From Flavobacterium sp. ALD4 (GTDB taxonomy: Bacteria > Bacteroidota > Bacteroidia > Flavobacteriales > Flavobacteriaceae): 64,000 nt of DNA. The translations under genes and the position numbers were made by a program. Each line of letters begins with the position of its first letter. Within the stretch, counting starts at the first letter, position 1. The stretch covers positions 496,001 through 560,000 of the forward strand of contig NZ_PJBJ01000030.1 in the NCBI RefSeq assembly GCF_002836475.1, given 5' to 3'. This document shows positions 1 through 64,000 of the stretch, piece after piece. The notes beneath the pieces are model-generated. The model was not told the origin of the DNA. It did not search any database and worked only from the letters and a program-made list of their open reading frames with translations.

Positions 1-1
1 T

Positions 2-1510
2 TCCAACTATGACATTACTGTAGAAGGAAAATTATTCGACACCATGATTGCCCATTATCTGATTAATCCAGATATGCGACATAATATGGATATCCTGGCC
101 GAAACTTATTTAAAATATTCCCCGAAATCCATCGAGACACTGATTGGCAAAAAAGGCAAGAACCAGAAATCGATGCGCGATGTTGATTTAGAGGAAGTCA
201 AAGAATACGCAGCAGAAGATGCCGATGTCACCTTTCAGTTAAAGCAACTGTTTTCTGCCGAATTGGAAAAAACCGAGACAAAGAAACTTTTTGAAGAGAT
301 TGAAATTCCCTTGGTAAAAGTCTTGGCAGACATGGAAAAAGAAGGCATCAGGTTGGACACTGATTTCCTAAAGTCGTTATCACACGATTTAGACAATGAT
401 ATTAAAAGACATGAAGCCGCTATTTACGAAGTAGCAGGAGAAAATTTTAATTTAGCTTCACCGAAGCAACTCGGCGATGTTCTATTTGACAAATTGAAAA
501 TTGGCGGAGCCAAACAAAAGAAAACAAAAACAGGGCAATATGCCACGGGCGAAGAAGTATTAAGTTACTTGGCTGATGAACATCAAATTGTAAAGGACAT
601 TCTTGACTGGCGCCAATTAGTAAAACTAAAAAACACTTACGTTGACGCGCTGCCCAATCAAGTGGACCCTGTGACCTTAAGAGTACATACTGATTATATG
701 CAAACCGTGGCTGCGACGGGTCGTTTGAGTTCCAATAATCCAAATTTACAGAACATCCCAATTCGTACGGAACGAGGGAGACAAATAAGAAAAGCATTTG
801 TGGCAAGAGACCAGAACTACACTTTAGTGTCTGCCGATTACTCTCAAATAGAACTGCGCATCATTGCTGCATTGAGCGGTGAGGAAAACATGATAAAAGC
901 CTTTTTGAACAACGAAGATATTCATAAATCTACCGCTTCAAAAGTGTTTGATGTTTCTCTGGAAGAAGTTACCAGAGAACAACGTAGCCATGCCAAAACG
1001 GTAAACTTTGGAATCATATACGGTGTTTCCGCATTTGGACTAAGCAATCAAACGGATTTATCCCGTTCTGAAAGTGCTGCTTTAATTGAAGCTTATTACA
1101 AAACCTATCCAAGATTGAAATCATACATTTCAGAGCAGGTTGATTTTGCGCGTGAAAACGGCTATGTACAAACTGTTTTGGGAAGACGTCGTTATTTAAA
1201 AGACATTAATTCCCAAAATGCCATGGTACGTGGCGGAGCAGAACGGAACGCGGTTAACGCGCCGATTCAGGGAAGTGCCGCCGACATCATCAAAATTGCG
1301 ATGATTAACATCCACAAAAAACTGATATCAGAAAACTATAAAAGCAAAATGCTGCTTCAGGTACATGATGAGCTTGTGTTTGACATTCACAATTCAGAAC
1401 TGGAACAAATGAAGGAGATGATCAAATACGAAATGGAAAATGCGTTCAAACTAGATGTACCTCTAACTGTTGAGCTAGGCATGGGTAAAGATTGGCTCGA
1501 AGCACACTAG
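2..1510 (+). CDS. polA: DNA polymerase I, 3' part (5' end outside window)
   Basis: Family A DNA polymerase used in replication and repair. The reading frame is open from base 2, so the gene starts upstream and about 502 C-terminal residues are visible. The first ~90 residues are the end of the 3'-5' exonuclease-like domain (AEDADVTFQL). The polymerase domain follows with motif A (SADYSQIELR), motif B (RSHAKTVNFGIIYG) and motif C (LQVHDELVF), all intact with their catalytic Asp/Arg/Lys/His residues. It ends at the usual place after the MGKDWLEAH tail. The first in-frame ATG (44) is internal and not a start. The 5'-nuclease domain cannot be judged from this window. Confidence 0.97.
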   Translation, partial: SNYDITVEGKLFDTMIAHYLINPDMRHNMDILAETYLKYSPKSIETLIGKKGKNQKSMRDVDLEEVKEYAAEDADVTFQLKQLFSAELEKTETKKLFEEIEIPLVKVLADMEKEGIRLDTDFLKSLSHDLDNDIKRHEAAIYEVAGENFNLASPKQLGDVLFDKLKIGGAKQKKTKTGQYATGEEVLSYLADEHQIVKDILDWRQLVKLKNTYVDALPNQVDPVTLRVHTDYMQTVAATGRLSSNNPNLQNIPIRTERGRQIRKAFVARDQNYTLVSADYSQIELRIIAALSGEENMIKAFLNNEDIHKSTASKVFDVSLEEVTREQRSHAKTVNFGIIYGVSAFGLSNQTDLSRSESAALIEAYYKTYPRLKSYISEQVDFARENGYVQTVLGRRRYLKDINSQNAMVRGGAERNAVNAPIQGSAADIIKIAMINIHKKLISENYKSKMLLQVHDELVFDIHNSELEQMKEMIKYEMENAFKLDVPLTVELGMGKDWLEAH

Positions 1511-1689
1511 GAAGTATTTCCCGATTAGTAGTAATAATTAGCCCCATAATTATCTCATTTAGGTTTTTGACTTTACATCGCCGAAAATCAATCCATGCTT
1601 CACTATTTTACACTAGCTACAAAAACTAGAAAATCGTGGAAATAATTAGGCGCTACAGGAACTCCTAAAAAAAGAAGTCTAGAAAATAA

Positions 1690-1730
1690 AAAAAATCCAT
1701 TTACAATTTAAAATTGCAAATGGATTTTTT
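1690..1730. terminator. Bidirectional hairpin terminator between polA and the LacI-type gene
   Basis: Two 20-base arms (1690-1709 and 1711-1730) pair with one mismatch around a single-base loop. They end in A6/T6 tracts, so the hairpin can terminate transcription from either strand. It sits between convergent polA and the LacI-type regulator. Confidence 0.85.
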
Positions 1731-1755
1731 TATGCTGTATCTACCCCGATAGTGA

Positions 1756-2781
1756 TCACCCTTTTCTTGTGGACCCTCTTTCCTTTAATTTTGTTTTAAT
1801 AACAACTGTTTGATAAGGAAGGTTTTCTTCTTTAGATTCTAATCTATCAATAAGTAATTTAGCTGACACTTCGCCTATTTCAACACCATGCTGACTTATA
1901 GTAGTTAAACTAGGAGTCAATCTTCTTGAAGCGAGAACCCCATCGGCAAATCCAATTACCGAAAGCTCTTCAGGAATTTTATATCCTTTTGATATTCCTA
2001 TTTTTAAAGCTGCAACGGAGTCGTTTTCATCCAAAGCAAAAACACCGTCAATGGTGTTATTATCAAATATCGCTTCAATTTTACTATTCAAATCTTCTTC
2101 AGAGTCCGTACGAAGAATTATATCTTCATTTATTGGAATGTTATTGTCATTTAAAGCTTTTAAATAACCTTCCACTCTTAATTTACCAACACTCAAATTA
2201 TCTACGGAAGACAACAAAGCAATATTTGTACATCCCAAATCGATTAACCGCTGCGTAGAATTTAAGGCAGAATCAAAATCATCAACAATTACCTTATCGC
2301 ACTCAATACCATCTGCAGTCCTATCAAACATGACTATAGGAGTGCCATCATTAATAATCGCCGAAAAATGACTGTATTCAACTAATTTTTGCGCTTCTTC
2401 AGACACTGATAAGATAAACCCATCTATAGTACCATTACTCAACATTTCTAAAGTATGCGCTTCCTTGTCCATAGATTCATTTGAAATACACATAATAACG
2501 TTGTACCCTTTTTCATCCGCTACTTTTTCGATACCGCTAAAAACTTTGGCAAAAAAAGAATTCAGAATATTCGGTATAATAACGCCTATCGTTTTTGTCT
2601 TTCTGTTTTTAAGGTTTAAACCTATGACGTTTGGCTTATAGTTTTTAAGCTTTGCATATTCCTTAATTTTAATTTTCGTCTGATCACTAATTTCAGGACT
2701 ATCATTAAGTGCTTTTGAAACTGTAGAAACAGAAACGTTAAGTTCTTTTGCTATTTGTTTAAGAGTTGCTTTGACTTTCAT
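1756..2781 (-). CDS. LacI/GalR-family transcriptional regulator
   Basis: 341-residue DNA-binding repressor or activator of the LacI/GalR family. The N-terminal helix-turn-helix (about residues 7-28, TLKQIAKELNVSVSTVSKAL) and hinge are followed by a periplasmic-binding-protein-like effector domain (about 62-335, starting TIGVIIPNILNSFF). Length and domain order are normal for the family. In Bacteroidota such proteins usually control sugar-utilisation genes, but no carbohydrate operon lies next to this one, so the effector and target are unknown. A possible minus-strand -7 box (TACTTTTG) lies at 2930-2937, implying a leader of about 145 bases. Confidence 0.9.
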   Translation of the reverse strand: MKVKATLKQIAKELNVSVSTVSKALNDSPEISDQTKIKIKEYAKLKNYKPNVIGLNLKNRKTKTIGVIIPNILNSFFAKVFSGIEKVADEKGYNVIMCISNESMDKEAHTLEMLSNGTIDGFILSVSEEAQKLVEYSHFSAIINDGTPIVMFDRTADGIECDKVIVDDFDSALNSTQRLIDLGCTNIALLSSVDNLSVGKLRVEGYLKALNDNNIPINEDIILRTDSEEDLNSKIEAIFDNNTIDGVFALDENDSVAALKIGISKGYKIPEELSVIGFADGVLASRRLTPSLTTISQHGVEIGEVSAKLLIDRLESKEENLPYQTVVIKTKLKERGSTRKG

Positions 2782-2866
2782 AATTTAGGTATGTGTTGAC
2801 TTTATTAACAATTTATTAGACATCCATCTTACTCTGCTAAATGTATGGTTTTCTTTGATTGCAAAT

Positions 2867-2893
2867 AGCCATTTTTACGATAATGGCTTTTTA
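2867..2893. other. Hairpin with downstream T-run in the divergent lacI-type/rplM intergenic region
   Basis: AGCCATT (2867-2873) pairs with AATGGCT (2882-2888), followed on the plus strand by a T-run. It resembles a plus-strand terminator although no gene ends here. On the minus strand it would lie in the leader of the LacI-type gene. Function unknown. Confidence 0.4.
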
Positions 2894-2929
2894 TTGCTAT
2901 TTCGCAATATAAAAAATTTATTTTGATAA

Positions 2930-2937
2930 CAAAAGTA
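2930..2937 (-). promoter_or_regulatory. Possible -7 box for the LacI-type gene
   Basis: Reads TACTTTTG on the minus strand, matching the Bacteroidetes TAnnTTTG box. A TTG lies 22 bases upstream (2960-2962), slightly further than the usual 19-21, so this is a tentative call. Confidence 0.4.
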
Positions 2938-3054
2938 ATATAAAAATAGAAAGTCGCCACAATGTATAATTGTAAAAGATAACTAATCCGCGGCACATCA
3001 AATATCCATTTGATAATCAGGGATAAGGCGAGATAAAATTATTCTTTTAAGCTA

Positions 3055-3085
3055 TTTGTATTTAAAATAATTAATTGTACTTTTG
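3055..3085 (+). promoter_or_regulatory. Promoter of the rplM-rpsI operon
   Basis: TTTG (3055-3058), exactly 19 bases, then TACTTTTG (3078-3085): a full match to the Bacteroidetes primary sigma-factor consensus. It lies 44 bases before the rplM start codon. Confidence 0.85.
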
Positions 3086-3105
3086 CATCCCCTTTAATGG
3101 GGATG
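3086..3105 (+). promoter_or_regulatory. 5'-terminal hairpin in the rplM leader
   Basis: CATCCCC (3086-3092) and GGGGATG (3099-3105) form a perfect 7-bp stem with a 6-base loop, directly after the -7 box. The hairpin would stand at or near the very 5' end of the mRNA. It could stabilise the transcript or act as an L13 autoregulatory leader; which one is inference. Confidence 0.6.
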
Positions 3106-3128
3106 GAATGTTTAATTAAAATAATATT

Positions 3129-3584
3129 ATGGACGCATTAAGCTACAAAACAAAATCAGCAAGCAAAGCCACCGTTACAAAGGAGTGGATTGTTGTAGAC
3201 GCTGATGGGCATAACTTAGGTCGTCTTGCATCAAAGGTCGCAATGATTCTTAGAGGTAAGTACAAACCAAGTTACACACCGCACGTTGACTGTGGGGATA
3301 ACGTAATCGTTATCAACTCAGAAAAAATCAACCTTACAGGTAACAAAATGGACGAGAAAATCTACATGCGTCACACAGGTTACCCAGGAGGGCAAAGAAC
3401 TTTAACTGCTAAAGTATTGCAATCAAAAAACCCTGCATTACTAGTAGAAAAAGCTGTAAAAGGAATGTTACCAAAAAACAAAATTGGTGCTGAACTTTTT
3501 AGAAATTTAAATGTTGTTGTAGGTTCAGAGCACAAACAAGGTGCACAAAAACCGAAAACAGTTAACCTAAACGATCTTAAGTAA
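3129..3584 (+). CDS. rplM: 50S ribosomal protein L13
   Basis: uL13, an early-assembly large-subunit protein that binds 23S rRNA. The 151 residues carry the family signature (WIVVDADGHNLGRLASKVAMILRGK and the internal HTGYPGG segment). It is slightly longer than the E. coli protein, with a ~18-residue N-terminal lead (MDALSYKTKSASKATVTKEW) that is common in Bacteroidota. The stop TAA overlaps the rpsI ATG by one base, which fits translational coupling. Transcription starts at the consensus promoter 3055-3085. Confidence 0.97.
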   Translation: MDALSYKTKSASKATVTKEWIVVDADGHNLGRLASKVAMILRGKYKPSYTPHVDCGDNVIVINSEKINLTGNKMDEKIYMRHTGYPGGQRTLTAKVLQSKNPALLVEKAVKGMLPKNKIGAELFRNLNVVVGSEHKQGAQKPKTVNLNDLK

Positions 3585-3970
3585 TGGGAGTTATTCACAA
3601 AATCGGTAGAAGAAAAACCGCTGTTGCACGTGTTTATGTTTCGGAAGGAACAGGAGTAATCACTGTAAACAAAAAAGAATTCGCAACTTACTTCCCAACG
3701 GCTACTTTACAGTACAAAGTAATGCAACCAATGTCTATGACAGAAAATGCAACTAACTTTGATGTAAAAGTAAATGTTTACGGAGGTGGTTCAACTGGAC
3801 AAGCAGAAGCTGTAAGAATGGCCTTAGCACGCGTTATGTGTGAAGTAAATCCTGAATACAGACTAATCTTGAAACCAGAAGGTTTATTGACAAGAGATCC
3901 AAGAATGGTTGAACGTAAGAAATTCGGTCAGAAGAAAGCTCGTAAGAAATTTCAATTCTCGAAACGTTAA
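3584..3970 (+). CDS. rpsI: 30S ribosomal protein S9
   Basis: uS9, whose C-terminal tail reaches the P-site tRNA. The 128 residues contain the IGRRKTAVARVY start motif, the GGGSTGQAEAVRMALAR core and the basic tail ending FQFSKR. It overlaps rplM by one base (TAATG), the conserved rplM-rpsI pair. Confidence 0.97.
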   Translation: MGVIHKIGRRKTAVARVYVSEGTGVITVNKKEFATYFPTATLQYKVMQPMSMTENATNFDVKVNVYGGGSTGQAEAVRMALARVMCEVNPEYRLILKPEGLLTRDPRMVERKKFGQKKARKKFQFSKR

Positions 3971-4043
3971 TATTGCCTGTCTTGAATATATGTATTCAAG
4001 ACTAATTGAGTTTATTATTGAATTTAAAACAATGTTGTTGTTG

Positions 4044-4136
4044 TCCCGTTGAGGCGGGAAATTAGTTTAGCATCTAAATGTACATAGCCGAGCAATCGCC
4101 ATTTATACATTGCTAATCAACAGAACGTAAACTAGT
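4044..4136 (+). promoter_or_regulatory. Structured leader upstream of rpsB
   Basis: Several stems can be drawn before the rpsB start: TCCCG/CGGGA (4044-4048/4055-4059), a long-range 9-bp stem 4061-4069 with 4128-4136 (one G-U), and inside it AGCAAT/ATTGCT (4091-4096/4109-4114). A perfect 8-bp hairpin with a TATG loop (3981-4000) also follows rpsI. No clear TAnnTTTG box is seen, so the leader may be reached by read-through or from a non-consensus promoter. An S2-binding or other autoregulatory role is inference. Confidence 0.45.
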
Positions 4137-4143
4137 ACAAAAA

Positions 4144-4980
4144 ATGTCAAACAAAGTAGAAGTAAAAGAATTACTAGAAGCAGGTGTCCACTTCGGTCAC
4201 ATGACTAGAAAATGGGATCCAAACATGGCTCCTTACATTTATATGGAACGTAATGGTATTCACATTATCAATCTATATAAAACTGCAGCAAAAATCGAAG
4301 AGGCTAATGAAGCCTTGAAGAAAATCGCTGCATCAGGTAGAAAAATACTATTCGTAGCTACCAAAAAGCAAGCAAAAGACATCGTTGCTGAAAAAGCAAA
4401 AGCTGCAAACATGCCTTACATTACTGAAAGATGGCCTGGTGGAATGCTAACTAACTTCGTGACTATCCGTAAAGCCGTTAAAAAAATGGCTACTATTGAT
4501 AAAATGAAGAAAGATGGCACATTCATGACCCTTTCTAAAAAAGAGCGTTTACAAGTTGATCGTCAGCGTGCTAAATTAGAGAAAAATTTAGGTTCAATTT
4601 CTGATATGTCAAGATTACCAGCTGCATTATTTGTAGTGGATATCAAAGCTGAACACATCGCAATAAAAGAAGCTCAAAAATTAAACATTCCAGTTTTTGC
4701 AATGGTTGATACTAACTCTGATCCTCGTGAAGTAGAGTTTGTAATTCCATCAAATGATGATGCTTCTAAATCAATCGATAAAATTTTAACTTTAGTAACA
4801 GCTGCAATTGTTGAAGGACTTTCTGATAGAGGTTCTGACAAAGAAACTGATGCAACTGAAAAAGTAGCTCCAGTAACAGCTGAAAAAGCGGCTCCAGTAG
4901 CGACTGAAACAGCAGCTCCAGCAGCAACTGAAACAGCAGCTCCGGCTGCCGATACAGCGGCTCCAGCAACTGAAGAATAA
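4144..4980 (+). CDS. rpsB: 30S ribosomal protein S2 with Ala/Pro/Glu-rich tail
   Basis: uS2 of the small subunit. Residues 1 to about 230 are a normal S2 (start VKELLEAGVHFGHMTRKWDP, then RWPGGMLTNF and the VDTNSDPREVEFVIPSNDDA segment). The last ~45 residues are a low-complexity tail built from imperfect repeats of a TAAPA(A/V)(A/T)E-type unit, encoded by a matching DNA repeat at about 4855-4975. Such acidic, Ala-rich tails are seen in flavobacterial ribosomal proteins; a function is not evident. tsf follows in the standard rpsB-tsf order. Confidence 0.96.
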   Translation: MSNKVEVKELLEAGVHFGHMTRKWDPNMAPYIYMERNGIHIINLYKTAAKIEEANEALKKIAASGRKILFVATKKQAKDIVAEKAKAANMPYITERWPGGMLTNFVTIRKAVKKMATIDKMKKDGTFMTLSKKERLQVDRQRAKLEKNLGSISDMSRLPAALFVVDIKAEHIAIKEAQKLNIPVFAMVDTNSDPREVEFVIPSNDDASKSIDKILTLVTAAIVEGLSDRGSDKETDATEKVAPVTAEKAAPVATETAAPAATETAAPAADTAAPATEE

Positions 4981-4990
4981 AACAATATTT

Positions 4991-5089
4991 AAATTCCAAA
5001 TTTTAAATTCCAAATTCCCGAAAAAAAATTAGAAACAATAAGTTGATAATTTAATAAAATTGGGATTTGGAATTTAGGAATTGGAATTT
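4991..5089. repeat. Inverted repeat of AAATTCCAAA-type units between rpsB and tsf
   Basis: A left arm built of TTCCAAA units (4991-5019) and a right arm built of TTTGGAA units (5060-5089) are imperfect inverted copies. They could fold into a long AT-rich hairpin between rpsB and tsf. There is no adjacent T-run on the plus strand of terminator type; it may be an mRNA-processing or attenuation structure. Confidence 0.6.
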
Positions 5090-5118
5090 TTACTTTTAAC
5101 CTTATAAACAAACACAAC

Positions 5119-5943
5119 ATGGCAACAATAACTGCTGCAGACGTAAATAAATTAAGAACAGCTACAGGTGCTGGAATGATGGATTGTAAAAAAGCATTAG
5201 TAGAAGCTGATGGTGATTTCGATTTAGCGATTGAAAACCTACGTAAAAAAGGACAAAAAGTAGCTGCAAACCGTTCAGATAGAGAATCTACTGAAGGTGC
5301 TGCAATTGCTGTTGTAAATGCTGACAAAACTGCTGGTGTTGTTATCACATTAAACTGTGAGACTGACTTCGTAGGTATGAATGAAAGCTTTGTGAAAATG
5401 GCAACTGAAATGGCTAATCAAGCATTGAATTTTGATACTAAAGAAGCATTTTTAGCTTCAGATTTCAACGGAATCACTATTGCCGATAAATTGATCGAGC
5501 AAACTGGAGTTATCGGTGAAAAATTAGAAATCAGAACTTTCGAAAAATTAGAAGGTGCTTTTGTAGGGTCTTACATCCACTCTGGAAACAAGATCGCTAC
5601 TTTAGTTGCATTGTCTAAAAATGTAGAAGGTGCTGAAGAGGTAGCTAGAAACGTATCTATGCAAGCTGCAGCTATGTCTCCAATTGCTTTAAACGAAGCT
5701 GGAGTTGATGCTGCAACTATCGAAAAAGAAATCGAAATCGCAAAAGACCTTTTGCGTCAAGAAGGTAAACCAGAAGCAATGTTAGACAATATCGCTAAAG
5801 GTAAACTGGCTCGTTTCTTTAAAGATAACACCTTGGTAAACCAAGATTATATTAAAGACAACAAATTGAGCGTTGCTAACTACGTAAAATCTTTAGATAA
5901 AGATCTTATCGTTACAGGTTTCAAAAGAGCTGCTTTAGGATAA
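5119..5943 (+). CDS. tsf: Elongation factor Ts
   Basis: Guanine-nucleotide exchange factor for EF-Tu. The 274 residues begin with the UBA-like domain (VNKLRTATGAGMMDCKKAL, about 8-26) followed by the EF-Tu-binding core (CETDFVGMNESFVKMA, about 79-95) and the C-terminal dimerisation region. It is downstream of rpsB and ends at a strong terminator. Confidence 0.97.
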   Translation: MATITAADVNKLRTATGAGMMDCKKALVEADGDFDLAIENLRKKGQKVAANRSDRESTEGAAIAVVNADKTAGVVITLNCETDFVGMNESFVKMATEMANQALNFDTKEAFLASDFNGITIADKLIEQTGVIGEKLEIRTFEKLEGAFVGSYIHSGNKIATLVALSKNVEGAEEVARNVSMQAAAMSPIALNEAGVDAATIEKEIEIAKDLLRQEGKPEAMLDNIAKGKLARFFKDNTLVNQDYIKDNKLSVANYVKSLDKDLIVTGFKRAALG

Positions 5944-5966
5944 TCCTAAACCAACTTATTATATAT

Positions 5967-6001
5967 AAAAAGAGCGATTTGAAATTCAAATCGCTCTTTT
6001 T
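5967..6001. terminator. Bidirectional terminator between tsf and the M3 peptidase gene
   Basis: Perfect 17-bp arms (5967-5983 and 5985-6001) around one unpaired base, with A-rich and T-rich flanks. It can serve both convergent genes. Confidence 0.93.
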
Positions 6002-6022
6002 ATTAAACTGAATACCGTTCTA

Positions 6023-8152
6023 TTATTTTTTATTCTCCGCTTTAAAGGAATCGAAACCTCTTGCTCTCATCAAAGCATCACTCTTGGGGTCACGTCCCCT
6101 AAAACTTCTGTAAGCATCTTCTTGATCCGTAGTATTTCCCACGCTAAAAACGCTTTCGTAAAGCCTCTTCGCAACTTCCTTGTCATAAGGTCCGTTTCCT
6201 TCGGTAAAAGCCTCGTACGCATCCGTGCTAATCACATCAGCCCATAAATAGCTGTAATACCCTGCAGCATACCCATCGCTTGAAAAAATATGTCCGAATT
6301 GCGGAATCCTATGACGCATTACGATTTCTTCAGGCATATTAAGTTTATTTAATGTTTCACGCTCAAATGCTGTCGGGTCAATTAAGGTATCACCGGCCAA
6401 ATGAAGTTTCATATCTATCAATGAGCTTGCGATTGTTTCTACCGTTGAAAATCCCTCATTAAAAGTAGATGCTTTGTCGATACGCTCCACCAACGCCATC
6501 GGAATTGGCTCATTGGTTTTATAATGCAATGCAAACTTGTTTAACACTTCTGGAGTTTCAAGCCAGCGCTCCAAAATTTGAGACGGAAATTCCACATAAT
6601 CCCTTGCAACTGCAGTTCCGGCTAGAGTTGGGTAAGTGACATTTGAACACAGTCCATGAAGCGCATGGCCAAATTCGTGAAACAATGTCGTAGCATCAGT
6701 CCACGAAATCAAAACGGGCGCATTGTCTGCTCCCTTAATAAAATTACTGTTATTGGAGACGATTGTCAAGACCTCACCATCCATCCTTTGTTGGTTTCTA
6801 TAGGCGTTCATCCAGGCACCAGAACGTTTCCCTTTGCGGGCATACGGGTCAAAATACCAAAGACCTACTAATTTCCCCGTCGTTTTATTTGAAACTTCCC
6901 AAACTCTTACGTCAGCATGGTATACAGGAACATTTGTAATCTGCTTGAATTGCAAATCAAACAGCTCACCAGCAACCCAAAACATGCCTTCTCTGAGGTT
7001 TTCCAATTGCAGGTATTCCTTGACCACATTCTGGTCCAGATCGTATTTTTCTTTTCGTACTTTCTCCGAATAATAACGATAATCCCAAGGAGAAATTTTA
7101 AAATTTCCTCCCTCAGCATCTACAATTTTCTGCATGGCTGCAACATCTTTATGCACTTGCGCAACCGCAGGCTCCCATACTGACATCATCAACTCCATTG
7201 TGCGCTCGGGTGTTTTAGCCATTTTATTGCTCAGGTTCCAGTGTGCGAAAGTAGGGAAACCAAGTAATTTTGCTTTTTTTGCCCTTAGCTGCAAAATCTG
7301 CACAAGGGTGGCTTTGTTGTCAAATTCATTTTCATTGTCACCCCTTTTGACATACATGCTCCAAACTTTGGCCCTTAGTTCCCTGTCATTGCTAAAAGTC
7401 AGAAACGGTTCCACAAATGAACGCGTATTGCCTATCACTCCGAGTACATTCAAATTCCTCTCTTTGGCCTGAGCCATCGCTGCTTTCCTCAAGCCTTCCG
7501 GCAAACCGTCAAAATCACCTTGATTGCTTAAAGCCACGTATTCATTGTTTTCCTCGGCCAATAAATTCTGACTGAACGTAGAAAAATAGCTTGCTAATTC
7601 ACCATTGATTTCAGCCACTTTCTCCTTTGCTTCAGGATTTAAATTCGCTCCTTCCTTGACAAAATTAGTATAGTTCAACCAAATTAACCGCTGTTGCTCT
7701 TTGGTCAACTTCCCTTTATCGCGACCGTTGTAAAGGCTTTCAATTCTTTTGAATAATTTCTTGTTTTGATAAATCCTACTCGACAAAAAAGCCAATATCG
7801 GCCCCATTTCCCTTTCGATAGGTTCAAATTCAGGACTGTTTAGATTCGAAGAATAAATCCCGTATACCGTCATAACGCGCTTAAAATCCTTACCGGCGCG
7901 TTCCATTTGAGCAATCGTGTTTTCAAAAGTGGGCGCCTTCGGATTGTTGGCGATCGCCTCAATCTCGCTTAAACGTTCCTTGATGACTACATCAAAAGCA
8001 GGTTTGATTTGGGAAATATTGTATTCATTAAAAGCAGGAACCCCGCCGTATGGGCCTGTCCATTTTTTGAGCAATGGGTTGTCCGGATTCTCCTGCGCAT
8101 TAACACTTAACATTGTTGATCCGATCATTAGAGCAGTTATTATTTTTTTCAT
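6023..8152 (-). CDS. dcp: M3-family zinc metallopeptidase (peptidyl-dipeptidase Dcp-like), exported
   Basis: 709-residue oligopeptidase, probably releasing dipeptides from peptide C-termini. A Sec signal peptide (MKKIITALMIGSTMLSVNAQ) indicates a periplasmic location. The M3 zinc site HEFGHALHG lies near residue 487, with the third ligand region (about residues 515-520, VEFPSQ) after it. Length matches Dcp rather than the thimet/PepF branches. It is transcribed alone from the minus strand. Confidence 0.92.
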   Translation of the reverse strand: MKKIITALMIGSTMLSVNAQENPDNPLLKKWTGPYGGVPAFNEYNISQIKPAFDVVIKERLSEIEAIANNPKAPTFENTIAQMERAGKDFKRVMTVYGIYSSNLNSPEFEPIEREMGPILAFLSSRIYQNKKLFKRIESLYNGRDKGKLTKEQQRLIWLNYTNFVKEGANLNPEAKEKVAEINGELASYFSTFSQNLLAEENNEYVALSNQGDFDGLPEGLRKAAMAQAKERNLNVLGVIGNTRSFVEPFLTFSNDRELRAKVWSMYVKRGDNENEFDNKATLVQILQLRAKKAKLLGFPTFAHWNLSNKMAKTPERTMELMMSVWEPAVAQVHKDVAAMQKIVDAEGGNFKISPWDYRYYSEKVRKEKYDLDQNVVKEYLQLENLREGMFWVAGELFDLQFKQITNVPVYHADVRVWEVSNKTTGKLVGLWYFDPYARKGKRSGAWMNAYRNQQRMDGEVLTIVSNNSNFIKGADNAPVLISWTDATTLFHEFGHALHGLCSNVTYPTLAGTAVARDYVEFPSQILERWLETPEVLNKFALHYKTNEPIPMALVERIDKASTFNEGFSTVETIASSLIDMKLHLAGDTLIDPTAFERETLNKLNMPEEIVMRHRIPQFGHIFSSDGYAAGYYSYLWADVISTDAYEAFTEGNGPYDKEVAKRLYESVFSVGNTTDQEDAYRSFRGRDPKSDALMRARGFDSFKAENKK

Positions 8153-8246
8153 ATTAACATATTATAGCACTTGTTTTTTCAGCTGCTAAATCTACTTAAA
8201 AAATTTAAGCAACAACAGAATTTAACAAAATACTGCTTGGTTCTAC

Positions 8247-8254
8247 TATCTTTG
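8247..8254 (+). promoter_or_regulatory. -7 promoter box for tag
   Basis: TATCTTTG matches TAnnTTTG and lies 20 bases before the tag ATG. No well-spaced -33 TTG is visible. Confidence 0.5.
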
Positions 8255-8274
8255 AAAATACAAAACAATTTACA

Positions 8275-8832
8275 ATGGACAATCCAATTAGATGCGGCTG
8301 GTGCTTGTCCAGCGACTTATACAAAGAATACCACGACCAGGAATGGGGAACTCCCGTTTATGATGATGCCACTTTGTTTGAATTCCTTATTCTGGAAACA
8401 TTCCAAGCCGGGCTCAGCTGGATTACGATCCTTAACAAAAGGGAGAATTTCAGGAAAGCATTCGACAATTTCGACTATAAAAAAATAGCCCTTTATTCAG
8501 AAGACAAGGTCCAAGCCCTTTTATTGGACGCAGGAATCATTCGCAACAAACTCAAAGTACGTTCTGCAGTTTCAAACGCGCAGGCTTTTATGATGATACA
8601 GGAAGAATTTGGCAGTTTTTCAAAATACATTTGGAATTTTACTGATGGGAAACCAATTATCAACAACCCAAAAACACTAAAAGAGGTTCCCGCCACCACT
8701 CCACTTTCGGACGAGATCAGCAAAGACTTAAAAAAACGCGGTTTCAAATTTGTGGGATCCACTGTTATCTATGCGCATATGCAGGCAACAGGAATGGTGA
8801 ATGACCATATTGCCGATTGTTGGAAAAAATAG
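8275..8832 (+). CDS. tag: DNA-3-methyladenine glycosylase I
   Basis: Base-excision repair enzyme removing 3-methyladenine. The 185 residues match Tag: the N-terminal zinc-snap residues (CGWCLSSD, Cys5 region) and the YHDQEWGTP start, the LILETFQAGLSWITIL core, and the C-terminal HIADCW segment that completes the zinc site. It ends 2 bases before the convergent aat gene. Confidence 0.94.
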   Translation: MDNPIRCGWCLSSDLYKEYHDQEWGTPVYDDATLFEFLILETFQAGLSWITILNKRENFRKAFDNFDYKKIALYSEDKVQALLLDAGIIRNKLKVRSAVSNAQAFMMIQEEFGSFSKYIWNFTDGKPIINNPKTLKEVPATTPLSDEISKDLKKRGFKFVGSTVIYAHMQATGMVNDHIADCWKK

Positions 8833-8834
8833 AA

Positions 8835-9473
8835 CTATTGCTGTTTTAAAATCTTTATGAAAGCATCACGGTCAATTTCTCTACAACCCAAACTTTCTAA
8901 ATGAGGATTATAGACTTGACAATCAACCAAGCTATAATTTTCTTTTTTTAATTGGTTTACCAAAGCAATAAAAGCCACTTTGGAAGCATTTGACACCTTA
9001 GAAAACATACTTTCCCCACAGAAAACAAGACCTAAATCGATACCGTATAATCCTCCGACTAATTCATCATCTTGCCAAACTTCGATTGATTTTGCAATAC
9101 CTAATTCGTTGAGTTTACAATACGCCTCAATCATGTCATTTGTGATCCATGTTCCATCTTGCCCATCCCGTTTAATGTTCTGGCAATTTGAAATCACGTC
9201 TCTAAAATTTTGATTGAAAGTAACCGTGAAAATATTCCTGTTCAGTATATTTCGCATACTTTTAGAAACAACCAACTCATCCAGAAATAAAACCATTCTA
9301 GGATCAGGCGACCACCAAGTAATAGGTTCTCCGTCTTCAAACCAAGGAAAAATTCCGCTTTTATAAGCTAATTGTAGACGCTCTGGAGACAAGTCTCCTC
9401 CAAGTGCAACAATACCATGTGACTTAGTTTCAGAAACAGGAGGAAAAAACAACTCTTGAGATAAATAAAACAT
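8835..9473 (-). CDS. aat: Leucyl/phenylalanyl-tRNA-protein transferase
   Basis: Transfers Leu or Phe to N-terminal Arg/Lys of proteins, making N-degrons for ClpS/ClpAP. The 212 residues have the family core: FPWFEDGEPITWWSPDPRMVLF (about 43-64), TWITNDMIEAYCKLNELG and the GGLYGIDLGLVFCGESMFS motif. Length is slightly shorter than in E. coli but complete. Confidence 0.95.
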   Translation of the reverse strand: MFYLSQELFFPPVSETKSHGIVALGGDLSPERLQLAYKSGIFPWFEDGEPITWWSPDPRMVLFLDELVVSKSMRNILNRNIFTVTFNQNFRDVISNCQNIKRDGQDGTWITNDMIEAYCKLNELGIAKSIEVWQDDELVGGLYGIDLGLVFCGESMFSKVSNASKVAFIALVNQLKKENYSLVDCQVYNPHLESLGCREIDRDAFIKILKQQ

Positions 9474-9542
9474 GGATAATCAATTAAAATATAAAACTAA
9501 CTATTAAATTTGAAACAACTTATTTATTTGACTACTTTAAAA

Positions 9543-10274
9543 ATGAAAAAATTATCAATCCTTTTCCTTTTAGTCCTGTTTATTTCACAAATGAATGGGC
9601 AAAAAATTGATAGTTTAGCAATCAATAAAAAACTATCTTATAAGAATTTTATTGTACCAACAGCTCTTTTAACTGGCGGTATCTTTCTATTAAATTCCAC
9701 TCCAAATAATGCCATCCAAGAAAAGTCAAATGCCTTTTTTGGAAACGAATTTAGTTCTAAAATAGACGACTTTACCCCTTTGGTACCAATTGCTCAAATA
9801 TACGCTGGACGATACATTGGATTCAAACCTAAAAACACAGTTTTCCATCAAACAGTAGATGTTGTTATTGCTAATTCATTAACGTTAGCAGTTGTACAAA
9901 TTACTAAAAATCTGGTAAAAGAAGAAAGACCGGATGGATCAAATAATCTTAGTTTCCCATCAGGTCATACTGCCATTGCCTTTACCAATGCAACCTTGCT
10001 ATTTCAAGAATATAAAGATTCCAATTTTTGGTACGCCAGTAGTGGGTTTATATTCGCAACAGCGACTGGTATCTTACGAATGGCTAATAACCGGCATTAT
10101 TCATCGGATGTATTAGCAGGAGCAGGAATTGGATTACTTTCCGGAATTTTAGTCACTAATTACAATCCTTTTCAGACAATTAAATTTGGCAGAAAGAATA
10201 GAACCTCTGCGTTTGTTTATCCTCAATTTGGGAAAACTAACGGATTGGGAATCCTGATAAAACCTGATTTCTAA
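9543..10274 (+). CDS. PAP2-superfamily phosphatase, exported or membrane-bound
   Basis: Acid-phosphatase/lipid-phosphate-phosphatase family protein. The three PAP2 motifs are present: K-x6-RP (KNLVKEERP), PSGH (FPSGHTAIAF) and the N/SR-x5-H-x3-D type motif (NNRHYSSDVLAG). Start 9543 is chosen because it gives a clean signal peptide (MKKLSILFLLVLFISQMNGQ); an upstream in-frame TTG at 9510 would bury it. Substrate (undecaprenyl diphosphate, lipid A or other) cannot be told. Confidence 0.88.
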   Translation: MKKLSILFLLVLFISQMNGQKIDSLAINKKLSYKNFIVPTALLTGGIFLLNSTPNNAIQEKSNAFFGNEFSSKIDDFTPLVPIAQIYAGRYIGFKPKNTVFHQTVDVVIANSLTLAVVQITKNLVKEERPDGSNNLSFPSGHTAIAFTNATLLFQEYKDSNFWYASSGFIFATATGILRMANNRHYSSDVLAGAGIGLLSGILVTNYNPFQTIKFGRKNRTSAFVYPQFGKTNGLGILIKPDF

Positions 10275-10290
10275 ACTTTTTTAAAACAAA

Positions 10291-10317
10291 AAAAGCCTTG
10301 ACTATATCAAGGCTTTT
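10291..10317. terminator. Bidirectional terminator (PAP2 gene / DUF3127 gene)
   Basis: 11-bp perfect stem AAAAGCCTTGA/TCAAGGCTTTT with a 5-base loop, A/T flanks on both sides. Confidence 0.92.
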
Positions 10318-10334
10318 ATTTGCTATACTCTTAA

Positions 10335-10706
10335 TTAAAAAGGCAAATCGTCTGGTTCGTCTTCATTTAAGTTTGTTGCCGGAGCAAAAGTCTGAGCAGT
10401 AGGCATAGGTGCTGAAGGCGCTTGAGGCTCAACTCCTGCTTTCTCAATTCTCCACCCTTGGACACTATTGAAATATTTAGTTTCTCCTTGTGGGCTAACC
10501 CATTCTCTACCTCTTAAATTGATAGAAACCTTTACTGGCTCACCAACTGCATAATTGTTTAACAAGTCACATTTGTCTTGAGTAAACTCAATCATAATAT
10601 GTTGAGGATATTGTTCTTCTGTTGTAACAACTAACTCTCTCTTTTTAAACGCGGCACTTATTTGTTGTTCTGGGTTAACAACTTTAATTTTTCCTGTAAC
10701 TTCCAT
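10335..10706 (-). CDS. DUF3127-domain protein
   Basis: 123-residue protein matching the DUF3127 family of Bacteroidota: the core runs from VTGKIKVVNPEQ through VKVSINLRGREW to VQGWRIEK (about residues 1-87). The tail is Pro/Ala-rich, then acidic, ending DEPDDLPF, which resembles the acidic tip of single-stranded DNA-binding proteins. An OB-fold-like nucleic-acid role is possible but unproven. It follows the flavin reductase gene by 27 bases, probably in one operon. Confidence 0.85.
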   Translation of the reverse strand: MEVTGKIKVVNPEQQISAAFKKRELVVTTEEQYPQHIMIEFTQDKCDLLNNYAVGEPVKVSINLRGREWVSPQGETKYFNSVQGWRIEKAGVEPQAPSAPMPTAQTFAPATNLNEDEPDDLPF

Positions 10707-10733
10707 CTTCGTTATTTTAATTGTTATTTAATC

Positions 10734-11609
10734 TTATTTTTCTGCCAGAAGTACTTTCCATGCGGAAAGAACATCGTTTTCATCTAAGTATTTTTTTGCC
10801 TCTAAATGCAGCTTATCCTGGTCATCAGAGGTTAAAACACCTTTCACAGAAAAATTCTGTTTTACAAATATACTAACTTCTTCTGGGGTAGGCAAGGCTT
10901 CTATGTTTCCTAATTTCCCTAAATCATTTCCATCAAAAATGAGGCTTTTTTTAATACGATCCGGAATAACATCTACCCCTATTCCTAGGGTCGATAAAGG
11001 CTTAGGCACCTCAAATAAACCTTGATTTGAGCGTGAATACCAACTCCCTCCTAACCTGGAAACCAAATCAATTTTATATTGATCAATCGCCCCGTTTGCA
11101 TCTAAAACGGCTTCGTTAATATGAATTCGTACTACTTCACAAAGGATTAAATTTCCGGCTCCGCCTTCGCTTCCTAATGGAATTATCTGGTTCACTTTAC
11201 ATTCAAATTGTACGGGCGACTCTTTAACTCGGAATGGCTTTACAACATCAGAAGGAACTGCCGTAAACCCTGCTTTTAAAAACTCATTTACACCATCGGC
11301 ATATTCTGTGCTGGCAAGAGACGTTTGTTGTACCATATCAAAATTCACAACATTAATAACCACTTCTCCCGTTGCCTCACAATTAATTAAAGTGTGTTTA
11401 ACCGAATTGTCGCGAACACGTCTTGCCGGAGAAAAAACGAGAATAGGTGGATTTGCACTAAAAACATTAAAAAAGCTGAAAGGCGATAAATTTGGAGTTC
11501 CATTTTTATCTACAGTGCTGGCAAAAGCAATGGGTCTAGGCCCTACAGAACCTTGAAGATATCCTTGTAACTTAGACGTTTCTATACTTTTTGGATCAAT
11601 AGTAATCAT
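10734..11609 (-). CDS. Flavin reductase-like (FMN-binding split-barrel) protein
   Basis: 291-residue protein of the flavin reductase / FMN-binding split-barrel family. The first ~200 residues are the barrel, with the GSVGPRPIAFASTVDKNG, NLSPFSFFNVFSANPP and VFSPARR segments typical of FMN binding. The last ~90 residues are a short helical extension. It probably reduces flavin with NAD(P)H, but the partner oxygenase is not nearby. A -7 box lies at 11646-11653; DUF3127 follows. Confidence 0.88.
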   Translation of the reverse strand: MITIDPKSIETSKLQGYLQGSVGPRPIAFASTVDKNGTPNLSPFSFFNVFSANPPILVFSPARRVRDNSVKHTLINCEATGEVVINVVNFDMVQQTSLASTEYADGVNEFLKAGFTAVPSDVVKPFRVKESPVQFECKVNQIIPLGSEGGAGNLILCEVVRIHINEAVLDANGAIDQYKIDLVSRLGGSWYSRSNQGLFEVPKPLSTLGIGVDVIPDRIKKSLIFDGNDLGKLGNIEALPTPEEVSIFVKQNFSVKGVLTSDDQDKLHLEAKKYLDENDVLSAWKVLLAEK

Positions 11610-11645
11610 ACTTTTTTGTTTTCAGTTATTTAGTTCCTTGATATA

Positions 11646-11653
11646 CAAAAGTA
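11646..11653 (-). promoter_or_regulatory. -7 box for the flavin reductase-DUF3127 operon
   Basis: Minus-strand TACTTTTG, 36 bases before the start codon. No matching -33 element is seen at the expected spacing. Confidence 0.45.
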
Positions 11654-11795
11654 AGTAAATGGTTTAAGTTTTTAAAGAGAGCGTCCGCTTATTTAATCTA
11701 AAAAACATTCCCATAACCTAAAAATTTTCCTTTGTATTAAGAACTAAAATAATAGTGTTTATATTTCGTTATATTTATACCTCAAAATCTCGTTT

Positions 11796-12944
11796 ATGCA
11801 GTTTTCTGAAAGAAAAAATACGACTCGTTGGATTATTATTTTCGCTTCATTTTTAATAATTTCACTGATACTTTGGAACACCTATACCTTTTTTCAAATA
11901 TTCAAAAATGAAGAACGTTTAAAAATGAATCTTTGGGCAAAAGCTCAAAAAACACTCATTAACGCGGGTGAAAATACTGATGTTGAACTACCTCTTCAAA
12001 TCTTCAGCAACAACACTTCAATACCCATTATTCTTACCGAGAATGACAGCATCATCAACACCGTTAATATCGACGATGCCATTGTAAATGAAAACGCCAG
12101 AGCTGTCGCATTTTTATCGGATTTAAAAAATGAAAATGACCCTATTGTAATTGAGTATGATCCAGGGAAATTTCAAAAATTATATTACGGCAATTCGGCA
12201 CTACTGAATAAACTAAAATATTATCCCGTCGCCTTATTACTCATTATCGTATTGTTTTCTGCCTTGGTCTATTATTTTTACCGAAGCACGAAAATAGCGA
12301 CTCAAAACAAACTTTGGGCAGGAATGGCAAAAGAAACAGCCCATCAAATAGGTACTCCACTTTCTTCGTTAATAGGGTGGGTCGAAATCTTGAAGTCCGA
12401 AAATATTGATGAATCAACAACGATTGAAATTGAAAAAGATATTGAGCGATTACAAACTATTACAGATCGTTTCTCAAAAATTGGCTCGGAACCCATATTA
12501 GAAAAGAAAGATATTGTAGAGGAGACCCTGCAATCCTATAACTATCTTCAATCCCGATTTTCGAAACAGATTGAATTCACATTCGAAGGTCCAAAATCAC
12601 CTATCTTCGTTATGCTTAACCCCACCTTACACAGCTGGACGATTGAAAACCTGGTTAAGAATGCTATTGACGCCATGAAAGGACGAGGAAAACTGGCTTT
12701 AAAAATAGAACAGGATCATGATTACATAAAAATAAGTGTGACTGATAGCGGGAATGGAATTCAGAAAAAACAGTTCAAGAGGGTCTTTGAGCCCGGTTTC
12801 ACCACTAAAAAAAGAGGCTGGGGATTAGGATTATCTTTGACAAAAAGAATTGTGGAAGAATACCACAAAGGATCTATAAAAGTGTCCCATTCTGAAATAG
12901 GAAAAGGAACCACTATGCAAATCAGCCTAAGAAAAGTGTCTTGA
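11796..12944 (+). CDS. Membrane sensor histidine kinase
   Basis: 382-residue sensor kinase. Two membrane segments (about 13-33 and 147-166) bracket a ~110-residue periplasmic sensor without a recognised domain. The catalytic part follows: H-box AHQIGTPLSSL (His about 184), N-box NLVKNAIDAM, G1 DSGNGI and G2 GWGLGLSLTKRIVEEY. No response regulator is adjacent, so the partner is unknown. Confidence 0.92.
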   Translation: MQFSERKNTTRWIIIFASFLIISLILWNTYTFFQIFKNEERLKMNLWAKAQKTLINAGENTDVELPLQIFSNNTSIPIILTENDSIINTVNIDDAIVNENARAVAFLSDLKNENDPIVIEYDPGKFQKLYYGNSALLNKLKYYPVALLLIIVLFSALVYYFYRSTKIATQNKLWAGMAKETAHQIGTPLSSLIGWVEILKSENIDESTTIEIEKDIERLQTITDRFSKIGSEPILEKKDIVEETLQSYNYLQSRFSKQIEFTFEGPKSPIFVMLNPTLHSWTIENLVKNAIDAMKGRGKLALKIEQDHDYIKISVTDSGNGIQKKQFKRVFEPGFTTKKRGWGLGLSLTKRIVEEYHKGSIKVSHSEIGKGTTMQISLRKVS

Positions 12945-12956
12945 TTTTAATGCTTG

Positions 12957-14114
12957 TTAAAGCCTATTTATTTTGTAAAACATCGTTTCCCTAACTACTT
13001 TGGATCTGCTTAAATATGCGTTTACAAAAGCCGTGTGCTCTTCTGTCTGACCAATAGATTCTTCCAAAGATTGTTTAATGGCTTTTATACTTGAAACATT
13101 TCTTTCATCAATAGATCCAAAATTATTCAACATTTCCTGACAACGGCGTAATTTGTTTCTTGGTCCATCTATCATGGCTTTCAATTCTTTGTCTGACGTT
13201 ATAGGTTTAAACTGCTTGTTTCTATACTTAAGGAATTTGTTTAAGTCATTTACCCCCTCATTATAAAGCGACACGACGGTATTGAAATAATCAGATGTCT
13301 TCACTTGTTTGTAATATTCTATCTTACTTTTTTCATAGGTAAGCTGATTCAATATCATCGTATTTACAACTCCATTTTTTTTTATTCGTGCTGACGACCC
13401 AATTAATTGCTCCATTTCAGATGATTTATAATATTTTGAAATTTCAGCTTCAAAATCAAATCGCTTTTTTGATTTATCAACACCAGTACTTCCATTGTAA
13501 AACTCTTGATTTGAAATAGGATAATTAAGGAATTGCCACATATAATCGTACGGCATATGCGAAGCAATTATATCGCTGGGGTTAACTTTAAAATATTGAT
13601 TGTCAAACGTATTGACAAACTTTCCATTATTCACATATCCCGAACCCCAGGTTGGATCGAAGACATACCAATGGTTATCAATCTTAGAAGCACTCCAGGC
13701 ATGCGACATCGTGTCTACCGCCCCATTTTGCTTTGTATAGCCGCTTATAGTCTCCGTCTCAATACCCACTTTATTTGCTATTTCCTTAAATATTTTGGTA
13801 TAGTCACTGCACACACCTTTTTTACTCTTGAGTATTCTTGTGCTATTATTTTCTAAGGCTTCTTTGTTATTTAACGCTACCATTTTATCTACATCATAAT
13901 TGATATTTGACGCTGTCCAATAAAAAACAGCACGTATCTTCTCATCATCAGTTTGAAAATGAGCATTGATATAATCGGCAATTGCATCTGTTGAATAGGT
14001 TGATCGAATGGGTATTTGAGAAATTTGCTGATCAACTAAAGTATATTGAGTCTGCTTTTGAGCAAAACTTAAAATTGAAAAAAGCAAAGAGAGCATTAAA
14101 TATATATTTTTCAT
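12957..14114 (-). CDS. Exported transglutaminase-like protein
   Basis: 385 residues with a signal peptide (MKNIYLMLSLLFSILSFAQ). A transglutaminase-like core at about residues 85-160 has the Cys-His-Asp triad: Cys in KGVCSDYTKIFKEI, His in SHAWSASKI and Asp in YVFDPTWGSGY. The remaining ~220 residues are helical and not recognised. Probably a periplasmic cysteine-protease-fold enzyme or peptide-modifying protein; substrate unknown. Confidence 0.88.
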   Translation of the reverse strand: MKNIYLMLSLLFSILSFAQKQTQYTLVDQQISQIPIRSTYSTDAIADYINAHFQTDDEKIRAVFYWTASNINYDVDKMVALNNKEALENNSTRILKSKKGVCSDYTKIFKEIANKVGIETETISGYTKQNGAVDTMSHAWSASKIDNHWYVFDPTWGSGYVNNGKFVNTFDNQYFKVNPSDIIASHMPYDYMWQFLNYPISNQEFYNGSTGVDKSKKRFDFEAEISKYYKSSEMEQLIGSSARIKKNGVVNTMILNQLTYEKSKIEYYKQVKTSDYFNTVVSLYNEGVNDLNKFLKYRNKQFKPITSDKELKAMIDGPRNKLRRCQEMLNNFGSIDERNVSSIKAIKQSLEESIGQTEEHTAFVNAYLSRSKVVRETMFYKINRL

Positions 14115-14139
14115 TTGATCTAAGTTCCGTATAAATAAA

Positions 14140-14167
14140 AAGGGATTAAGTTTTCACCTATTCCCTT
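14140..14167 (-). terminator. Minus-strand terminator after the HIT gene
   Basis: On the minus strand AAGGGA pairs with TCCCTT, followed by TTTATTTAT. Weak 6-bp stem, but correctly placed 33 bases after the HIT stop. Confidence 0.5.
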
Positions 14168-14200
14168 GTAAACGAAAACTGTACCAATTTATTTGAAAAG

Positions 14201-14590
14201 CTACATTTTTGCTTTAATATTTTCTGCCAATGCTTCAAATTCTGCTGTAGATAAAGATACTTTGTTTTGAAAACGCATTTCATCCATCTCATTCAATGGA
14301 ATAAGATGAACATGTGCATGAGGAACTTCCAGTCCTACGACTGCCATACCTACCCTTTTGCAAGGAACTGCTTTTTCTAAGGCAATAGCCACTTTTCTTG
14401 AAAAATGCATCAGCCCTAAATAATGTGCTTCATCCATATCAAAAATCTTATCGACTTCAAATTTTGGAATACACAGAGTATGTCCTTTTGCATTTGGGTT
14501 TACATCCAAAAAAGCCAAATAATTATCGTCTTCGGCTATTTTATAACAAGGAATTTCTCCGTTTACTATTTTAGTGAATATTGAACTCAT
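14201..14590 (-). CDS. HIT-family nucleotide hydrolase
   Basis: 129-residue histidine-triad protein. The C-terminal HAHVHLIPL motif supplies the catalytic histidines; the N-terminus (SIFTKIVNGEIPCYKIAED) is standard for the HINT/Fhit-like branch. It probably hydrolyses AMP- or GMP-linked phosphoramidates or dinucleoside polyphosphates. It follows greA by 61 bases on the same strand. Confidence 0.94.
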   Translation of the reverse strand: MSSIFTKIVNGEIPCYKIAEDDNYLAFLDVNPNAKGHTLCIPKFEVDKIFDMDEAHYLGLMHFSRKVAIALEKAVPCKRVGMAVVGLEVPHAHVHLIPLNEMDEMRFQNKVSLSTAEFEALAENIKAKM

Positions 14591-14651
14591 ATGCTAAGTA
14601 TTAAATTGTATTTGTAAACCGTATTATAATGTAGTTTCCTGAAAACAGAAA

Positions 14652-15137
14652 TTAAACGCTTTGGTCACGGGTAATTTCTAAAATCTCGAATTTTAACACT
14701 CCGCTTGGAACCGTAATTTCAGCAACATCGCCTACCTTTTTACCAAGTAATCCTTTCCCTATAGGTGAGGTAACTGATATTTTTCCGGTTTTTAAATCCG
14801 CTTCGCTTTCAGCAACAAGCTTATAATTCATTTCCATTCCGTTAGATTGGTTCTTTATTTTCACATTAGACAAAACCAAAACCTTAGAAATATCAAGATT
14901 TGTTTCATCAATCAGTCTCGCATTAGAATGTACTTCTTCGAGTTTCGCAATTCTCATTTCAAGCATTCCTTGTGCTTCTTTTGCAGCATCATACTCCGCA
15001 TTTTCAGATAAATCTCCTTTATCTCTTGCCTCAGCTATATCTGCAGATGCTTTTGGACGCATTACGCTTTTTAAATAGTCTAATTCCTCTCTCAGTTTCT
15101 TTAATCCTTCTGCCGTGTAATAAGATATTGCGCTCAT
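14652..15137 (-). CDS. greA: Transcription elongation factor GreA
   Basis: 161-residue factor that rescues backtracked RNA polymerase by stimulating transcript cleavage. The N-terminal coiled coil carries the acidic tip (DIAEARDKGDLSENAEYDAA, about 34-53), and the C-terminal FKBP-like domain begins near residue 82 (VLVLSNVKI) and includes SPIGKGLLGKKVGD. A hairpin plus T-run lies in its leader (see 15164-15185), suggesting attenuation. Confidence 0.96.
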   Translation of the reverse strand: MSAISYYTAEGLKKLREELDYLKSVMRPKASADIAEARDKGDLSENAEYDAAKEAQGMLEMRIAKLEEVHSNARLIDETNLDISKVLVLSNVKIKNQSNGMEMNYKLVAESEADLKTGKISVTSPIGKGLLGKKVGDVAEITVPSGVLKFEILEITRDQSV

Positions 15138-15163
15138 AATTTCATCGTTTATGTAAATAGAAA

Positions 15164-15185
15164 AAATCCCATCAGGACGGGATTT
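15164..15185 (-). terminator. Leader hairpin with U-run upstream of greA (possible attenuator)
   Basis: On the minus strand AAATCCC pairs with GGGATTT around an 8-base loop and runs straight into T6. It lies 26 bases before the greA ATG and immediately after a -7 box, so the transcript would start with this hairpin. Terminator geometry is clear; regulation is inferred. Confidence 0.6.
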
Positions 15186-15192
15186 CTTTCCA

Positions 15193-15200
15193 CAAAGATA
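15193..15200 (-). promoter_or_regulatory. -7 box for greA
   Basis: Minus-strand TATCTTTG matches TAnnTTTG. No TTG at the usual distance upstream is visible. Confidence 0.5.
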
Positions 15201-15300
15201 CTTTTATTTTTTCTAGTGAATAATTATATGTTATTCATATATAATTCAAATGTAAATAAATTAAATTTGTTTCACTAATACTTTCAATTTATTTTAAACA

Positions 15301-15726
15301 ATGAAAAAACACTTCATCCTACTCGCAATATTACCCTTCTTTTTTGGCTGCAGCGACAGTGGTTTTAACAATAACAACCCCTACCTTCCTAACTACACGT
15401 TTACCATAGATATCAAAATGAACTTGCCTGCTTATTCTGATCTTCAATTTCCAAGTAATGCAGTCTATTATTCAGCTGTGGGCATCAAAGGAATTTATAT
15501 TTTCAATACTGGAAGTGGCTACAATGCATTTGATGCTGCATGCCCAAATCAGGCACCGAGCAGTTGTGGCATTATGACCCTGAAAGGCATTAATATAGTC
15601 TGTCCCTGTGACAATGTCGAATACAGTTTATTTACTGGTCAGGTTACAGGTCAGAGTGGATTACAATATCCTTTAAAACAGTATCGTGTGGAGGTTAATG
15701 GAAATATATTGCGAGTTTATAATTAA
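15301..15726 (+). CDS. Rieske-like lipoprotein without the histidine ligands
   Basis: 141 residues with a lipoprotein signal (lipobox ending FFGC, Cys17). The rest resembles a Rieske-type beta fold: two cysteine-containing loops at CPN (81-83) and CPCD (101-104), plus LPLKQYRV-like end (about 125-132, here YPLKQYRVEV). In a true Rieske site the third positions would be CxH and CxxH; here they are Asn83 and Asp104, while Cys89 and Cys103 are additional. It may bind another metal arrangement or form disulphides. Exported, probably membrane-anchored. Family assignment is by pattern only. Confidence 0.75.
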   Translation: MKKHFILLAILPFFFGCSDSGFNNNNPYLPNYTFTIDIKMNLPAYSDLQFPSNAVYYSAVGIKGIYIFNTGSGYNAFDAACPNQAPSSCGIMTLKGINIVCPCDNVEYSLFTGQVTGQSGLQYPLKQYRVEVNGNILRVYN

Positions 15727-15729
15727 CAC

Positions 15730-15760
15730 AAAAGCCCGAAAGAAGAACTTTCGGGCTTTT
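15730..15760. terminator. Terminator between the lipoprotein and the TonB receptor
   Basis: Perfect 13-bp stem AAAAGCCCGAAAG/CTTTCGGGCTTTT with a 5-base loop; symmetric A/T ends serve both convergent genes. Confidence 0.93.
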
Positions 15761-15786
15761 TAAACATATAGCAGTATATTTTTTAT

Positions 15787-17982
15787 CTAAAACTTCAATG
15801 TCAAACCAACTAAGAAGTTGATTCCCGCTTGGGGATAATACCCTGCTCCTTCAATTGTTGCTATCTGGTTTGGATCACTGTAGTTGTCATCATAAGTAAA
15901 GAAATATCCGTTTGAAACATACTTGTAATCAAAAATATTATTGACTAATCCCGTTAATAGTATGGATTTGAAAACCGACTTAGGTTTGAACTCGTAAGAA
16001 ACATTCAAATCGTTGACAAAATAGGATTTCAATTTAGACCCTTCTGAATCTATATTTCCCATATATTGCTCTCCCACTATTTTGGACAAAAACGAAACCT
16101 GAAAATTGCTGACCGGTAAAAAGGTCAGTATGTTACCCGCTATGAATTCTGGTGAATAGGCGATATTGGTGTTACCCAAAGCGGTCAAGACGCCGTCTCT
16201 TTCAAAACGAAAATCTCTGTTTTTGTTACTGCTTATGGTAAAGTTTGGTCGGATGATCAAGTTATCCAATAACGCTATAGTGGCGTCAACCTCAAGACCT
16301 AGACGGTAGCTGTCCCCGCTGTTTTTCCGAATGGGGCTTCCCACGTCATCTAACTCTCCGGTTAAGATCAACTGGTCTTTGTAGGCCATGTAATAAACAT
16401 TCGCATTCAACTTCACTTTTGCAGTATTATGACGCAATCCGAATTCAAAATCATTCAGTTTTTCGGGTCTTGGACTTCCGTTTTCATAGTCGGTTCTGTT
16501 AGGCTCGCGGTTCGCTCTCGCATACGAAGCATACAATTGATTGTTGCTGTTAATCTCAAAACTCAACCCAGTTTTTGGGTTGAAGAAATTAAAGTTATCA
16601 TTTACCAAACCCGTTTCAGGGCTATTGGCTTTGTAATGCACATTTCTCAATTGCAAATCTCCGAAGAGGCTTAACTTGTCCGCTATCTGATAATTGGCTT
16701 TCGCAAAAACATTGCCGTCTGTTTTGGTCGCCGCATCATCATAGTAGCGATCGCCCAATTCGCTTTGCGAAGCAAAACGCGCCCAAATCACTTTTCCAAA
16801 ATGGCTTCCTTCGTATTTGTTGTAACCTCCACCAAGTATGACATCCAGCTTTTCGGTTTTGTAATTGGCAGAGAACGTGGTTCCGTAAAAATCATTGTCC
16901 AACCACTTTTGGCGAACGAGGTCCGCAGTCGTTACGGCACCAACGGCAAGCAAGCCATAATCCGCCATATCGGCATCTTCCTTGTAATTTTCATAATAGC
17001 CTTTCCCTTTTGAATAGAAAAAAGCAAGATTAGTATTCCAGTGCTCTGATACTTTTTCACTCCAATGCAATTGGAAATGATCTTGTTGGTAATTATCCGT
17101 TTCGTTATCATAAAAACGCATGTTACCAGCCTCATCCGTGAATATTCCGGCCGTATTAAACGTTCTGTCGCTGATTACCGTTTCAGCATCGATACCATTC
17201 CAGGATTGGTAGGTTTTTTCTTTTCCGCCAAAGGCTAACGCTTTAATCAAGGTCGTCTTGCCCACATAAGTCCCTTGCAGGAAATACGATTTCAAGTCAG
17301 AACTTGCACGATCAATGTACCCGTCAGATTTCAACGCGGACAATCGTCCGGCCAATTCAAAATGATCATCCATCAAACCCGTACTGAATTTCACCGTATG
17401 TTTTCGGGTATTGAAACTCCCGAAAGAATTCGAAATTTCCCCGTTGCTTTCTTTGGCATAACTATCCGTAAGCATGTTCAGACTTGCGCCAAAAGCTCCG
17501 GACCCATTAGTAGAAGTACCCACGCCGCGTTGCAGCTGCACACTTTCTAGCGAGGAAGCGAAATCAGGCATGTTAACCCAATAGGTACCGTGACTTTCTG
17601 AATCGTTATAGGGAATCCCGTTGATGGTTACATTCACACGAGTAGCATCGCTACCACGGACACGAATACCGGTATAACCTACTCCATTTCCGGCATCAGA
17701 AGTAGTTACAACTGAGGGTAAGTAATTCATTAAAATAGGAATATCTTGTCCTAAGTTTCTAAACTTGACATCCTTTTTGTCTAAATTACTAAAGCTAACC
17801 GGCGTTTTTGTAGTAACTCGAATAGCAGAAACCAATACCTCATCCAATGTATTAACTGTGGTAGTGTCTTTGACTTGTGCAAAAGAGAGAAAAGAAAATA
17901 GAGAAAAGAAAACAGACAGCAAAAAAGTTAGACTTTGTGTCTTTGCGCCAGTGTGGCGAGAAAAATTAAAAATAGTATTCAT
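15787..17982 (-). CDS. TonB-dependent outer-membrane receptor, probably for thiamine compounds
   Basis: 731-residue outer-membrane transporter. A signal peptide is followed by a TonB-box-like DEVLVSA segment (about 47-53), the plug domain (about 55-165, with GIRVRGSDATRVNVTINGIPYND) and a 22-strand barrel ending in a terminal aromatic strand (NFLVGLTLKF). Specificity is inferred from the TPP riboswitch at 18090-18174 in its leader: such riboswitch-controlled receptors in Bacteroidetes are predicted thiamine importers. No thiamine biosynthesis gene is adjacent. Confidence 0.93.
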   Translation of the reverse strand: MNTIFNFSRHTGAKTQSLTFLLSVFFSLFSFLSFAQVKDTTTVNTLDEVLVSAIRVTTKTPVSFSNLDKKDVKFRNLGQDIPILMNYLPSVVTTSDAGNGVGYTGIRVRGSDATRVNVTINGIPYNDSESHGTYWVNMPDFASSLESVQLQRGVGTSTNGSGAFGASLNMLTDSYAKESNGEISNSFGSFNTRKHTVKFSTGLMDDHFELAGRLSALKSDGYIDRASSDLKSYFLQGTYVGKTTLIKALAFGGKEKTYQSWNGIDAETVISDRTFNTAGIFTDEAGNMRFYDNETDNYQQDHFQLHWSEKVSEHWNTNLAFFYSKGKGYYENYKEDADMADYGLLAVGAVTTADLVRQKWLDNDFYGTTFSANYKTEKLDVILGGGYNKYEGSHFGKVIWARFASQSELGDRYYDDAATKTDGNVFAKANYQIADKLSLFGDLQLRNVHYKANSPETGLVNDNFNFFNPKTGLSFEINSNNQLYASYARANREPNRTDYENGSPRPEKLNDFEFGLRHNTAKVKLNANVYYMAYKDQLILTGELDDVGSPIRKNSGDSYRLGLEVDATIALLDNLIIRPNFTISSNKNRDFRFERDGVLTALGNTNIAYSPEFIAGNILTFLPVSNFQVSFLSKIVGEQYMGNIDSEGSKLKSYFVNDLNVSYEFKPKSVFKSILLTGLVNNIFDYKYVSNGYFFTYDDNYSDPNQIATIEGAGYYPQAGINFLVGLTLKF

Positions 17983-18089
17983 CCGTAAATAAGATTACGA
18001 ATAAAAGGGGGAATTATTCCTTTTGTTAAATTAATAAATGATTGTTTTCTATGACAAATAGATAGTGTGCACGCTATTTTTTTGTCATT

Positions 18090-18174
18090 TTTTCCCTTAG
18101 CGACATTACTCGCTCAGGTTCGTTGGGTATGATCTCAGCTCGTTATTTAGAGCACCCCTTTGAGACGCTGCAAA
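18090..18174 (-). ncRNA. TPP (thiamine pyrophosphate) riboswitch
   Basis: Read on the minus strand, the conserved THI-element blocks appear in order: GGGGTGC, GCTGAGATCATACCC, GAACCTGA and GTAATG. P3 (GCTC/GAGC) and P5 (GCGA/TCGC) are visible, and ACCC can close P2 with GGGG. A further hairpin follows at 18051-18088 (ATGACAAA/TTTGTCAT enclosing a second palindrome at 18062-18077), a likely expression platform; it has no U-run, so control may be translational. It ends ~107 bases before the TonB receptor start. Confidence 0.93.
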
Positions 18175-18269
18175 TGTAATCTTAAAAAAAACAAAAATCA
18201 AACAAGAAATTATAATTTAATATCGTTTCCTTTAAAAGTCACTTTTTTATTAAAACCTATCACTTCTTT

Positions 18270-18647
18270 TTAGCTGTTTTCAAGTATGCCTTTTAATTCT
18301 AAACCTTTAAGCGGTTTATTAATATGACCACAAACAAAGGGATAAGCCATTGTTTTTTCCCTATCTTCATCAGAAATTGAACTTGTAACAATAACCACTT
18401 TCAAATTATGCGAAATTGTATTTAAATTCTCCAATACCTGAAAACCATCCATAACGGGCATATTTAAGTCTAATAAAACTACCGTTTCTGCTAACCCGTG
18501 GAAGTTCCCTTGAATAAAATCATAAGCAACATCCGATTTAACGTAACTTACTATAGAGCTATTTTCAAAATGCTTTTTAATTTCAAACTCAATTAAAAAC
18601 AACATGATTTTATCGTCATCAACCAATATAAAATTTGGCTTTCCCAT
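18270..18647 (-). CDS. Single-domain response regulator
   Basis: 125 residues consisting only of a CheY-like receiver: VDDDK acidic pocket, phospho-acceptor Asp in LLDLNMPVMDG, the T/S in IVTSS and Lys in INKPL. There is no output domain. It starts 2 bases after the sensor kinase stop, so the two are co-transcribed and presumably form a pair. Such stand-alone receivers act in phosphorelays or by protein interaction. Confidence 0.92.
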   Translation of the reverse strand: MGKPNFILVDDDKIMLFLIEFEIKKHFENSSIVSYVKSDVAYDFIQGNFHGLAETVVLLDLNMPVMDGFQVLENLNTISHNLKVVIVTSSISDEDREKTMAYPFVCGHINKPLKGLELKGILENS

Positions 18648-18649
18648 AT

Positions 18650-20419
18650 TTACAGATCTATTTTAACGGTTGTACCTTTGCTTACTTCACTTTCAATTTG
18701 GATTATACCATTATAATTTTCAACAATTAGTTTAGTCAAATACAACCCTATTCCGCTCCCTGTCCTCTCATGATGAAAACGTTTAAAAGGTTTAAAAAGC
18801 TTCTCTTTTTGAAAATTAGAGTCAAACCCAATACCATTATCTTTTATTATAATTGACCTAGTTTCATTCTCTATTTTAGTGGTGACTTCAATAAATTTTG
18901 CTGTTTCAGGATTCTCCGAAGCGTACTTGACAGCATTGCTTAGTATGTTCAGCAAAACACTGTTTAAATGAATATCCGATATTAAAAAAGCAGGACACTC
19001 AGAAAAATCTGATTTTATAGCTATTTGCTTTTCATCAATAAGATATTTAATTTGCAAAATCACATTATTGAATATAGGTTCAATATTGCGTTCCTTTAAA
19101 TCCTCCTTTGAAAAACTTTCCTTTTGTTTAATAATAGTTGTTAAACTATCTATTGTATTTTTCATCAATTCAACACTAGAGATGGCATTATCAATTAATA
19201 CAGAATTAAACTCTGGATCGGCACCCTCGTTTTGTAAAAGGTCCAGTAACCCCTCCAAATTGGTCAAAGGGCTCCTAAGATCATGAGAAGCAATCAAAGT
19301 CATTTGTTTTAATTCATTATTGTTGTCAAATAACTTTTTATCAAGACTCCTTCTTTTTTTTAACTCTAACCTCAATTTTTGATTTTTATCAAATAAGTTT
19401 TTCACCACTTTATTTAGAATACCATTAAAAATTAATGACAGAAAAGTTATCATCAAAACTGAAATTAAAATTAAATAGGCAATGCTTTTCTTCAAATCAC
19501 TCATGTGAATTGAATTGTCATGTAAAACAAACACATCCCCAAATTCTGTATCATCAAAATTAGTCAAAGCGAATGATTTTGACAGATAATCAATGCCATT
19601 CAACTTTACGGTTGATATTGAATCTGAATTTATTTTCTCTTCAATTACGCTTCTTGTAATTTTAGTTTCTGCTGGAAGCGTTGACCATTCTAAAAACAAA
19701 CTGTCGTTCCCTTTCTTAAATAGCCCGAACTTCTCAATTTTATCTTTATTTAATTTTAAATTGAGTACATTTCTTTCAGCAAAAAAAAGAAAATCCATAT
19801 GTGACTGCTTGGCGGTTTCCTCTAATACTTTATTAAATTCTTTTCCAACAATGACGTAACCCACCACTTTTTGAGTAGTATCGCGTACTGGTACAATTAC
19901 TTTTAAACAAACATCTGAATAAGTTCCCGAATCAATATGAAAAAAGCCCGCTCCCGTCTTGAATGCTCTTTTAAATATAACCCGTTGAGCTATACTTTCT
20001 CCAAATTCATTAGGACGATGACTTCTATACCTAACAATCCCATCAACTGAAATAAAATTTAACAAATCGGGATTTACCTCCAAACCCTCTTTTTTGTAAT
20101 AAGACTTTGAAATTTTTCGTAACTCCTTACGGTCATTCATTTTTAAAGCTTGCACCAAAGAATCATTTGTAGTTAACCGATCAATAAACAACCGGAGATT
20201 TATGGCTTCAGATTTTATTTTTTCTTCAAGCATCGTGTCAATATTTCTATATTCAAACGAAACCTCTTTTTGTATCGAAGTCTTCTGCAACAAGTAAACG
20301 GTTGTAAGAGATACTGCTATAAATATAATGGCAAACAAAAAAAAAGGGATAAAAATAGACTTTTTAAGTCCCCTAATCGTAAGTAATTTGTTTAATATTT
20401 GCTTCAGCTTTCCCTTCAT
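18650..20419 (-). CDS. Membrane sensor histidine kinase with large periplasmic sensor
   Basis: About 589 residues. Two membrane helices (about residues 15-38 and 320-345) enclose a ~280-residue periplasmic domain resembling a Cache-type sensor (VDGIVRYRSHRP, VRDTTQKVVGYVIVGKEF). The cytoplasmic kinase has H-box ASHDLRSPLTNL, N-box NILSNAVKYA, G1 DNGIGF and G2 GSGIGLYLTKLIVENY. The start at 20419 is chosen for its A-rich leader and because it puts the first helix near the N-terminus; an in-frame ATG at 20524 would add 35 polar residues. The response regulator follows by 2 bases. Confidence 0.9.
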   Translation of the reverse strand: MKGKLKQILNKLLTIRGLKKSIFIPFFLFAIIFIAVSLTTVYLLQKTSIQKEVSFEYRNIDTMLEEKIKSEAINLRLFIDRLTTNDSLVQALKMNDRKELRKISKSYYKKEGLEVNPDLLNFISVDGIVRYRSHRPNEFGESIAQRVIFKRAFKTGAGFFHIDSGTYSDVCLKVIVPVRDTTQKVVGYVIVGKEFNKVLEETAKQSHMDFLFFAERNVLNLKLNKDKIEKFGLFKKGNDSLFLEWSTLPAETKITRSVIEEKINSDSISTVKLNGIDYLSKSFALTNFDDTEFGDVFVLHDNSIHMSDLKKSIAYLILISVLMITFLSLIFNGILNKVVKNLFDKNQKLRLELKKRRSLDKKLFDNNNELKQMTLIASHDLRSPLTNLEGLLDLLQNEGADPEFNSVLIDNAISSVELMKNTIDSLTTIIKQKESFSKEDLKERNIEPIFNNVILQIKYLIDEKQIAIKSDFSECPAFLISDIHLNSVLLNILSNAVKYASENPETAKFIEVTTKIENETRSIIIKDNGIGFDSNFQKEKLFKPFKRFHHERTGSGIGLYLTKLIVENYNGIIQIESEVSKGTTVKIDL

Positions 20420-20674
20420 TTGTTTTTTTAATCCTATATGTGTAACTAAACTATTGTGCTCTAAATCATTACTTGCTCTTTCTCTAATGGAAAGAGTCAT
20501 TGCTTTAATTTGAAAAAATTTCATCTACAGAAAACCGCATCACACTACTTGACCATCTGCACTGCGCCAAATATACGACAATGCTTACAGTGAAAGACGC
20601 TCAAAATTAATTAAAAGACACCCAATCTGACTAAAAGTATCATTAAACACTTTTTGACTATTATCAGATCCTAT

Positions 20675-21079
20675 TTAATCCACATCTGGATTCCGCCGAC
20701 TTTGCTTCAATTGGGATGTGTTTTTTTTGTTCTTTATCCGTTTTCTAATAGCTGATTTTGGCACCCTGGTTACTTTCCTAGCTTTTTGCACAATTAATCC
20801 CTTCTTGACAAGTTCTAAAAAGCGTTTAGTGACAATATCCTTGTTCCTTAATTGGCTTCGATCTTCATCACAATTCAGGATTAGTATTGAATCTGCGGTT
20901 AATCGCGAAGACAGATTCGTTTCCAGTAATGTTTTTTCTTCCTCAGTTAACGCCTGAGAAATTTTCAAATCAAAGGACAACACCACTTTTGACGAAACTT
21001 TGTTAACATTCTGGCCGCCCGCCCCGCTACTGCGAACCGCTTTATAATTTAATTCTGATATTAGTTTTTGAATTTCCAT
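20675..21079 (-). CDS. arfB: Alternative ribosome-rescue factor / peptidyl-tRNA hydrolase ArfB
   Basis: 134-residue class-I release-factor-like protein without codon-recognition domains. The GGQ hydrolysis motif is at 21-23 (SSGAGGQNVNK), and the C-terminal basic tail (KRIKNKKNTSQLKQSRR) is the part that enters the empty mRNA channel. It releases peptides from stalled non-stop ribosomes. It follows the DUF4301 fusion gene by 23 bases. Confidence 0.93.
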   Translation of the reverse strand: MEIQKLISELNYKAVRSSGAGGQNVNKVSSKVVLSFDLKISQALTEEEKTLLETNLSSRLTADSILILNCDEDRSQLRNKDIVTKRFLELVKKGLIVQKARKVTRVPKSAIRKRIKNKKNTSQLKQSRRNPDVD

Positions 21080-21102
21080 TTATGCTTAAATTATTTCAGA
21101 AA

Positions 21103-23217
21103 TTATTTTGGTTGATGTGCCGCTTTCAGTAAATCATTTACTGTTTTCACCGGATTGAAAGTGACTAATGGAACCTCAACAAAAACAGTTAACCAGTTCG
21201 CCATGGCACCATTCCATAAACCCGGCAATTCATAGGTCCTGATTTGTTTTCCTGCGTTGTTCCTTTCTACAATAAAACCACTGTTCTGGTCAACAAACCG
21301 AGTAAGATCGAATTTTTCGTTTTTATAATTCTTAATTCCACAAACTAAATCCACGGGATTAAAATGTGTAGATGCGGACATAATACTGAATTGGCTCTCA
21401 TCATCCAAATCTACTTGCGATGATTCGACTATTTGCAATGAAATGATTCTGCTTTCGTTCCATACCCAAAAAGGCCCCCCTCCGGGTTCCCCTTCGTTTT
21501 TCACCATTCCGCATATGCGAATCGGTCGATTTAAAGCCTCCTTAATGCCCTCCAATTTATTTTCAAAAGGTAATTCATGGAAGTCAGTTTCCATTCCTAC
21601 ATTCAATTTTTCTTTCAAAAAACTGCTGATCTCCTCAATTTGTTCTTCTCCTATTGAATTAGAGTCAATCAGCCTCAAGTAACTAAAAACCTGCTGTTGC
21701 AATTCGACAAGCAATCCAGCCAAGGCCTTCTTGTACAGAGCAATAGTTTCATTACTATGAAGAATTACGTTGTCAATGTTTTTTATAAAGACGATATCCA
21801 CTTCCAAGTCGTTCAGGTTTTCAATTAAAGCTCCATGACCGCCGGGTCTGAATAACAATTCTCCGTTTGCATCTCTAAACGGGCTATTTGAAGCGTCAAC
21901 AGCGATCGTGTCCGTACTTTTATTTTGAAAAGAGTAACTAACGTTTATTGTAGTGTCCGCCTCTTTCTCAACTTTACTTTTTATTAAACTGACTATGTTT
22001 TCAAATTGATCTTGATGTTCTTCGGATACCGTAAAATGCAAATAAGAATTACCGTTCGAACTCGAATAGTAGCCACATTCATACAAATGTTCTTCAATGG
22101 GAGTCGCAATATTCGCAAGGTATTTATGGAAAGGTAAAATTCCTTTAGGTTTGCTGGCAAAATCAAAATAATCAGAAGCCAAAAGCGCTTTTATGAAATA
22201 ATAGTTTTTATAATCGCGACCGAGTGAATCAAAATCACTAAATTCCTTCTTTAATTTAGCGTCAATCGTATCGAAAAATGCAAACTTATCCATCCCAACA
22301 ATGAAAATCGCGAGCGCATTGTCTTTTTTTCTATTAATATAAGCATTGATACTTTCGTTCAATATATCGTATTCATTCAAGAATTCACTCAGGAATTTGA
22401 ACATTCTACTTGCGGCACCGGAAGCAGGAACGAATTTCATTAATTTCAAATCAGATTTGTGTGCGTCAAAAAAAGCGGCTTTATGCAAAAAATCAGTGTC
22501 AGACAATTTTAAAATCCCGTTAAACAAAACGGCGGGTTCAATCAAAACCATTTTTGAATTGCCGTTTTTAAAAATGTCCAACTGTTTTTCAAAATTCTCC
22601 AATGGAATTCCACGCTCATAGATTTGAACAAAATCGCGGGAATATAATCCCATTTCTTGCGCTTTTGTCAAATCATCTATAATTGCAATCGCTTTTTCAA
22701 GGCGTAAATCCGTGTCACCCGAAAGAGTTATAAATGGTTTCCTATTATCTATTAATGTTTTCTTAAAAACCTCAAAAACTGATTTCCTGCCCTCGGGTTT
22801 GTCTCTCAGATCGTCTTTTTCCCATGGCACATCAATATCAGTAAGAAAGAACAAATCGTATTCATGCTTTTGGGCGGCCTCATCCAGCTGCGGATCACAA
22901 TATCGATAATACACTTCCGAAAATACTTTTGTGACCATTAGATTAGTGTCGCAAAATAGATATTTATTAGCTATTGCAAGCTTTTCATTTTCTAATTTAG
23001 TCTGACCATAAGCTATTGGCAGCATATCATCAACATCGCAAATAAGCTGATTTTTATCCCATTTTTCCTGTAAATAATCCCTTGCAAATTCGGAAACCCA
23101 GGCCGTTTTATAGTATTCGGCCAATTGAATTGCCAAAGTTGTTTTGCCAGTACTTTCTGGACCAAACATTGCGATTTTTATAATTGCAGATTGCTCTTGC
23201 GTAAGATTTTCCTCCAT
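21103..23217 (-). CDS. Fusion of a NadR-like P-loop kinase and a DUF4301 domain
   Basis: 704 residues from the chosen ATG at 23217 (an in-frame ATG at 23367 would extend far into pnuC). Residues ~10-185 form a NadR/ribosylnicotinamide-kinase-like P-loop domain: Walker A GPESTGKT (19-26), SEFARDYL, and LTDIDVPWEKDDLRD. From ~195 to the end is DUF4301 (start FVQIYERGIPLENFEKQL). DUF4301 shows PASGAASRM (264-272), RPGGHG (457-462) and FIKNIDN (477-483), which resemble the GG-x-G-x-R-M and substrate-binding loops of sugar-type nucleotidyltransferases; that is my reading, not a known function. The start overlaps the end of pnuC by 40 bases, suggesting coupled translation and a shared salvage pathway. 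Confidence 0.85.
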   Translation of the reverse strand: MEENLTQEQSAIIKIAMFGPESTGKTTLAIQLAEYYKTAWVSEFARDYLQEKWDKNQLICDVDDMLPIAYGQTKLENEKLAIANKYLFCDTNLMVTKVFSEVYYRYCDPQLDEAAQKHEYDLFFLTDIDVPWEKDDLRDKPEGRKSVFEVFKKTLIDNRKPFITLSGDTDLRLEKAIAIIDDLTKAQEMGLYSRDFVQIYERGIPLENFEKQLDIFKNGNSKMVLIEPAVLFNGILKLSDTDFLHKAAFFDAHKSDLKLMKFVPASGAASRMFKFLSEFLNEYDILNESINAYINRKKDNALAIFIVGMDKFAFFDTIDAKLKKEFSDFDSLGRDYKNYYFIKALLASDYFDFASKPKGILPFHKYLANIATPIEEHLYECGYYSSSNGNSYLHFTVSEEHQDQFENIVSLIKSKVEKEADTTINVSYSFQNKSTDTIAVDASNSPFRDANGELLFRPGGHGALIENLNDLEVDIVFIKNIDNVILHSNETIALYKKALAGLLVELQQQVFSYLRLIDSNSIGEEQIEEISSFLKEKLNVGMETDFHELPFENKLEGIKEALNRPIRICGMVKNEGEPGGGPFWVWNESRIISLQIVESSQVDLDDESQFSIMSASTHFNPVDLVCGIKNYKNEKFDLTRFVDQNSGFIVERNNAGKQIRTYELPGLWNGAMANWLTVFVEVPLVTFNPVKTVNDLLKAAHQPK

Positions 23218-23801
23218 TCTAAATAGGCGTATATAGCTAAAATTGTAAAAATTAAATATTGTAACGACAGCATCCCCAATCCGCGATAAGCATACAATGG
23301 GGTAACGATCAGATCGCCGATAATCCAAAGCGTCCAGTTCTCGATTTTTTTGTTGGCCATATACCACATGGCTGTGAAAAATATTCCCGAAGCGAAAATA
23401 TCAACGTAATTATCTATGTTTATCGTATAATCAAAGAATTTATATATCCCGAAAACTACAAAAACTGTGACAAAAAACAGCAGGAACCCTATTGTTTTTT
23501 CTTTGTTATTCGTTCTTGTGATTGGCAGGTTATCAGCACCTTTAACTTTCTTGGTCCATTTGTACCATCCGTAAAAACTCATGATTGTAAAGTAGCCGTT
23601 AATCATCATGTCACCAAGATAGCCCGCGATAAAAAGCAAATAAACCGAAATTATCGTCGCTATCAATCCTGTGGGGTAAACCCAAATGTTCTCTTTTTTA
23701 GCGAACAAAACGCTCAAAATTCCGAAAACAAAAACAATGAACTCCAATACTATATGGGTGGTGGAAACATCTTTGTAGGCATTTAGAAAAAATTCTATCA
23801 T
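23178..23801 (-). CDS. pnuC: PnuC-family vitamin transporter
   Basis: 207-residue inner-membrane protein with about seven hydrophobic segments, of the PnuC family that takes up nicotinamide riboside (or thiamine in the PnuT branch). The NWTLWIIGDLI segment near residue 160 carries the W-x3-W-type motif tied to substrate stacking. The overlapping downstream NadR-like kinase argues for nicotinamide riboside trapping by phosphorylation; a thiamine role cannot be excluded because a TPP-controlled receptor lies nearby. Confidence 0.9.
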   Translation of the reverse strand: MIEFFLNAYKDVSTTHIVLEFIVFVFGILSVLFAKKENIWVYPTGLIATIISVYLLFIAGYLGDMMINGYFTIMSFYGWYKWTKKVKGADNLPITRTNNKEKTIGFLLFFVTVFVVFGIYKFFDYTINIDNYVDIFASGIFFTAMWYMANKKIENWTLWIIGDLIVTPLYAYRGLGMLSLQYLIFTILAIYAYLEWRKILRKSNLQL

Positions 23802-23830
23802 TGTATGGTATTAAGTCTTAACCGGTCTAT

Positions 23831-24553
23831 TTAACAAAAAAAATCGAGGTCATTTTCAAAAGCGGTTCCTATCACGACCAAATCAGCGCCTGCGTCATAA
23901 GCTTTTTGAATATCGGGTAAATCTACGATTCCGCCTCCAACAATTAATGGTATTTTAATATTTTGGGCTATTAATTCAATCATTTCGACAGGCACAGCAA
24001 GTCTAGCTCCGCTTCCAGCTTCCAGATAAATTAATTTACTGCCTAGCATCTCTCCCGCTTGTGCTGTCGCCAATGCCAAATCAAGATTGTTTCTATCCAA
24101 AGGTGTTGTTTTACTCACACGTTCCACGGCAGTTTCCGTTCCGCTTTCGATGAGCATATATCCTGTAGAAATCACTTCAAGTTGGGTGGCCTTTAAAACA
24201 GCTGCCGCTTTCACCTGATGTTCAATAAGATAATCTGGATTTCTACCGGAAATCAACGAAAGGAATAAAATAGCATCGGCCTCATTAGAAATCTGCGATG
24301 GATTTCCCGGGAAAAGCACCATAGGCAAATTGACTTTTTGCTTCAGGCTAGAAATTAATTCGTCAATTCTGTTTGTTACAACCTGGCTTCCGCCAATAAA
24401 TATATGTGTTGCGGGGGATTGGTTGATTTTTGCAGTCAACAATTCGAGATCTTTCCAAATCACTTTGTCGGGATCGATAAGAATGGCAAGGAGTTTTTTT
24501 GCCTCCTTTTTAGATACTACGATTTGCTTATATATGTCTGTCATTTTTGGCAC
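23831..24553 (-). CDS. pcrB: Geranylgeranylglyceryl / heptaprenylglyceryl phosphate synthase (PcrB family)
   Basis: 240-residue TIM-barrel prenyltransferase joining a polyprenyl diphosphate to sn-glycerol-1-phosphate. Family features: LLAILIDPDK near residue 22, IFIGGSQVV, MVLFPGNPSQ (about 78-87), the IYLEAGSG phosphate loop and VGGGIV/ADLVVIGTAFEN at the C-terminus. Group members are known in Bacteroidetes, where they make archaea-like ether lipids or precursors. It lies between the phosphopantetheinyl transferase (41 bases) and pnuC (29 bases). Confidence 0.92.
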   Translation of the reverse strand: MPKMTDIYKQIVVSKKEAKKLLAILIDPDKVIWKDLELLTAKINQSPATHIFIGGSQVVTNRIDELISSLKQKVNLPMVLFPGNPSQISNEADAILFLSLISGRNPDYLIEHQVKAAAVLKATQLEVISTGYMLIESGTETAVERVSKTTPLDRNNLDLALATAQAGEMLGSKLIYLEAGSGARLAVPVEMIELIAQNIKIPLIVGGGIVDLPDIQKAYDAGADLVVIGTAFENDLDFFC

Positions 24554-24594
24554 GCAGATAACGTGTTTTTAAGTGATTTTTTTCTGAATACTGA

Positions 24595-25230
24595 TTACTG
24601 CTTCTCACAAGCATGAACCAAAATAAAATTTTCTATTTCTTCAAAATAAATCGTAAAATCCCTGATTATGGTGTCATAGTGAAGTTCGGCTGCGGCCACT
24701 GTATCCTCCATTTCAAAAGCACTCACTTTGATATGCTCTTTGAAACTGATTCCTTTTTCGTTTCTAATTTTAAAAATAGCTTCTTTGGCTCCCCAAATTA
24801 TAGTCAACTTTTTGATGTAGCTGCTTAAATCACTTTGATTTAAATAGCTAGATTCGACATCGACAAACTTATCAGCGATACGGATTATTTTGTCCCGCTG
24901 CAATTCAACATCGATTCCAACGGTTTTGTTGCTAACGATAATAGCCGAAAAATTATGAGAATGCGTTATCGAAATGTATTTATCATCTTTTAGATGCGGT
25001 TTCCCCAATTCATCATAGTACAAATCAAAATCAGTATAACCGGCTGTTTGCAATAGTTTGCGAACACTTAAAAAACCCCGTTGATGTATTTCAGACTTCA
25101 TTCCCTCAAGACGAATGCAGTTTTTCTCGTTTAGTTGTACTTCATTGTTTAATTGCTCAAAGGATTCGGTGATTTTCCAAACGAAAATTTGTGTTGTAGA
25201 ACTAAAGCGTATCGTTTTGTATAAAGGCAT
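24595..25230 (-). CDS. 4'-phosphopantetheinyl transferase superfamily protein
   Basis: 211 residues of the Sfp-like group that attach phosphopantetheine from CoA to carrier proteins. The magnesium-binding motifs are seen: GIDVELQRD (about 115-123) and WGAKEAIFK (about 154-162), preceded by SITHSHNFSA. Either the housekeeping ACP activator or a lipid/secondary-metabolism enzyme. First gene of a probable minus-strand operon reaching down to arfB. Confidence 0.9.
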   Translation of the reverse strand: MPLYKTIRFSSTTQIFVWKITESFEQLNNEVQLNEKNCIRLEGMKSEIHQRGFLSVRKLLQTAGYTDFDLYYDELGKPHLKDDKYISITHSHNFSAIIVSNKTVGIDVELQRDKIIRIADKFVDVESSYLNQSDLSSYIKKLTIIWGAKEAIFKIRNEKGISFKEHIKVSAFEMEDTVAAAELHYDTIIRDFTIYFEEIENFILVHACEKQ

Positions 25231-25248
25231 GATATATAATTGATTTTC

Positions 25249-25349
25249 ATAGCCCCGATGGAAACGGCATCCTTTTTATCTTGCAAATAGCTTCTGGTTA
25301 CCAAAACAAGTTCCAGATAAAAAGATATAGTGAACAGCGGGATTAGCTC
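25249..25349 (+). repeat. Dispersed imperfect-palindrome element, copy 1 (plus)
   Basis: Starts AGCCCCGATGG and runs through ATCCTTTTTATC, a central segment, GATAAAAAGATA and AGCGGGATTAGCTCC. Inner arms pair (ATCTTTTT type with AAAAAGAT type). Same layout as the copies at 26934, 45169, 55490, 55808 and 61163. Confidence 0.75.
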
Positions 25350-25463
25350 CTGCAAATAAAGCTAAAGGGCATTTAAATTATTATTTTACTGATTTTTAAA
25401 AGATTACACTATTAAACAATTCATAAATATAAGCGAATCCTTTTTAAATCATAAGTTATTCCG

Positions 25464-25471
25464 TAAATTTG
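25464..25471 (+). promoter_or_regulatory. -7 box for ahcY
   Basis: TAAATTTG, a TAnnTTTG match 29 bases before the ATG; the -33 region is only a T-run. No SAM- or SAH-riboswitch-like structure was recognised in the leader. Confidence 0.55.
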
Positions 25472-25500
25472 CAAAAAAATACAATACAAATATACTATAA

Positions 25501-26817
25501 ATGAGTACGACAACTATGCCTTTTGTGGCTTTCAAAGTAAAAGACATTTCTCTAGCAGCCTGGGGAAGAAAAGAAATTGAATTGGCAGAAGCTGAAATGC
25601 CAGGTTTAATGGCACTTCGTTCTGAATATAAAGACGAACAACCACTTGCTGGTTCTCGTATCGCTGGATGTCTTCACATGACAATTCAAACTGCTGTTTT
25701 AATCGAGACTTTAATCGCTCTTGGTGCTGAAGTTACTTGGTCTTCTTGCAATATTTTCTCTACTCAAGATCAAGCTGCTGCTGCTATGGCTGCTGCTGGA
25801 ATTCAAGTTTACGCTTGGAAAGGGTTGAACGAAGTTGATTTTGACTGGTGTATCGAGCAAACATTATTCTTTGGTGAAGACAGAAAACCATTGAACATGA
25901 TTCTTGACGACGGTGGAGATTTAACTAACATGGTTATTGACCGTTACCCAGAATTAGTTGCTGGAATCAAAGGTTTATCGGAAGAGACTACAACTGGTGT
26001 TCACAGATTGTACGAAAGAGTAAAGGCTGGAACTTTACCAATGCCCGCAATCAACGTTAATGACTCGGTTACTAAATCGAAATTTGACAACAAATATGGT
26101 TGTAAAGAATCTGCAGTAGATGCAGTTCGTCGTGCAACTGATATAATGCTTGCTGGAAAAAGAGTTGTGGTATGTGGATACGGTGACGTAGGAAAAGGTA
26201 CTGCTGCTTCTTTTAGAGGTGCTGGTTCTATCGTTACGGTTACTGAAATCGATCCTATCTGTGCTTTACAAGCTGCAATGGACGGTTTTGAAGTGAAAAA
26301 ATTAAACACTGTTGTTGGAAATGCTGATATAGTAATTACTACAACCGGAAATAAGGATATCGTTCTTGGAAGTCATTTCGAACAAATGAAAGATAAAACT
26401 ATCGTTTGTAATATTGGACATTTTGACAACGAAATCGCTGTTACTTGGTTAAATACAAACCATGGTGCTTCTAAAGTAGAAATCAAACCACAAGTAGACA
26501 AATACACTATCGATGGTAAAGATATCATCCTTTTGGCTGAAGGTCGTTTAGTTAACCTTGGTTGTGCTACAGGTCACCCAAGTTTTGTAATGAGTAACTC
26601 ATTTACAAACCAAACTTTAGCTCAAATTGAATTGTGGAAAAACAGTGCAGCATACAACAATGATGTATACATGTTACCAAAACACTTAGATGAGAAAGTA
26701 GCAATGTTACACCTTGCTAAATTAGGAGTTGAATTAGAGACTTTACGTGATGATCAAGCGGCTTACATAGGCGTTGAAGTTACAGGTCCATTCAAACCAG
26801 AATATTACAGATACTAG
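25501..26817 (+). CDS. ahcY: Adenosylhomocysteinase
   Basis: Hydrolyses S-adenosylhomocysteine to adenosine and homocysteine, closing the methyl cycle. The 438 residues contain the substrate-binding regions ([27 protein letters not shown]), the NAD-binding glycine motif GYGDVGKG (about 225-232) and the C-terminal KPEYYRY that reaches the partner's NAD site. Codon use is unusually biased towards highly expressed codons, fitting a housekeeping enzyme. Confidence 0.98.
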
Positions 26818-26850
26818 TCTGAAACTAAATTTTTAGATTATTGAATTTTC

Positions 26851-26880
26851 AAAACCCTTGCAGAAATGTAAGGGTTTTTT
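26851..26880 (+). terminator. Terminator after ahcY
   Basis: AAAACCCTT pairs with AAGGGTTTT, the inner part partly paired, followed by T7. Confidence 0.9.
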
Positions 26881-26933
26881 TGTTTTTGGGCGTGACTCTT
26901 CAGATTGCTTCGTCGTTCCTCCTCGCAATTTCG

Positions 26934-27009
26934 GGCCCGGCTATACGTTTCAATACTTACTCCACTACGTTCCCGTAAAGTATTCCCACTACTATCCCTC
27001 ACGAAGCCT
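26934..27009 (-). repeat. Dispersed imperfect-palindrome element, copy 2 (minus)
   Basis: Plus strand reads GCCCGGCTATACGTTTCAAT, then paired AATACTTAC/GTAAAGTATT-type arms, then CACTACTATCC and GAAGCC. Same framework as copy 45169 but with different central arms. Lies in the 3' flank of ahcY, in the same sense as the gene when read as GGCTATACGTTTCAAT. Confidence 0.65.
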
Positions 27010-27164
27010 CATTTAAACAACATTATAATTTCTTACTAGGAAATTATCCTCACAATGGCTTTTCGAATAGAGAGACACCTTATAAAATAGTTTTATAAAT
27101 ATGTGTATTTGATAAAAAGACCAACTTAAAGCTACGTAGAAAGATTATCCGAAATTAAATAAAA

Positions 27165-27766
27165 ATGAAAACTCCTATATTTTTTTCTATTTATGACTGC
27201 TCAGATTTGGGCTCAAGATAATATGAACTATGAGGACCAAAAGGAAACATTTAAATTAGCAAGAAAAACTTAGCATATCCAGGCTATTTAAATGTCGTAC
27301 GATTACCCACATATGTTTATTCAGCAAATGCAAACACTCAAATTATCCAAATTACTATCAAAAAAACAGATTCTTTAAAACTATTTTTCGAAAAGACAAA
27401 ATAAATAGTTTACGAGGGAATTGCGAATGGATTTCTAAAAAAGCAAATTAGGCAATACGAGTTGATGGCTTAATTGGTAAAAGGATAACAATCACCAACG
27501 ATAAAATTCTATTTTATGAATTATACCCTAATTCAAAAAAATGGGAATTAGCAAAAACAGAAAAGATTGATTCTTCTGAAAACCCAGATTCGTATTCTTT
27601 TACCGAGTTCTTATATTCAAAGAACGAAGTGTGGGAATATACCATAAACAACGATACAGGTCAATTAATAGTATTTTATATCGGAGAAAATAAAAACAAT
27701 ACTCAATTAATGAGTGCATTCCAGTGTTTTATTATTTTAAATTACATTAAGTATTTGACAAGTTGA
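27165..27766 (+). pseudogene. Decayed gene for a small secreted protein
   Basis: An ATG at 27165 opens a signal-peptide-like stretch whose frame shifts near 27190 (the continuation reads MTAQIWAQDNMNYEDQKETF before a TAG). Later pieces lie in other frames, and a readable 3' portion runs from 27452 to the TGA at 27764 (RITITNDKILFYELYPNSKK, then WEYTINNDTGQLIVFYIGE), preceded by an in-frame TAG at 27449. The whole looks like one ~200-residue exported protein broken by several frameshifts and stops. The family is not recognised. Confidence 0.6.
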
Positions 27767-27949
27767 GAACAATGCTCCGACCTATAATATAAACCGCGAT
27801 ACACAAATCGCAACTATCATAAAATCTATATAGATGTTTACCCCCCAGTGCTACTAAACATCTGCATACAGCTATAATCACCTGTCGTCTCAATAAACAA
27901 CCAAACAGTCAACATAATCCATTTCACACTTAGACCCCCTCTCTTTTGA

Positions 27950-28095
27950 AGAGACTGGGTTAAAGAAATCAATTCAACTTCAACTTCAAATGGAAGTATT
28001 GAAACATACGACTTATCATCGCCTTCCTTTTTGAAGTCTACAACACTATCTACTCTTGCGCGTAGTGAGTGATCTTTACTGATGTAACCATTTTT
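27950..28095 (-). pseudogene. Fragment duplicating the 3' end of rpmA (L27)
   Basis: The minus-strand reading NGYISKDHSLRARVDSVVDF onward to [12 protein letters not shown] matches the C-terminal 38 residues of the intact L27 at 30365-30631 at 29 of 38 positions. DNA similarity continues past the rpmA stop into its 3' flank, where the stop has become sense codons. The rest of L27 is absent. It lies 2.3 kb from rpmA, in the same orientation, on the far side of the aconitase gene. Confidence 0.8.
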
Positions 28096-28286
28096 AGGCA
28101 GACAGCCATTCACCTATTATCTCGATTAAGATTCCCTTTTTTTGTCATTTAAACCGATTACTTTAACTAACTTACATACTGATTTTCAGTATTATAACAC
28201 ATCTGATTAAATAAAATCGAGTCAAGTATTTTTCTGAGAATTAAAAATATCGCCATTGCCTCTAACTGTTTCTAATACTTACTATC

Positions 28287-30233
28287 ATGAAAGCACAAAA
28301 TGTCAGCCAAAAATTAATCAGTTCCCATCTTCTTTCGGGTGAGATGATTCCCGGAACTGAAATCGGATTAAAAATTGATCAAATACTACTTCAAGACGCC
28401 ACTGGTACGCTGGTCATGCTAGAGTTAGAAGCTTTTAACCTAAAAAAAGCCAAACCGGAAATCGCCGTCCAGTACGTCGATCACAACTTACTCCAAACGG
28501 ATTACAAGAACATGGACGATCATCTATTTTTGCAATCGGCGGCAGCACGTTTTGGCTTCTGGTTTAGCAGACCTGGAAACGGAATTAGCCACGTGGTGCA
28601 CATGGAACGTTTTGGCAGACCTGGCAAAACGCTCTTAGGATCTGACAGCCATACGCCAGCAGGAGGAGGGATTGGCATGCTTGCTATCGGAACGGGTGGC
28701 TTAGATGTCGCTCTTGCAGCTGCAGGTGAGCCTTATTATGTAAAAATGCCAAAAATAATGGGCGTCAAATTAATCGGAAAATTACCTGACTGGGTGAGTG
28801 CTAAAGACATCGTTCTAGAAATGCTTCGCAGATATGATGTGACTGGCGGACGCGGATATATCTTGGAATATTATGGTCCCGGTTTGAAAACGCTTAGCGC
28901 CTGGGATCGTCATGTCATCGCCAATATGGGTACGGAGCTAGGAGCGACAACTTCCGTTTTTCCATCCGATGGGATCACTCGTGAATTCCTAAAACAAGAA
29001 GAAAGAGAAGATGAATGGGTACTACTTGAAGCAGACGAGGGGGCTACCTACGATAAAGAAATTGAAATTGATTTGGCCACCATAGAACCTTTGATTGCAC
29101 TTCCCGGCAGCCCTGGTGATGTAGTTTCGGTTAGAGAAGTGAGTGGATTAGCTGTAAACCAAGTGGTCTTAGGCTCCTCTGCTAATCCAGGATTACGCGA
29201 TTTTTGGATTGTCTCCGAAATTATAAAAGGGCAAGCTATTTCCCCTGAAATTTCTTTTGATGTCAATCCTTCTTCCCGCCAAGTGTTAGAAAATTTAATG
29301 GAAATGGGGGCTTTGGGTCCATTAATAGCTGCCGGTGGACGTCTTCACCAATCCGGTTGTATGGGATGCATCGGCATGGGACAAGCTCCTGCCACCAACA
29401 CTATTAGCCTTAGAACCATGCCCCGAAATTTCCCGGGACGTTCCGGTACATTAGACGATAAAATATATTTGTGTAGCCCGGAAACAGCCGCCGCCGCCGC
29501 ATTGACGGGAAAAATAACCGATCCAAGAGATCTCGAATCACTACTGAACATCTCCTATCCGCAATGGAAAGAACCCGTTAAAATAAAGATCGTAAAAGAG
29601 ATGCTAATCGCCACAAATGGCCACACCACAGAATTGATAAAAGGGCCAAACATCAAAACACTTCCTTTATTTGAAGCACTCCCCGATACGCTGGAAGTTC
29701 CTATTCTATTGAAAATGGGAGATGATATTTCTACCGATGGTATTCTAAAAGCGGGAGCTGAAGTATTGCCACTACGTTCCAATATTCCGGAAATAAGCAA
29801 GTACTCCTATTACGCCATCGATCCAACTTTCTATGATCGCGCCATTGAAAACCAAAAAGAACACGAGGGGTATTGTGTTATAGCGGGTGATAATTTTGCA
29901 CAAGGATCAAGCAGGGAACATGCCGCTATAGCGCCCAAATATCTCGGTCAAAAGTTTGCTATCGCCAAATCATACGCCCGCATTGGTTGGCAGAACTTGA
30001 TTAACTTTGGTATTGTTCCGTTCGAATTTAAGAATGCGGCCGACTGGGACAAACTGGAACAAGGTGATGTTTTAATTATAAAAGAACTAAGGTCAGCAAT
30101 CAAAAATAACGATTTGGTAACCGCTACAGTAAAGGGAAAAGACCTTCAAATCATGCTCACTTATACTATCAGCAATAGGCAAGCTGAAATTATCTTAAAA
30201 GGCGGGGTCATTAATTTAGTAAAACATAAGTAA
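28287..30233 (+). CDS. Aconitate hydratase, Aquifex-type short form
   Basis: 648-residue 4Fe-4S enzyme interconverting citrate and isocitrate. It belongs to the shorter aconitase branch that resembles isopropylmalate dehydratase fusions. Landmarks: LGSDSHTPAGGGIGMLAIGTGGLDVA (active-site His/Asp region, about 112-137), the cluster cysteines in QSGCMGCIGMGQ (about 355-366), PGRSGTLDDKIYLCSPETAA, and the swivel domain with GDNFAQGSSREHAAIAP (about 535-551). Intact and ordinary in composition. Confidence 0.94.
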   Translation: MKAQNVSQKLISSHLLSGEMIPGTEIGLKIDQILLQDATGTLVMLELEAFNLKKAKPEIAVQYVDHNLLQTDYKNMDDHLFLQSAAARFGFWFSRPGNGISHVVHMERFGRPGKTLLGSDSHTPAGGGIGMLAIGTGGLDVALAAAGEPYYVKMPKIMGVKLIGKLPDWVSAKDIVLEMLRRYDVTGGRGYILEYYGPGLKTLSAWDRHVIANMGTELGATTSVFPSDGITREFLKQEEREDEWVLLEADEGATYDKEIEIDLATIEPLIALPGSPGDVVSVREVSGLAVNQVVLGSSANPGLRDFWIVSEIIKGQAISPEISFDVNPSSRQVLENLMEMGALGPLIAAGGRLHQSGCMGCIGMGQAPATNTISLRTMPRNFPGRSGTLDDKIYLCSPETAAAAALTGKITDPRDLESLLNISYPQWKEPVKIKIVKEMLIATNGHTTELIKGPNIKTLPLFEALPDTLEVPILLKMGDDISTDGILKAGAEVLPLRSNIPEISKYSYYAIDPTFYDRAIENQKEHEGYCVIAGDNFAQGSSREHAAIAPKYLGQKFAIAKSYARIGWQNLINFGIVPFEFKNAADWDKLEQGDVLIIKELRSAIKNNDLVTATVKGKDLQIMLTYTISNRQAEIILKGGVINLVKHK

Positions 30234-30311
30234 TATGTCGAACAGGCATTTTCTTGCCCTTTTTTGAGTATTAGAGCAGTATTCTTTATAGAGATTAATT
30301 CTAAAACAAAA

Positions 30312-30341
30312 AACCCGTCCCGAAATAAATCGGAACGGGTT
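30312..30341. terminator. Bidirectional terminator (aconitase / rpmA)
   Basis: 12-base arms AACCCGTCCCGA and TCGGAACGGGTT pair with one mismatch, loop of 6. The minus strand runs into TTGTTTTAG, the plus strand into TGTTTAA. Confidence 0.82.
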
Positions 30342-30364
30342 GTTTAATCAACTGAGTAAATCAA

Positions 30365-30631
30365 TTATGCTTCAACTTCAAATGGAAGTATTGAAACGTA
30401 TGATTTGTTATCTCTTTTCTTTTGGAAGTGTACAACTCCATCTACTCTTGCGTGTAGGGTGTGATCTTTACTGATGTAAACATTTGCACCTGGATTGTGT
30501 TTTGAACCTCTTTGTCTTACGATGATGTTCCCTGCAATAGCAGCTTGTCCTCCAAAAATCTTAACACCTAAACGTTTTGATTCTGATTCTCTACCATTCT
30601 TGGAACTACCGACACCTTTCTTGTGAGCCAT
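30365..30631 (-). CDS. rpmA: 50S ribosomal protein L27
   Basis: bL27, whose N-terminus reaches the peptidyl-transferase centre. 88 residues starting [20 protein letters not shown], with no Firmicutes-type cleavable N-terminal extension. It follows rplU by 23 bases in the standard rplU-rpmA operon. Confidence 0.97.
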
Positions 30632-30654
30632 GACGTATTAGTTTAATATTATTA

Positions 30655-31098
30655 TTATTCTTTAGTATCTTCTTTTTTAGCTTTAGGAGCTTTTTTTACT
30701 TTCGAAGCCGGAGCTTCTTCAGTACTTGCTTCTACCGCCGCTTTCTTAGGAGCTGCTTCTTTCTTAGGAGTAGCTTTTTTAGCACCTGCTGCAGTAATAC
30801 CTTCGATTACAATTTGAGTAAGAAATTGTCTATGACCATTTCTCTTTTTGTACCCTTTTCTTCTTTTCTTTTTGAAAACGATAACTTTATCTCCTTTTAA
30901 GTGTTGTAACACTTTAGCTTCTACTGAAGCACCTTCTATAGCGGGGGCGCCTATTGTGATTACGCCATTGTCGTCTAACAAATAAACTTTGTCGAAAGAA
31001 ACTGTAGTTCCTTCTTCATTTGTCAAACGGTGAACGTAAACCTTTAGGTCTTTGCTTACTTTGAATTGTTGCCCTGCTATCTCTACGATTGCATACAT
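30655..31098 (-). CDS. rplU: 50S ribosomal protein L21 with basic/Ala-rich tail
   Basis: bL21; residues 1 to ~103 are the normal protein (MYAIVEIAGQQFKVSKDLKV at the start; FKKKRRKGYKKRNGHRQ near 75-91). The remaining ~44 residues are a low-complexity tail of KKA, EAAP and KKAPKAKK-type units, absent from the E. coli protein. Transcription starts from a consensus promoter at 31129-31159, giving a short leader. Confidence 0.96.
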   Translation of the reverse strand: MYAIVEIAGQQFKVSKDLKVYVHRLTNEEGTTVSFDKVYLLDDNGVITIGAPAIEGASVEAKVLQHLKGDKVIVFKKKRRKGYKKRNGHRQFLTQIVIEGITAAGAKKATPKKEAAPKKAAVEASTEEAPASKVKKAPKAKKEDTKE

Positions 31099-31128
31099 AC
31101 CAAATTGATTTATTGATTTTTAAGGTTG

Positions 31129-31159
31129 CAAATATACAATTTAATTTTTATTGTGCAAA
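31129..31159 (-). promoter_or_regulatory. Promoter of the rplU-rpmA operon
   Basis: On the minus strand TTTG (31156-31159), exactly 19 bases, TATATTTG (31129-31136): full Bacteroidetes consensus, 31 bases before the start codon. Confidence 0.87.
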
Positions 31160-31341
31160 CCCTTAAAACTAAAAATATAATATCTTTGCTTTTCAACCTG
31201 TTTTCAAGGATTTACCTTCCCAAAATCACTATCCTTTCCTTAAAAAAGCGGAATACTAGACACACCTCATTAAAAAAAGGTATTTTTGAACTAGCAATAA
31301 CTTTAGTTTTTATCTATTGTAAACGCATTTTATAACTCTTT

Positions 31342-32667
31342 ATGGAAAAATCAATAATGGGATTAACTAATGCGCTCCCCCTTGGCGGAGTCGCTTCTGC
31401 CCAAAAAATAGCTTTTGAAGAATACAATCTGGACAATGGCCTGCATGTTATATTGCACCATGATCCTTCAGCACCCGTTGTAATAACTTCGGTGATGTAT
31501 CATGTAGGATCCAAAGATGAAAATCCAGAAAAAACAGGTTTTGCCCATTTTTTCGAACATCTGTTATTTGAAGGAACTAAAAACATCAAAAGAGGCGAAT
31601 GGTTTAAAATTGTAACTTCTAACGGAGGAGTAAATAATGCCAATACTTCCGATGATCGCACATACTACTATGAGGTATTCCCTTCCAATAATTTAGAACT
31701 GGCCCTTTGGATGGAATCCGAAAGACTAATGCATCCTATCATTAATCAAATTGGGGTCGACACCCAAAACGGGGTTATCAAGGAAGAAAAGAACTCTCGT
31801 TACGACAACCAACCTTACGGCAAAATCTTGCCCATCGTAAAGGAAAACATGTTCGAAAGTCATCCATATCGCTGGTCAACTATTGGCTCCATGGAGCATT
31901 TAGACACAGCTACTTTAGAGGATTTTAAAGATTTTCATAAAAAATTCTATATCCCTAACAATGCTGTTTTAGTAGTGGCTGGAGATTTCGAAAGAAATCA
32001 GGCAAAAGAATGGATTGAAAAATACTTTGGTCCTATCGAAAAAGGCGAAGTACTAAAAAAACAAACATTTGTCGAGAAACCGATAACACAAACGATTAAA
32101 GCGACGTACCAAGACCCCAATATACAAATACCGATGGTTGTCGCTTCCTACAGAACACCCTCAATGAAAACGAGAGACGCTCGCGTTTTGGATTTTATAT
32201 CATCGTATTTAAGCGACGGGAGGAGTTCGAAATTATACAAGAAAGTCGTTGACGAAAAGAAGATAGCCCTTCAAATAGGCGCCGTAGGTTTCAGTCAGGA
32301 AGATTACGGAATGTATATTATCTATGGCCTACCGATGGGAACACACACCGCTGCCGATTTATTGAATGAAATCGATGAGGAAATCGTAAAAATCCAAACG
32401 AATTTGATCTCTGAAAAAGATTATCAAAAATTACAAAATCAGTTTGAAAACCAATATGTGGACAACAACTCTAATGTGGAGGGAATTGCCGAGAATTTAG
32501 CAAAATATCATTTGCTTTATGGAGACATCAATTTGATTAATACTGAGATTGACCTTTATCACTCCATCAGTAGGGAAGAAATTAGGGAAGTAGCAAAAAA
32601 ATATCTGAATCCGAATCAGAGATTGGTCCTGGATTACATCCCTAGCATAGAAACAGTTCAGAATTAA
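31342..32667 (+). CDS. M16-family zinc peptidase, first copy (A1), weakened signal peptide
   Basis: 441-residue insulinase-family subunit with the inverted zinc motif HFFEH (69-73) and the third ligand Glu149 in IKEEK, so the active site is intact. It is a close paralogue of the gene at 34312 along its whole length. Its N-terminus differs: the Lys after the start is Glu and Asn/Pro interrupt the hydrophobic core (GLTNALPLGGVASAQ against ALSATLLLGGAISAQ in the other copy), so export may be poor. Glu144 of the other copy is Gly here. It pairs with the following gene. Confidence 0.9.
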   Translation: MEKSIMGLTNALPLGGVASAQKIAFEEYNLDNGLHVILHHDPSAPVVITSVMYHVGSKDENPEKTGFAHFFEHLLFEGTKNIKRGEWFKIVTSNGGVNNANTSDDRTYYYEVFPSNNLELALWMESERLMHPIINQIGVDTQNGVIKEEKNSRYDNQPYGKILPIVKENMFESHPYRWSTIGSMEHLDTATLEDFKDFHKKFYIPNNAVLVVAGDFERNQAKEWIEKYFGPIEKGEVLKKQTFVEKPITQTIKATYQDPNIQIPMVVASYRTPSMKTRDARVLDFISSYLSDGRSSKLYKKVVDEKKIALQIGAVGFSQEDYGMYIIYGLPMGTHTAADLLNEIDEEIVKIQTNLISEKDYQKLQNQFENQYVDNNSNVEGIAENLAKYHLLYGDINLINTEIDLYHSISREEIREVAKKYLNPNQRLVLDYIPSIETVQN

Positions 32668-32727
32668 GCCCTTCAGAACTACGAAAAAACAATCATTATA
32701 TTCATCCTATTATTTATAACAGGAATT

Positions 32728-34095
32728 ATGCAAACACAAGATCGCACCCAACCACAACCTGGAAAACCACCAGTTGTCAACATTAATAAACCACAGACAT
32801 TTTTCTTAGCTAATGGACTGAAAGTAATGATTGTAGAGGATCATAAATTACCCAAAGTCACTTTTAAGCTGACCATAGACAATCCTCCTTTTGCAGAAGA
32901 CAGTAAAAAGGGAGTAGATGAACTATGCAGTAACTTAATAGGAGGCGGAAACATCAAAATCACCAAAGACGATTTTAATGAAGAAGTCGATTTTCTGGGA
33001 GCTACCATTGGTTTTAATTCACATGGCGCTTACGCAAGTGCCCTTTCTAAATATTCTGGTCGCGTACTGCAACTTTTAACTTACGGCGCGTTGTATCCTA
33101 ATTTTACTCAGGAAGAATTCGACAAAGAAAAAGCAAAGTTACTGGAAGGTATAAAAGCGCAAGAGAAAAGCGTTCCCGCAATTGCTAACAGAGTTGTTAA
33201 TGCTCTAGCCTTCGGAATGAACCATCCCGCGGGAGAATACACGACGCAAGAAACACTTAACAACGTTACTCTTGCCGATGTAAAAGCAAACTACTCGGCC
33301 TATTTCGCACCAGAAAACGCGTATTTAGTAATTATTGGAGATATAAAATACAAGGAGGTAAAACCTGTTGTTGAGAAACTTTTCGGCTCGTGGAAACGAA
33401 CAAACACCGCCAAAATAACCTATACCACCCCAGAAAACGTTCCTTTTACACAAATCAATTTTGTAGATGTTCCCAATGCCGTTCAGTCCGAAATATCGTT
33501 GGTCAACACTTTAGATTTAAAAATGGCAGATAAAGACTTTTTCCCAGCAGTTATCGCTACGTATATACTTGGAGGGGACTTTAACAGCTACTTAAACATG
33601 AACTTAAGAGAAGAACACGGCTGGACGTATGGCGCCAGTACCATCATAGGGGCAGGAAAATATGTTTCGAAATTAAAATCGGCCTCTTCAGTAAAAAATA
33701 GCGTAACCGATAGCGCAGTGGTCGAATTCGTCAAAGAAATCAACAGAATAAGAACTGAAAAAGTATCTGAAGAAGTGTTAAAGAATGTGAAAGCGGGATA
33801 TATTGGGCGTTTTGTAATGCAGGTGGAAAAACCAACTGCCATTGCACGATATGCCTTAAATATTGAAACAGAAGAGCTAACTCCTGACTTTTATGAAAAT
33901 TATATCAAAACAATAAATGCAGTAACAGCAGACGATGTTTTGAAAGCAGCGAATAAATATTTCCTGATTGACAATACCCGAATTATAATTGCAGGAAAGG
34001 GCTCGGATGTTATTCCGGGATTGGAGAAACTAAATATACCCTTATTTTACTTCGATAAATTTGGCCATCCAACGGAGAAACCTATCGTAAAATAA
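32728..34095 (+). CDS. M16-family partner subunit, first copy (B1), start and signal peptide lost
   Basis: 455 residues related to the first two thirds of the gene at 35650. It lacks the HxxEH motif, as expected for the non-catalytic partner of an M16 heterodimer. The frame is open upstream from 32668 and still encodes a hydrophobic signal (TIIIFILLFITGI), but the start equivalent is mutated: where B2 has ATG plus seven A's, this copy has ACG (32681) and six A's, which also shifts frame. The first ATG left is 32728, after the signal. The gene ends at a TAA where B2 has AAA, so the C-terminal domain is missing. It may be a decaying copy or a cytoplasmic protein. Confidence 0.75.
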   Translation: MQTQDRTQPQPGKPPVVNINKPQTFFLANGLKVMIVEDHKLPKVTFKLTIDNPPFAEDSKKGVDELCSNLIGGGNIKITKDDFNEEVDFLGATIGFNSHGAYASALSKYSGRVLQLLTYGALYPNFTQEEFDKEKAKLLEGIKAQEKSVPAIANRVVNALAFGMNHPAGEYTTQETLNNVTLADVKANYSAYFAPENAYLVIIGDIKYKEVKPVVEKLFGSWKRTNTAKITYTTPENVPFTQINFVDVPNAVQSEISLVNTLDLKMADKDFFPAVIATYILGGDFNSYLNMNLREEHGWTYGASTIIGAGKYVSKLKSASSVKNSVTDSAVVEFVKEINRIRTEKVSEEVLKNVKAGYIGRFVMQVEKPTAIARYALNIETEELTPDFYENYIKTINAVTADDVLKAANKYFLIDNTRIIIAGKGSDVIPGLEKLNIPLFYFDKFGHPTEKPIVK

Positions 34096-34123
34096 AGACA
34101 GCTGTTCCAGTCTCTAAGAATAC

Positions 34124-34160
34124 AAAGGTTCTCCATCAAGCTCAATGATGGAGAACCTTT
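34124..34160 (+). terminator. Terminator after the first M16 pair
   Basis: Perfect 15-bp stem AAAGGTTCTCCATCA/TGATGGAGAACCTTT, 7-base loop, then a T-run. It separates the two peptidase pairs into independent units. Confidence 0.92.
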
Positions 34161-34311
34161 TTTATTTTGTGCTAAATAAATATACCCCAATAAATACTTA
34201 ATCAATTTTTTTAACGCTAAAAAAAGACGTAAACTCTTATAAAAAAAATGTTTTTGATGTAACAATACAATTAACAATGCGACTTATCCATTAATTAACC
34301 TATTACTAACT

Positions 34312-35637
34312 ATGAAAAAATCAATAATGGCGTTAAGCGCCACACTTTTACTTGGAGGTGCAATTTCTGCACAAAAAGTAGCTTTCGAAGAATACAATTT
34401 AGACAATGGTCTACATGTTATTTTACAAAACGACCCTTCGGCCCCAGTTGTGATAACATCAGTTATGTATCACGTAGGTGCCAAAAACGAAAATCCGGAA
34501 AGAACTGGTTTTGCCCATTTTTTCGAACATCTTTTATTTGAAGGTACTGAGAACATCAAGCGTGGAGAATGGTTTAAAATTGTCACTGGAAATGGAGGAA
34601 CGAATAACGCCAACACCACCGAAGACCGTACTTATTATTACGAAGTATTCCCATCTAACAATCTTGAATTAGGTTTATGGATGGAATCCGAAAGAATGCT
34701 ACATCCTGTTATCAACCAAATTGGTGTTGATACCCAGAATGAGGTTGTTAAAGAAGAAAAAAGATTGCGTTATGACAACAGTCCTTATGGACAAATGATT
34801 CCGGAAGTAAAGAAAAAAATGTTCACAAAACATCCTTATCGCTGGACGACTATTGGTTCAATGGATCATTTAGACGCTGCAAAATTAGAGGAATTCAAGG
34901 ACTTCAACAAGAAATTTTACGTACCGAACAACGCTGTTCTTGTCGTAGCGGGAGACTTTAACGCAGCTCAAACTAAAGAATGGATCCAAAAATACTTTGG
35001 TGCGATAAAAAAAGGAGCCACTATTGAAAGAGAAACTTTCGTAGAGGAACCAATCACAGAAACTATCAAAGCACAATTTGAGGATACAAACATTCAAATC
35101 CCAATGCTTGTAGCTGCTTATAGAACTCCTTCGATGAAAACTCGTGATGCTAGAGTATTGGATTTTATTTCTACAATCTTAAGTGACGGTAAGAGCTCAA
35201 GATTATACAAAAAAATAGTTGACGACAAAAAAATGGCCTTGCAAATTGGTGCGTTTAGTTATAGTCAAGAAGATTACGGAACGTATATCCTCTATGGTTT
35301 ACCTCAAGCACCAAGTACGTCTGAAAATCTACTTACTGAAATTGATGCCGAAATAGTAAACTTACAGACAGAATTAATTTCTGATAAGGAATTGCAAAAA
35401 CTTCAGAACAAGTACGAGAATCAATACGTAAACAGTAATGCATCTATTGAAGGAGTAGCTGATAATCTTGCAACCTACTATATGCTCTACAAGGACGTAA
35501 ACTTAATCAATACAGAAATTGATATGTACCGTACTATTACACCGGAAGAGATTAGAACTGTTGCAAAAAAATATCTAAATCCAAACCAACGATTAGTATT
35601 AGATTATGTTCCATCATCAGACAAAGCCAAAAAATAA
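34312..35637 (+). CDS. M16-family zinc peptidase, second copy (A2)
   Basis: 441 residues: signal peptide (MKKSIMALSATLLLGGAISA), catalytic motif HFFEH (69-73), third zinc ligand Glu149 in VVKEEK, and the C-terminal pseudo-repeat typical of the family (about 200-420). Predicted periplasmic peptidase acting as a heterodimer with the next gene, 12 bases downstream. Highly similar to 31342-32667, from which it differs mainly by an intact signal. Confidence 0.94.
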   Translation: MKKSIMALSATLLLGGAISAQKVAFEEYNLDNGLHVILQNDPSAPVVITSVMYHVGAKNENPERTGFAHFFEHLLFEGTENIKRGEWFKIVTGNGGTNNANTTEDRTYYYEVFPSNNLELGLWMESERMLHPVINQIGVDTQNEVVKEEKRLRYDNSPYGQMIPEVKKKMFTKHPYRWTTIGSMDHLDAAKLEEFKDFNKKFYVPNNAVLVVAGDFNAAQTKEWIQKYFGAIKKGATIERETFVEEPITETIKAQFEDTNIQIPMLVAAYRTPSMKTRDARVLDFISTILSDGKSSRLYKKIVDDKKMALQIGAFSYSQEDYGTYILYGLPQAPSTSENLLTEIDAEIVNLQTELISDKELQKLQNKYENQYVNSNASIEGVADNLATYYMLYKDVNLINTEIDMYRTITPEEIRTVAKKYLNPNQRLVLDYVPSSDKAKK

Positions 35638-35649
35638 TACATAACAATC

Positions 35650-37698
35650 ATGAAAAAAACAATATATATACTATCAAGTCTATTTTTGACTTTAGTTTTG
35701 CAAGCACAAGTAATCCCGCAACCAAAACCTGCAGCTCCTCCGACAATTAAGATTGGTAAATCCAGTAATTTTGAGCTTAAGAACGGACTGAAAGTAATGG
35801 TAGTGGAAAATCACAAACTGCCTCGAGTAGCCTATAGCCTTAGCTTAGACAACATGCCTTATGCCGAAGGAGACAAAAAAGGAGTAGCTAACATTACCAG
35901 TCAACTTATCGGAAGCGGAACCACAAAAACATCAAAAGATGCCTTTAATGAAGAAGTTGATTTCTTAGGTGCAAATATAAATTTTAATTCAAATGGCGCT
36001 TATGCCAGCGGACTGTCTAAATATTCTGAGAGAATATTACAGTTAATGGCTGACGGCGCGCTTAATACCGTCTTTACCCAAGAAGAGTTTGATAAAATAA
36101 AAGCAAAGCTTCTAGAAGGACTAAAAACACAAGAAAAGAGTGTCGCTGCAGTTGCCGGACGAGTTGAAGATGTTTTAGCCTTTGGAGTAAGTCATCCTTC
36201 AGGAGAGTTTTTAAGCGCCGAAACCATTAACAAAGTCGCTTTAAAAGATGCCGTTACAAACTACAAAACTAATTTCGTTCCAGGAAATGCCTACTTGGTT
36301 ATTGTAGGAGATGTCAATACGAAAGAGGTAAAAAAAATGGTAGAGAAACTTTTTGGCTCATGGGCCAAAGGCATTGCCCCTCAGATCACATATCCTGATC
36401 CTAAAAACGTGCAACAATCACAAATTAATTTTGTAGATATGCCGAACGCAGTTCAGTCTGAAATCTCAGTAGTAAATACAATCAATTTAAAACTTACCGA
36501 CAAACAATATTTTGCTGCAATTTTAGCAAATCAGATTCTTGGCGGCGGCGGAGAAGGAAGATTATTTTTAAACTTACGTGAAAAACACGGATGGACATAC
36601 GGCGCTTATTCTAATGTAGGATTTGGTAAATATGTAGAAAAATTTCGTTCTTCAACATCAGTAAGAAATGCAGTAACAGACAGCTCTGTAGTTGAAATTT
36701 TAAGCGAATTAAAAAAAATCAGAACAGAATTAGTATCTGCTGATGACCTAAAAAACGCAAAAGCAAAATACATAGGCAACTTTGTAATGCAAATCCAAAA
36801 GCCAACTACGGTTGCACGTTATGCCTTAAATACAGAAATCTATAATTTGCCTTCTGATTTTTACGAAAACTACATTAAAAGCATAAATGCAGTAACTGTA
36901 GACGATATTAAAGATGTAGCTAATAAATATTTTCTGGCTGACAATATAAGAGTATTGGTTGTGGGTAAAGGATCTGAAGTAGCTCCCGCATTGGAGAAAC
37001 TAAAAATGCCAATGTTTTATTTTGATAAATACGGAACACCAATTGAAAAACCAGTTTTCAAAAAAGACATGCCAGCAGGCATAACTATTAAAAGTGTCTT
37101 AGACAACTACATAATTGCCATCGGTGGAGAAAAAGCTGTGAAAGCCGTAAAAACAATCTCTATGGTAGGTTCAACAGTAATACCTCAAGCGCCATCGCCT
37201 TTAACTTTTACTTCAAAAGCGGATGCAAAAGGAAAATTAAATGTAGAACTGGCAATGGGAACTATGAGCATGATGAAACAAGTAGTCAATGAAACTAGTG
37301 CTTATGTACTACAACAAGGACAACGAAAAGACTTTGAAGGGGATGAGTTAGCTGAAATGAAAAATAGTGCAGTCCTATTCGATGAATTACTACTTGCTAA
37401 AAAAGACGGCGTAACTCTTGCTGGTATCGAGACCATAAACGGCAAGGACACTTATGCTATTAAAGATGGTAAAACCACGCTCTATTATGATGTGACTACC
37501 GGTTTAAAACTCGCAGACGCGAAAACAATGGATCAAGGAGGCAAATCTATTACTCAAGTAACTAATTTCGCTGACTATAGAGAAGTTAAAGGCGTTAAAA
37601 TCCCTTTTAACATCATCCAGAACGTAGGCTTCGAATTGGATATCAAAATGTCTGAGGTGAAAATAAACGAAGGAGTAACCGATGCTGATTTTAAATAA
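35650..37698 (+). CDS. M16-family partner subunit (B2) with extra C-terminal domain
   Basis: 682 residues. A signal peptide (MKKTIYILSSLFLTLVLQAQ) is followed by an M16-like region to ~455 without HxxEH, the non-catalytic half of the pair (R-Y motif region GGGGEGRLFLNLREKHGWTYGAYS about 297-320). Residues ~460-682 are an additional domain of repeating beta-type sequence (KAVKTISMVGS, YAIKDGKTTLYYDVTTGLK, EVKGVKIPFNI) resembling outer-membrane lipoprotein-sorting/LolA-like folds. The domain is missing in B1. Confidence 0.92.
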   Translation: MKKTIYILSSLFLTLVLQAQVIPQPKPAAPPTIKIGKSSNFELKNGLKVMVVENHKLPRVAYSLSLDNMPYAEGDKKGVANITSQLIGSGTTKTSKDAFNEEVDFLGANINFNSNGAYASGLSKYSERILQLMADGALNTVFTQEEFDKIKAKLLEGLKTQEKSVAAVAGRVEDVLAFGVSHPSGEFLSAETINKVALKDAVTNYKTNFVPGNAYLVIVGDVNTKEVKKMVEKLFGSWAKGIAPQITYPDPKNVQQSQINFVDMPNAVQSEISVVNTINLKLTDKQYFAAILANQILGGGGEGRLFLNLREKHGWTYGAYSNVGFGKYVEKFRSSTSVRNAVTDSSVVEILSELKKIRTELVSADDLKNAKAKYIGNFVMQIQKPTTVARYALNTEIYNLPSDFYENYIKSINAVTVDDIKDVANKYFLADNIRVLVVGKGSEVAPALEKLKMPMFYFDKYGTPIEKPVFKKDMPAGITIKSVLDNYIIAIGGEKAVKAVKTISMVGSTVIPQAPSPLTFTSKADAKGKLNVELAMGTMSMMKQVVNETSAYVLQQGQRKDFEGDELAEMKNSAVLFDELLLAKKDGVTLAGIETINGKDTYAIKDGKTTLYYDVTTGLKLADAKTMDQGGKSITQVTNFADYREVKGVKIPFNIIQNVGFELDIKMSEVKINEGVTDADFK

Positions 37699-37716
37699 TT
37701 AAATCCTAGAATAATA

Positions 37717-37748
37717 AACAAAGGCTGTCTTTTAAGGCAGCCTTTGTT
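37717..37748. terminator. Bidirectional terminator (M16 gene / EamA gene)
   Basis: 15-base arms (37717-37731, 37734-37748) with one G-U pair and a 2-base gap as loop; A/T-rich on both sides. Confidence 0.85.
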
Positions 37749-37784
37749 GTTACATAAAGAGTCTATATAGCAAAGTCACTGCAT

Positions 37785-38669
37785 TTAATTAGTAACTATT
37801 TTATTTTTCTTAGCAGATAGATATACTCCGATCAAAATTATAAAAGCACCTACAAATTGTACCGGCGTTAGCATTTCATTATCCAACAATCCCCAGAAGA
37901 AGGCGACTACCGGAATCAAATAAGTCACCGAGGTTGCAAAAACCGGCGAAGACATCTGTATCAGTTTAAAGAAAACAATATTGGCAATTCCCGTTCCCAG
38001 AACCCCTAAAATCATAATAAACACAACTGCATGTTGTACTTTTTCAACATGTATCACTTCAGAAAAACCACTGAAGTATAATATCGCTAAAGAAGGAAAA
38101 AGCAATACCAGAAAATTACCGGTTGTGATACTAACCGGACTCAAATCTGATAAGAATTTTTTGATTAAGTTGACATTTATCGCATAACAAATCGAAGCGA
38201 TAATGACTAAAATAGCGTAATAGTAATTCTGATTCGGATGATTCATTGCTCCATTGAAAACTAAAAGTAAGCTTCCCACAAGCCCGATAAAAACACCCCA
38301 AACCTGTCTTCTTTCAAAACCAACACCAAAAACTAACGCACCCAAAATTAAGGTATTTAAGGGCGTCAAAGAGTTTAATATGGACGTTACGGAACTGTCA
38401 ATTTCAGTTTGCGCTATGGCAAAAAGAAATGCTGGAACGAAAGTCCCAAACATCGAAGTCATCGCAATGAATTTCCATTTTTCTTTTGGAATCTTTGACA
38501 AACTTTTGAAACCAATCAGCAATAAAAAAATAGCAGCAAAAATGATTCGTAAGGAACCGACTTGTAAAGCCGATAATCCAATCAATCCTTTTTTAATTAA
38601 AATAAAGGAACTTCCCCAAATCAAGGCAAGTCCTACTAAATAAATCCATTTCAATTGCTTCGATTCCAT
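37785..38669 (-). CDS. EamA/DMT-family transporter
   Basis: 294-residue inner-membrane protein with ten predicted helices in two EamA repeats (about 8-138 and 152-287), e.g. GLALIWGSSFILIKKGL at the start of the first and FVGAFIILIGVYLSAKK at the end of the second. The family exports amino acids and other metabolites; the substrate cannot be told. Confidence 0.92.
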   Translation of the reverse strand: MESKQLKWIYLVGLALIWGSSFILIKKGLIGLSALQVGSLRIIFAAIFLLLIGFKSLSKIPKEKWKFIAMTSMFGTFVPAFLFAIAQTEIDSSVTSILNSLTPLNTLILGALVFGVGFERRQVWGVFIGLVGSLLLVFNGAMNHPNQNYYYAILVIIASICYAINVNLIKKFLSDLSPVSITTGNFLVLLFPSLAILYFSGFSEVIHVEKVQHAVVFIMILGVLGTGIANIVFFKLIQMSSPVFATSVTYLIPVVAFFWGLLDNEMLTPVQFVGAFIILIGVYLSAKKNKIVTN

Positions 38670-38878
38670 ACTTGCTAGTTTGCCCCAAAATTGTAATAAT
38701 TTTATGAATTAGCTCTGTTTTTTTTTAAGTAATTTTATTTCTAATCAAAAAATTGGCTAAAACACTTAAAATCAAATAATACGGATTTTCTAAAACAAAT
38801 CGCTACCATAGCTTTCAGCTAATCGTTTATTGGCAATCAAAAAAAAGTAAGGAGAAAATCTCAAAAGCAAAAACAAAA

Positions 38879-39160
38879 ATGGGAATACAAGCCCCACAGA
38901 CAAAAAAACAATCTACTGCCGAACACCTATAAACGGGTACTTTTTCAGTCGAAAGAATTATTTATACTATAGGTAGCGCTAAAACAATCCACGAAGAGTT
39001 AACGGATCTTGACGAGGTACAAAGTGCTACGCTGGATTCAAATACGAAATCAGCAACGGTTACTGCGGACAAAACGGTACAAACACCCGAAAGATTAACT
39101 AAAATGGTTCAAGCAACCGGAGACTGTAAAACCTGGACGGTTTACAATATTGAATCATAA
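38879..39160 (+). pseudogene. Decayed heavy-metal-associated (HMA) domain protein
   Basis: One frame from ATG 38879 to TAA 39158 is interrupted by a single TAA at 38930. After it comes an HMA-like pattern: VERIIYTIGSAKTIHEELTD, then VQSATLDSNTKSATVTADKT and LTKMVQATGD. The metal-binding Cys residues expected at the first loop are Tyr and Ser here, so metal binding is lost as well. The upstream 38670-38878 stretch holds only the promoter region of the EamA gene and AT-rich sequence. Confidence 0.6.
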
Positions 39161-39180
39161 GTAACCAACGTTAATCCAAA

Positions 39181-39213
39181 ACAAAAGGATCCGCCAGTGG
39201 CGGATCCTTTTGT
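39181..39213. terminator. Terminator between the HMA relic and gldD
   Basis: Perfect 15-bp stem ACAAAAGGATCCGCC/GGCGGATCCTTTTGT with a 3-base loop, T-rich tail on plus and A-rich start giving a T-run on minus. Confidence 0.93.
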
Positions 39214-39238
39214 TTTTATATACATTTAAATTTTCAAC

Positions 39239-39832
39239 TTACTTCCACTTCAAAGTTTCCATCAAACGCTGCATATCATTTTTAATATAACTCGCGGCAG
39301 GCATAATAGAATCAAAGTTGGGTTTAGCATAAAAATAAACGGAGCCGGTAACGAAATGCTTCGTACTATCAGTCGCATAGAATTGCGAATTAGTTGCTGC
39401 ATTCCCATCTACTTGATAAAACATACCGTACACTTTTTTGGAAGGATTCAAAAAAGGCTGTTCTAATATATCATCGGCCTTTATAACGTGCTCATATGTC
39501 AATTTTTGAGCATCCCGCAATAAGGCATTGATATTATTATTAACGGGCTTGTAAGTCAAATAAATAGTCGCTTTCATTTTTGGATACGTAATCGTAAATC
39601 CGCACTCTTTTTCTCCTGTTATAACCGCTTCTGAATTCATCTCAAAACTAAAGGGACATTCATTTTCAAAAGCAGCGTATTTCGCAATCGGATAATCCAA
39701 GCGCAAGTAACTGGACGGTTTTGGAAAAACATCTTCCTTGCAACTTGAAAACAGGAACAACCCCATAAACACCATCACAAGTACCGCTATGGAAAAATAT
39801 TTTTTGTTATCCCGTTTCAAATTAAACATCAA
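39239..39832 (-). CDS. gldD: Gliding motility lipoprotein GldD
   Basis: 197-residue lipoprotein (lipobox ending FSSC, Cys31) needed for gliding motility and type IX secretion in Flavobacterium. Recognised from the YLRLDYP, CPFSFEMN and ATIYLTYKPV segments and by position after gldE. Its start overlaps the gldE end by 11 bases, so translation is likely coupled. Confidence 0.93.
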   Translation of the reverse strand: MMFNLKRDNKKYFSIAVLVMVFMGLFLFSSCKEDVFPKPSSYLRLDYPIAKYAAFENECPFSFEMNSEAVITGEKECGFTITYPKMKATIYLTYKPVNNNINALLRDAQKLTYEHVIKADDILEQPFLNPSKKVYGMFYQVDGNAATNSQFYATDSTKHFVTGSVYFYAKPNFDSIMPAASYIKNDMQRLMETLKWK

Positions 39833-41123
39833 CCGTTACTTTTATCTGTTTTATACGTTTTTTATCAACCGTCTCAATTGTGAACAAGCAATTTGCATAA
39901 GAGATTTTCTGACCTTTCATTGGGAAATTTCCTGATATTTCAAGAATAAATCCCGCTAGGGTTTCGGCTTCGCCTTTTCTTATCTCAAAAACTTCCTCGT
40001 TAACTTCCATAATTCTATAGAAATCCTTCAGATTTATTTTACCCTCAAAAAGATAATTTTTTTCGTCAATTTTCGTAAAATTGACATTGTCATCATCAAA
40101 CTCATCACTAATATCCCCAACAATTTCTTCAATGACATCTTCCAAAGAAACCAAACCAGAGGTCCCCCCGTATTCATCCACCACAATAGCAAGATGGCTT
40201 TTCATTCTTTGAAAGTCTTTTAGCAGATTATCTAATTTTTTATTCTCAGGAATAAAAAACGGCTCCCGTATTAAGGTGTTCCAAGCAAAATCTTCCTCAT
40301 CATCAAGATGACGCAATAAATCCTTAACAAACAAAACGCCTTCTATCTGGTCAATATTGTCCCGATAGACCGGAATTCTAGAATATCCTTTTTCGATGAT
40401 TTTCGAATAGATATCAGCAAAAGATTCCGTTATTTCTAAGGCAAAAATATCAATCCTCGGACTCATAACTTGCTTCGTATCCGTATTACCGAAAGTTACA
40501 ATTCCCATCAATATTTTTTGTTCTTCTAAAGAAGTTTCATCTGATGAAGTAAGCTCTAATGCTTGTGACAACTGATCAACTGAGAAATTTGTTTTTTGCT
40601 TCCCCAGTTTATTATGCAAATAGACTGTTGATTCCCGCATAGGAACGCTAATAGGTGAAAGCAATTTATCTAGTACTGCAACAGGGTAAGCAATCAATTT
40701 TGCAAACTTAATGTTGTTTCGGCTGGCGTATACTTTCGGTAGCACTTCGCCAAATAACAAAAGTAAAAAGGTAACCACTATTACTTCGACCGTGAACTTT
40801 AAAACAGGTGAGCTGATCGCAGAAAATATATCTTTCCCAATAAATGAAAATAAAATTACTACTCCGATATTGATAAAATTATTGGCCACAAGAAGGGTCG
40901 CTAAAAGTTTTTTAGGCCTATCGATTAGATCCGCGATAATTTTTCCTTTTGAAACATTTCCTTGTATTGTTTCGTCAATGTCTTGTTGCGACAAGGAAAA
41001 CAAGGCCACTTCGGCACCAGAAACTAATGCAGAGCAAAGAAGCAATACAAATATTCCAATAAAACCAAACACTAGATCCGTATCTAATGTATATGCGAAA
41101 CTCAAACTGGGCTCTGGGTCCAA
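39822..41123 (-). CDS. gldE: Gliding motility-associated protein GldE (CNNM/CorC-like)
   Basis: 433 residues: an N-terminal CNNM-type membrane domain (about 15-200), two CBS domains (about 215-340, MSPRIDIFALE and IVVDEYGGTSGLVSLEDVIEEIVGDI) and a C-terminal CorC/HlyC domain (to the end). GldE supports gliding by acting with GldD. Second to last gene of mutY-ssb-gldE-gldD. Confidence 0.94.
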   Translation of the reverse strand: MDPEPSLSFAYTLDTDLVFGFIGIFVLLLCSALVSGAEVALFSLSQQDIDETIQGNVSKGKIIADLIDRPKKLLATLLVANNFINIGVVILFSFIGKDIFSAISSPVLKFTVEVIVVTFLLLLFGEVLPKVYASRNNIKFAKLIAYPVAVLDKLLSPISVPMRESTVYLHNKLGKQKTNFSVDQLSQALELTSSDETSLEEQKILMGIVTFGNTDTKQVMSPRIDIFALEITESFADIYSKIIEKGYSRIPVYRDNIDQIEGVLFVKDLLRHLDDEEDFAWNTLIREPFFIPENKKLDNLLKDFQRMKSHLAIVVDEYGGTSGLVSLEDVIEEIVGDISDEFDDDNVNFTKIDEKNYLFEGKINLKDFYRIMEVNEEVFEIRKGEAETLAGFILEISGNFPMKGQKISYANCLFTIETVDKKRIKQIKVTVDV

Positions 41124-41146
41124 ATTAAAAAAGATTAGTTAAACAA

Positions 41147-41587
41147 TCAGAATGGCAAATCATTGATAGGCAAGACATTATTTTGTGGGTCAAAGTTAGT
41201 ATTTTTTGTGGATTCCGAACTGTCAATTTGTTTGTTGTTTTCACCAGCTTTCTTCGTTGACAAAAAGGTAAACTCCGTGACTTGAATTTCAGAGGTGTGC
41301 TTTGTCGTCCCATCCTCTGTCTGCCATTGACGGGATTTAATACGTCCCTCTACATATATTTTATCACCTTTTGATAAATGTTTTTCACAGATTTCGGCCG
41401 CTTTATTGCGCACAACCAGATTGTGCCACTCCGTAGAAGTGATTTTTTCGTTCGTCGTTTTGTTAATATAGACTTCGTTTGTGGCTAATTGGAATCTGCC
41501 GATACAATTTCCCCCATCAAAATAATGCATTTTTATTTCATCCCCAAGGTGCCCGATCAGCATAACCTTATTTAACGTTCCATTCAT
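41147..41587 (-). CDS. ssb: Single-stranded DNA-binding protein
   Basis: 146-residue SSB with an OB fold in the first ~105 residues (LNKVMLIGHLGDEIKMHYFDGGN, STEWHNLVV, VEGRIKSRQW) and an acidic C-terminal tip ending INDLPF that recruits repair partners. It lies between mutY and gldE, 50 and 23 bases apart, an arrangement conserved in Flavobacterium. Confidence 0.96.
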   Translation of the reverse strand: MNGTLNKVMLIGHLGDEIKMHYFDGGNCIGRFQLATNEVYINKTTNEKITSTEWHNLVVRNKAAEICEKHLSKGDKIYVEGRIKSRQWQTEDGTTKHTSEIQVTEFTFLSTKKAGENNKQIDSSESTKNTNFDPQNNVLPINDLPF

Positions 41588-41637
41588 GATATTAGGTGTC
41601 TATTTCAATCAAAGGTACATTTTTTTACATCTTGTTT

Positions 41638-42672
41638 TTATTCCTGTTCAATAAAGTTATGAATCACTATCGGGAATGGAAAAGTTTTCAAAACTTCGTT
41701 ACTTATTCCGTTTTCCACCGCTCCTTTAAGACTTACTTTCCAAAATTTAATATATAGGTGTTGATGCGATAACTTATGGATAATACTTTTCTCATTGCAT
41801 GACATTATACTGACCACCTCATTCTCGGCAAAATAATCCATTTGTATCTGTTCGGCAACATGATCAAACCCTTCTTCTTTGGCCGTTTCTATTAAAGGGA
41901 ACTCATATAGGTTCTGCCAAATCCCCTTGGCTATTCTCTTTTGAATTAGAGTATCTTCATTTTCGTCAGCAACAACCAAGTAATTAAAATAGCGCTTGCG
42001 CACTTTCAACTTCTTAGACTTCACCGGCAACTGACTCACTTTATTTTTCTGCAGTGCCGCACAACTACCGTTAAAGACACAAATACTACAATTTGGACTT
42101 TTAGGAACACATTGCAAAGCCCCAAACTCCATGATCGCCTGATTGAAAATAGCAGGATTGTCTTTTGGCATTAATTCAAAAGCCAGCGCCGAGAATTCCT
42201 TTTTGGCGGAAGCCAAAGCAATATCGGTTTCTACGTCAAAATAACGGGACAACACTCGAAACACATTACCGTCCACAACAGGAACCACCTCATCATAGGA
42301 AAAAGATGCAATCGCGGCAGCGGTATATTCCCCTACTCCTTTCAACTTCAACAATTCATTATAGGTAGCGGGAAAAATCCCTGACAATTCCCAAGCAACG
42401 TATTGAGCTGTTTTGTGCAGATTTCTAGCACGAGAGTAATAGCCTAGTCCCTGCCACAATTTTAACACCTCTTCCTCATTGGCTTCAGCCAAATCAAAAA
42501 CAGTGGGAAATGCAGCTGAAAAAGCTAAAAAATAAGGCGTACCTTGAACAACACGGGTTTGTTGAAGCATGATTTCGGAGAGCCAAATGTGGTAAGGATT
42601 GGTAGTACTTCGCCAAGGTAAATCCCTCTTGTTTCGTAAGTACCATTGTATAAGTGTATTAGAAAATCTCAT
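41638..42672 (-). CDS. mutY: A/G-specific adenine glycosylase MutY
   Basis: 344-residue repair enzyme removing adenine opposite 8-oxoguanine. It shows the helix-hairpin-helix LKGVGEYTAAAIASF with catalytic Asp in PVVDGNVFRVLSR (about 140-152), the iron-sulphur cluster cysteines CVPKSPNCSICVFNGSC (C-x6-C-x2-C-x5-C, about 193-209), and a C-terminal NUDIX-like domain. First gene of the gldD cluster, with a -7 box at 42690-42697. Confidence 0.96.
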   Translation of the reverse strand: MRFSNTLIQWYLRNKRDLPWRSTTNPYHIWLSEIMLQQTRVVQGTPYFLAFSAAFPTVFDLAEANEEEVLKLWQGLGYYSRARNLHKTAQYVAWELSGIFPATYNELLKLKGVGEYTAAAIASFSYDEVVPVVDGNVFRVLSRYFDVETDIALASAKKEFSALAFELMPKDNPAIFNQAIMEFGALQCVPKSPNCSICVFNGSCAALQKNKVSQLPVKSKKLKVRKRYFNYLVVADENEDTLIQKRIAKGIWQNLYEFPLIETAKEEGFDHVAEQIQMDYFAENEVVSIMSCNEKSIIHKLSHQHLYIKFWKVSLKGAVENGISNEVLKTFPFPIVIHNFIEQE

Positions 42673-42689
42673 TATTAATTATTTGTTTA

Positions 42690-42697
42690 CAAAAGTA
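42690..42697 (-). promoter_or_regulatory. -7 box for the mutY-ssb-gldE-gldD operon
   Basis: Minus-strand TACTTTTG, 17 bases before the mutY start. Confidence 0.5.
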
Positions 42698-42754
42698 AAA
42701 GTTTATGTGATTAAATTTTAATGAATTAGCTTGAATAATTGTTTTTTAAATTCA

Positions 42755-42762
42755 TATATTTG
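42755..42762 (+). promoter_or_regulatory. -7 box for the HU gene
   Basis: TATATTTG; a TTG lies 21 bases upstream (42731-42733). The start codon is 44 bases downstream. Confidence 0.65.
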
Positions 42763-42806
42763 CACACTCAAAAAAATGATTACAATATAATAAATAAGGA
42801 AAGAAA

Positions 42807-43097
42807 ATGACGAAAGCAGATATCGTAGCAAAAATTTCAGAAAAATTAGGTCTAGAAAAAGGTGATGTACAAGCAACAGTAGAGACTTTTATGAATGAAG
42901 TTAAAAATTCATTAGAAACTGGAGACAATGTTTATTTAAGAGGTTTCGGAAGTTTCATTGTGAAAACTAGAGCTGAAAAAACTGGAAGAAATATTTCCAA
43001 AAATACAACAATCAAAATTCCTGCACACAATATTCCTGCATTCAAACCAGCAAAAGTTTTTGTTGAAGGAGTAAAGATAAATAACGAAGCAAAGTAA
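42807..43097 (+). CDS. hup: HU-family DNA-binding protein
   Basis: 96-residue nucleoid protein with the HU/IHF fold: MTKADIVAKISEKLGLEKGDV, the LRGFGSFIVKTRAEKTGRN turn (about 45-63) and the PAHNIPAFKPAKVF end. HU rather than IHF judging from Bacteroidota context; the distinction is not certain. Confidence 0.95.
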   Translation: MTKADIVAKISEKLGLEKGDVQATVETFMNEVKNSLETGDNVYLRGFGSFIVKTRAEKTGRNISKNTTIKIPAHNIPAFKPAKVFVEGVKINNEAK

Positions 43098-43127
43098 AAT
43101 ATTAATTAATCATAAAATCGACACGAT

Positions 43128-43220
43128 ATGCCAAGTGGTAAAAAAAGAAAGAGACATAAGGTAGCAACTCACAAACGTAAAAAAAGAGCGAGAGCTAACC
43201 GTCACAAAAAGAAAAAGTAG
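43128..43220 (+). CDS. 30-residue very basic COX24/AURKAIP1-like ribosomal-type protein
   Basis: ATG at 43128, 30 residues, about two thirds Lys/Arg/His (begins MPSGKKRKRHKVATHK, ends RHKKKK). The pattern matches small AURKAIP1/COX24-domain proteins, whose mycobacterial relative bS22 sits on the small ribosomal subunit. It follows the HU gene by 30 bases and its stop codon lies inside the left arm of the terminator. A ribosomal role is inferred from family resemblance. Confidence 0.82.
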   Translation: MPSGKKRKRHKVATHKRKKRARANRHKKKK

Positions 43221-43242
43221 TTTTTAACTACTTTTTCTTTTT
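43206..43242 (+). terminator. Terminator overlapping the end of the small basic gene
   Basis: 17-base perfect arms (43206-43222 and 43226-43242) with a TTT loop and a T-run at the end. The left arm contains the last codons and the stop. Confidence 0.9.
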
Positions 43243-43554
43243 TAAAAGTTCATTGAAATCGAAAATTAGTATTCAGTCCTCAGTAATAAGTGTTCAGTTT
43301 ACTGACCACCTAAAATGGCGCACTGCCAGCTAGTTTTCTCCGGGTTCAATACCTGTTAAAATTATTGTTTAATCCATCCTAGCTTTAAGTTTGAGCTCAG
43401 AAAGTAGATTTTAGAAAATAGCAGGCAGAAAAAAGATTGTAGAAAATAGAGAATAAAAATTCTAACTCTAGTTGTCACATTCTATACTCTTGCTATATAT
43501 TCTCTATTCGATATTCTTTACTCTTTATTAAAAGTTTGGATAAAAATTTACAAC
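43243..43554 (+). other. AT-rich intergenic stretch before RNase G
   Basis: No gene seen. It holds low-complexity GAAAATAG-type sequence with an inverted piece (ATAGAGAATA near 43446 and TATTCTCTAT near 43499) that could fold, probably the leader of the RNase G gene. No clear TAnnTTTG box was identified. Confidence 0.5.
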
Positions 43555-45099
43555 GTGAATAAAGAATTAATCATTAGATCTAGTTCTGATTTTGTAGATT
43601 TTGCCTTATTAAAAGATGGAAAACTAATTGAATTACACAAGGAAGAAGAAAAAAGCAACTTTCAAGTAGGTGATATTTTTATCGCCAAAATACGAAAACC
43701 AGTTGCAGGTCTTAATGCTGCTTTTGTAAATGTAGGCTTCGAAAAAGACGCCTTTTTACACTATCATGACTTAGGTCCTAATTTAACTTCCCAACTGAAA
43801 TTCATAAAACTTGTAAGCGCAGGTAAAATAAAAGATTTCTCCCTAAAAAACTTTCAGTTTGATAAAGAGATAGACAAAGACGGCACTATTACTGATGTAA
43901 TCAATGCCAATCAATCCATCTTAGTACAAGTTGTAAAAGAACCAATATCTACCAAGGGCCCAAGAATTAGCGCTGAGCTTTCTCTTGCCGGAAGATTTAT
44001 TGTTTTAGTTCCGTTTTCTGACCGTGTTTCTATTTCTCAAAAAATAGAAGATAAGAAAGAAAAAGACAGACTAAAAAAACTTGTACAATCCATCAAGCCA
44101 AAAGGATTTGGTGTTATTGTTCGCACAGTAGCAGAAGGCAAAAATACAGCCGAATTAGAAAAAGACATGCAAAACCTGCTTAGCAGATGGGATGCAATGT
44201 GTAAAAAATTACCGACCGCTCATCATCCGTCAAAAATTTTAGGAGAACTCAATAGAGCTTCCTCTATCTTAAGAGACGTTTTTAATGATACTTTTACTAG
44301 TATCCAAATTGATGATGAAGAGTTGTACAACCAAACGAAGGATTATTTGCAAGAAATTGCACCTTCAAAACAATCAATTGTTAAGTTTTATCAATCAAAT
44401 GATACGCCCATTTTTGAGAAATACAACATTGAGAGACAGATCAAGACTTCATTCGGAAAAACAGTTTCCATGAGTAAAGGTGCTTATCTTATTATCGAAC
44501 ATACTGAAGCCTTACACGTCATTGACGTAAACAGCGGAAACCGTTCTAATAAGGCATCTAACCAGGAAGATACCGCAATGGAAGTCAACATGATTGCCGC
44601 TGCCGAAATCGCAAGACAATTGCGTCTACGTGATATGGGTGGTATTATCGTAATTGATTTTATCGACTTGTCTAATCCTGAAAACCGTAAAATCCTGTTC
44701 GACTTCTTGAGAGAAGAAATGAACGATGATAAAGCGAAACACAAGATCTTACCCCCTAGTAAATTTGGATTAGTCCAGATTACAAGACAAAGAGTAAGAC
44801 CAGAAGTAAACATTAAAACTAGAGAAGAAGATCCAAACGATGTGAATGGCGAAATTGAAGCGCCAATTTTAATCATTGACAGAATCAATTCTGATTTAGA
44901 AAGAGTTTTAAAAACTCACAAAGACGTTGTGCTTAACACACACCCCTTTGTAGCAGCATACCTTACCAAAGGTTTTCCATCATTACGTTCAAAATGGTAT
45001 TTTGAACATAAAAAGTGGGTAAAAATCATACCGCGTGACGCTTACACGTATTTAGAATATCATTTCTACGACAAAACGGGAAATGTTATAAAAGACTAA
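43555..45099 (+). CDS. rng: Ribonuclease G (RNase E/G family)
   Basis: 514-residue endoribonuclease for rRNA and mRNA processing. Starts with GTG; no better ATG exists and the N-terminus (NKELIIRSSSDFVDFALLKDG) aligns with the family. It has an S1-like domain (about 35-130), then the catalytic core with VIDVNSGNRSN (about 322-332, catalytic Asp), GGIIVIDFIDL (about 362-372, second Asp) and TRQRVRP. No RNase E-type C-terminal scaffold is present. Confidence 0.95.
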   Translation: MNKELIIRSSSDFVDFALLKDGKLIELHKEEEKSNFQVGDIFIAKIRKPVAGLNAAFVNVGFEKDAFLHYHDLGPNLTSQLKFIKLVSAGKIKDFSLKNFQFDKEIDKDGTITDVINANQSILVQVVKEPISTKGPRISAELSLAGRFIVLVPFSDRVSISQKIEDKKEKDRLKKLVQSIKPKGFGVIVRTVAEGKNTAELEKDMQNLLSRWDAMCKKLPTAHHPSKILGELNRASSILRDVFNDTFTSIQIDDEELYNQTKDYLQEIAPSKQSIVKFYQSNDTPIFEKYNIERQIKTSFGKTVSMSKGAYLIIEHTEALHVIDVNSGNRSNKASNQEDTAMEVNMIAAAEIARQLRLRDMGGIIVIDFIDLSNPENRKILFDFLREEMNDDKAKHKILPPSKFGLVQITRQRVRPEVNIKTREEDPNDVNGEIEAPILIIDRINSDLERVLKTHKDVVLNTHPFVAAYLTKGFPSLRSKWYFEHKKWVKIIPRDAYTYLEYHFYDKTGNVIKD

Positions 45100-45104
45100 A
45101 TCAG

Positions 45105-45130
45105 AAACTCCTCAAGAAATTGAGGAGTTT
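45105..45130 (+). terminator. Terminator after rng
   Basis: 11-bp perfect stem AAACTCCTCAA/TTGAGGAGTTT with a GAAA loop, then T9. Confidence 0.95.
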
Positions 45131-45168
45131 TTTTTTGCCTTTTTTTAAGCAAATAATTAGATTTTTTA

Positions 45169-45248
45169 GGAGCTAATCCGGCTATACGTTGCAATCTTTT
45201 TATCCCAAAAAATGGAAAAAAAAGGATTTTCACTGCTATCCAGGCTAG
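45169..45248 (-). repeat. Dispersed imperfect-palindrome element, copy 3 (minus)
   Basis: Plus strand reads GGAGCTAATCCGGCTATACG, TTGCAATCTTTTTATCC, an A-rich loop, GGAAAAAAAAGGATTTTC and CTGCTATCCAGGCT. It is the clearest copy: the reverse complement of copy 25249 in all framework blocks, just downstream of the rng terminator. Confidence 0.8.
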
Positions 45249-45427
45249 GGTCTATAATAATTAAAGTATCCGGTTGTTAACAACTTAATTATTTATTTGT
45301 AATAAAAACAACATACATTAGTGTTGCATAATGCATAGTCTCTGCGTCATAGAAAGAGCAAGTATGAATCATTACTGACTTTATAGAAAACATAAATAGG
45401 AATAAATCAACTACCACCGTAAAAACC

Positions 45428-45550
45428 ATGCAAAAGAACAACCACAAAACTTTGAAAACCATAGCAATTGTTTTCTCCATTATTATTGTATTGTTTTTTG
45501 TTCATTTTGCTTTAGGACATTTTTTAGCGGGATGGAATAGCGTCAATTAA
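45428..45550 (+). CDS. 40-residue single-helix membrane protein
   Basis: ATG at 45428, 40 residues: a basic N-terminus (MQKNNHKTLKT), one hydrophobic helix of ~21 residues (IAIVFSIIIVLFFVHFALGHF) and a polar end (LAGWNSVN). The next gene, a three-helix protein, starts 42 bases later, so the two are probably co-expressed. No family name recognised. Confidence 0.6.
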   Translation: MQKNNHKTLKTIAIVFSIIIVLFFVHFALGHFLAGWNSVN

Positions 45551-45592
45551 AAAATATTACCTAAAACGTTAAACCTATAAGAGCAACTATTT

Positions 45593-45877
45593 ATGCAAAA
45601 TAAAAGACGAGTCATCATCGCGGTCACAACAGCAATTCTATTACTAGTACCATTAATAGCGATGCAGTTTACCGCTGAAGTAAACTGGACTCTGTTTGAT
45701 TTTGTCATAGCAGGAGCACTATTACTCGTCACTGGTCTTTTGTGTGAGTTAGTATTAAGAAAGGTCTGTAAAACCAAGTACCGTGTAGCCATCTGCGCGG
45801 CGCTTCTGTTACTCCTCCTACTCATTTGGGCAGAACTTGCCGTTGGCATTTTCGGGTCACCAATTAGCGGCACGTAA
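45593..45877 (+). CDS. Small three-helix membrane protein
   Basis: 94 residues with three hydrophobic segments (about 8-24, 33-54 and 67-88) and a short basic loop (LRKVCKTKYR). The WAELAVGIFGSP end looks like a conserved flavobacterial hypothetical. Function unknown; it follows the 40-residue membrane protein. Confidence 0.75.
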   Translation: MQNKRRVIIAVTTAILLLVPLIAMQFTAEVNWTLFDFVIAGALLLVTGLLCELVLRKVCKTKYRVAICAALLLLLLLIWAELAVGIFGSPISGT

Positions 45878-46432
45878 AATTAAAATAATATAACAAAATA
45901 CATAAAATTTTATTCAACTATCCCGAAGCACCAGTGATACAGGGCAATAAACTAAATCTCTGCAAAGTACGCTCTGCTCTATGTCAGAACAAATTATCCT
46001 CCCTATTTACTACCCCCACAAAGGAGGGCACGAGGGAGCCACCCAAACTACCGAAGCAATCTTTATACTATTGAAAAACAACAATCCCTACCACCAAATT
46101 CTATTACCTAAAAAGCTAATTTAACGAAGGTTCCTCCTTCGCCGGAAAGACAAATTGCTTCACAATATGTTAAGAGAAAACAATCCAGCTAACGTGTCCA
46201 AATCAACAACCAATATTACGAATATAGGAATGCAACGAGAACACATAAGTTTCTCCATCCCCAGAAATTTAAAAAAACACTTCTCAAATCTAACAGCTGG
46301 CGCAAGTATCATTTTACATAGCCATTTATTTATTATATTAGCCACCTGCCAAGACGACAAAAGCCTTAGCGCGACTGCGTATAATACCCCAATACTAAAG
46401 TTGTTTTATTGCAACAGATTAAAATCAACACC
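45878..46432 (+). other. Intergenic stretch without convincing gene
   Basis: 555 bases between the small membrane protein and the ion channel. Open frames here (for example 46155-46436) have no start context or protein-like composition and are not called. A short hairpin CGAAGG/CCTTCG lies at 46125-46141. No promoter consensus was found. Confidence 0.45.
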
Positions 46433-47473
46433 ATGAACTATTTTGTGTTTTTTATAGGAATCATTGTTCTTCTTGTTACTGCCGCTGACTTAATCAATAC
46501 TTCCTTATCCGTACGCGGGGCAGGTTTTATTACGAAACGGCTATCCAAGTCTATCTGGAGCGTACTGCTGACGATTAATAAAAAAATGGGGCGCAGAAAA
46601 GTGTTGGAAATTGGCGGGGCTGTTATATTGGTTTCTATTTTGATTAACTGGTTGCTGCTTATCTGGATTTCTGCCAGCCTATTGTTCATTAGCCAGCCAG
46701 ATTCGCTGATGAATGTTGAAACCAACTCTCCTACAACGGTAGTGAATAAGATATTTTACACTGGCTATACTTTATCCACTTTGGGATTGGGAGACATAGA
46801 ACCTGAAGGTAATTTCTGGGACATACTTACCGCAATACTCTCATTTACTGGACTGATTCTGATTTCCATCGCTATTACGTATTTAATTCCAGTTGTTTCA
46901 GCTGAGATAACAAAGAGAAAAATAAGTGTTACTATTAATACGATTGGCGGCTCTGTAGAGGAGATGCTATTGAATTATTGGGATGGAAAAGATTTTAAGG
47001 AGTTGGAACGGCCCTTTTTCCCCCTTATTAATTCTATCATTTTACACGCCCAAAATCACAAAGCATACTCTGTATTGCATTTTTTCCATTCATCGGACAA
47101 GAGAGAAGCTTTTGTACTCAATATCACAAACCTCGACGAGTTGCTTACCGTACTGCTTCATAACATCCCAGAGGAACAACGACCTGCCTACAATGTACTT
47201 ATCAGGCTCAGAAAAGCTATTTCAAGCTACCTTATAACACTGCCGGCAACATACATAACTCCAGGCAAAAAAACGCCTCCTATTCTACTTCTTACCGCAC
47301 TTGAAAATAAGGGAATCAAAATCATATCTGGTGAAATGGTAGATTTGGAATATGAAAAACTGAGAACCAGGCGCCGATTATTATTGTCACTAATTAAGGA
47401 TGACGGGTGGGAGTGGACCGACCTTAAATGTGGGAGCTACAATCATGAAATAACAATGGATAAAACTAATTAA
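46433..47473 (+). CDS. Potassium-channel-like protein with TLGLGD filter
   Basis: 346 residues. Membrane segments at about 2-20, 60-85 and 135-160 flank a pore loop with TLGLGD (about 116-121), a variant of the K+ filter TVGYGD. The remaining ~190 residues are a cytoplasmic domain that I do not recognise (no RCK/TrkA_N glycine motif seen). Start 46433 is used because the in-frame TTG at 46409 adds only polar residues. Ion selectivity is inferred. Confidence 0.8.
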   Translation: MNYFVFFIGIIVLLVTAADLINTSLSVRGAGFITKRLSKSIWSVLLTINKKMGRRKVLEIGGAVILVSILINWLLLIWISASLLFISQPDSLMNVETNSPTTVVNKIFYTGYTLSTLGLGDIEPEGNFWDILTAILSFTGLILISIAITYLIPVVSAEITKRKISVTINTIGGSVEEMLLNYWDGKDFKELERPFFPLINSIILHAQNHKAYSVLHFFHSSDKREAFVLNITNLDELLTVLLHNIPEEQRPAYNVLIRLRKAISSYLITLPATYITPGKKTPPILLLTALENKGIKIISGEMVDLEYEKLRTRRRLLLSLIKDDGWEWTDLKCGSYNHEITMDKTN

Positions 47474-47525
47474 ACCGCGTGGCTAAATTCAAACAGGACC
47501 AATACTGGGGCATATCATAAAAATA

Positions 47526-47969
47526 TTATTTCCTTTTCCCAGAAAAAAAGCGCTTCATTAAGTCTGAAGCTTCCTCTGCTAAAACACCTCTTTTTACGAC
47601 GGTTTTTGGATGCAGTTGCGTACCCATTTTTGAAAAGCCACGGTGCTCATCGCTTGCCCCAAAAACAATTTTTGATATTTGACTCCAATACAAGGCGCCA
47701 GCACACATCTGGCAAGGTTCTAGGGTCACGTAAAGCGTACAACCTACTAAATATTTCCCTCCTAAATAATTTGCCGCGGCGGTAATAGCCTGCATTTCGG
47801 CATGGGCAGTGACGTCGTTTAGTAACTCAGTTAAATTATGACTTCGCGCGATTACTATATCATTGACAACAATAATGGCCCCAACGGGAATTTCGCCTTT
47901 ATCAAAAGCCATTTCGGCTTCCTGCAAAGCTTTTTTCATGAAGTACTCATCAGTAAAAGGATTTATCAT
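47526..47969 (-). CDS. tadA: tRNA-adenosine/nucleoside deaminase TadA-like
   Basis: 147 residues from the ATG at 47969 (an upstream ATG at 48023 adds an unrelated 18-residue leader). The zinc site is HAE (56-58) and PCQMC (85-89). It probably converts A34 to inosine in tRNA-Arg(ACG), though guanine-deaminase-like members exist. It is divergent from dxs. Confidence 0.9.
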   Translation of the reverse strand: MINPFTDEYFMKKALQEAEMAFDKGEIPVGAIIVVNDIVIARSHNLTELLNDVTAHAEMQAITAAANYLGGKYLVGCTLYVTLEPCQMCAGALYWSQISKIVFGASDEHRGFSKMGTQLHPKTVVKRGVLAEEASDLMKRFFSGKRK

Positions 47970-48072
47970 AGTATTAACTGCGAATGCGCAAATTTTAAAT
48001 TTTTGTGAATCTTTGTGGAACAACTTTTTTTATCGAATGTAAAAATACAATTTCAAATCGTACATTTGCTTT

Positions 48073-49860
48073 ATGCCAAAGAATTTACTTTTACATATCG
48101 ATTCTCCCGCTGATTTGCGTCAGCTCGACGAAGCCCAGCTTCCACATATAGCACAAGAATTACGTGATTTTATCATCGATGTTGTTTCCGTAAAAGAAGG
48201 ACATCTCGGCGCCAGTCTAGGTGTTATCGAACTCACAATCGCCTTGCACTATGTGTTTAACACCCCCGATGATTTATTGATCTGGGACGTGGGGCATCAG
48301 GCGTACGGACATAAAATACTGACCGGAAGAAGAGACAGTTTTCATACAAACAGACAATTGGGTGGCCTATCCGGTTTCCCAAAAAGAAGTGAGAGTATCT
48401 ATGATGCTTTTGGCGTAGGCCACTCCTCCACTTCTATTTCTGCCGCTTTGGGAATGGCAATTGCTTCCAACCTAAAGGGAGACTTCAACAAACAACACAT
48501 CGCGGTGATTGGAGACGCCTCTATAGCTTCAGGGATGGCTTTTGAGGGATTAAATCATGCCGGAGTCACTGATGCAAATTTATTGGTAATCCTGAACGAC
48601 AACGCTATCGGAATTGATCCAAGCGTAGGTGCCTTAAAAAATTACCTCACTGCGGTAAAAAACGGAAAAAATCCGAGGCAAAATAACATGATTAAATCCT
48701 TAAATATTGACTATTCCGGTCCTATTGACGGGCATGATATTTTTGCCGTTGTTAAAGAACTGAAACGTTTACAAAAAATAAAAGGACCTAAATTCCTTCA
48801 TGTTATCACCACAAAAGGCAAAGGATTAAAACAAGCCGAAGAAGACCAGGTAAAATACCATGCCCCTGGGAAATTTGATGCCACTACAGGAGAAATCTAT
48901 AAAAAACTAGAAGAAAACCTTCCTCCGAAATACCAGGATGTTTTTGGTTTAACGGTATTGGATCTAGCTCAAAAAAATGAAAAAATAGTCGGGATTACAC
49001 CCGCTATGCCTTCAGGAAGCTCCCTGAAGTTCATGATGGATGCTTTGCCGGAACGTGCCTTTGACGTGGGCATTGCCGAGCAGCATGCCGTTACCCTGTC
49101 TGCAGGAATGGCGACTCAAGGAATGGTAGTTTTTTGCAACATCTACTCCACTTTTTTACAAAGGGCTTATGACCAAGTAATTCACGACGTAGCGATACAA
49201 AATTTACCCGTGATTTTTTGCTTGGACCGATCAGGACTCGTGGGGGAAGACGGAGCAACCCATCACGGAATATTTGATTTGGCTTATTTGCGTTGTATTC
49301 CCAATATGATTATCTACTCTCCGCTAAATGAAATAGGACTGCAAAACATGCTTTATACCGCCCAACTTGGTTTAGACCATCCTATAGCCATCCGTTATCC
49401 TCGCGGTCGTGGCGTTATCTCAGACTGGCAAACCAAGAACTTCGGCAACTATGAAAAAACTGAAATCGGTCGTGCCAATTGCTTAAAACACGGAACTGAA
49501 ACGGCTGTTTTATCGAATGGCCCAATAGGCAAAAACGTTACTTTGGCCTTAACCAATTTAAACAATCCAAAAACAATTGCTCATTACGATTTCGCATTCG
49601 TTAAGCCCTTGGACGAAAAAGAATTGCATTCTATTTTTACAATCTTTAAAACGATTATAACACTCGAAGATGGAGTTACAAAAGGCGGATTTGGAAGCGA
49701 AATCCTAGAGTTTGCCGCAAAAAACAACTATAGTGCAAAAATACAATTACTGGGAATCCCCGATGAATTCATAGAACATGGAACTGTAGAAGAACTACAA
49801 AAATACTGCAAGATTGACGTTAAAAGTTTAGAAAAACTTTTTTCTATTGAGTCAAAGTAA
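48073..49860 (+). CDS. dxs: 1-deoxy-D-xylulose-5-phosphate synthase
   Basis: First enzyme of the MEP isoprenoid pathway, condensing pyruvate and glyceraldehyde-3-phosphate with thiamine diphosphate. 595 residues, a little shorter than in E. coli. Landmarks: WDVGHQAYGHKILTGRR (about 75-91), the ThDP motif GDASIASGMAFEGLNHAG ending in LNDN (about 145-175), and GIAEQHAVTLSAGMA (about 332-346). It depends on thiamine, which links it functionally to the TPP-controlled receptor. Confidence 0.97.
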   Translation: MPKNLLLHIDSPADLRQLDEAQLPHIAQELRDFIIDVVSVKEGHLGASLGVIELTIALHYVFNTPDDLLIWDVGHQAYGHKILTGRRDSFHTNRQLGGLSGFPKRSESIYDAFGVGHSSTSISAALGMAIASNLKGDFNKQHIAVIGDASIASGMAFEGLNHAGVTDANLLVILNDNAIGIDPSVGALKNYLTAVKNGKNPRQNNMIKSLNIDYSGPIDGHDIFAVVKELKRLQKIKGPKFLHVITTKGKGLKQAEEDQVKYHAPGKFDATTGEIYKKLEENLPPKYQDVFGLTVLDLAQKNEKIVGITPAMPSGSSLKFMMDALPERAFDVGIAEQHAVTLSAGMATQGMVVFCNIYSTFLQRAYDQVIHDVAIQNLPVIFCLDRSGLVGEDGATHHGIFDLAYLRCIPNMIIYSPLNEIGLQNMLYTAQLGLDHPIAIRYPRGRGVISDWQTKNFGNYEKTEIGRANCLKHGTETAVLSNGPIGKNVTLALTNLNNPKTIAHYDFAFVKPLDEKELHSIFTIFKTIITLEDGVTKGGFGSEILEFAAKNNYSAKIQLLGIPDEFIEHGTVEELQKYCKIDVKSLEKLFSIESK

Positions 49861-49894
49861 TTATTTTGCAACCATTAAACACTATGAGCTTATA

Positions 49895-50863
49895 ATGAAA
49901 TTACTGCCTTTGCCCCTCCTGTTTTTTGTATTGCTGTTTACAGCAAACATGTTCTCCCAGAAAATTATCACTACCTTAGATAGCCCAAAAAAAATCGAAC
50001 CAGACACTCTTTCTCCTTGGGTTAAAAAAAATAAAATCGGATTTGATATCTCTGAAATTGCTTTTATCAATTGGAATGCCGGTGGAACCAGCTCCATTTC
50101 CGGATTATTAAAAGGGAAATTTAATCGCACATACAGCAAAAATAATTATAATTGGACAAATGAATTGATTGTACGTTATGGATTGAATAAACAAGATGGA
50201 ATCGAATTGCGAAAAACGGAAGATGTACTTCAGTTTAATTCTGCTTTAGGTTACCGTCAAGACACACTATCTAACTGGTACCATACCGCAAAATTAAATT
50301 TCAACACCCAATTTACAGATGGATATGCTTATCCAAATAAGGAAATCTCCATATCTAGACCATTTGCACCCGCTTATATTTTCTTGGGACTTGGAGCGGA
50401 ATATGCAACAAAAGACAAAAACAAATTGCTTTATTTATCCCCTTTCACTTCCAAAATCACAATGGTACTAGACCAAATATTAGCCAATCAAGGTGCTTTT
50501 GGGGTTAAAAAAGCGCTATATGATTTGGATGAAAATTTAATCGCTGAAGGAGAAAAATCAAAAGTGGAACTTGGTTTTCTGTTAACTGGTTTTTATAAAC
50601 AAGAAATATTCAAAAACATTACTCTTGAAAACAGATTGAGTTTATATTCTGATTATATAAATAAATTTGGAAACGTTGATCTCGATTATGACCTGACAGT
50701 AGAGTTAGTGGTCAACGAATATGTCAAAACTAATATAGGCCTTCATATTATCTATGATGATGACATTAAAGCCAAAGAAGACATCAACGGAGAGCAGGTT
50801 ACCGTAGGTCCAAAAACACAGTTAAAACAAGTTTTAGGAGTCGGAATCGTTTATAGTTTCTAA
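49895..50863 (+). CDS. DUF3078 family exported protein
   Basis: 322 residues. Start 49895 gives a clean signal peptide (MKLLPLPLLFFVLLFTANMFSQ); an upstream in-frame ATG (49847) overlaps the dxs end. The DUF3078 core begins GFDISEIAFINWNAGGTSSI and alternating aromatic strands suggest an outer-membrane beta-barrel. The stop abuts the dgt stop with no spacing. Confidence 0.88.
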   Translation: MKLLPLPLLFFVLLFTANMFSQKIITTLDSPKKIEPDTLSPWVKKNKIGFDISEIAFINWNAGGTSSISGLLKGKFNRTYSKNNYNWTNELIVRYGLNKQDGIELRKTEDVLQFNSALGYRQDTLSNWYHTAKLNFNTQFTDGYAYPNKEISISRPFAPAYIFLGLGAEYATKDKNKLLYLSPFTSKITMVLDQILANQGAFGVKKALYDLDENLIAEGEKSKVELGFLLTGFYKQEIFKNITLENRLSLYSDYINKFGNVDLDYDLTVELVVNEYVKTNIGLHIIYDDDIKAKEDINGEQVTVGPKTQLKQVLGVGIVYSF

Positions 50864-52210
50864 TTAATCCTTTTTCTTTCCTTTGATTGTTTCAAATAAT
50901 TCCAAAGCATTACCATCCGTAAGTAATGAAACAAAATGACAGATATGCAGTAGTCTTTCATACAAGTCTGACTTTTCATGATGGTGTTTCTCCGGCAATA
51001 ATTTTAAAATTAACGCATCATAATTAGATGCATTTCCATTATACTTATTATCGTAGGCAGTAATGAATTTGTCCAACAACGTTTGTATGATTTGGTAGCC
51101 CACAATCTCCTTCTCGATCACTCCCCTACTCTGATAAATGTTATTCACACTAATACTGATGATGTCATCCATTTGTGCTTTATACTTACTTTTATCCATT
51201 AAAGCGAAAGGGAATTTTCCGTTTAAAATTGCTTCTTCGTTATCTATAAAAACTTTTACTGCATCATTAATCAAACTACCGATTGCCAAAGCACGCAAAT
51301 AACTTATGCGATCCTCTTTGGTAGTAAGCGTTTTATATTTTGAGGTGTCAATGCTGTCTTTTACCAATTTAATTAAATACTCTAAAGCAAAATCTTCAGA
51401 AACCAATCCAAGATTGATTCCGTCTTCAAAGTCTATGATAGTATAGCAAATATCATCTGCCGCTTCCACTAAATAAGCAAGTGGATGTCTTTCAAAACCG
51501 ATATCATCTCCAGATTTATTTGGTATTAACCCCATATCTTTTGCCGCTTCTTCAAAGAACTTTTTGTCTGTTTGGAAGAAACCATATTTTTTGTCTGATA
51601 TATTTTTGGTTGGTTTTTTTGGCAAACTCTCTTTCGGGTATTTCATAAAAGCTCCAAGAGTAGCATAGGAGATTCTAAGACCACCTTCAATTCCGGGACG
51701 GCTGGCAGTAAGAACTGAAAAACCATTGGCATTCCCTTCAAAATCAATCAAATCCTGCCATTGTTTCTTGGACAATTGGTCTTTGTATTGTTTCCCTTTT
51801 CCAATAGAAAAATACTCTCCAATTGCTTTCTCGCCAGAATGTCCGAACGGCGGATTCCCGATGTCATGGGCCAATGAAGCCGCAGCGACGATGGCGCCAA
51901 AATCATTCATATGAAAACCGTGAACTTCTTTTAAATGCGGGTATTTCTCAATAATTTTCTTCCCTACCAATCTTCCTAACGAACGTCCAACAACAGAGAC
52001 TTCTAGACTATGTGTCAAACGCGTATGTACAAAATCAGTTTTTGACAAAGGAATCACTTGTGTTTTATCTTGTAAACTTCTAAAAGCAGCAGAGAAAATA
52101 ATACGATCATAATCTACTTCAAAACCCAATCTGGTGTCGTCCTGTTCAATACGCAATCTTTTGCTTGTGTCGCCTTGGCGTTTTAGTGATAAAAGTTGTT
52201 CCCAGTTCAT
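50864..52210 (-). CDS. dgt: dGTP triphosphohydrolase
   Basis: 448 residues from the ATG at 52210 (an earlier in-frame ATG at 52240 lies at the predicted transcript start). HD-domain metal ligands: THSLEVSVVG (His), ASLAHDIGNPPFGHSGEKAI (HD pair, about 110-129) and the later VEAADDICYTIIDFED. It cleaves dGTP to deoxyguanosine and triphosphate, or acts on other dNTPs. Convergent with the DUF3078 gene, stop codons adjoining. Confidence 0.94.
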   Translation of the reverse strand: MNWEQLLSLKRQGDTSKRLRIEQDDTRLGFEVDYDRIIFSAAFRSLQDKTQVIPLSKTDFVHTRLTHSLEVSVVGRSLGRLVGKKIIEKYPHLKEVHGFHMNDFGAIVAAASLAHDIGNPPFGHSGEKAIGEYFSIGKGKQYKDQLSKKQWQDLIDFEGNANGFSVLTASRPGIEGGLRISYATLGAFMKYPKESLPKKPTKNISDKKYGFFQTDKKFFEEAAKDMGLIPNKSGDDIGFERHPLAYLVEAADDICYTIIDFEDGINLGLVSEDFALEYLIKLVKDSIDTSKYKTLTTKEDRISYLRALAIGSLINDAVKVFIDNEEAILNGKFPFALMDKSKYKAQMDDIISISVNNIYQSRGVIEKEIVGYQIIQTLLDKFITAYDNKYNGNASNYDALILKLLPEKHHHEKSDLYERLLHICHFVSLLTDGNALELFETIKGKKKD

Positions 52211-52247
52211 CTTGTGTTTTTCGGATTTGAATAATTTCATTGTTTTT

Positions 52248-52255
52248 CAAAGATA
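52248..52255 (-). promoter_or_regulatory. -7 box for dgt
   Basis: Minus-strand TATCTTTG. Transcription would begin near 52241, which supports the internal ATG at 52210 as the start. Confidence 0.5.
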
Positions 52256-52424
52256 AAAAAATAGCGATAACTTAAAATATCTTTAATCAATAGTTTTCAT
52301 AGCAATTGATTAGTACCATACGTACGATAAAAAAAGGACAACTTCGTACAGTATACAAAATATTGTAACTTGCTTATTATTATTTACAACCAACGCCTTT
52401 ATTGTATTTCATTAAAAACAGCAC

Positions 52425-53297
52425 TTGGAAAATCCAGAAAACATAAAAAAATACTACCTGCATAAAGATGATTTCTCTAAGCTTCATTTTGAAGTCCAGG
52501 ACCTCAAATCCTATTTTGACCGTCATAAAGAATCAGCCTCTAAAGCACATACGCATGGGTTCTATCAATTAATATGGTTCACCTCTGCGGGAATTCATTA
52601 TATTGACTACGAAGCCATTGACCATCCAAAAAACAGTTTTATATTCATCAACACCAACCAGGTTCATTATTTCTATCCCAATGCTGACAACGAAGGAGTC
52701 CTTATTCATTTTAATGATTTTTTCATCAACCAATTCAATCAAGAACTAGCACAACGATTTTCCCTTTCGATCTTCAACGAAATTGGGCAACCCTATATTA
52801 CCGCGCAAAATTATGAGGTTGACCGCATCAATGCCCTTCTTCAATTCCTTGAAGAAGAAAATCAACAAACGGATCCTGTGCAAAAAGAGCAGTTGTTTTT
52901 CTTGCTGAGCAGTCTTTTACTAAGCATCGAACGCATCAAAAATCAAAATACAACAGATGTGATTTTTAAAAACATGGACTTTGAGCTTGCCTACGCGTTC
53001 AAAAAAAGAGTCTATAACCATCGGGATAGTTTTCCTTCATTAGGACACTATACCCAACAACTTCATACTAACACCAAAAAACTCACTGCTGTAACCAAAC
53101 AATATTTAGGAGGCACACCCGCGCAAATCATAAAGAATGTGAAAATTCTGGAGGCCAAGCGCAAGCTAGGAAACAAACAACTCTCTATTCAAGCCATCGC
53201 CTTTGATTTAGGCTTTGATCAACCTACTTATTTTACCAAGTATTTCAAAAAAGCAACTGGAGTTACTCCCAAACAATTCCAAGCTATCATTCCCTAA
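52425..53297 (+). CDS. AraC-family transcriptional regulator
   Basis: 290 residues, starting with TTG (no upstream ATG fits). The N-terminal cupin-like sensor (about 35-120, AHTHGFYQLIWFTSAGIHYID) is followed by a linker and a C-terminal AraC double helix-turn-helix (about 190-290, LSIQAIAFDLGFDQPTYFTKYFKKATGVTPKQF). The SDR gene starts 84 bases downstream, so it is a probable target. Confidence 0.93.
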   Translation: MENPENIKKYYLHKDDFSKLHFEVQDLKSYFDRHKESASKAHTHGFYQLIWFTSAGIHYIDYEAIDHPKNSFIFINTNQVHYFYPNADNEGVLIHFNDFFINQFNQELAQRFSLSIFNEIGQPYITAQNYEVDRINALLQFLEEENQQTDPVQKEQLFFLLSSLLLSIERIKNQNTTDVIFKNMDFELAYAFKKRVYNHRDSFPSLGHYTQQLHTNTKKLTAVTKQYLGGTPAQIIKNVKILEAKRKLGNKQLSIQAIAFDLGFDQPTYFTKYFKKATGVTPKQFQAIIP

Positions 53298-53381
53298 TTT
53301 ACCATTATCCCTCTCTGCATTACCATTTTATAAAATACTATTATTTTACCTTCGTAACTATAAAAATTAAAAATTACGATC

Positions 53382-54134
53382 ATGAAAACAGCATTAATTA
53401 TAGGAGGAAATAGTGGTATAGGAAAAGCAACTGCACTGCAATTAGCAGAACAAGGTATTGAAGTGCATATTGTAGGTGTAACCGAAAACAAGCTAAATGA
53501 AGCAAAAACCGAAATCGGAAAAGTAGGTAAAGTAACTGCACATCAAGTAAACATCAGTAACACTGCCGAAGTAAACGCTTTTATCACAGCGCTAGATTCA
53601 ATAGCAAAAATTGACTATTTAGTCAATGCCTCTGGTATTTTTGGCCCAAAACCATTTTTAGATCATACTCTTGAAGATTACGATTCTTACCTAGATTTAA
53701 ACCGTGGTTTCTTTTTTATCACGCAAGCGGTAGCAAGGAAAATGAAAGAAAATGGTGGTGGAAGTATTGTAAATGTAGGTTCTATGTGGGCAAAACAAGC
53801 TGTTAAGGCGACCCCTTCTTCGGCTTATTCAATGCAAAAAGCAGGTTTACATTCCTTCACACAGCACTTAGCTATGGAATTAGCCGATTACAATATTCGT
53901 GTGAATGCCGTTTCTCCTGCAGTAGTAAATACTACTTTGTATCACGGCGTTTTTGGCGGAAAAGAAGAAGCCGAAAAAGCACTTGAAGGATTTAATGACT
54001 TTCATCCAATAGGTAAATTTGGATCTGCTGATGAAGTAGCTAACGCCATTGTATTCTTATTATCAGACAAATCAAGCTGGACAACTGGCGCTATCATAGA
54101 TGTTGATGGTGGTGTTATGGCTGGAAGAAATTAA
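53382..54134 (+). CDS. SDR-family oxidoreductase
   Basis: 250-residue short-chain dehydrogenase/reductase. NAD(P) motif GGNSGIG (7-13), NASG (about 86), catalytic Ser in VGSMWAKQA and Tyr/Lys in YSMQKAG (about 148-154), and a normal C-terminal end [13 protein letters not shown]. Substrate unknown. It sits behind an AraC regulator and ends at a strong terminator. Confidence 0.95.
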
Positions 54135-54161
54135 TTTATTAGAACAATTCTTATTTAACAC

Positions 54162-54193
54162 AAAACTGATAGTGCTTTTACACTGTCAGTTTT
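54162..54193 (+). terminator. Terminator after the SDR gene
   Basis: 13-base arms AAAACTGATAGTG and CACTGTCAGTTTT (one G-T pair), 6-base loop, T-rich tail. Confidence 0.9.
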
Positions 54194-54228
54194 TATTTAT
54201 AAAAATATTTAGATAAATAAAATATTAG

Positions 54229-54648
54229 CCCTTAGGCGAGGCGTTAAGCGAAATATTAACCGCTTTCCGTTTACAAAATAAAAGTTTTTATATCGAAATT
54301 ATTGAAGCTAGAAACCGTATTGGTGGCTGAATTCATACTATTAATTACTATACCGCTAAGGTAGAAAGGGGCACGACTGAGTTTAATGATATTCATCTGA
54401 ATTTAGCAATTTGCGCCCTAATAACTAAATCTTATAATTAACCGTATAACGCATTAGATAAATCTATACTTAATACTTTTATCGGTTCCTGAATGGAGAT
54501 ATAACCGCAAGAGCAGTGGTCCCAAAAAATTAAAAATACAATTAGGACCTTTTTCGGTCAGGAATCACTACCCGTTGCGTCTTATCATCAGACCGTTTGG
54601 GCCAAACTGAAAGAGACCAACAACGTCACACAAATAAATTTTAATTAA
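54229..54648 (+). pseudogene. Relic of a flavin amine oxidase gene
   Basis: Readable frame with the FAD-binding pattern LTAFRLQNKSFYIEIIEARNRIGG, then TGA at 54328 where the family has Arg, then IHTI and VERGTTEFND (resembling VE.GA.WF). The 3' part, in another frame, reads ESLPVASYHQTVWAKLKE. The 5' end and most of the middle are missing or scrambled. It lies between the SDR and the second AraC gene. Confidence 0.6.
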
Positions 54649-54657
54649 AAGACAATT

Positions 54658-55479
54658 ATGCTGTATACAGGACAACTCAATGAATTCATACGATTAGCAG
54701 AAATTGACGCTAGCAATTCTGATTTACTTAAAGAGAAAATTACTGATGGTTTAAGTGTAATTTGGTCTTTAGACGAATTAAAAATTAATGTTGACGGAAG
54801 CGAGCACCTGTTTCCAGCAAATTCAGTTTTATTTTTAACAGAGTACCACAAAGTAGCGGTTTTAAAAGTAACCAGTGCCCGTTTAATTCATTTTAATAGG
54901 GCTTTTTACTGCATTGCAGATCACGATAGCGAAGTAGGCTGTAAAGGGATTTTATTTTTTGGTGCTTCTCAATTCCCAAAAATAGCAATCCCTGATGAAG
55001 AGTTAGAGAAATTTGAGATACTCTGGAAAATGTTTGCTATCGAAATGGAGTCCAAAGACGATTTGCAAAATGATATGCTACTAATGATGCTCAAACGCTT
55101 ACTAATCTTGTGTACCCGCGTGTACAAAGAGCAAACGGAGCTGACTACATTTGACAAAAAACAATTGGATATTGTAAGGGAATATAATTACTTAGTTGAA
55201 AGCAATTTCAAAACCAAACATCAAGTAGCTGATTATGCTGAAATGCTGAATAAAAGTCCGAAAACACTCTCTAATCTATTCAAAAAGTACAACGAAAAGT
55301 CTCCTTTGCAAGTTATTCAAAATCGCACCATTCTTGAAGCGCGCAGACTATTACGCTATTCTGACAAAAGCATCAAAGAGATTGCTTATGAAATAGGTTA
55401 TGAAGACATTCAGTCTTTCAGTCGGTTTTTTAAAAAAATAGAAGGCGTCTCCCCTTCTGATTTTAAAAAAACAGTTTAA
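54658..55479 (+). CDS. AraC-family transcriptional regulator, second copy in the region
   Basis: 273 residues with an N-terminal cupin-like segment (about 15-100, ITDGLSVIWSLDELK) and a C-terminal double helix-turn-helix (about 175-273, KSIKEIAYEIGYEDIQSFSRFFKKIEGVSPSDF). It is not close to the one at 52425. It is the likely regulator of the AhpD-like/thioredoxin genes downstream, and a piece of its 3' end recurs at 57160-57300. Confidence 0.92.
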   Translation: MLYTGQLNEFIRLAEIDASNSDLLKEKITDGLSVIWSLDELKINVDGSEHLFPANSVLFLTEYHKVAVLKVTSARLIHFNRAFYCIADHDSEVGCKGILFFGASQFPKIAIPDEELEKFEILWKMFAIEMESKDDLQNDMLLMMLKRLLILCTRVYKEQTELTTFDKKQLDIVREYNYLVESNFKTKHQVADYAEMLNKSPKTLSNLFKKYNEKSPLQVIQNRTILEARRLLRYSDKSIKEIAYEIGYEDIQSFSRFFKKIEGVSPSDFKKTV

Positions 55480-55489
55480 TTCCTTTTTT

Positions 55490-55567
55490 AAGAGCTACTC
55501 CAGCGATCTACTCTATCTTTTATGCTCAACCCCAGCAGAAGAGGATCTCGCTCCTATCTTGGCTAAA
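55490..55567 (-). repeat. Dispersed imperfect-palindrome element, copy 4 (minus)
   Basis: Plus strand reads AGAGCTACTCCAGCGATC, CTATCTTTTATG, and later GAGGATCTCGCTCCTATC and GGCTA. Framework as in copy 45169, more diverged. Just behind the AraC gene. Confidence 0.6.
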
Positions 55568-55807
55568 GCGATTATGCATTTCCGATTGCCTCAATTTTTT
55601 ATTGTAAATTTCTTCAGTCCGAGTATTCCTCAATTGACAATTATATCCATAACGCTTTTCGATACTTTTTTTCATCGCATTCCACAAAAAAACACTTGAA
55701 CTGACGATTTTAATAGCTACGCTGCGCAACTAAAGTGCATCCTGTCATTAATTTGAGTAGTTGCACTCTTCCGTATGCCCTTTCTTAAGATTCATAAACG
55801 TTATCAC

Positions 55808-55895
55808 CTAGCCCCGATTGCAGTGGAAATCCTTTTTATTTTTCCTTTAAAAATAGAAAGATTGCAACGGAAAGCGGGACCTGCTTTTTTAAAAC
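55808..55895 (+). repeat. Dispersed imperfect-palindrome element, copy 5 (plus)
   Basis: TAGCCCCGATTGCAGTGG, AATCCTTTTTATTTTTCC, then AAAAATAGAAAGATTGCAACGG and AAAGCGGGACC. With copy 4 it forms an inverted pair about 240 bases apart. The AhpD-gene duplication has no counterpart of this stretch. Confidence 0.75.
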
Positions 55896-56049
55896 CACTC
55901 CATTTTGCGCTCCTAAAACTAAAAAAAATGCTTTTTTACCCCAAAAAAGACGTCACGGGAAGAATGGGTAACTCTGAGGGAAAAGCAACCTAACTTCAAG
56001 GCTTCCTTTCGTCGCACCTTTGTACCATCAAACTGAAACAATAGGAATT

Positions 56050-56208
56050 ATGAAAACAATACGCGCCATTGTCGAAGGCTTTAAAAGTGTTTTAGGCCTT
56101 AGCTCTACAAAAGAAACACCGCAATTAATAGCAGTAACACAAGAGAATTTTTGCCAGAATATGACAATCACAGATTACTACTGTGACGAAAGCAACTTAT
56201 TTGTATAA
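56050..56208 (+). CDS. 52-residue protein preceding the AhpD-like gene
   Basis: ATG at 56050 gives 52 residues beginning MKTIRAIVEGFKSVLGL and containing two Cys (ENFCQNM, DYYCDESN). It lies 27 bases before the carboxymuconolactone-decarboxylase-like gene. A broken second copy in front of the second such gene (57402-57557) shows it is part of the duplicated unit. No family recognised. Confidence 0.7.
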   Translation: MKTIRAIVEGFKSVLGLSSTKETPQLIAVTQENFCQNMTITDYYCDESNLFV

Positions 56209-56235
56209 TTATTAATTCAAACAAAAAATAAAATC

Positions 56236-56769
56236 ATGTCAAATTTCAACGTACCAACAAGAGAAGAAGTTTCTGAAAACAATCAAGCCATTTTTGATAA
56301 CCTTGAAAAAGGTGTGGGCTTTGTTCCTAATATTTATGCCGCAATGGGGCATTCAAAAAATGCTTTAGGTAGCTATTTACAATTTTCGGGAGCAGCAACT
56401 TCATTAAGCAAAAAAGAAAAAGAAGTAGTTGACCTAGCCGTTAGTCAATTGAACGGATGTAGGTATTGCCAGTCAGCACATACTGCTGGAGCTAAAATGA
56501 ATGGATTTACAGACGAACAAGTTATTGAACTAAGAAAAGGAACTGCTAGCTGGGATAACAAAATTAACATTTTGGTAAAAACTGCGGTAAGTATTACAGC
56601 CAACAATGGGAAAATAGGAACAGTAGCTTTGGAAGAATTTTATGCTGCTGGTTATACTAAAGAAAACGTAGTTGATTTAGTTGTCGCTATTGGGATTATT
56701 ACTATTACCAACCTATTTCATAATGTTACTGATGTAGCAATTGACTTTCCCGTAGCAGTAGAATTGTAA
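56236..56769 (+). CDS. AhpD-like carboxymuconolactone decarboxylase family protein, copy 1
   Basis: 177 residues of the AhpD/CMD family. The redox motif E-x11-C-x2-C-x3-H is complete: Glu63, Cys75, Cys78, His82 (CRYCQSAH). Such proteins act as alkylhydroperoxidases or thiol-dependent peroxidases. The neighbouring thioredoxin (60 bases downstream) is a plausible electron donor. Paralogue at 57584. Confidence 0.93.
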   Translation: MSNFNVPTREEVSENNQAIFDNLEKGVGFVPNIYAAMGHSKNALGSYLQFSGAATSLSKKEKEVVDLAVSQLNGCRYCQSAHTAGAKMNGFTDEQVIELRKGTASWDNKINILVKTAVSITANNGKIGTVALEEFYAAGYTKENVVDLVVAIGIITITNLFHNVTDVAIDFPVAVEL

Positions 56770-56828
56770 TTAACAAACTTGCAAAAAGGAATACTAAAAT
56801 CTCTTTTGCAATTTAAAACATAGAAAAA

Positions 56829-57149
56829 ATGATACAACATTTAGATAAATTAAATTTTGATACAACTATAAATACGAATGATGTAGTGCTAGTAGACTTT
56901 TTTGCTGACTGGTGTGGGCCTTGTAAGGCTTTGCACCCTACTCTTGAAGAATTAGCGAAAGACTTTGAAGGTACAGCGGTGATTTCAAAAATCAATGTAG
57001 ATAAAAGCCCAGAGCTGGCAGCACAATTTAAAGTGCGAAGTATTCCTGCACTGTTCTATTTTAAAAACGGAGAAGTTGTAGGCACTCAAAACGGAGTGCA
57101 AAACAAGTCAACGATGGCAAGCTATTTAAAAAGTATTGTAAAAAGCTAA
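56829..57149 (+). CDS. Thioredoxin
   Basis: 106-residue thioredoxin fold with active site WCGPC (28-32), cis-Pro in RSIPAL and the usual end. No signal peptide, so cytoplasmic. It probably reduces the AhpD-like proteins of the cluster. A 3' remnant of a second copy is at 58169-58309. Confidence 0.95.
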   Translation: MIQHLDKLNFDTTINTNDVVLVDFFADWCGPCKALHPTLEELAKDFEGTAVISKINVDKSPELAAQFKVRSIPALFYFKNGEVVGTQNGVQNKSTMASYLKSIVKS

Positions 57150-57159
57150 TATCAGAGAA

Positions 57160-57300
57160 TTTGATTCTCTACGGCATTTCTTGCGCTAACGAAAAGCAAC
57201 ACAAGAGATCGAATGAATTGAGGGACCAGCATGGTCAAAAGCATCAAAAACTGTCTACTTTAAAAAAACAGAAGGAATCCCCTTCTTTATCCTTAAAAAA
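57160..57300 (+). pseudogene. Remnant of the AraC gene 3' end (duplicated)
   Basis: GTCAAAAGCATCAAA and TTTAAAAAAACAGAAGGA followed by CCCCTTC match the last ~130 bases of the gene at 54658-55479 after an internal deletion. It marks the start of the duplicated block. The frame is broken. Confidence 0.6.
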
Positions 57301-57401
57301 GCGTTAAAAAAAGAACGATAACTATTCGGAAAACACAACTTAACTTAAAAGTATTTTTTTTTTCGTATATTGACTACAACTACCTAATAAACAGATATTT
57401 A

Positions 57402-57557
57402 ATTAGAAAAATAGACAGTTATCGACAGGTTTAAATATTTATTAGGTCTTAAGACTCCAATAAGGTTAACTGAATTAATTGCAGTAGCACAAGAAATTTT
57501 TTAACGAATGCAGCAACTACAAAGTACTATTGTGACTAAAGCAGCTATTTTATATAA
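57402..57557 (+). pseudogene. Broken second copy of the 52-residue gene
   Basis: Shares TTAATTGCAGTAGCACAAGA, ACTATTGTGAC and the TATATAATTATTAA end with 56050-56208. The start is no longer ATG and a TAA interrupts it (near 57503). Situated in the same place relative to the second AhpD-like gene. Confidence 0.75.
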
Positions 57558-57583
57558 TTATTAATACACAAAAAAATAAAATC

Positions 57584-58117
57584 ATGTCAAATTTCAACGT
57601 ACCAACAAGAGACCAAGTTTCTGAAAACAATCAAGCCATTTTTGATAACCTAGAAAAGGGTATTGGATTTGTTCCTAACATTTATGCCGCAATGGCACAT
57701 TCTAAAAATGCCTTGGGTAGCTATATGCAATTTTTAGGTGCTGCGACCTCATTAAACAACAAAGAAAAAGAAGTGGTTAACTTGGCCGTTAGTCAGTTAA
57801 ACGGATGTAAATACTGCCAAGCAGCACATACTGCGACGGGTAGAATGAACGGTTTTACGGACGATCAGATTATTGAACTAAGAAAAGGAGAAGCAAGCTG
57901 GAATAACAAAACCAATGTTTTAGCACAAACGGCACAACGCATTGCGGAATCCAACGGACAAATAGGAGCTGATTCTTTGAACGCTTTTCATGCTGCGGGT
58001 TACACTAAAGAGAACTTGGTTGACTTAATTGTTGCAATTGGAGTCATTACAGTCACCAATATTCTTCACAATGTGACCGATGTGCCTATTGATTTCCCTT
58101 TAGCTGTTGAATTGTGA
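57584..58117 (+). CDS. AhpD-like carboxymuconolactone decarboxylase family protein, copy 2
   Basis: 177 residues closely similar to 56236-56769, including E-x11-C-x2-C-x3-H (CKYCQAAH). Intact although the duplicated genes on both sides are broken, which suggests selection for a second gene copy. Regulatory context is unclear because its leader holds only the decayed small gene. Confidence 0.93.
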   Translation: MSNFNVPTRDQVSENNQAIFDNLEKGIGFVPNIYAAMAHSKNALGSYMQFLGAATSLNNKEKEVVNLAVSQLNGCKYCQAAHTATGRMNGFTDDQIIELRKGEASWNNKTNVLAQTAQRIAESNGQIGADSLNAFHAAGYTKENLVDLIVAIGVITVTNILHNVTDVPIDFPLAVEL

Positions 58118-58168
58118 TTAATAACGATGTTACGGATTGAAACTAAAATCCTTTGAATTAATTAAAAC

Positions 58169-58309
58169 CCAGCGCTGTCAGCAAAGTTTAAAGTGAGAAG
58201 TATTCTTGCCTCACTCTATTTTAAGAACGGAGAAATTATAAGTACTCAAAACGGAGTAAAAACCAAATCAAAGATGAATAGTGATTTAACAAATATTATA
58301 AAAAATTAA
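58169..58309 (+). pseudogene. 3' remnant of a duplicated thioredoxin gene
   Basis: In frame from 58169 to TAA 58307 it reads LSAKFKVRSILASLYFKNGE and QNGVKTKSKM, matching the C-terminal ~45 residues of the intact thioredoxin at 56829. The WCGPC half is absent. The next gene starts 4 bases later. Confidence 0.85.
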
Positions 58310-58313
58310 AATC

Positions 58314-59045
58314 ATGAAAAAATTAACATTAGTATCAATAGTATTATTATTCGCGAATCAAATATTTGCCCAATTACCAGATCCTGGTTTTGAAGTAGAT
58401 GCAAAAACCGCCATTGTTATTACTGATCCTCAAAATGATTTCCTCAGCCCAGAAGGAGCAACTTGGGGCGTCGTCGGAGAGAGTGTAATGAGTAACAATA
58501 CAGTAGAAAACTTAGATCAGCTTTTTAAAATTGCCAAAGAAGAAAATATCACTGTTTTTGTATCTCCACACTACTATTTCAAACATGATCATAATTGGCA
58601 AATTGAGGGATCCCTAGAAGCCTTAATGCATAAAATCAATATGTTTAATAGAACAGGTGTACTAACAACTGTAGGGTTTGAAAACTCTGGTGCCGATTGG
58701 CTAAAGCAGTACAAAAAATATATTGGAGAAACAAACGTAATTGTGACTAGTCCCCATAAAGTATATGGTCCCGAATCAAATGATTTGGCTTTACAATTAA
58801 GAAAACATGGTTTTGATAACGTAATCTTAGCGGGGATGTCTGCCAATTTATGCACAGAATCTCATATGAGGGACTTAGTAGAATCCGGCTTTAAGGTTGC
58901 AGTAGTAAAAGATGCAACAGCTGCCGCTATTTTGCCAGGGTTAAATGGTTACGAAGCGGCTTTAGTAAATTTTCAAATGATTGCAAGCCATGTTTTTACT
59001 ACAGAGGAAATTGTAACTGAGATTAAAAACTTCAAAAAACAATAA
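58314..59045 (+). CDS. Exported isochorismatase-like cysteine hydrolase
   Basis: 243 residues with a signal peptide (MKKLTLVSIVLLFANQIFAQ). The cysteine-hydrolase triad is visible: Asp38 in ITDPQNDF, Lys near 90 (YYFKHDHNW) and Cys near 180 (SANLCTESHMRD). Related enzymes act on nicotinamide, isochorismate or N-carbamoyl compounds; the substrate is not known. Four bases before the OsmC gene, so co-transcribed. Confidence 0.9.
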   Translation: MKKLTLVSIVLLFANQIFAQLPDPGFEVDAKTAIVITDPQNDFLSPEGATWGVVGESVMSNNTVENLDQLFKIAKEENITVFVSPHYYFKHDHNWQIEGSLEALMHKINMFNRTGVLTTVGFENSGADWLKQYKKYIGETNVIVTSPHKVYGPESNDLALQLRKHGFDNVILAGMSANLCTESHMRDLVESGFKVAVVKDATAAAILPGLNGYEAALVNFQMIASHVFTTEEIVTEIKNFKKQ

Positions 59046-59048
59046 AAA

Positions 59049-59483
59049 ATGGGAAAGAAAATAAGCATAAAAAACCTACCTACGGGATACCAATCCTTAA
59101 TTACAAACGGTAGACATGCAATTGTAGGTGATGAGCCTACAGCAAGCGCAGGAACCGATTTAGGGTTTTCACCTGAGGATTTAATTCTCTCTAGTATTGC
59201 GATGTGTAAGGTAGCTACTGTGCGCTACATTGCCAGAAAAAATAAATGGGAAATTGGAGAAGTTGACGGCGAATTTGAACTAAACGTAAAACGCGGTGAA
59301 GCCGGAAAACTAAGTACTCATGTTACTGCTAAAATTAAAATTGAAGGCGACTTAAATGCAGAACAAAAAAGGGAATTACTTAAACAAGCCGATGCATGTT
59401 ATGTTCACCGCATGATTGAAGGCGAGTGGAGTATAGAAAACGCAGTAGAACTTACTGAAGAGGCAGAAAAGGTTTTGGTTTAA
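59049..59483 (+). CDS. OsmC-family peroxiredoxin-like protein
   Basis: 144 residues of the OsmC/Ohr fold with both catalytic cysteines, Cys53 (SSIAMCKV) and Cys117 (ADACYVHRM), as in thiol-dependent hydroperoxidases. It fits an organic-peroxide-defence role alongside the AhpD-like proteins and thioredoxin. Confidence 0.93.
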   Translation: MGKKISIKNLPTGYQSLITNGRHAIVGDEPTASAGTDLGFSPEDLILSSIAMCKVATVRYIARKNKWEIGEVDGEFELNVKRGEAGKLSTHVTAKIKIEGDLNAEQKRELLKQADACYVHRMIEGEWSIENAVELTEEAEKVLV

Positions 59484-59641
59484 TAATAACTTCATATACC
59501 ATCACAAATTTGGACACAAAGGGTTTGGCTTTAATAAGCTAAACCCTTTGTTGTATGCTAACAAACCCAGAAACATTTGGTACAGATACTCTTATTTTAG
59601 TACTTTTGAGATTATTAAAAAATAATACAATCTTAAAAATA

Positions 59642-60376
59642 ATGAAAAAATTCCTCAAAATCATTGCCATTATTATTCTTGGCCTTACTATCTCGATTGC
59701 AGGGTTCTTGTATTTTATAAGCAAGACACTACCTGTAGGACAGCAAGGACTAAAAGCAGAACAACTTACTGACAAAATTCAGGAGGCTATTAATCAAAAA
59801 GCTTGGGATACTACAGCTGCAGTTTCTTTTAGCTTTAGAGGAAATCATCATTACCTCTGGGACAAAGAACGCAATTTAGTGCAAGTAGAGTGGGATAGTC
59901 AAAAAGTGCTTTATAATACTCAAACGTTAGAAGGCGTGGCTTATGAAAACGATAAAAAACTCACCGACTCTGAAAAAGCAGATGCTATAAAAAAAGCAAA
60001 TGACCACTTTAATAATGATTCCTTCTGGCTTATTGCGCCTTTCAAATTACGAGACGCTGGTACTACCAGAAGTATCGTGATGCAGGATAATCAAGAAGCT
60101 CTAATGATTACTTATGCTTCTGGCGGAAGCACACCTGGAGATTCCTATGTATGGTTATTAGACAAAAATTATATGCCAAAAGCGTGGCGCATGTGGGTTA
60201 GCATTATTCCTGTGGGCGGACTGGAAACAACTTGGGAAGATTGGAAAATACTTCAAAACAATCTAAAGATTGCAACAAGCCATAAAGGCTTAATTGATTT
60301 AAAACTAGAAAATGTTAAGACAGGACAATCGATCGAAGAAATTAATAATGGGATAGATCCGTTTACTGAATTATAA
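59642..60376 (+). CDS. Membrane-anchored protein of unknown function
   Basis: 244 residues. One N-terminal helix (about 5-26, IIAIIILGLTISIAGFLYF) acts as signal anchor; the rest is periplasmic and rich in Trp (e.g. KAWRMWVSIIPVGGLETTWEDWK). I do not recognise the family; it may bind lipids. The start 59642 is preferred over 59555, which lies in the 3' flank of the OsmC gene. Confidence 0.8.
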   Translation: MKKFLKIIAIIILGLTISIAGFLYFISKTLPVGQQGLKAEQLTDKIQEAINQKAWDTTAAVSFSFRGNHHYLWDKERNLVQVEWDSQKVLYNTQTLEGVAYENDKKLTDSEKADAIKKANDHFNNDSFWLIAPFKLRDAGTTRSIVMQDNQEALMITYASGGSTPGDSYVWLLDKNYMPKAWRMWVSIIPVGGLETTWEDWKILQNNLKIATSHKGLIDLKLENVKTGQSIEEINNGIDPFTEL

Positions 60377-60415
60377 ATTTTAATATTTACAGAATACTAC
60401 TCGTTACTGTTAATC

Positions 60416-60448
60416 CAAAAAGGAGACCATATGAGTCTCTCTTTTTTT
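60416..60448 (+). terminator. Terminator after the membrane-anchored gene
   Basis: GAGAC/GTCTC stem (60423-60427/60435-60439) extended by a G-T pair and A-T pairs, followed by a T-run. Confidence 0.7.
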
Positions 60449-60480
60449 AATTCAGAACACTATAATTGAATACGATAAGA

Positions 60481-60512
60481 AAACCCCAGTCCCACAGAGG
60501 TACTTGGGGTTT
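60481..60512 (-). terminator. Terminator after the RDD gene
   Basis: AAACCCCA pairs with TGGGGTTT, with a one-base bulge in the outer part of the loop end; minus strand runs into TTCTTAT. The two terminators close the convergent genes. Confidence 0.65.
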
Positions 60513-60515
60513 GTA

Positions 60516-61016
60516 TTATTCTGCTTTTCCAAATTCTTCTGGGTTATTAAAAAACCGTTTGCTTTTTGCCAGTCTCTTTTTCTTAACCACGTAGGTACCC
60601 GAAAGACTATCATGCCAGCCTCTGGAAATCGAGCCTAAATAAGACAAGCCTTCAAAAACAATAAACCGACTTAAGGTTCTGATAAAAATCATTTTGATCG
60701 TGGGTTTTGAACCATCACTTGTAACAACAATAGTTCGCGTAACTAATTTCGCCAGTGTTCGGGAGAAATAAACTTCGGTTAAAAAGTAATACAAAAACAG
60801 TATTAGCAATCCGTATGCAATAATTTCTACTAAATTCATATTTTCAACCCAGCTAGAAACAGCAAAGTTATTTGTGGCTTCGGCTATTAAGACAATAGTA
60901 GTTCCTACACTCAAAATAAGGATGTAAATAAAGACTAAGTCGATTATTAGGTTCAGGAAACGTTGTCCTTGTGAAGCAAGTACATTCTCTGTAATTGTAA
61001 ATTTTTTATTTTTCAT
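60516..61016 (-). CDS. RDD-family membrane protein
   Basis: 166 residues with the Arg-Asp-Asp-type first helix (QRFLNLIIDLVFIYILIL, about 16-33) and two further hydrophobic segments (about 37-57 and 65-85). The family is linked to ion or small-molecule transport; no partner seen. Ends with a basic tail. Confidence 0.85.
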   Translation of the reverse strand: MKNKKFTITENVLASQGQRFLNLIIDLVFIYILILSVGTTIVLIAEATNNFAVSSWVENMNLVEIIAYGLLILFLYYFLTEVYFSRTLAKLVTRTIVVTSDGSKPTIKMIFIRTLSRFIVFEGLSYLGSISRGWHDSLSGTYVVKKKRLAKSKRFFNNPEEFGKAE

Positions 61017-61162
61017 ATTACCAGTTTTTTAGACACCAAAAAGAACAAAACTCGTATTAACCTACTCAAATATAAGCAATTAATATTAAAATATTAATCA
61101 GAGTATTCATTATTACAAGTTTATTTTTGGTTCTTAGATACTGTATTTACATTACATCCATG

Positions 61163-61290
61163 GCCCTGATTGTCCCAAAGCGCAGGGATAAATCCTTTTT
61201 TACTTCCGTTGAAGTTCGCTTGAAAAGCGAGTGTGGACAACAAGTGAAAAAGATTGTAATCTCGTCTTAAGGACGAGACGGGAAATCGCT
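61163..61290 (+). repeat. Dispersed imperfect-palindrome element, copy 6 (plus)
   Basis: GCCCTGATTGTCC, AAATCCTTTTTTACTTCC, then GTGAAAAAGATTGTAATC and GACGGGAAATCGC. An internal hairpin (CTCGTC/GACGAG) lengthens it relative to the others. It lies between nrdA and the RDD gene, reading against nrdA. The rest of 61017-61374 holds no gene. Confidence 0.65.
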
Positions 61291-61317
61291 ACAATGCTAA
61301 AAAAGTGTAACATAAAA

Positions 61318-61347
61318 AAACAGCTACCAAAAATTTGATAGCTGTTT
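61318..61347 (-). terminator. Terminator after nrdA
   Basis: On the minus strand AAACAGCTA-CAAA pairs with TTTG-TAGCTGTTT with one internal mismatch, followed by T7. Confidence 0.9.
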
Positions 61348-61374
61348 CTCTTTATTCTATTTTCTATTTTCTAA

Positions 61375-63798
61375 TTAAGACCCACACATTTCACAATCAT
61401 CCGGGCCTGCATTTTTAGCCAGTTCGATCATCGCTCTGTACTCTTCAGAACTCATCTCTACTGCCGCTTCAACAGCTACTGGAGCTGCTGCCGGAGCCGG
61501 TTTAGACATCACTTCAATTGGTTCTGCTTTTTTATCGTTGTTCAATGTGAATTTTATCGCATCAACTGCCGCTTTAGTTCTCAAGTAATACATTCCGGTT
61601 TTCAATCCAGACTGCCACGCATAAAAGTGCATAGAAGTTAGTTTTGAATAATTGGCATTTTGCATAAACAAGTTCAATGATTGAGATTGATCTACAAAAT
61701 AACCGCGATGACGTGACATATCGATAATGTCTTTCATCGACATTTCCCAAACTGTTTTATACAAGTCTTTCAAGTCTTGAGGAATATCTAAATCTTGAAC
61801 AGAACCGTTATTTCTCATTAGTTCCTGTTTCATGGTTTCATTCCATAAACCAAGATCTACTAAATCATGCAATAAATGTTTGTTTACCACGATGAACTCA
61901 CCAGACAATACACGACGGGTGTAAATGTTAGACGTATAAGGTTCGAATGCTTCGTTATTTCCTAAAATTTGAGAAGTCGAAGCAGTAGGCATTGGCGCAA
62001 CCAATAATGAATTGCGAACTCCGTGCTCCATTACTTCTTTTCTTAATGATGCCCAGTCCCAACGGCCTGATAATTCCTCATCTTTAATATTCCAAAGATT
62101 GTGCTGGAATTCTCCCTGAGAGATTGGCGACCCTTTGAATGTTGAATAAGGACCTTCCACTTTTGCCATTTCCATAGAGGCGGTTACAGCAGCAAAATAT
62201 AATGTTTCAAAGATTTCCTGATTCAATTTTTTAGCCTCATCAGATGTAAAAGGCAAACGCAACATGATAAAAGCATCCGCTAGGCCTTGTACTCCAAGAC
62301 CAATTGGTCTGTGACGCAGGTTAGAATTCTCTGCTTCTTTTACCGGATAGTAATTTCTATCGATAACTTTATTCAAGTTTCTGGTTACACGTTTCGTTAC
62401 GTTATAAAGTGCTTCGTGATCAAACTTACCGTTCTCTACAAACATAGGTAATGAGAGTGACGCTAGGTTACAAACAGCTACCTCATCAGGAGAAGTGTAC
62501 TCCATAATTTCGGTACACAGGTTTGACGAACGTATTGTTCCTAAATTCTTTTGATTTGATTTGCGGTTAGCGGCATCTTTGTACAACATGTACGGTGTTC
62601 CAGTCTCAATTTGAGATTCTAGAATTTTCTCCCACAATTCCTGTGCTTTAATTGTTTTTCTTCCTTTGCCCGCTTCTTCATAGCCAATGTACATTTTCTC
62701 AAATTCCTCACCATATACATCGTACAACCCAGGACATTCGCTAGGACACATTAAAGTCCATTTCCCGTTTTCCTGAACTCTTTTCATAAACAAATCAGAA
62801 GTCCACATCGCAAAGAATAAATCTCGCGCACGCATCTCTTCTTTTCCTGTGTTTTTTTTCAAATCCAAGAAATCAAAAACATCTGCATGCCAAGTTTCGA
62901 TATAAATAGCAAAACTCCCTTTACGCTTTCCGCCACCCTGATCTACATAACGTGCTGTATCGTTAAATACTCTCAACATAGGAACAATACCATTTGATGT
63001 TCCATTTGTACCGCGAATGTAAGAACCTGTTGCACGAACATTGTGAATAGAAAGTCCTACACCACCTGCTGATTGAGAGATTTTTGCCGTTTGTTTCAAC
63101 GTATCATATATCCCGTCAATACTATCATCTTGCATAGCCAAAAGGAAACAAGAAGACATTTGAGGTTTTGGTGTTCCTGCATTAAATAATGTTGGTGTCG
63201 CATGTGTAAAGAATTTCTTAGACATTAAGTCATAGGTCTCTAAAACCGATTCTAAATCATCTAAGTGGATCCCAACAGAAACACGCATTAACATATGTTG
63301 TGGTCTCTCCACTATTTTCCCGTTTATCTTAAGCAAATAAGAACGTTCTAATGTTTTGAACCCAAAATAATCGTAGTTAAAATCTCTGTTGTAAATAATA
63401 TGTGAGTCTAAAAACTCAGCATTTTCCTGAATTACTTTGTATACATCATCAGCAATTAACGGAGCGTATTGTCCATTTCTTGGGTTAACATATTCAAACA
63501 TTTCGGTCATTGTTTCCGAAAATGATTTTGTTGTATTCGAATGCAGATTTGAAATCGCAATTCTCGCTGCCAATTGTGCATAATCTGGATGCGCAATAGT
63601 CATCGAAGCCGCGGTCTCCGCTGCTAAATTATCTAATTCTGACGTAGAAACTCCATCATAAAGTCCTTCTATCACTCGCATTGCCACTTTAACGGCATCC
63701 ACCAAATCATTCAAACCATAACATAGCTTTTTAATTCTATCTGTGATTTTGTCGAACATTACCGGCTCTTTGTGGCCGTCTCTTTTTACTACGTACAT
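61375..63798 (-). CDS. nrdA: Ribonucleoside-diphosphate reductase alpha subunit (class I)
   Basis: 807-residue catalytic subunit of aerobic ribonucleotide reductase. N-terminal ATP-cone ([20 protein letters not shown], residues 1-90), catalytic barrel with active-site cysteines in [14 protein letters not shown] (about 215-228) and [13 protein letters not shown] (about 432-444) and NLCTEIMEY between, and a C-terminal thiol pair CEMCGS that passes electrons. No nrdB is visible in this window. Confidence 0.97.
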
Positions 63799-63854
63799 AC
63801 TTTTGTTTGTTTTTAAAACAGTAAATCCCTTCGCTGTTTCTTGTTATTTGTTAT

Positions 63855-63923
63855 TTATTTTTTGCCACTAGGACGCTGAGGCATAATACGCTTATGCTTC
63901 AGTAATTCATCTCTGCTATCCAT
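63855..63923 (-). CDS. Possible 22-residue leader ORF upstream of nrdA
   Basis: ATG at 63923 to TAA at 63855: MDSRDELLKHKRIMPQRPSG then KK. It lies 56 bases before nrdA on the same strand. A leader peptide, a fragment of a longer gene beyond the window edge, or chance are all possible. Confidence 0.25.
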   Translation of the reverse strand: MDSRDELLKHKRIMPQRPSGKK

Positions 63924-64000
63924 AAAGGTGCAAAAACTTAAAGTTTCTAATATTATAATTTTTTCGTCACAACTAAGCCTGCACTTTCTTCATGACCTGA

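Follow-up and report, generated by a model that had tools for sequence, protein, structure and literature searches.

A NadR-like kinase fused to DUF4301 in a probable thiamine salvage locus of Flavobacterium

Introduction

What does a PnuC-family transporter import when its gene overlaps one that encodes a NadR-like kinase fused to DUF4301, and what does the fusion protein do with the imported compound? This arrangement is found in Flavobacterium sp. ALD4, in a stretch of 64,000 nucleotides (positions 496,001 to 560,000 of contig NZ_PJBJ01000030.1), hereafter the window. A sequence-only reading had proposed that kinase and DUF4301 could catalyze the last two reactions by which a riboside becomes a dinucleotide, and had named thiamine and PnuT as the alternative to nicotinamide riboside (NR). 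It is to this alternative that the evidence leads, through a receptor gene with a TPP riboswitch and through the distribution of thiamine pyrophosphokinase (TPK), ThiL and ThiE. The cluster is probably a thiamine salvage locus, in which the kinase would supply thiamine monophosphate (TMP) to ThiL and DUF4301 would be an independent nucleotidyltransferase of the UDPGP fold.

Results

Structure of the fusion gene and its cluster

The fusion gene (Table 1) encodes 704 amino acids from an ATG start, with an N-terminal NadR/RNK-like kinase (Pfam AAA_28, residues 14-169, E 1.3e-38) and a C-terminal DUF4301 domain (residues 194-702, E 1.2e-201). It overlaps pnuC by 40 bases, positions 23178-23217. 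Both the frame and the overlap are as the sequence-only reading had described them. An alternative GTG start would lengthen the protein to 754 amino acids; the ATG is preferred because 25 fused relatives, taken from the ATG nearest the kinase domain, have 698-708 amino acids and open alike (MEE/MEK). As 25 of the 80 named related loci carry the fusion, it is not an artefact of a single assembly. In Flavobacterium the kinase gene is fused to its downstream neighbor, DUF4301; fusions also occur in L018, L022 and, separately on the tree, Croceivirga (L119). The ArfB-like, PcrB/GGGP-synthase and 4'-phosphopantetheinyl transferase genes are frequent neighbors that probably lie outside the pathway, and the ArfB-like gene stands beside DUF4301 in many loci.

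Table 1. Features of the cluster, in positions of the window
Feature	Position	Strand	Evidence
TonB-dependent receptor, OMthi/omr1 type by context	15787..17982	-	PF00593 E 1.9e-25; PF07715 E 1.7e-11
TPP riboswitch aptamer (RF00059), upstream of the TonB receptor gene	18076..18169	-	Rfam 39.1 bits
ArfB-like peptidyl-tRNA hydrolase	20675..21079	-	NF006718 117.1 bits (cut-off 100)
Kinase-DUF4301 fusion gene	21103..23217	-	Pfam domains
DUF4301 domain of the fusion, residues 191-704 and stop	21103..22647	-	PF14134; UDP-sugar-pyrophosphorylase-like predicted fold
Kinase domain of the fusion, residues 1-190	22648..23217	-	AAA_28; NadR best solved chains; predicted thiamine kinase from context
PnuC-family inner-membrane transporter, read as PnuT (thiamine)	23178..23801	-	PF04973 E 2.6e-49; context
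PcrB/GGGP-synthase family gene	23831..24553	-	NF003198 284.4 bits (cut-off 247)
4'-phosphopantetheinyl transferase	24595..25230	-	PF01648 over cut-off

The kinase and the transporter

Among solved chains, those of NadR proteins come nearest to the kinase part, with a best E of 2.3e-20, and together with the AAA_28 match they bear out its assignment to the NadR/RNK-type P-loop kinases. Walker A is found in 66 of 67 locus kinases, and the lid pattern PWxxDx[LI]RD also in 66 of 67. As where NadR (NMNAT plus RNK) accompanies PnuC, an RNK-homologous P-loop kinase domain here has pnuC for a neighbor. Unlike NadR, the locus kinase stands in a thiamine context and has no N-terminal NMNAT (CTP_transf_like) domain, the kinase of the fusion starting at residue 14, and the fusion scores 94 bits against the TIGR01526 (NadR) cut-off of 341.15. 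The TPK models PF04263 and TIGR01378 have no match in the fusion. The lid of the locus kinases is mostly PWxxDDLRDxP, whereas four of five NadR rows have G after D and a full NadR (L168) has DSLRD. Kinase residues were rejected as a mark of thiamine or NR specificity, since L168, which adjoins pnuC, shares the GPES and LRD letters; no residue was found that separates thiamine-type from NR-type kinases.

The transporter belongs to PF04973, as a PnuT must, and has the thiamine context expected of one, although the TPP riboswitch of the cluster is not on pnuC itself. NCBIfam labels it an NR PnuC over the cut-off, but the same model also accepts the PnuC of a TPK-linked locus (L162). In the PnuC tree, which has long branches, the locus PnuCs group with two other kinase-linked PnuCs and not with TPK-linked ones; the tree separates the locus from both TPK-linked PnuT and NR PnuC and does not settle specificity. 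The PnuC motif W..W...D, as against N, was rejected as proof of thiamine or NR transport because there are exceptions on both sides: N occurs in L070, L080, L084, L090, L105 and the TPK-linked L164, and D in the PnuC of a Lysinibacillus phage near a NadR-length gene.

The kinship of the kinase with NadR, whose members are NR kinases, counts against a thiamine reading. It would accord with ordinary NR uptake, in which PnuC and a single-domain RNK act in sequence, NadD completes the pathway, and the thiamine receptor and DUF4301 are mere neighbors. The NCBIfam label and the cyanobacterial, enterobacterial and phage records in which pnuC adjoins a NadR-length gene point the same way.

A TPP riboswitch and its receptor

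The window TPP element has E 5.0e-6 for one genome, its score lying below the Rfam gathering score of 54.3, as do those of three relatives (42.8-45.7 bits), and a search at the gathering threshold did not detect it. RF00059 model positions 1-105 are nevertheless aligned, with the conserved core, in all four loci tested (the window and 3/3 others). A second model, R1, scores the window copy, which was used in building it, at 104.3 bits, and finds the element in 72 of the 80 named loci. A TonB receptor frame lies directly downstream in 71 of those 72, thus in 71/80 named loci, and the receptor is homologous to those of PnuC-TPK clusters (L161, L162, L164 and L166).

The riboswitch is placed on the receptor gene and not on pnuC, which counts against the thiamine reading. 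Elsewhere, three of ten other PnuC regions examined (L174, L181 and L182) contain a TPP element. None was found at E<=1 in L173 and L175-L180, or in L162 and L166, regions of only about 1.5 kb per side. In family f8, to which L174 belongs, the kinase-PnuC pair L173 shows neither element nor receptor over 17 kb, and the same is true of L175-L180; this also counts against the reading. Rfam at a relaxed threshold gave no TPP element in L160-L171; regions L161 and L164 stop short of the elements seen in L182 and L181.

Gene order and thiamine enzymes

The order TPP element, receptor, PnuC, TPK is found in L182, from a genome of another family (f11), and in L181 of a Flavobacteriaceae genome (G409), where DUF4301 and a pnuC-linked kinase are absent. 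L174 has a TPP-receptor pair some 3 kb away from its PnuC and kinase genes, and DUF4301 is encoded on a different contig. Only 7/100 Flavobacteriaceae genera yielded a TPK and only 40/100 any ThiE match, whereas ThiL is over its cut-off in 98/100. Sixty-five of the 100 genera lack both ThiE (E<=1e-28) and TPK, and 63 of these have ThiL over the cut-off; because they keep ThiL, genomes that lack TPK and ThiE must obtain TMP in some other way. Among 51 such genomes at least 90% complete, ThiL is present in every one and the pnuC-linked kinase in at least 41. All ten named loci that have PnuC and DUF4301 but no kinase are in TPK-bearing genomes, TPK having been scored for 48 of the 80 named loci, L027 not among them; since the DUF4301 tree shows a single change in TPK status, these ten are not phylogenetically independent, and an independent-pairs test of TPK against kinase loss was not significant. 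The genome from which the window comes encodes both the kinase and a separate TPK (L135), so in this case the kinase is no substitute for an absent TPK.

The thiamine reading draws on the riboswitch-receptor pair in most named loci, on the gene order with TPK after PnuC in L181 and L182, on L174, on the rarity of TPK beside near-universal ThiL and a widespread kinase in genomes without ThiE and TPK, on the TPK-bearing genomes of the kinase-less loci, and on three Aquimarina loci (L096, L100 and L103) that have none of the four elements PnuC, kinase, receptor and riboswitch. Ordinary NR uptake is unlikely in view of the receptor-riboswitch link, the joint absence in Aquimarina, the TPK beside pnuC in G409 and the need for TMP.

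Predicted fold of DUF4301

The AlphaFold2 model of DUF4301 (pLDDT 91.0, pTM 0.90) has as its closest solved structures UDP-glucose and UDP-GlcNAc pyrophosphorylases (UGPase and UAP), with Z up to 23.9 (about 333 residues, rmsd 3.5, 15% identity). Foldseek gave 19 matches at E<=1e-3, every one of them to a UGPase or UAP chain (TM 0.34-0.53). A GT-A/UDPGP fold had been guessed from the motifs PASGAASRM and RPGGHG...FIKNIDN, which are present, with many letters invariant in 72 aligned DUF4301 sequences; the guess thus survived a comparison in which an unrelated fold would have told against it. We take the nucleotide loop and the PxGHG and NIDN-like motifs to follow one another in UDPGP enzymes as they do in DUF4301. 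Unlike the enzymes whose fold it shares, DUF4301 is not recognized by Pfam UDPGP (E<=0.1), and its profile A2 has no match among PDB sequences at E<=10; a tie to known folds by sequence comparison was accordingly dropped. From the modeled fold, DUF4301 is most likely a nucleotidyltransferase that links some small phosphorylated compound to an NTP, with a sugar 1-phosphate the likeliest substrate class.

DUF4301 apart from the thiamine module

Of the 84 Flavobacteriaceae genera with DUF4301, 78 have it next to pnuC, and gene fusion often marks a functional link; both count against separating it from the module. Outside Flavobacteriaceae, however, neither pnuC nor kinase was detected near DUF4301 in any of 19 regions, and a search with a PnuC profile, which covered 15 of those genomes, agrees. 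Rare co-occurrence, which would have told against the sequence-only reading, is thus seen in the regions from other families and not in Flavobacteriaceae. Of 19 DUF4301-bearing genomes searched, eight had no PnuC and one more had just a fragment of it. DUF4301 is separable from the thiamine module, because it occurs alone outside the family and is kept where the kinase is lost, where it has decayed (in L027 Walker A is gone and DUF4301 intact) and in the three Aquimarina loci, and because the PnuC-kinase pair also occurs without it, in at least 9 of 15 PnuC-bearing genera that lack DUF4301.

Few DUF4301 neighbors recur outside Flavobacteriaceae. A gene that by eye is RelA/SpoT-like adjoins it in three family f11 loci (L031-L033), with a panB-like gene in two of the three, and both kinds of neighbor also occur in a Bacteroides record; L038 and L049, of one genus, have several neighbors in common. 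In viral contigs, none of 58 DUF4301 pattern matches encodes a relative.

These distributions bear on three proposals that join DUF4301 to the kinase. The first makes the fusion a NadR rebuilt from other parts: PnuC would import NR, the kinase would convert it to NMN, and an adenylyltransferase activity of the GT-A-fold DUF4301 would give NAD. NadR's RNK as closest kin, the lack of NadR's NMNAT domain in the locus kinase, the nucleotidyltransferase fold of DUF4301 and the adjacency to pnuC would suit it. It is nonetheless highly improbable: DUF4301 occurs without kinase and PnuC, the pair occurs without DUF4301, ten loci keep PnuC and DUF4301 without the kinase, the cluster has a TPP riboswitch and receptor, and in G190 PnuC adjoins the full NMNAT+RNK NadR (L168) although the genome has DUF4301 elsewhere. 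The riboside-to-dinucleotide claim is thus unsupported. A second proposal places DUF4301 after the kinase in thiamine metabolism, for example toward a nucleotidyl-thiamine, of which the adenosine thiamine phosphates are known. The fusions, including the separate one in Croceivirga, and the stable adjacency to pnuC favor it, but we think it distinctly unlikely, as Aquimarina keeps DUF4301 without the thiamine module, DUF4301 stands alone in other families, eight of the DUF4301-bearing genomes searched have no PnuC, and at least nine genera keep the pair without it. Very unlikely, in its turn, is a two-step enzyme whose NadR-type thiamine kinase hands TMP (or TPP via ThiL) to a UDPGP-fold nucleotidyltransferase; no such enzyme is described in the literature searched. 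If it existed, it would provide Bacteroidota with thiamine in a nucleotidylated form, for signaling or storage.

Discussion

In the thiamine salvage that we favor, the TPP-riboswitch-controlled TonB receptor would carry thiamine across the outer membrane, and facilitated diffusion through the PnuC-family protein, acting as PnuT, would bring it across the inner membrane. The NadR-like kinase would then phosphorylate its hydroxyethyl group, trapping it as TMP, which ThiL would convert to TPP, while DUF4301 would act independently of thiamine uptake. We take the product of tnr3, whose place beside pnuT in Bacteroides the kinase would hold here, to be TPK. In PMC5613172 that product is called thiamine pyrophosphorylase, and the Bacteroides OMthi-pnuT-tnr3 thiamine locus (BT2390, BT2396-BT2397), as described there, resembles the present one in having a TPP riboswitch, a TonB receptor, a PnuC-family transporter and a kinase-type gene beside pnuT. 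The two differ in that the gene beside pnuT is tnr3 in Bacteroides and a NadR-like kinase here, fused to DUF4301 in Flavobacterium, and in that the receptor here has a riboswitch of its own, downstream of the pnuC genes.

Eight Flavobacteriales metagenome-assembled genomes have ThiL and a putative thiamine receptor (omr1) without key biosynthetic enzymes, according to part of PMC12236431, where a Figure 1 legend gives thiK as the general thiamine kinase and the text at hand names none for these Flavobacteriales. The salvage proposed here likewise combines ThiL with such a receptor, and the present locus adds a candidate kinase. A paper on L. lactis NadR treats ribosylnicotinamide kinase, thiamin and PnuC together (PMC7221760). 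NadR together with thiamine kinase was not found in the literature searched, whose scope leaves room for an earlier mention in the 2016 marine-flavobacteria B1 and 2018 PnuT transport papers.

The standard model names the transporter of a predicted thiamine locus as one for B3 (NR). DUF4301, scarcely named in the literature searched, gains a predicted fold, a reaction class and candidate substrates. Flavobacteria are widespread heterotrophs whose dependence on B1 is of ecological interest, and for the 65 genera without ThiE and TPK the locus offers a concrete candidate for the kinase that would make TMP from imported thiamine.

Architecture of the kinase-DUF4301 fusion

The fusion is one continuous frame, and the first 40 bases from its ATG are shared with the end of pnuC, both as the sequence-only reading had claimed. 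The predicted structure of the full fusion (26 sequences, pLDDT 86.8, pTM 0.81) comprises two domains, with a short, well-predicted inter-helix break at residues 189-192 and a kinase lid (residues 131-137) of pLDDT below 50. NadR chains are the nearest solved proteins to the kinase part (best E 2.3e-20); the kinase scores 94 bits against the NadR-model cut-off of 341, and a domain search of the fusion found no NMNAT domain.

Features in the window and at compared loci (L-numbers)
Feature	Position	Strand	Remark
TonB receptor gene	window 15787-17982		downstream of TPP element
TPP riboswitch (TPP element)	window 18076-18169		directly before receptor gene; Rfam match 39.1 bits
Histidine kinase and lone response regulator	window 18270-20524		between ArfB gene and TPP element
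Kinase-DUF4301 fusion	window 21103-23217	minus	704 residues, from ATG
AAA_28 domain	fusion residues 14-169		profile match
DUF4301 domain	fusion residues 194-702		profile match
Flavo-1 RNA	window 25247-25348		
Flavo-1 RNA	window 45171-45250		
Flavo-1 RNA	window 55806-55885		
DUF4301 protein with decayed kinase	L027 1078-3033		begins at same pnuC overlap
Second AAA_28 kinase	L134 6686-7282 (G000:C27)		199 aa; beside RecQ-like gene (named by eye)
Two miRNA families, weak matches	L167 2233-2324	both	under the gathering threshold; possible strong hairpin close to a pnuC gene

The AlphaFold2 model of DUF4301 (72 sequences) has a pLDDT of 91.0 and a pTM of 0.90. Foldseek gave 19 PDB matches at E<=1e-3, every one a UDP-glucose or UDP-GlcNAc pyrophosphorylase, with TM-scores of only 0.34-0.53. 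When VIA-align was applied to Foldseek's best 1000, the Leishmania enzyme gave a Z of 23.9 (333 aligned, rmsd 3.5, identity 15%), and the best 50 rows consisted of 48 UGPase, UAP or USP entries followed by two of GlmU. A search of PDB sequences with the DUF4301 sequence profile alone gave no match. Because the model matches UGPase and UAP structures, the GT-A/UDPGP fold that had been proposed from motifs is supported at the level of predicted structure. The RPGGHG...NIDN pattern of DUF4301 is one that we take to resemble PPGHGD...NIDN of UGPase.

Distribution of DUF4301 and its neighbors

DUF4301 is encoded by 66 of 395 Bacteroidota genomes and by 84 of the 100 Flavobacteriaceae genera sampled. 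The co-occurrence with pnuC and kinase genes envisaged earlier holds inside the family, where 78 of the 84 genera have pnuC on the same strand at a distance of no more than 1.5 kb, and breaks down outside it, where neither gene was found in any of 19 regions of 16-20 kb searched with the window's proteins; a PnuC profile search of 15 of these 19 genomes likewise found none at the DUF4301 site. The six exceptional flavobacterial genera (genomes G410, G415, G416, G433, G470 and G490) include fragmented assemblies, and in G410 an AAA_28 kinase still adjoins DUF4301. Few neighbors recur outside Flavobacteriaceae. A divergent RelA/SpoT or RelA/SpoT-like gene adjoins DUF4301 in L031-L033 (family f11) and L189 (a Bacteroides record), and panB is nearby in L032, L033 and L189.

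The 80 named loci are the best 80 of 581 relatives and are consequently nearly all flavobacterial. Kinase and DUF4301 are separate in 41 and fused in 25; ten have PnuC without a kinase, and four have neither, including L130, whose contig ends just upstream. Several kinase-less DUF4301 proteins share, by eye, the N-terminal start of the fusion, which suggests in-frame loss of the kinase domain, and the kinase that precedes a whole DUF4301 in L027 has decayed to about 100 residues and lacks Walker A. Losses occur in both directions, from which it follows that DUF4301 is functionally independent of the proposed thiamine module, its closeness to pnuC inside the family notwithstanding; a role for DUF4301 in thiamine metabolism is improbable.

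Thiamine context of the locus

The window's TPP element aligns end to end despite scoring below the Rfam gathering score of 54.3, as do those of L051, L068 and L081 (42.8-45.7 bits), so that at 39-46 bits these four flavobacterial elements are missed by a default Rfam scan. The riboswitch model R1, built from the window and three relatives (four of its 73 matches are therefore by construction), matches 72 of the 80 named loci plus the window at E<=7e-5, and a receptor ORF follows in 71 of the 72. R1 found no element in eight: L097, L114 and L130 are short contigs, L095 and L124 have no receptor detected within the stretch examined, and Aquimarina L096, L100 and L103 also lack PnuC, kinase and receptor at the locus. 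Genomes G501 (L096) and G502 (L100) gave no PnuC match, and G503 (L103) one broken match. The interval between ArfB and the TPP element holds other genes in L098, L102 and L112, sensor/regulator-like by eye.

L182 (f11) and L181 (Flavobacteriaceae genome G409) share the arrangement TPP element, receptor, PnuC and then thiamine pyrophosphokinase (TPK), which matches the OMthi-pnuT-tnr3 operons of gut Bacteroidetes described in PMC5613172. The DUF4301 surroundings of L182 resemble those of a Bacteroides record; in G409 DUF4301 was not found, and its single AAA_28 gene is on another contig. Two further f11 genomes (L162, L166) have receptor, PnuC and TPK within the short stretch examined. In family f8, L174 has a PnuC-kinase pair near a TPP-receptor pair, with DUF4301 on another contig, and the similar pair of L173 has neither TPP element nor receptor within 17 kb.

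The NCBI NR-transporter model also accepts TPK-linked L162, so the standard transporter name cannot separate NR from thiamine. NadR-length genes (331-348 aa), with an NMNAT motif seen by eye, adjoin pnuC or lie close to it in Nostoc, an E. coli plasmid and two phages, and G190 has a profile-confirmed NadR beside pnuC, whereas Flavobacteriaceae, L160 and L163 have the kinase domain alone. Compared with five NadR rows, the kinases of the locus show differences at several sites, with GPES at the start of Walker A, where NadR rows have G or A for P, and DDLRD in the lid against mostly DGxR. These letters are ruled out as a substrate mark, since L168, a full NadR by profile, carries GPES and DSLRD. 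Most of the 100 genera have at least two AAA_28 genes. The locus PnuC proteins (L051-L130, 24 tree rows) form two clades at odds with the DUF4301 tree (L053, L055 and L066 versus the window, for instance), a pattern that would fit repeated in-place replacement of pnuC.

Kinase loss and the source of TMP

TPK was sought in the genomes of 48 named loci and is present in 25, comprising all ten kinase-less loci that have PnuC and 15 of 16 fused loci; the 23 without it are 19 separate-kinase loci, fused L119 and three Aquimarina. The DUF4301 tree requires one TPK change and five kinase-presence changes, and an independent-pairs test was not significant (one pair for, none against, three without difference). 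Kinase loss in TPK-bearing genomes is thus a consistent pattern from essentially one clade and not statistical proof, with G409, outside that clade, in support. At least three of the seven TPK genomes in the 100-genus set also have a pnuC-adjoining kinase (G396, G452, G462); counting the window's genome makes four.

These seven TPK genera include the window's genome; among more complete genomes TPK occurs in 5 of 81. ThiL exceeds its cut-off in 98 of 100 genera and ThiE in 26, with ThiE matches in 40 at E<=1e-3 and 32 at E<=1e-28. Among the 81 genomes with a completeness of 90% or more, 51 have neither ThiE nor TPK; ThiL is present in every one of these 51, and a pnuC-adjoining kinase in at least 41. 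The same pattern of ThiL plus receptor, with key biosynthetic enzymes missing, is reported for Flavobacteriales MAGs (PMC12236431).

The account that we consider best supported, and somewhat favor, is a thiamine salvage module, with a predicted thiamine transporter and kinase, and an independent DUF4301 alongside. Receptor, PnuT, predicted thiamine kinase and then ThiL would form the module, beside which DUF4301 would be a separate nucleotidyltransferase, one that Flavobacterium and a few further genera carry fused to the kinase. ThiL requires TMP; where ThiE is missing, a thiamine kinase is the likely source of TMP in these bacteria, a role for which the pnuC-linked kinase is the candidate.
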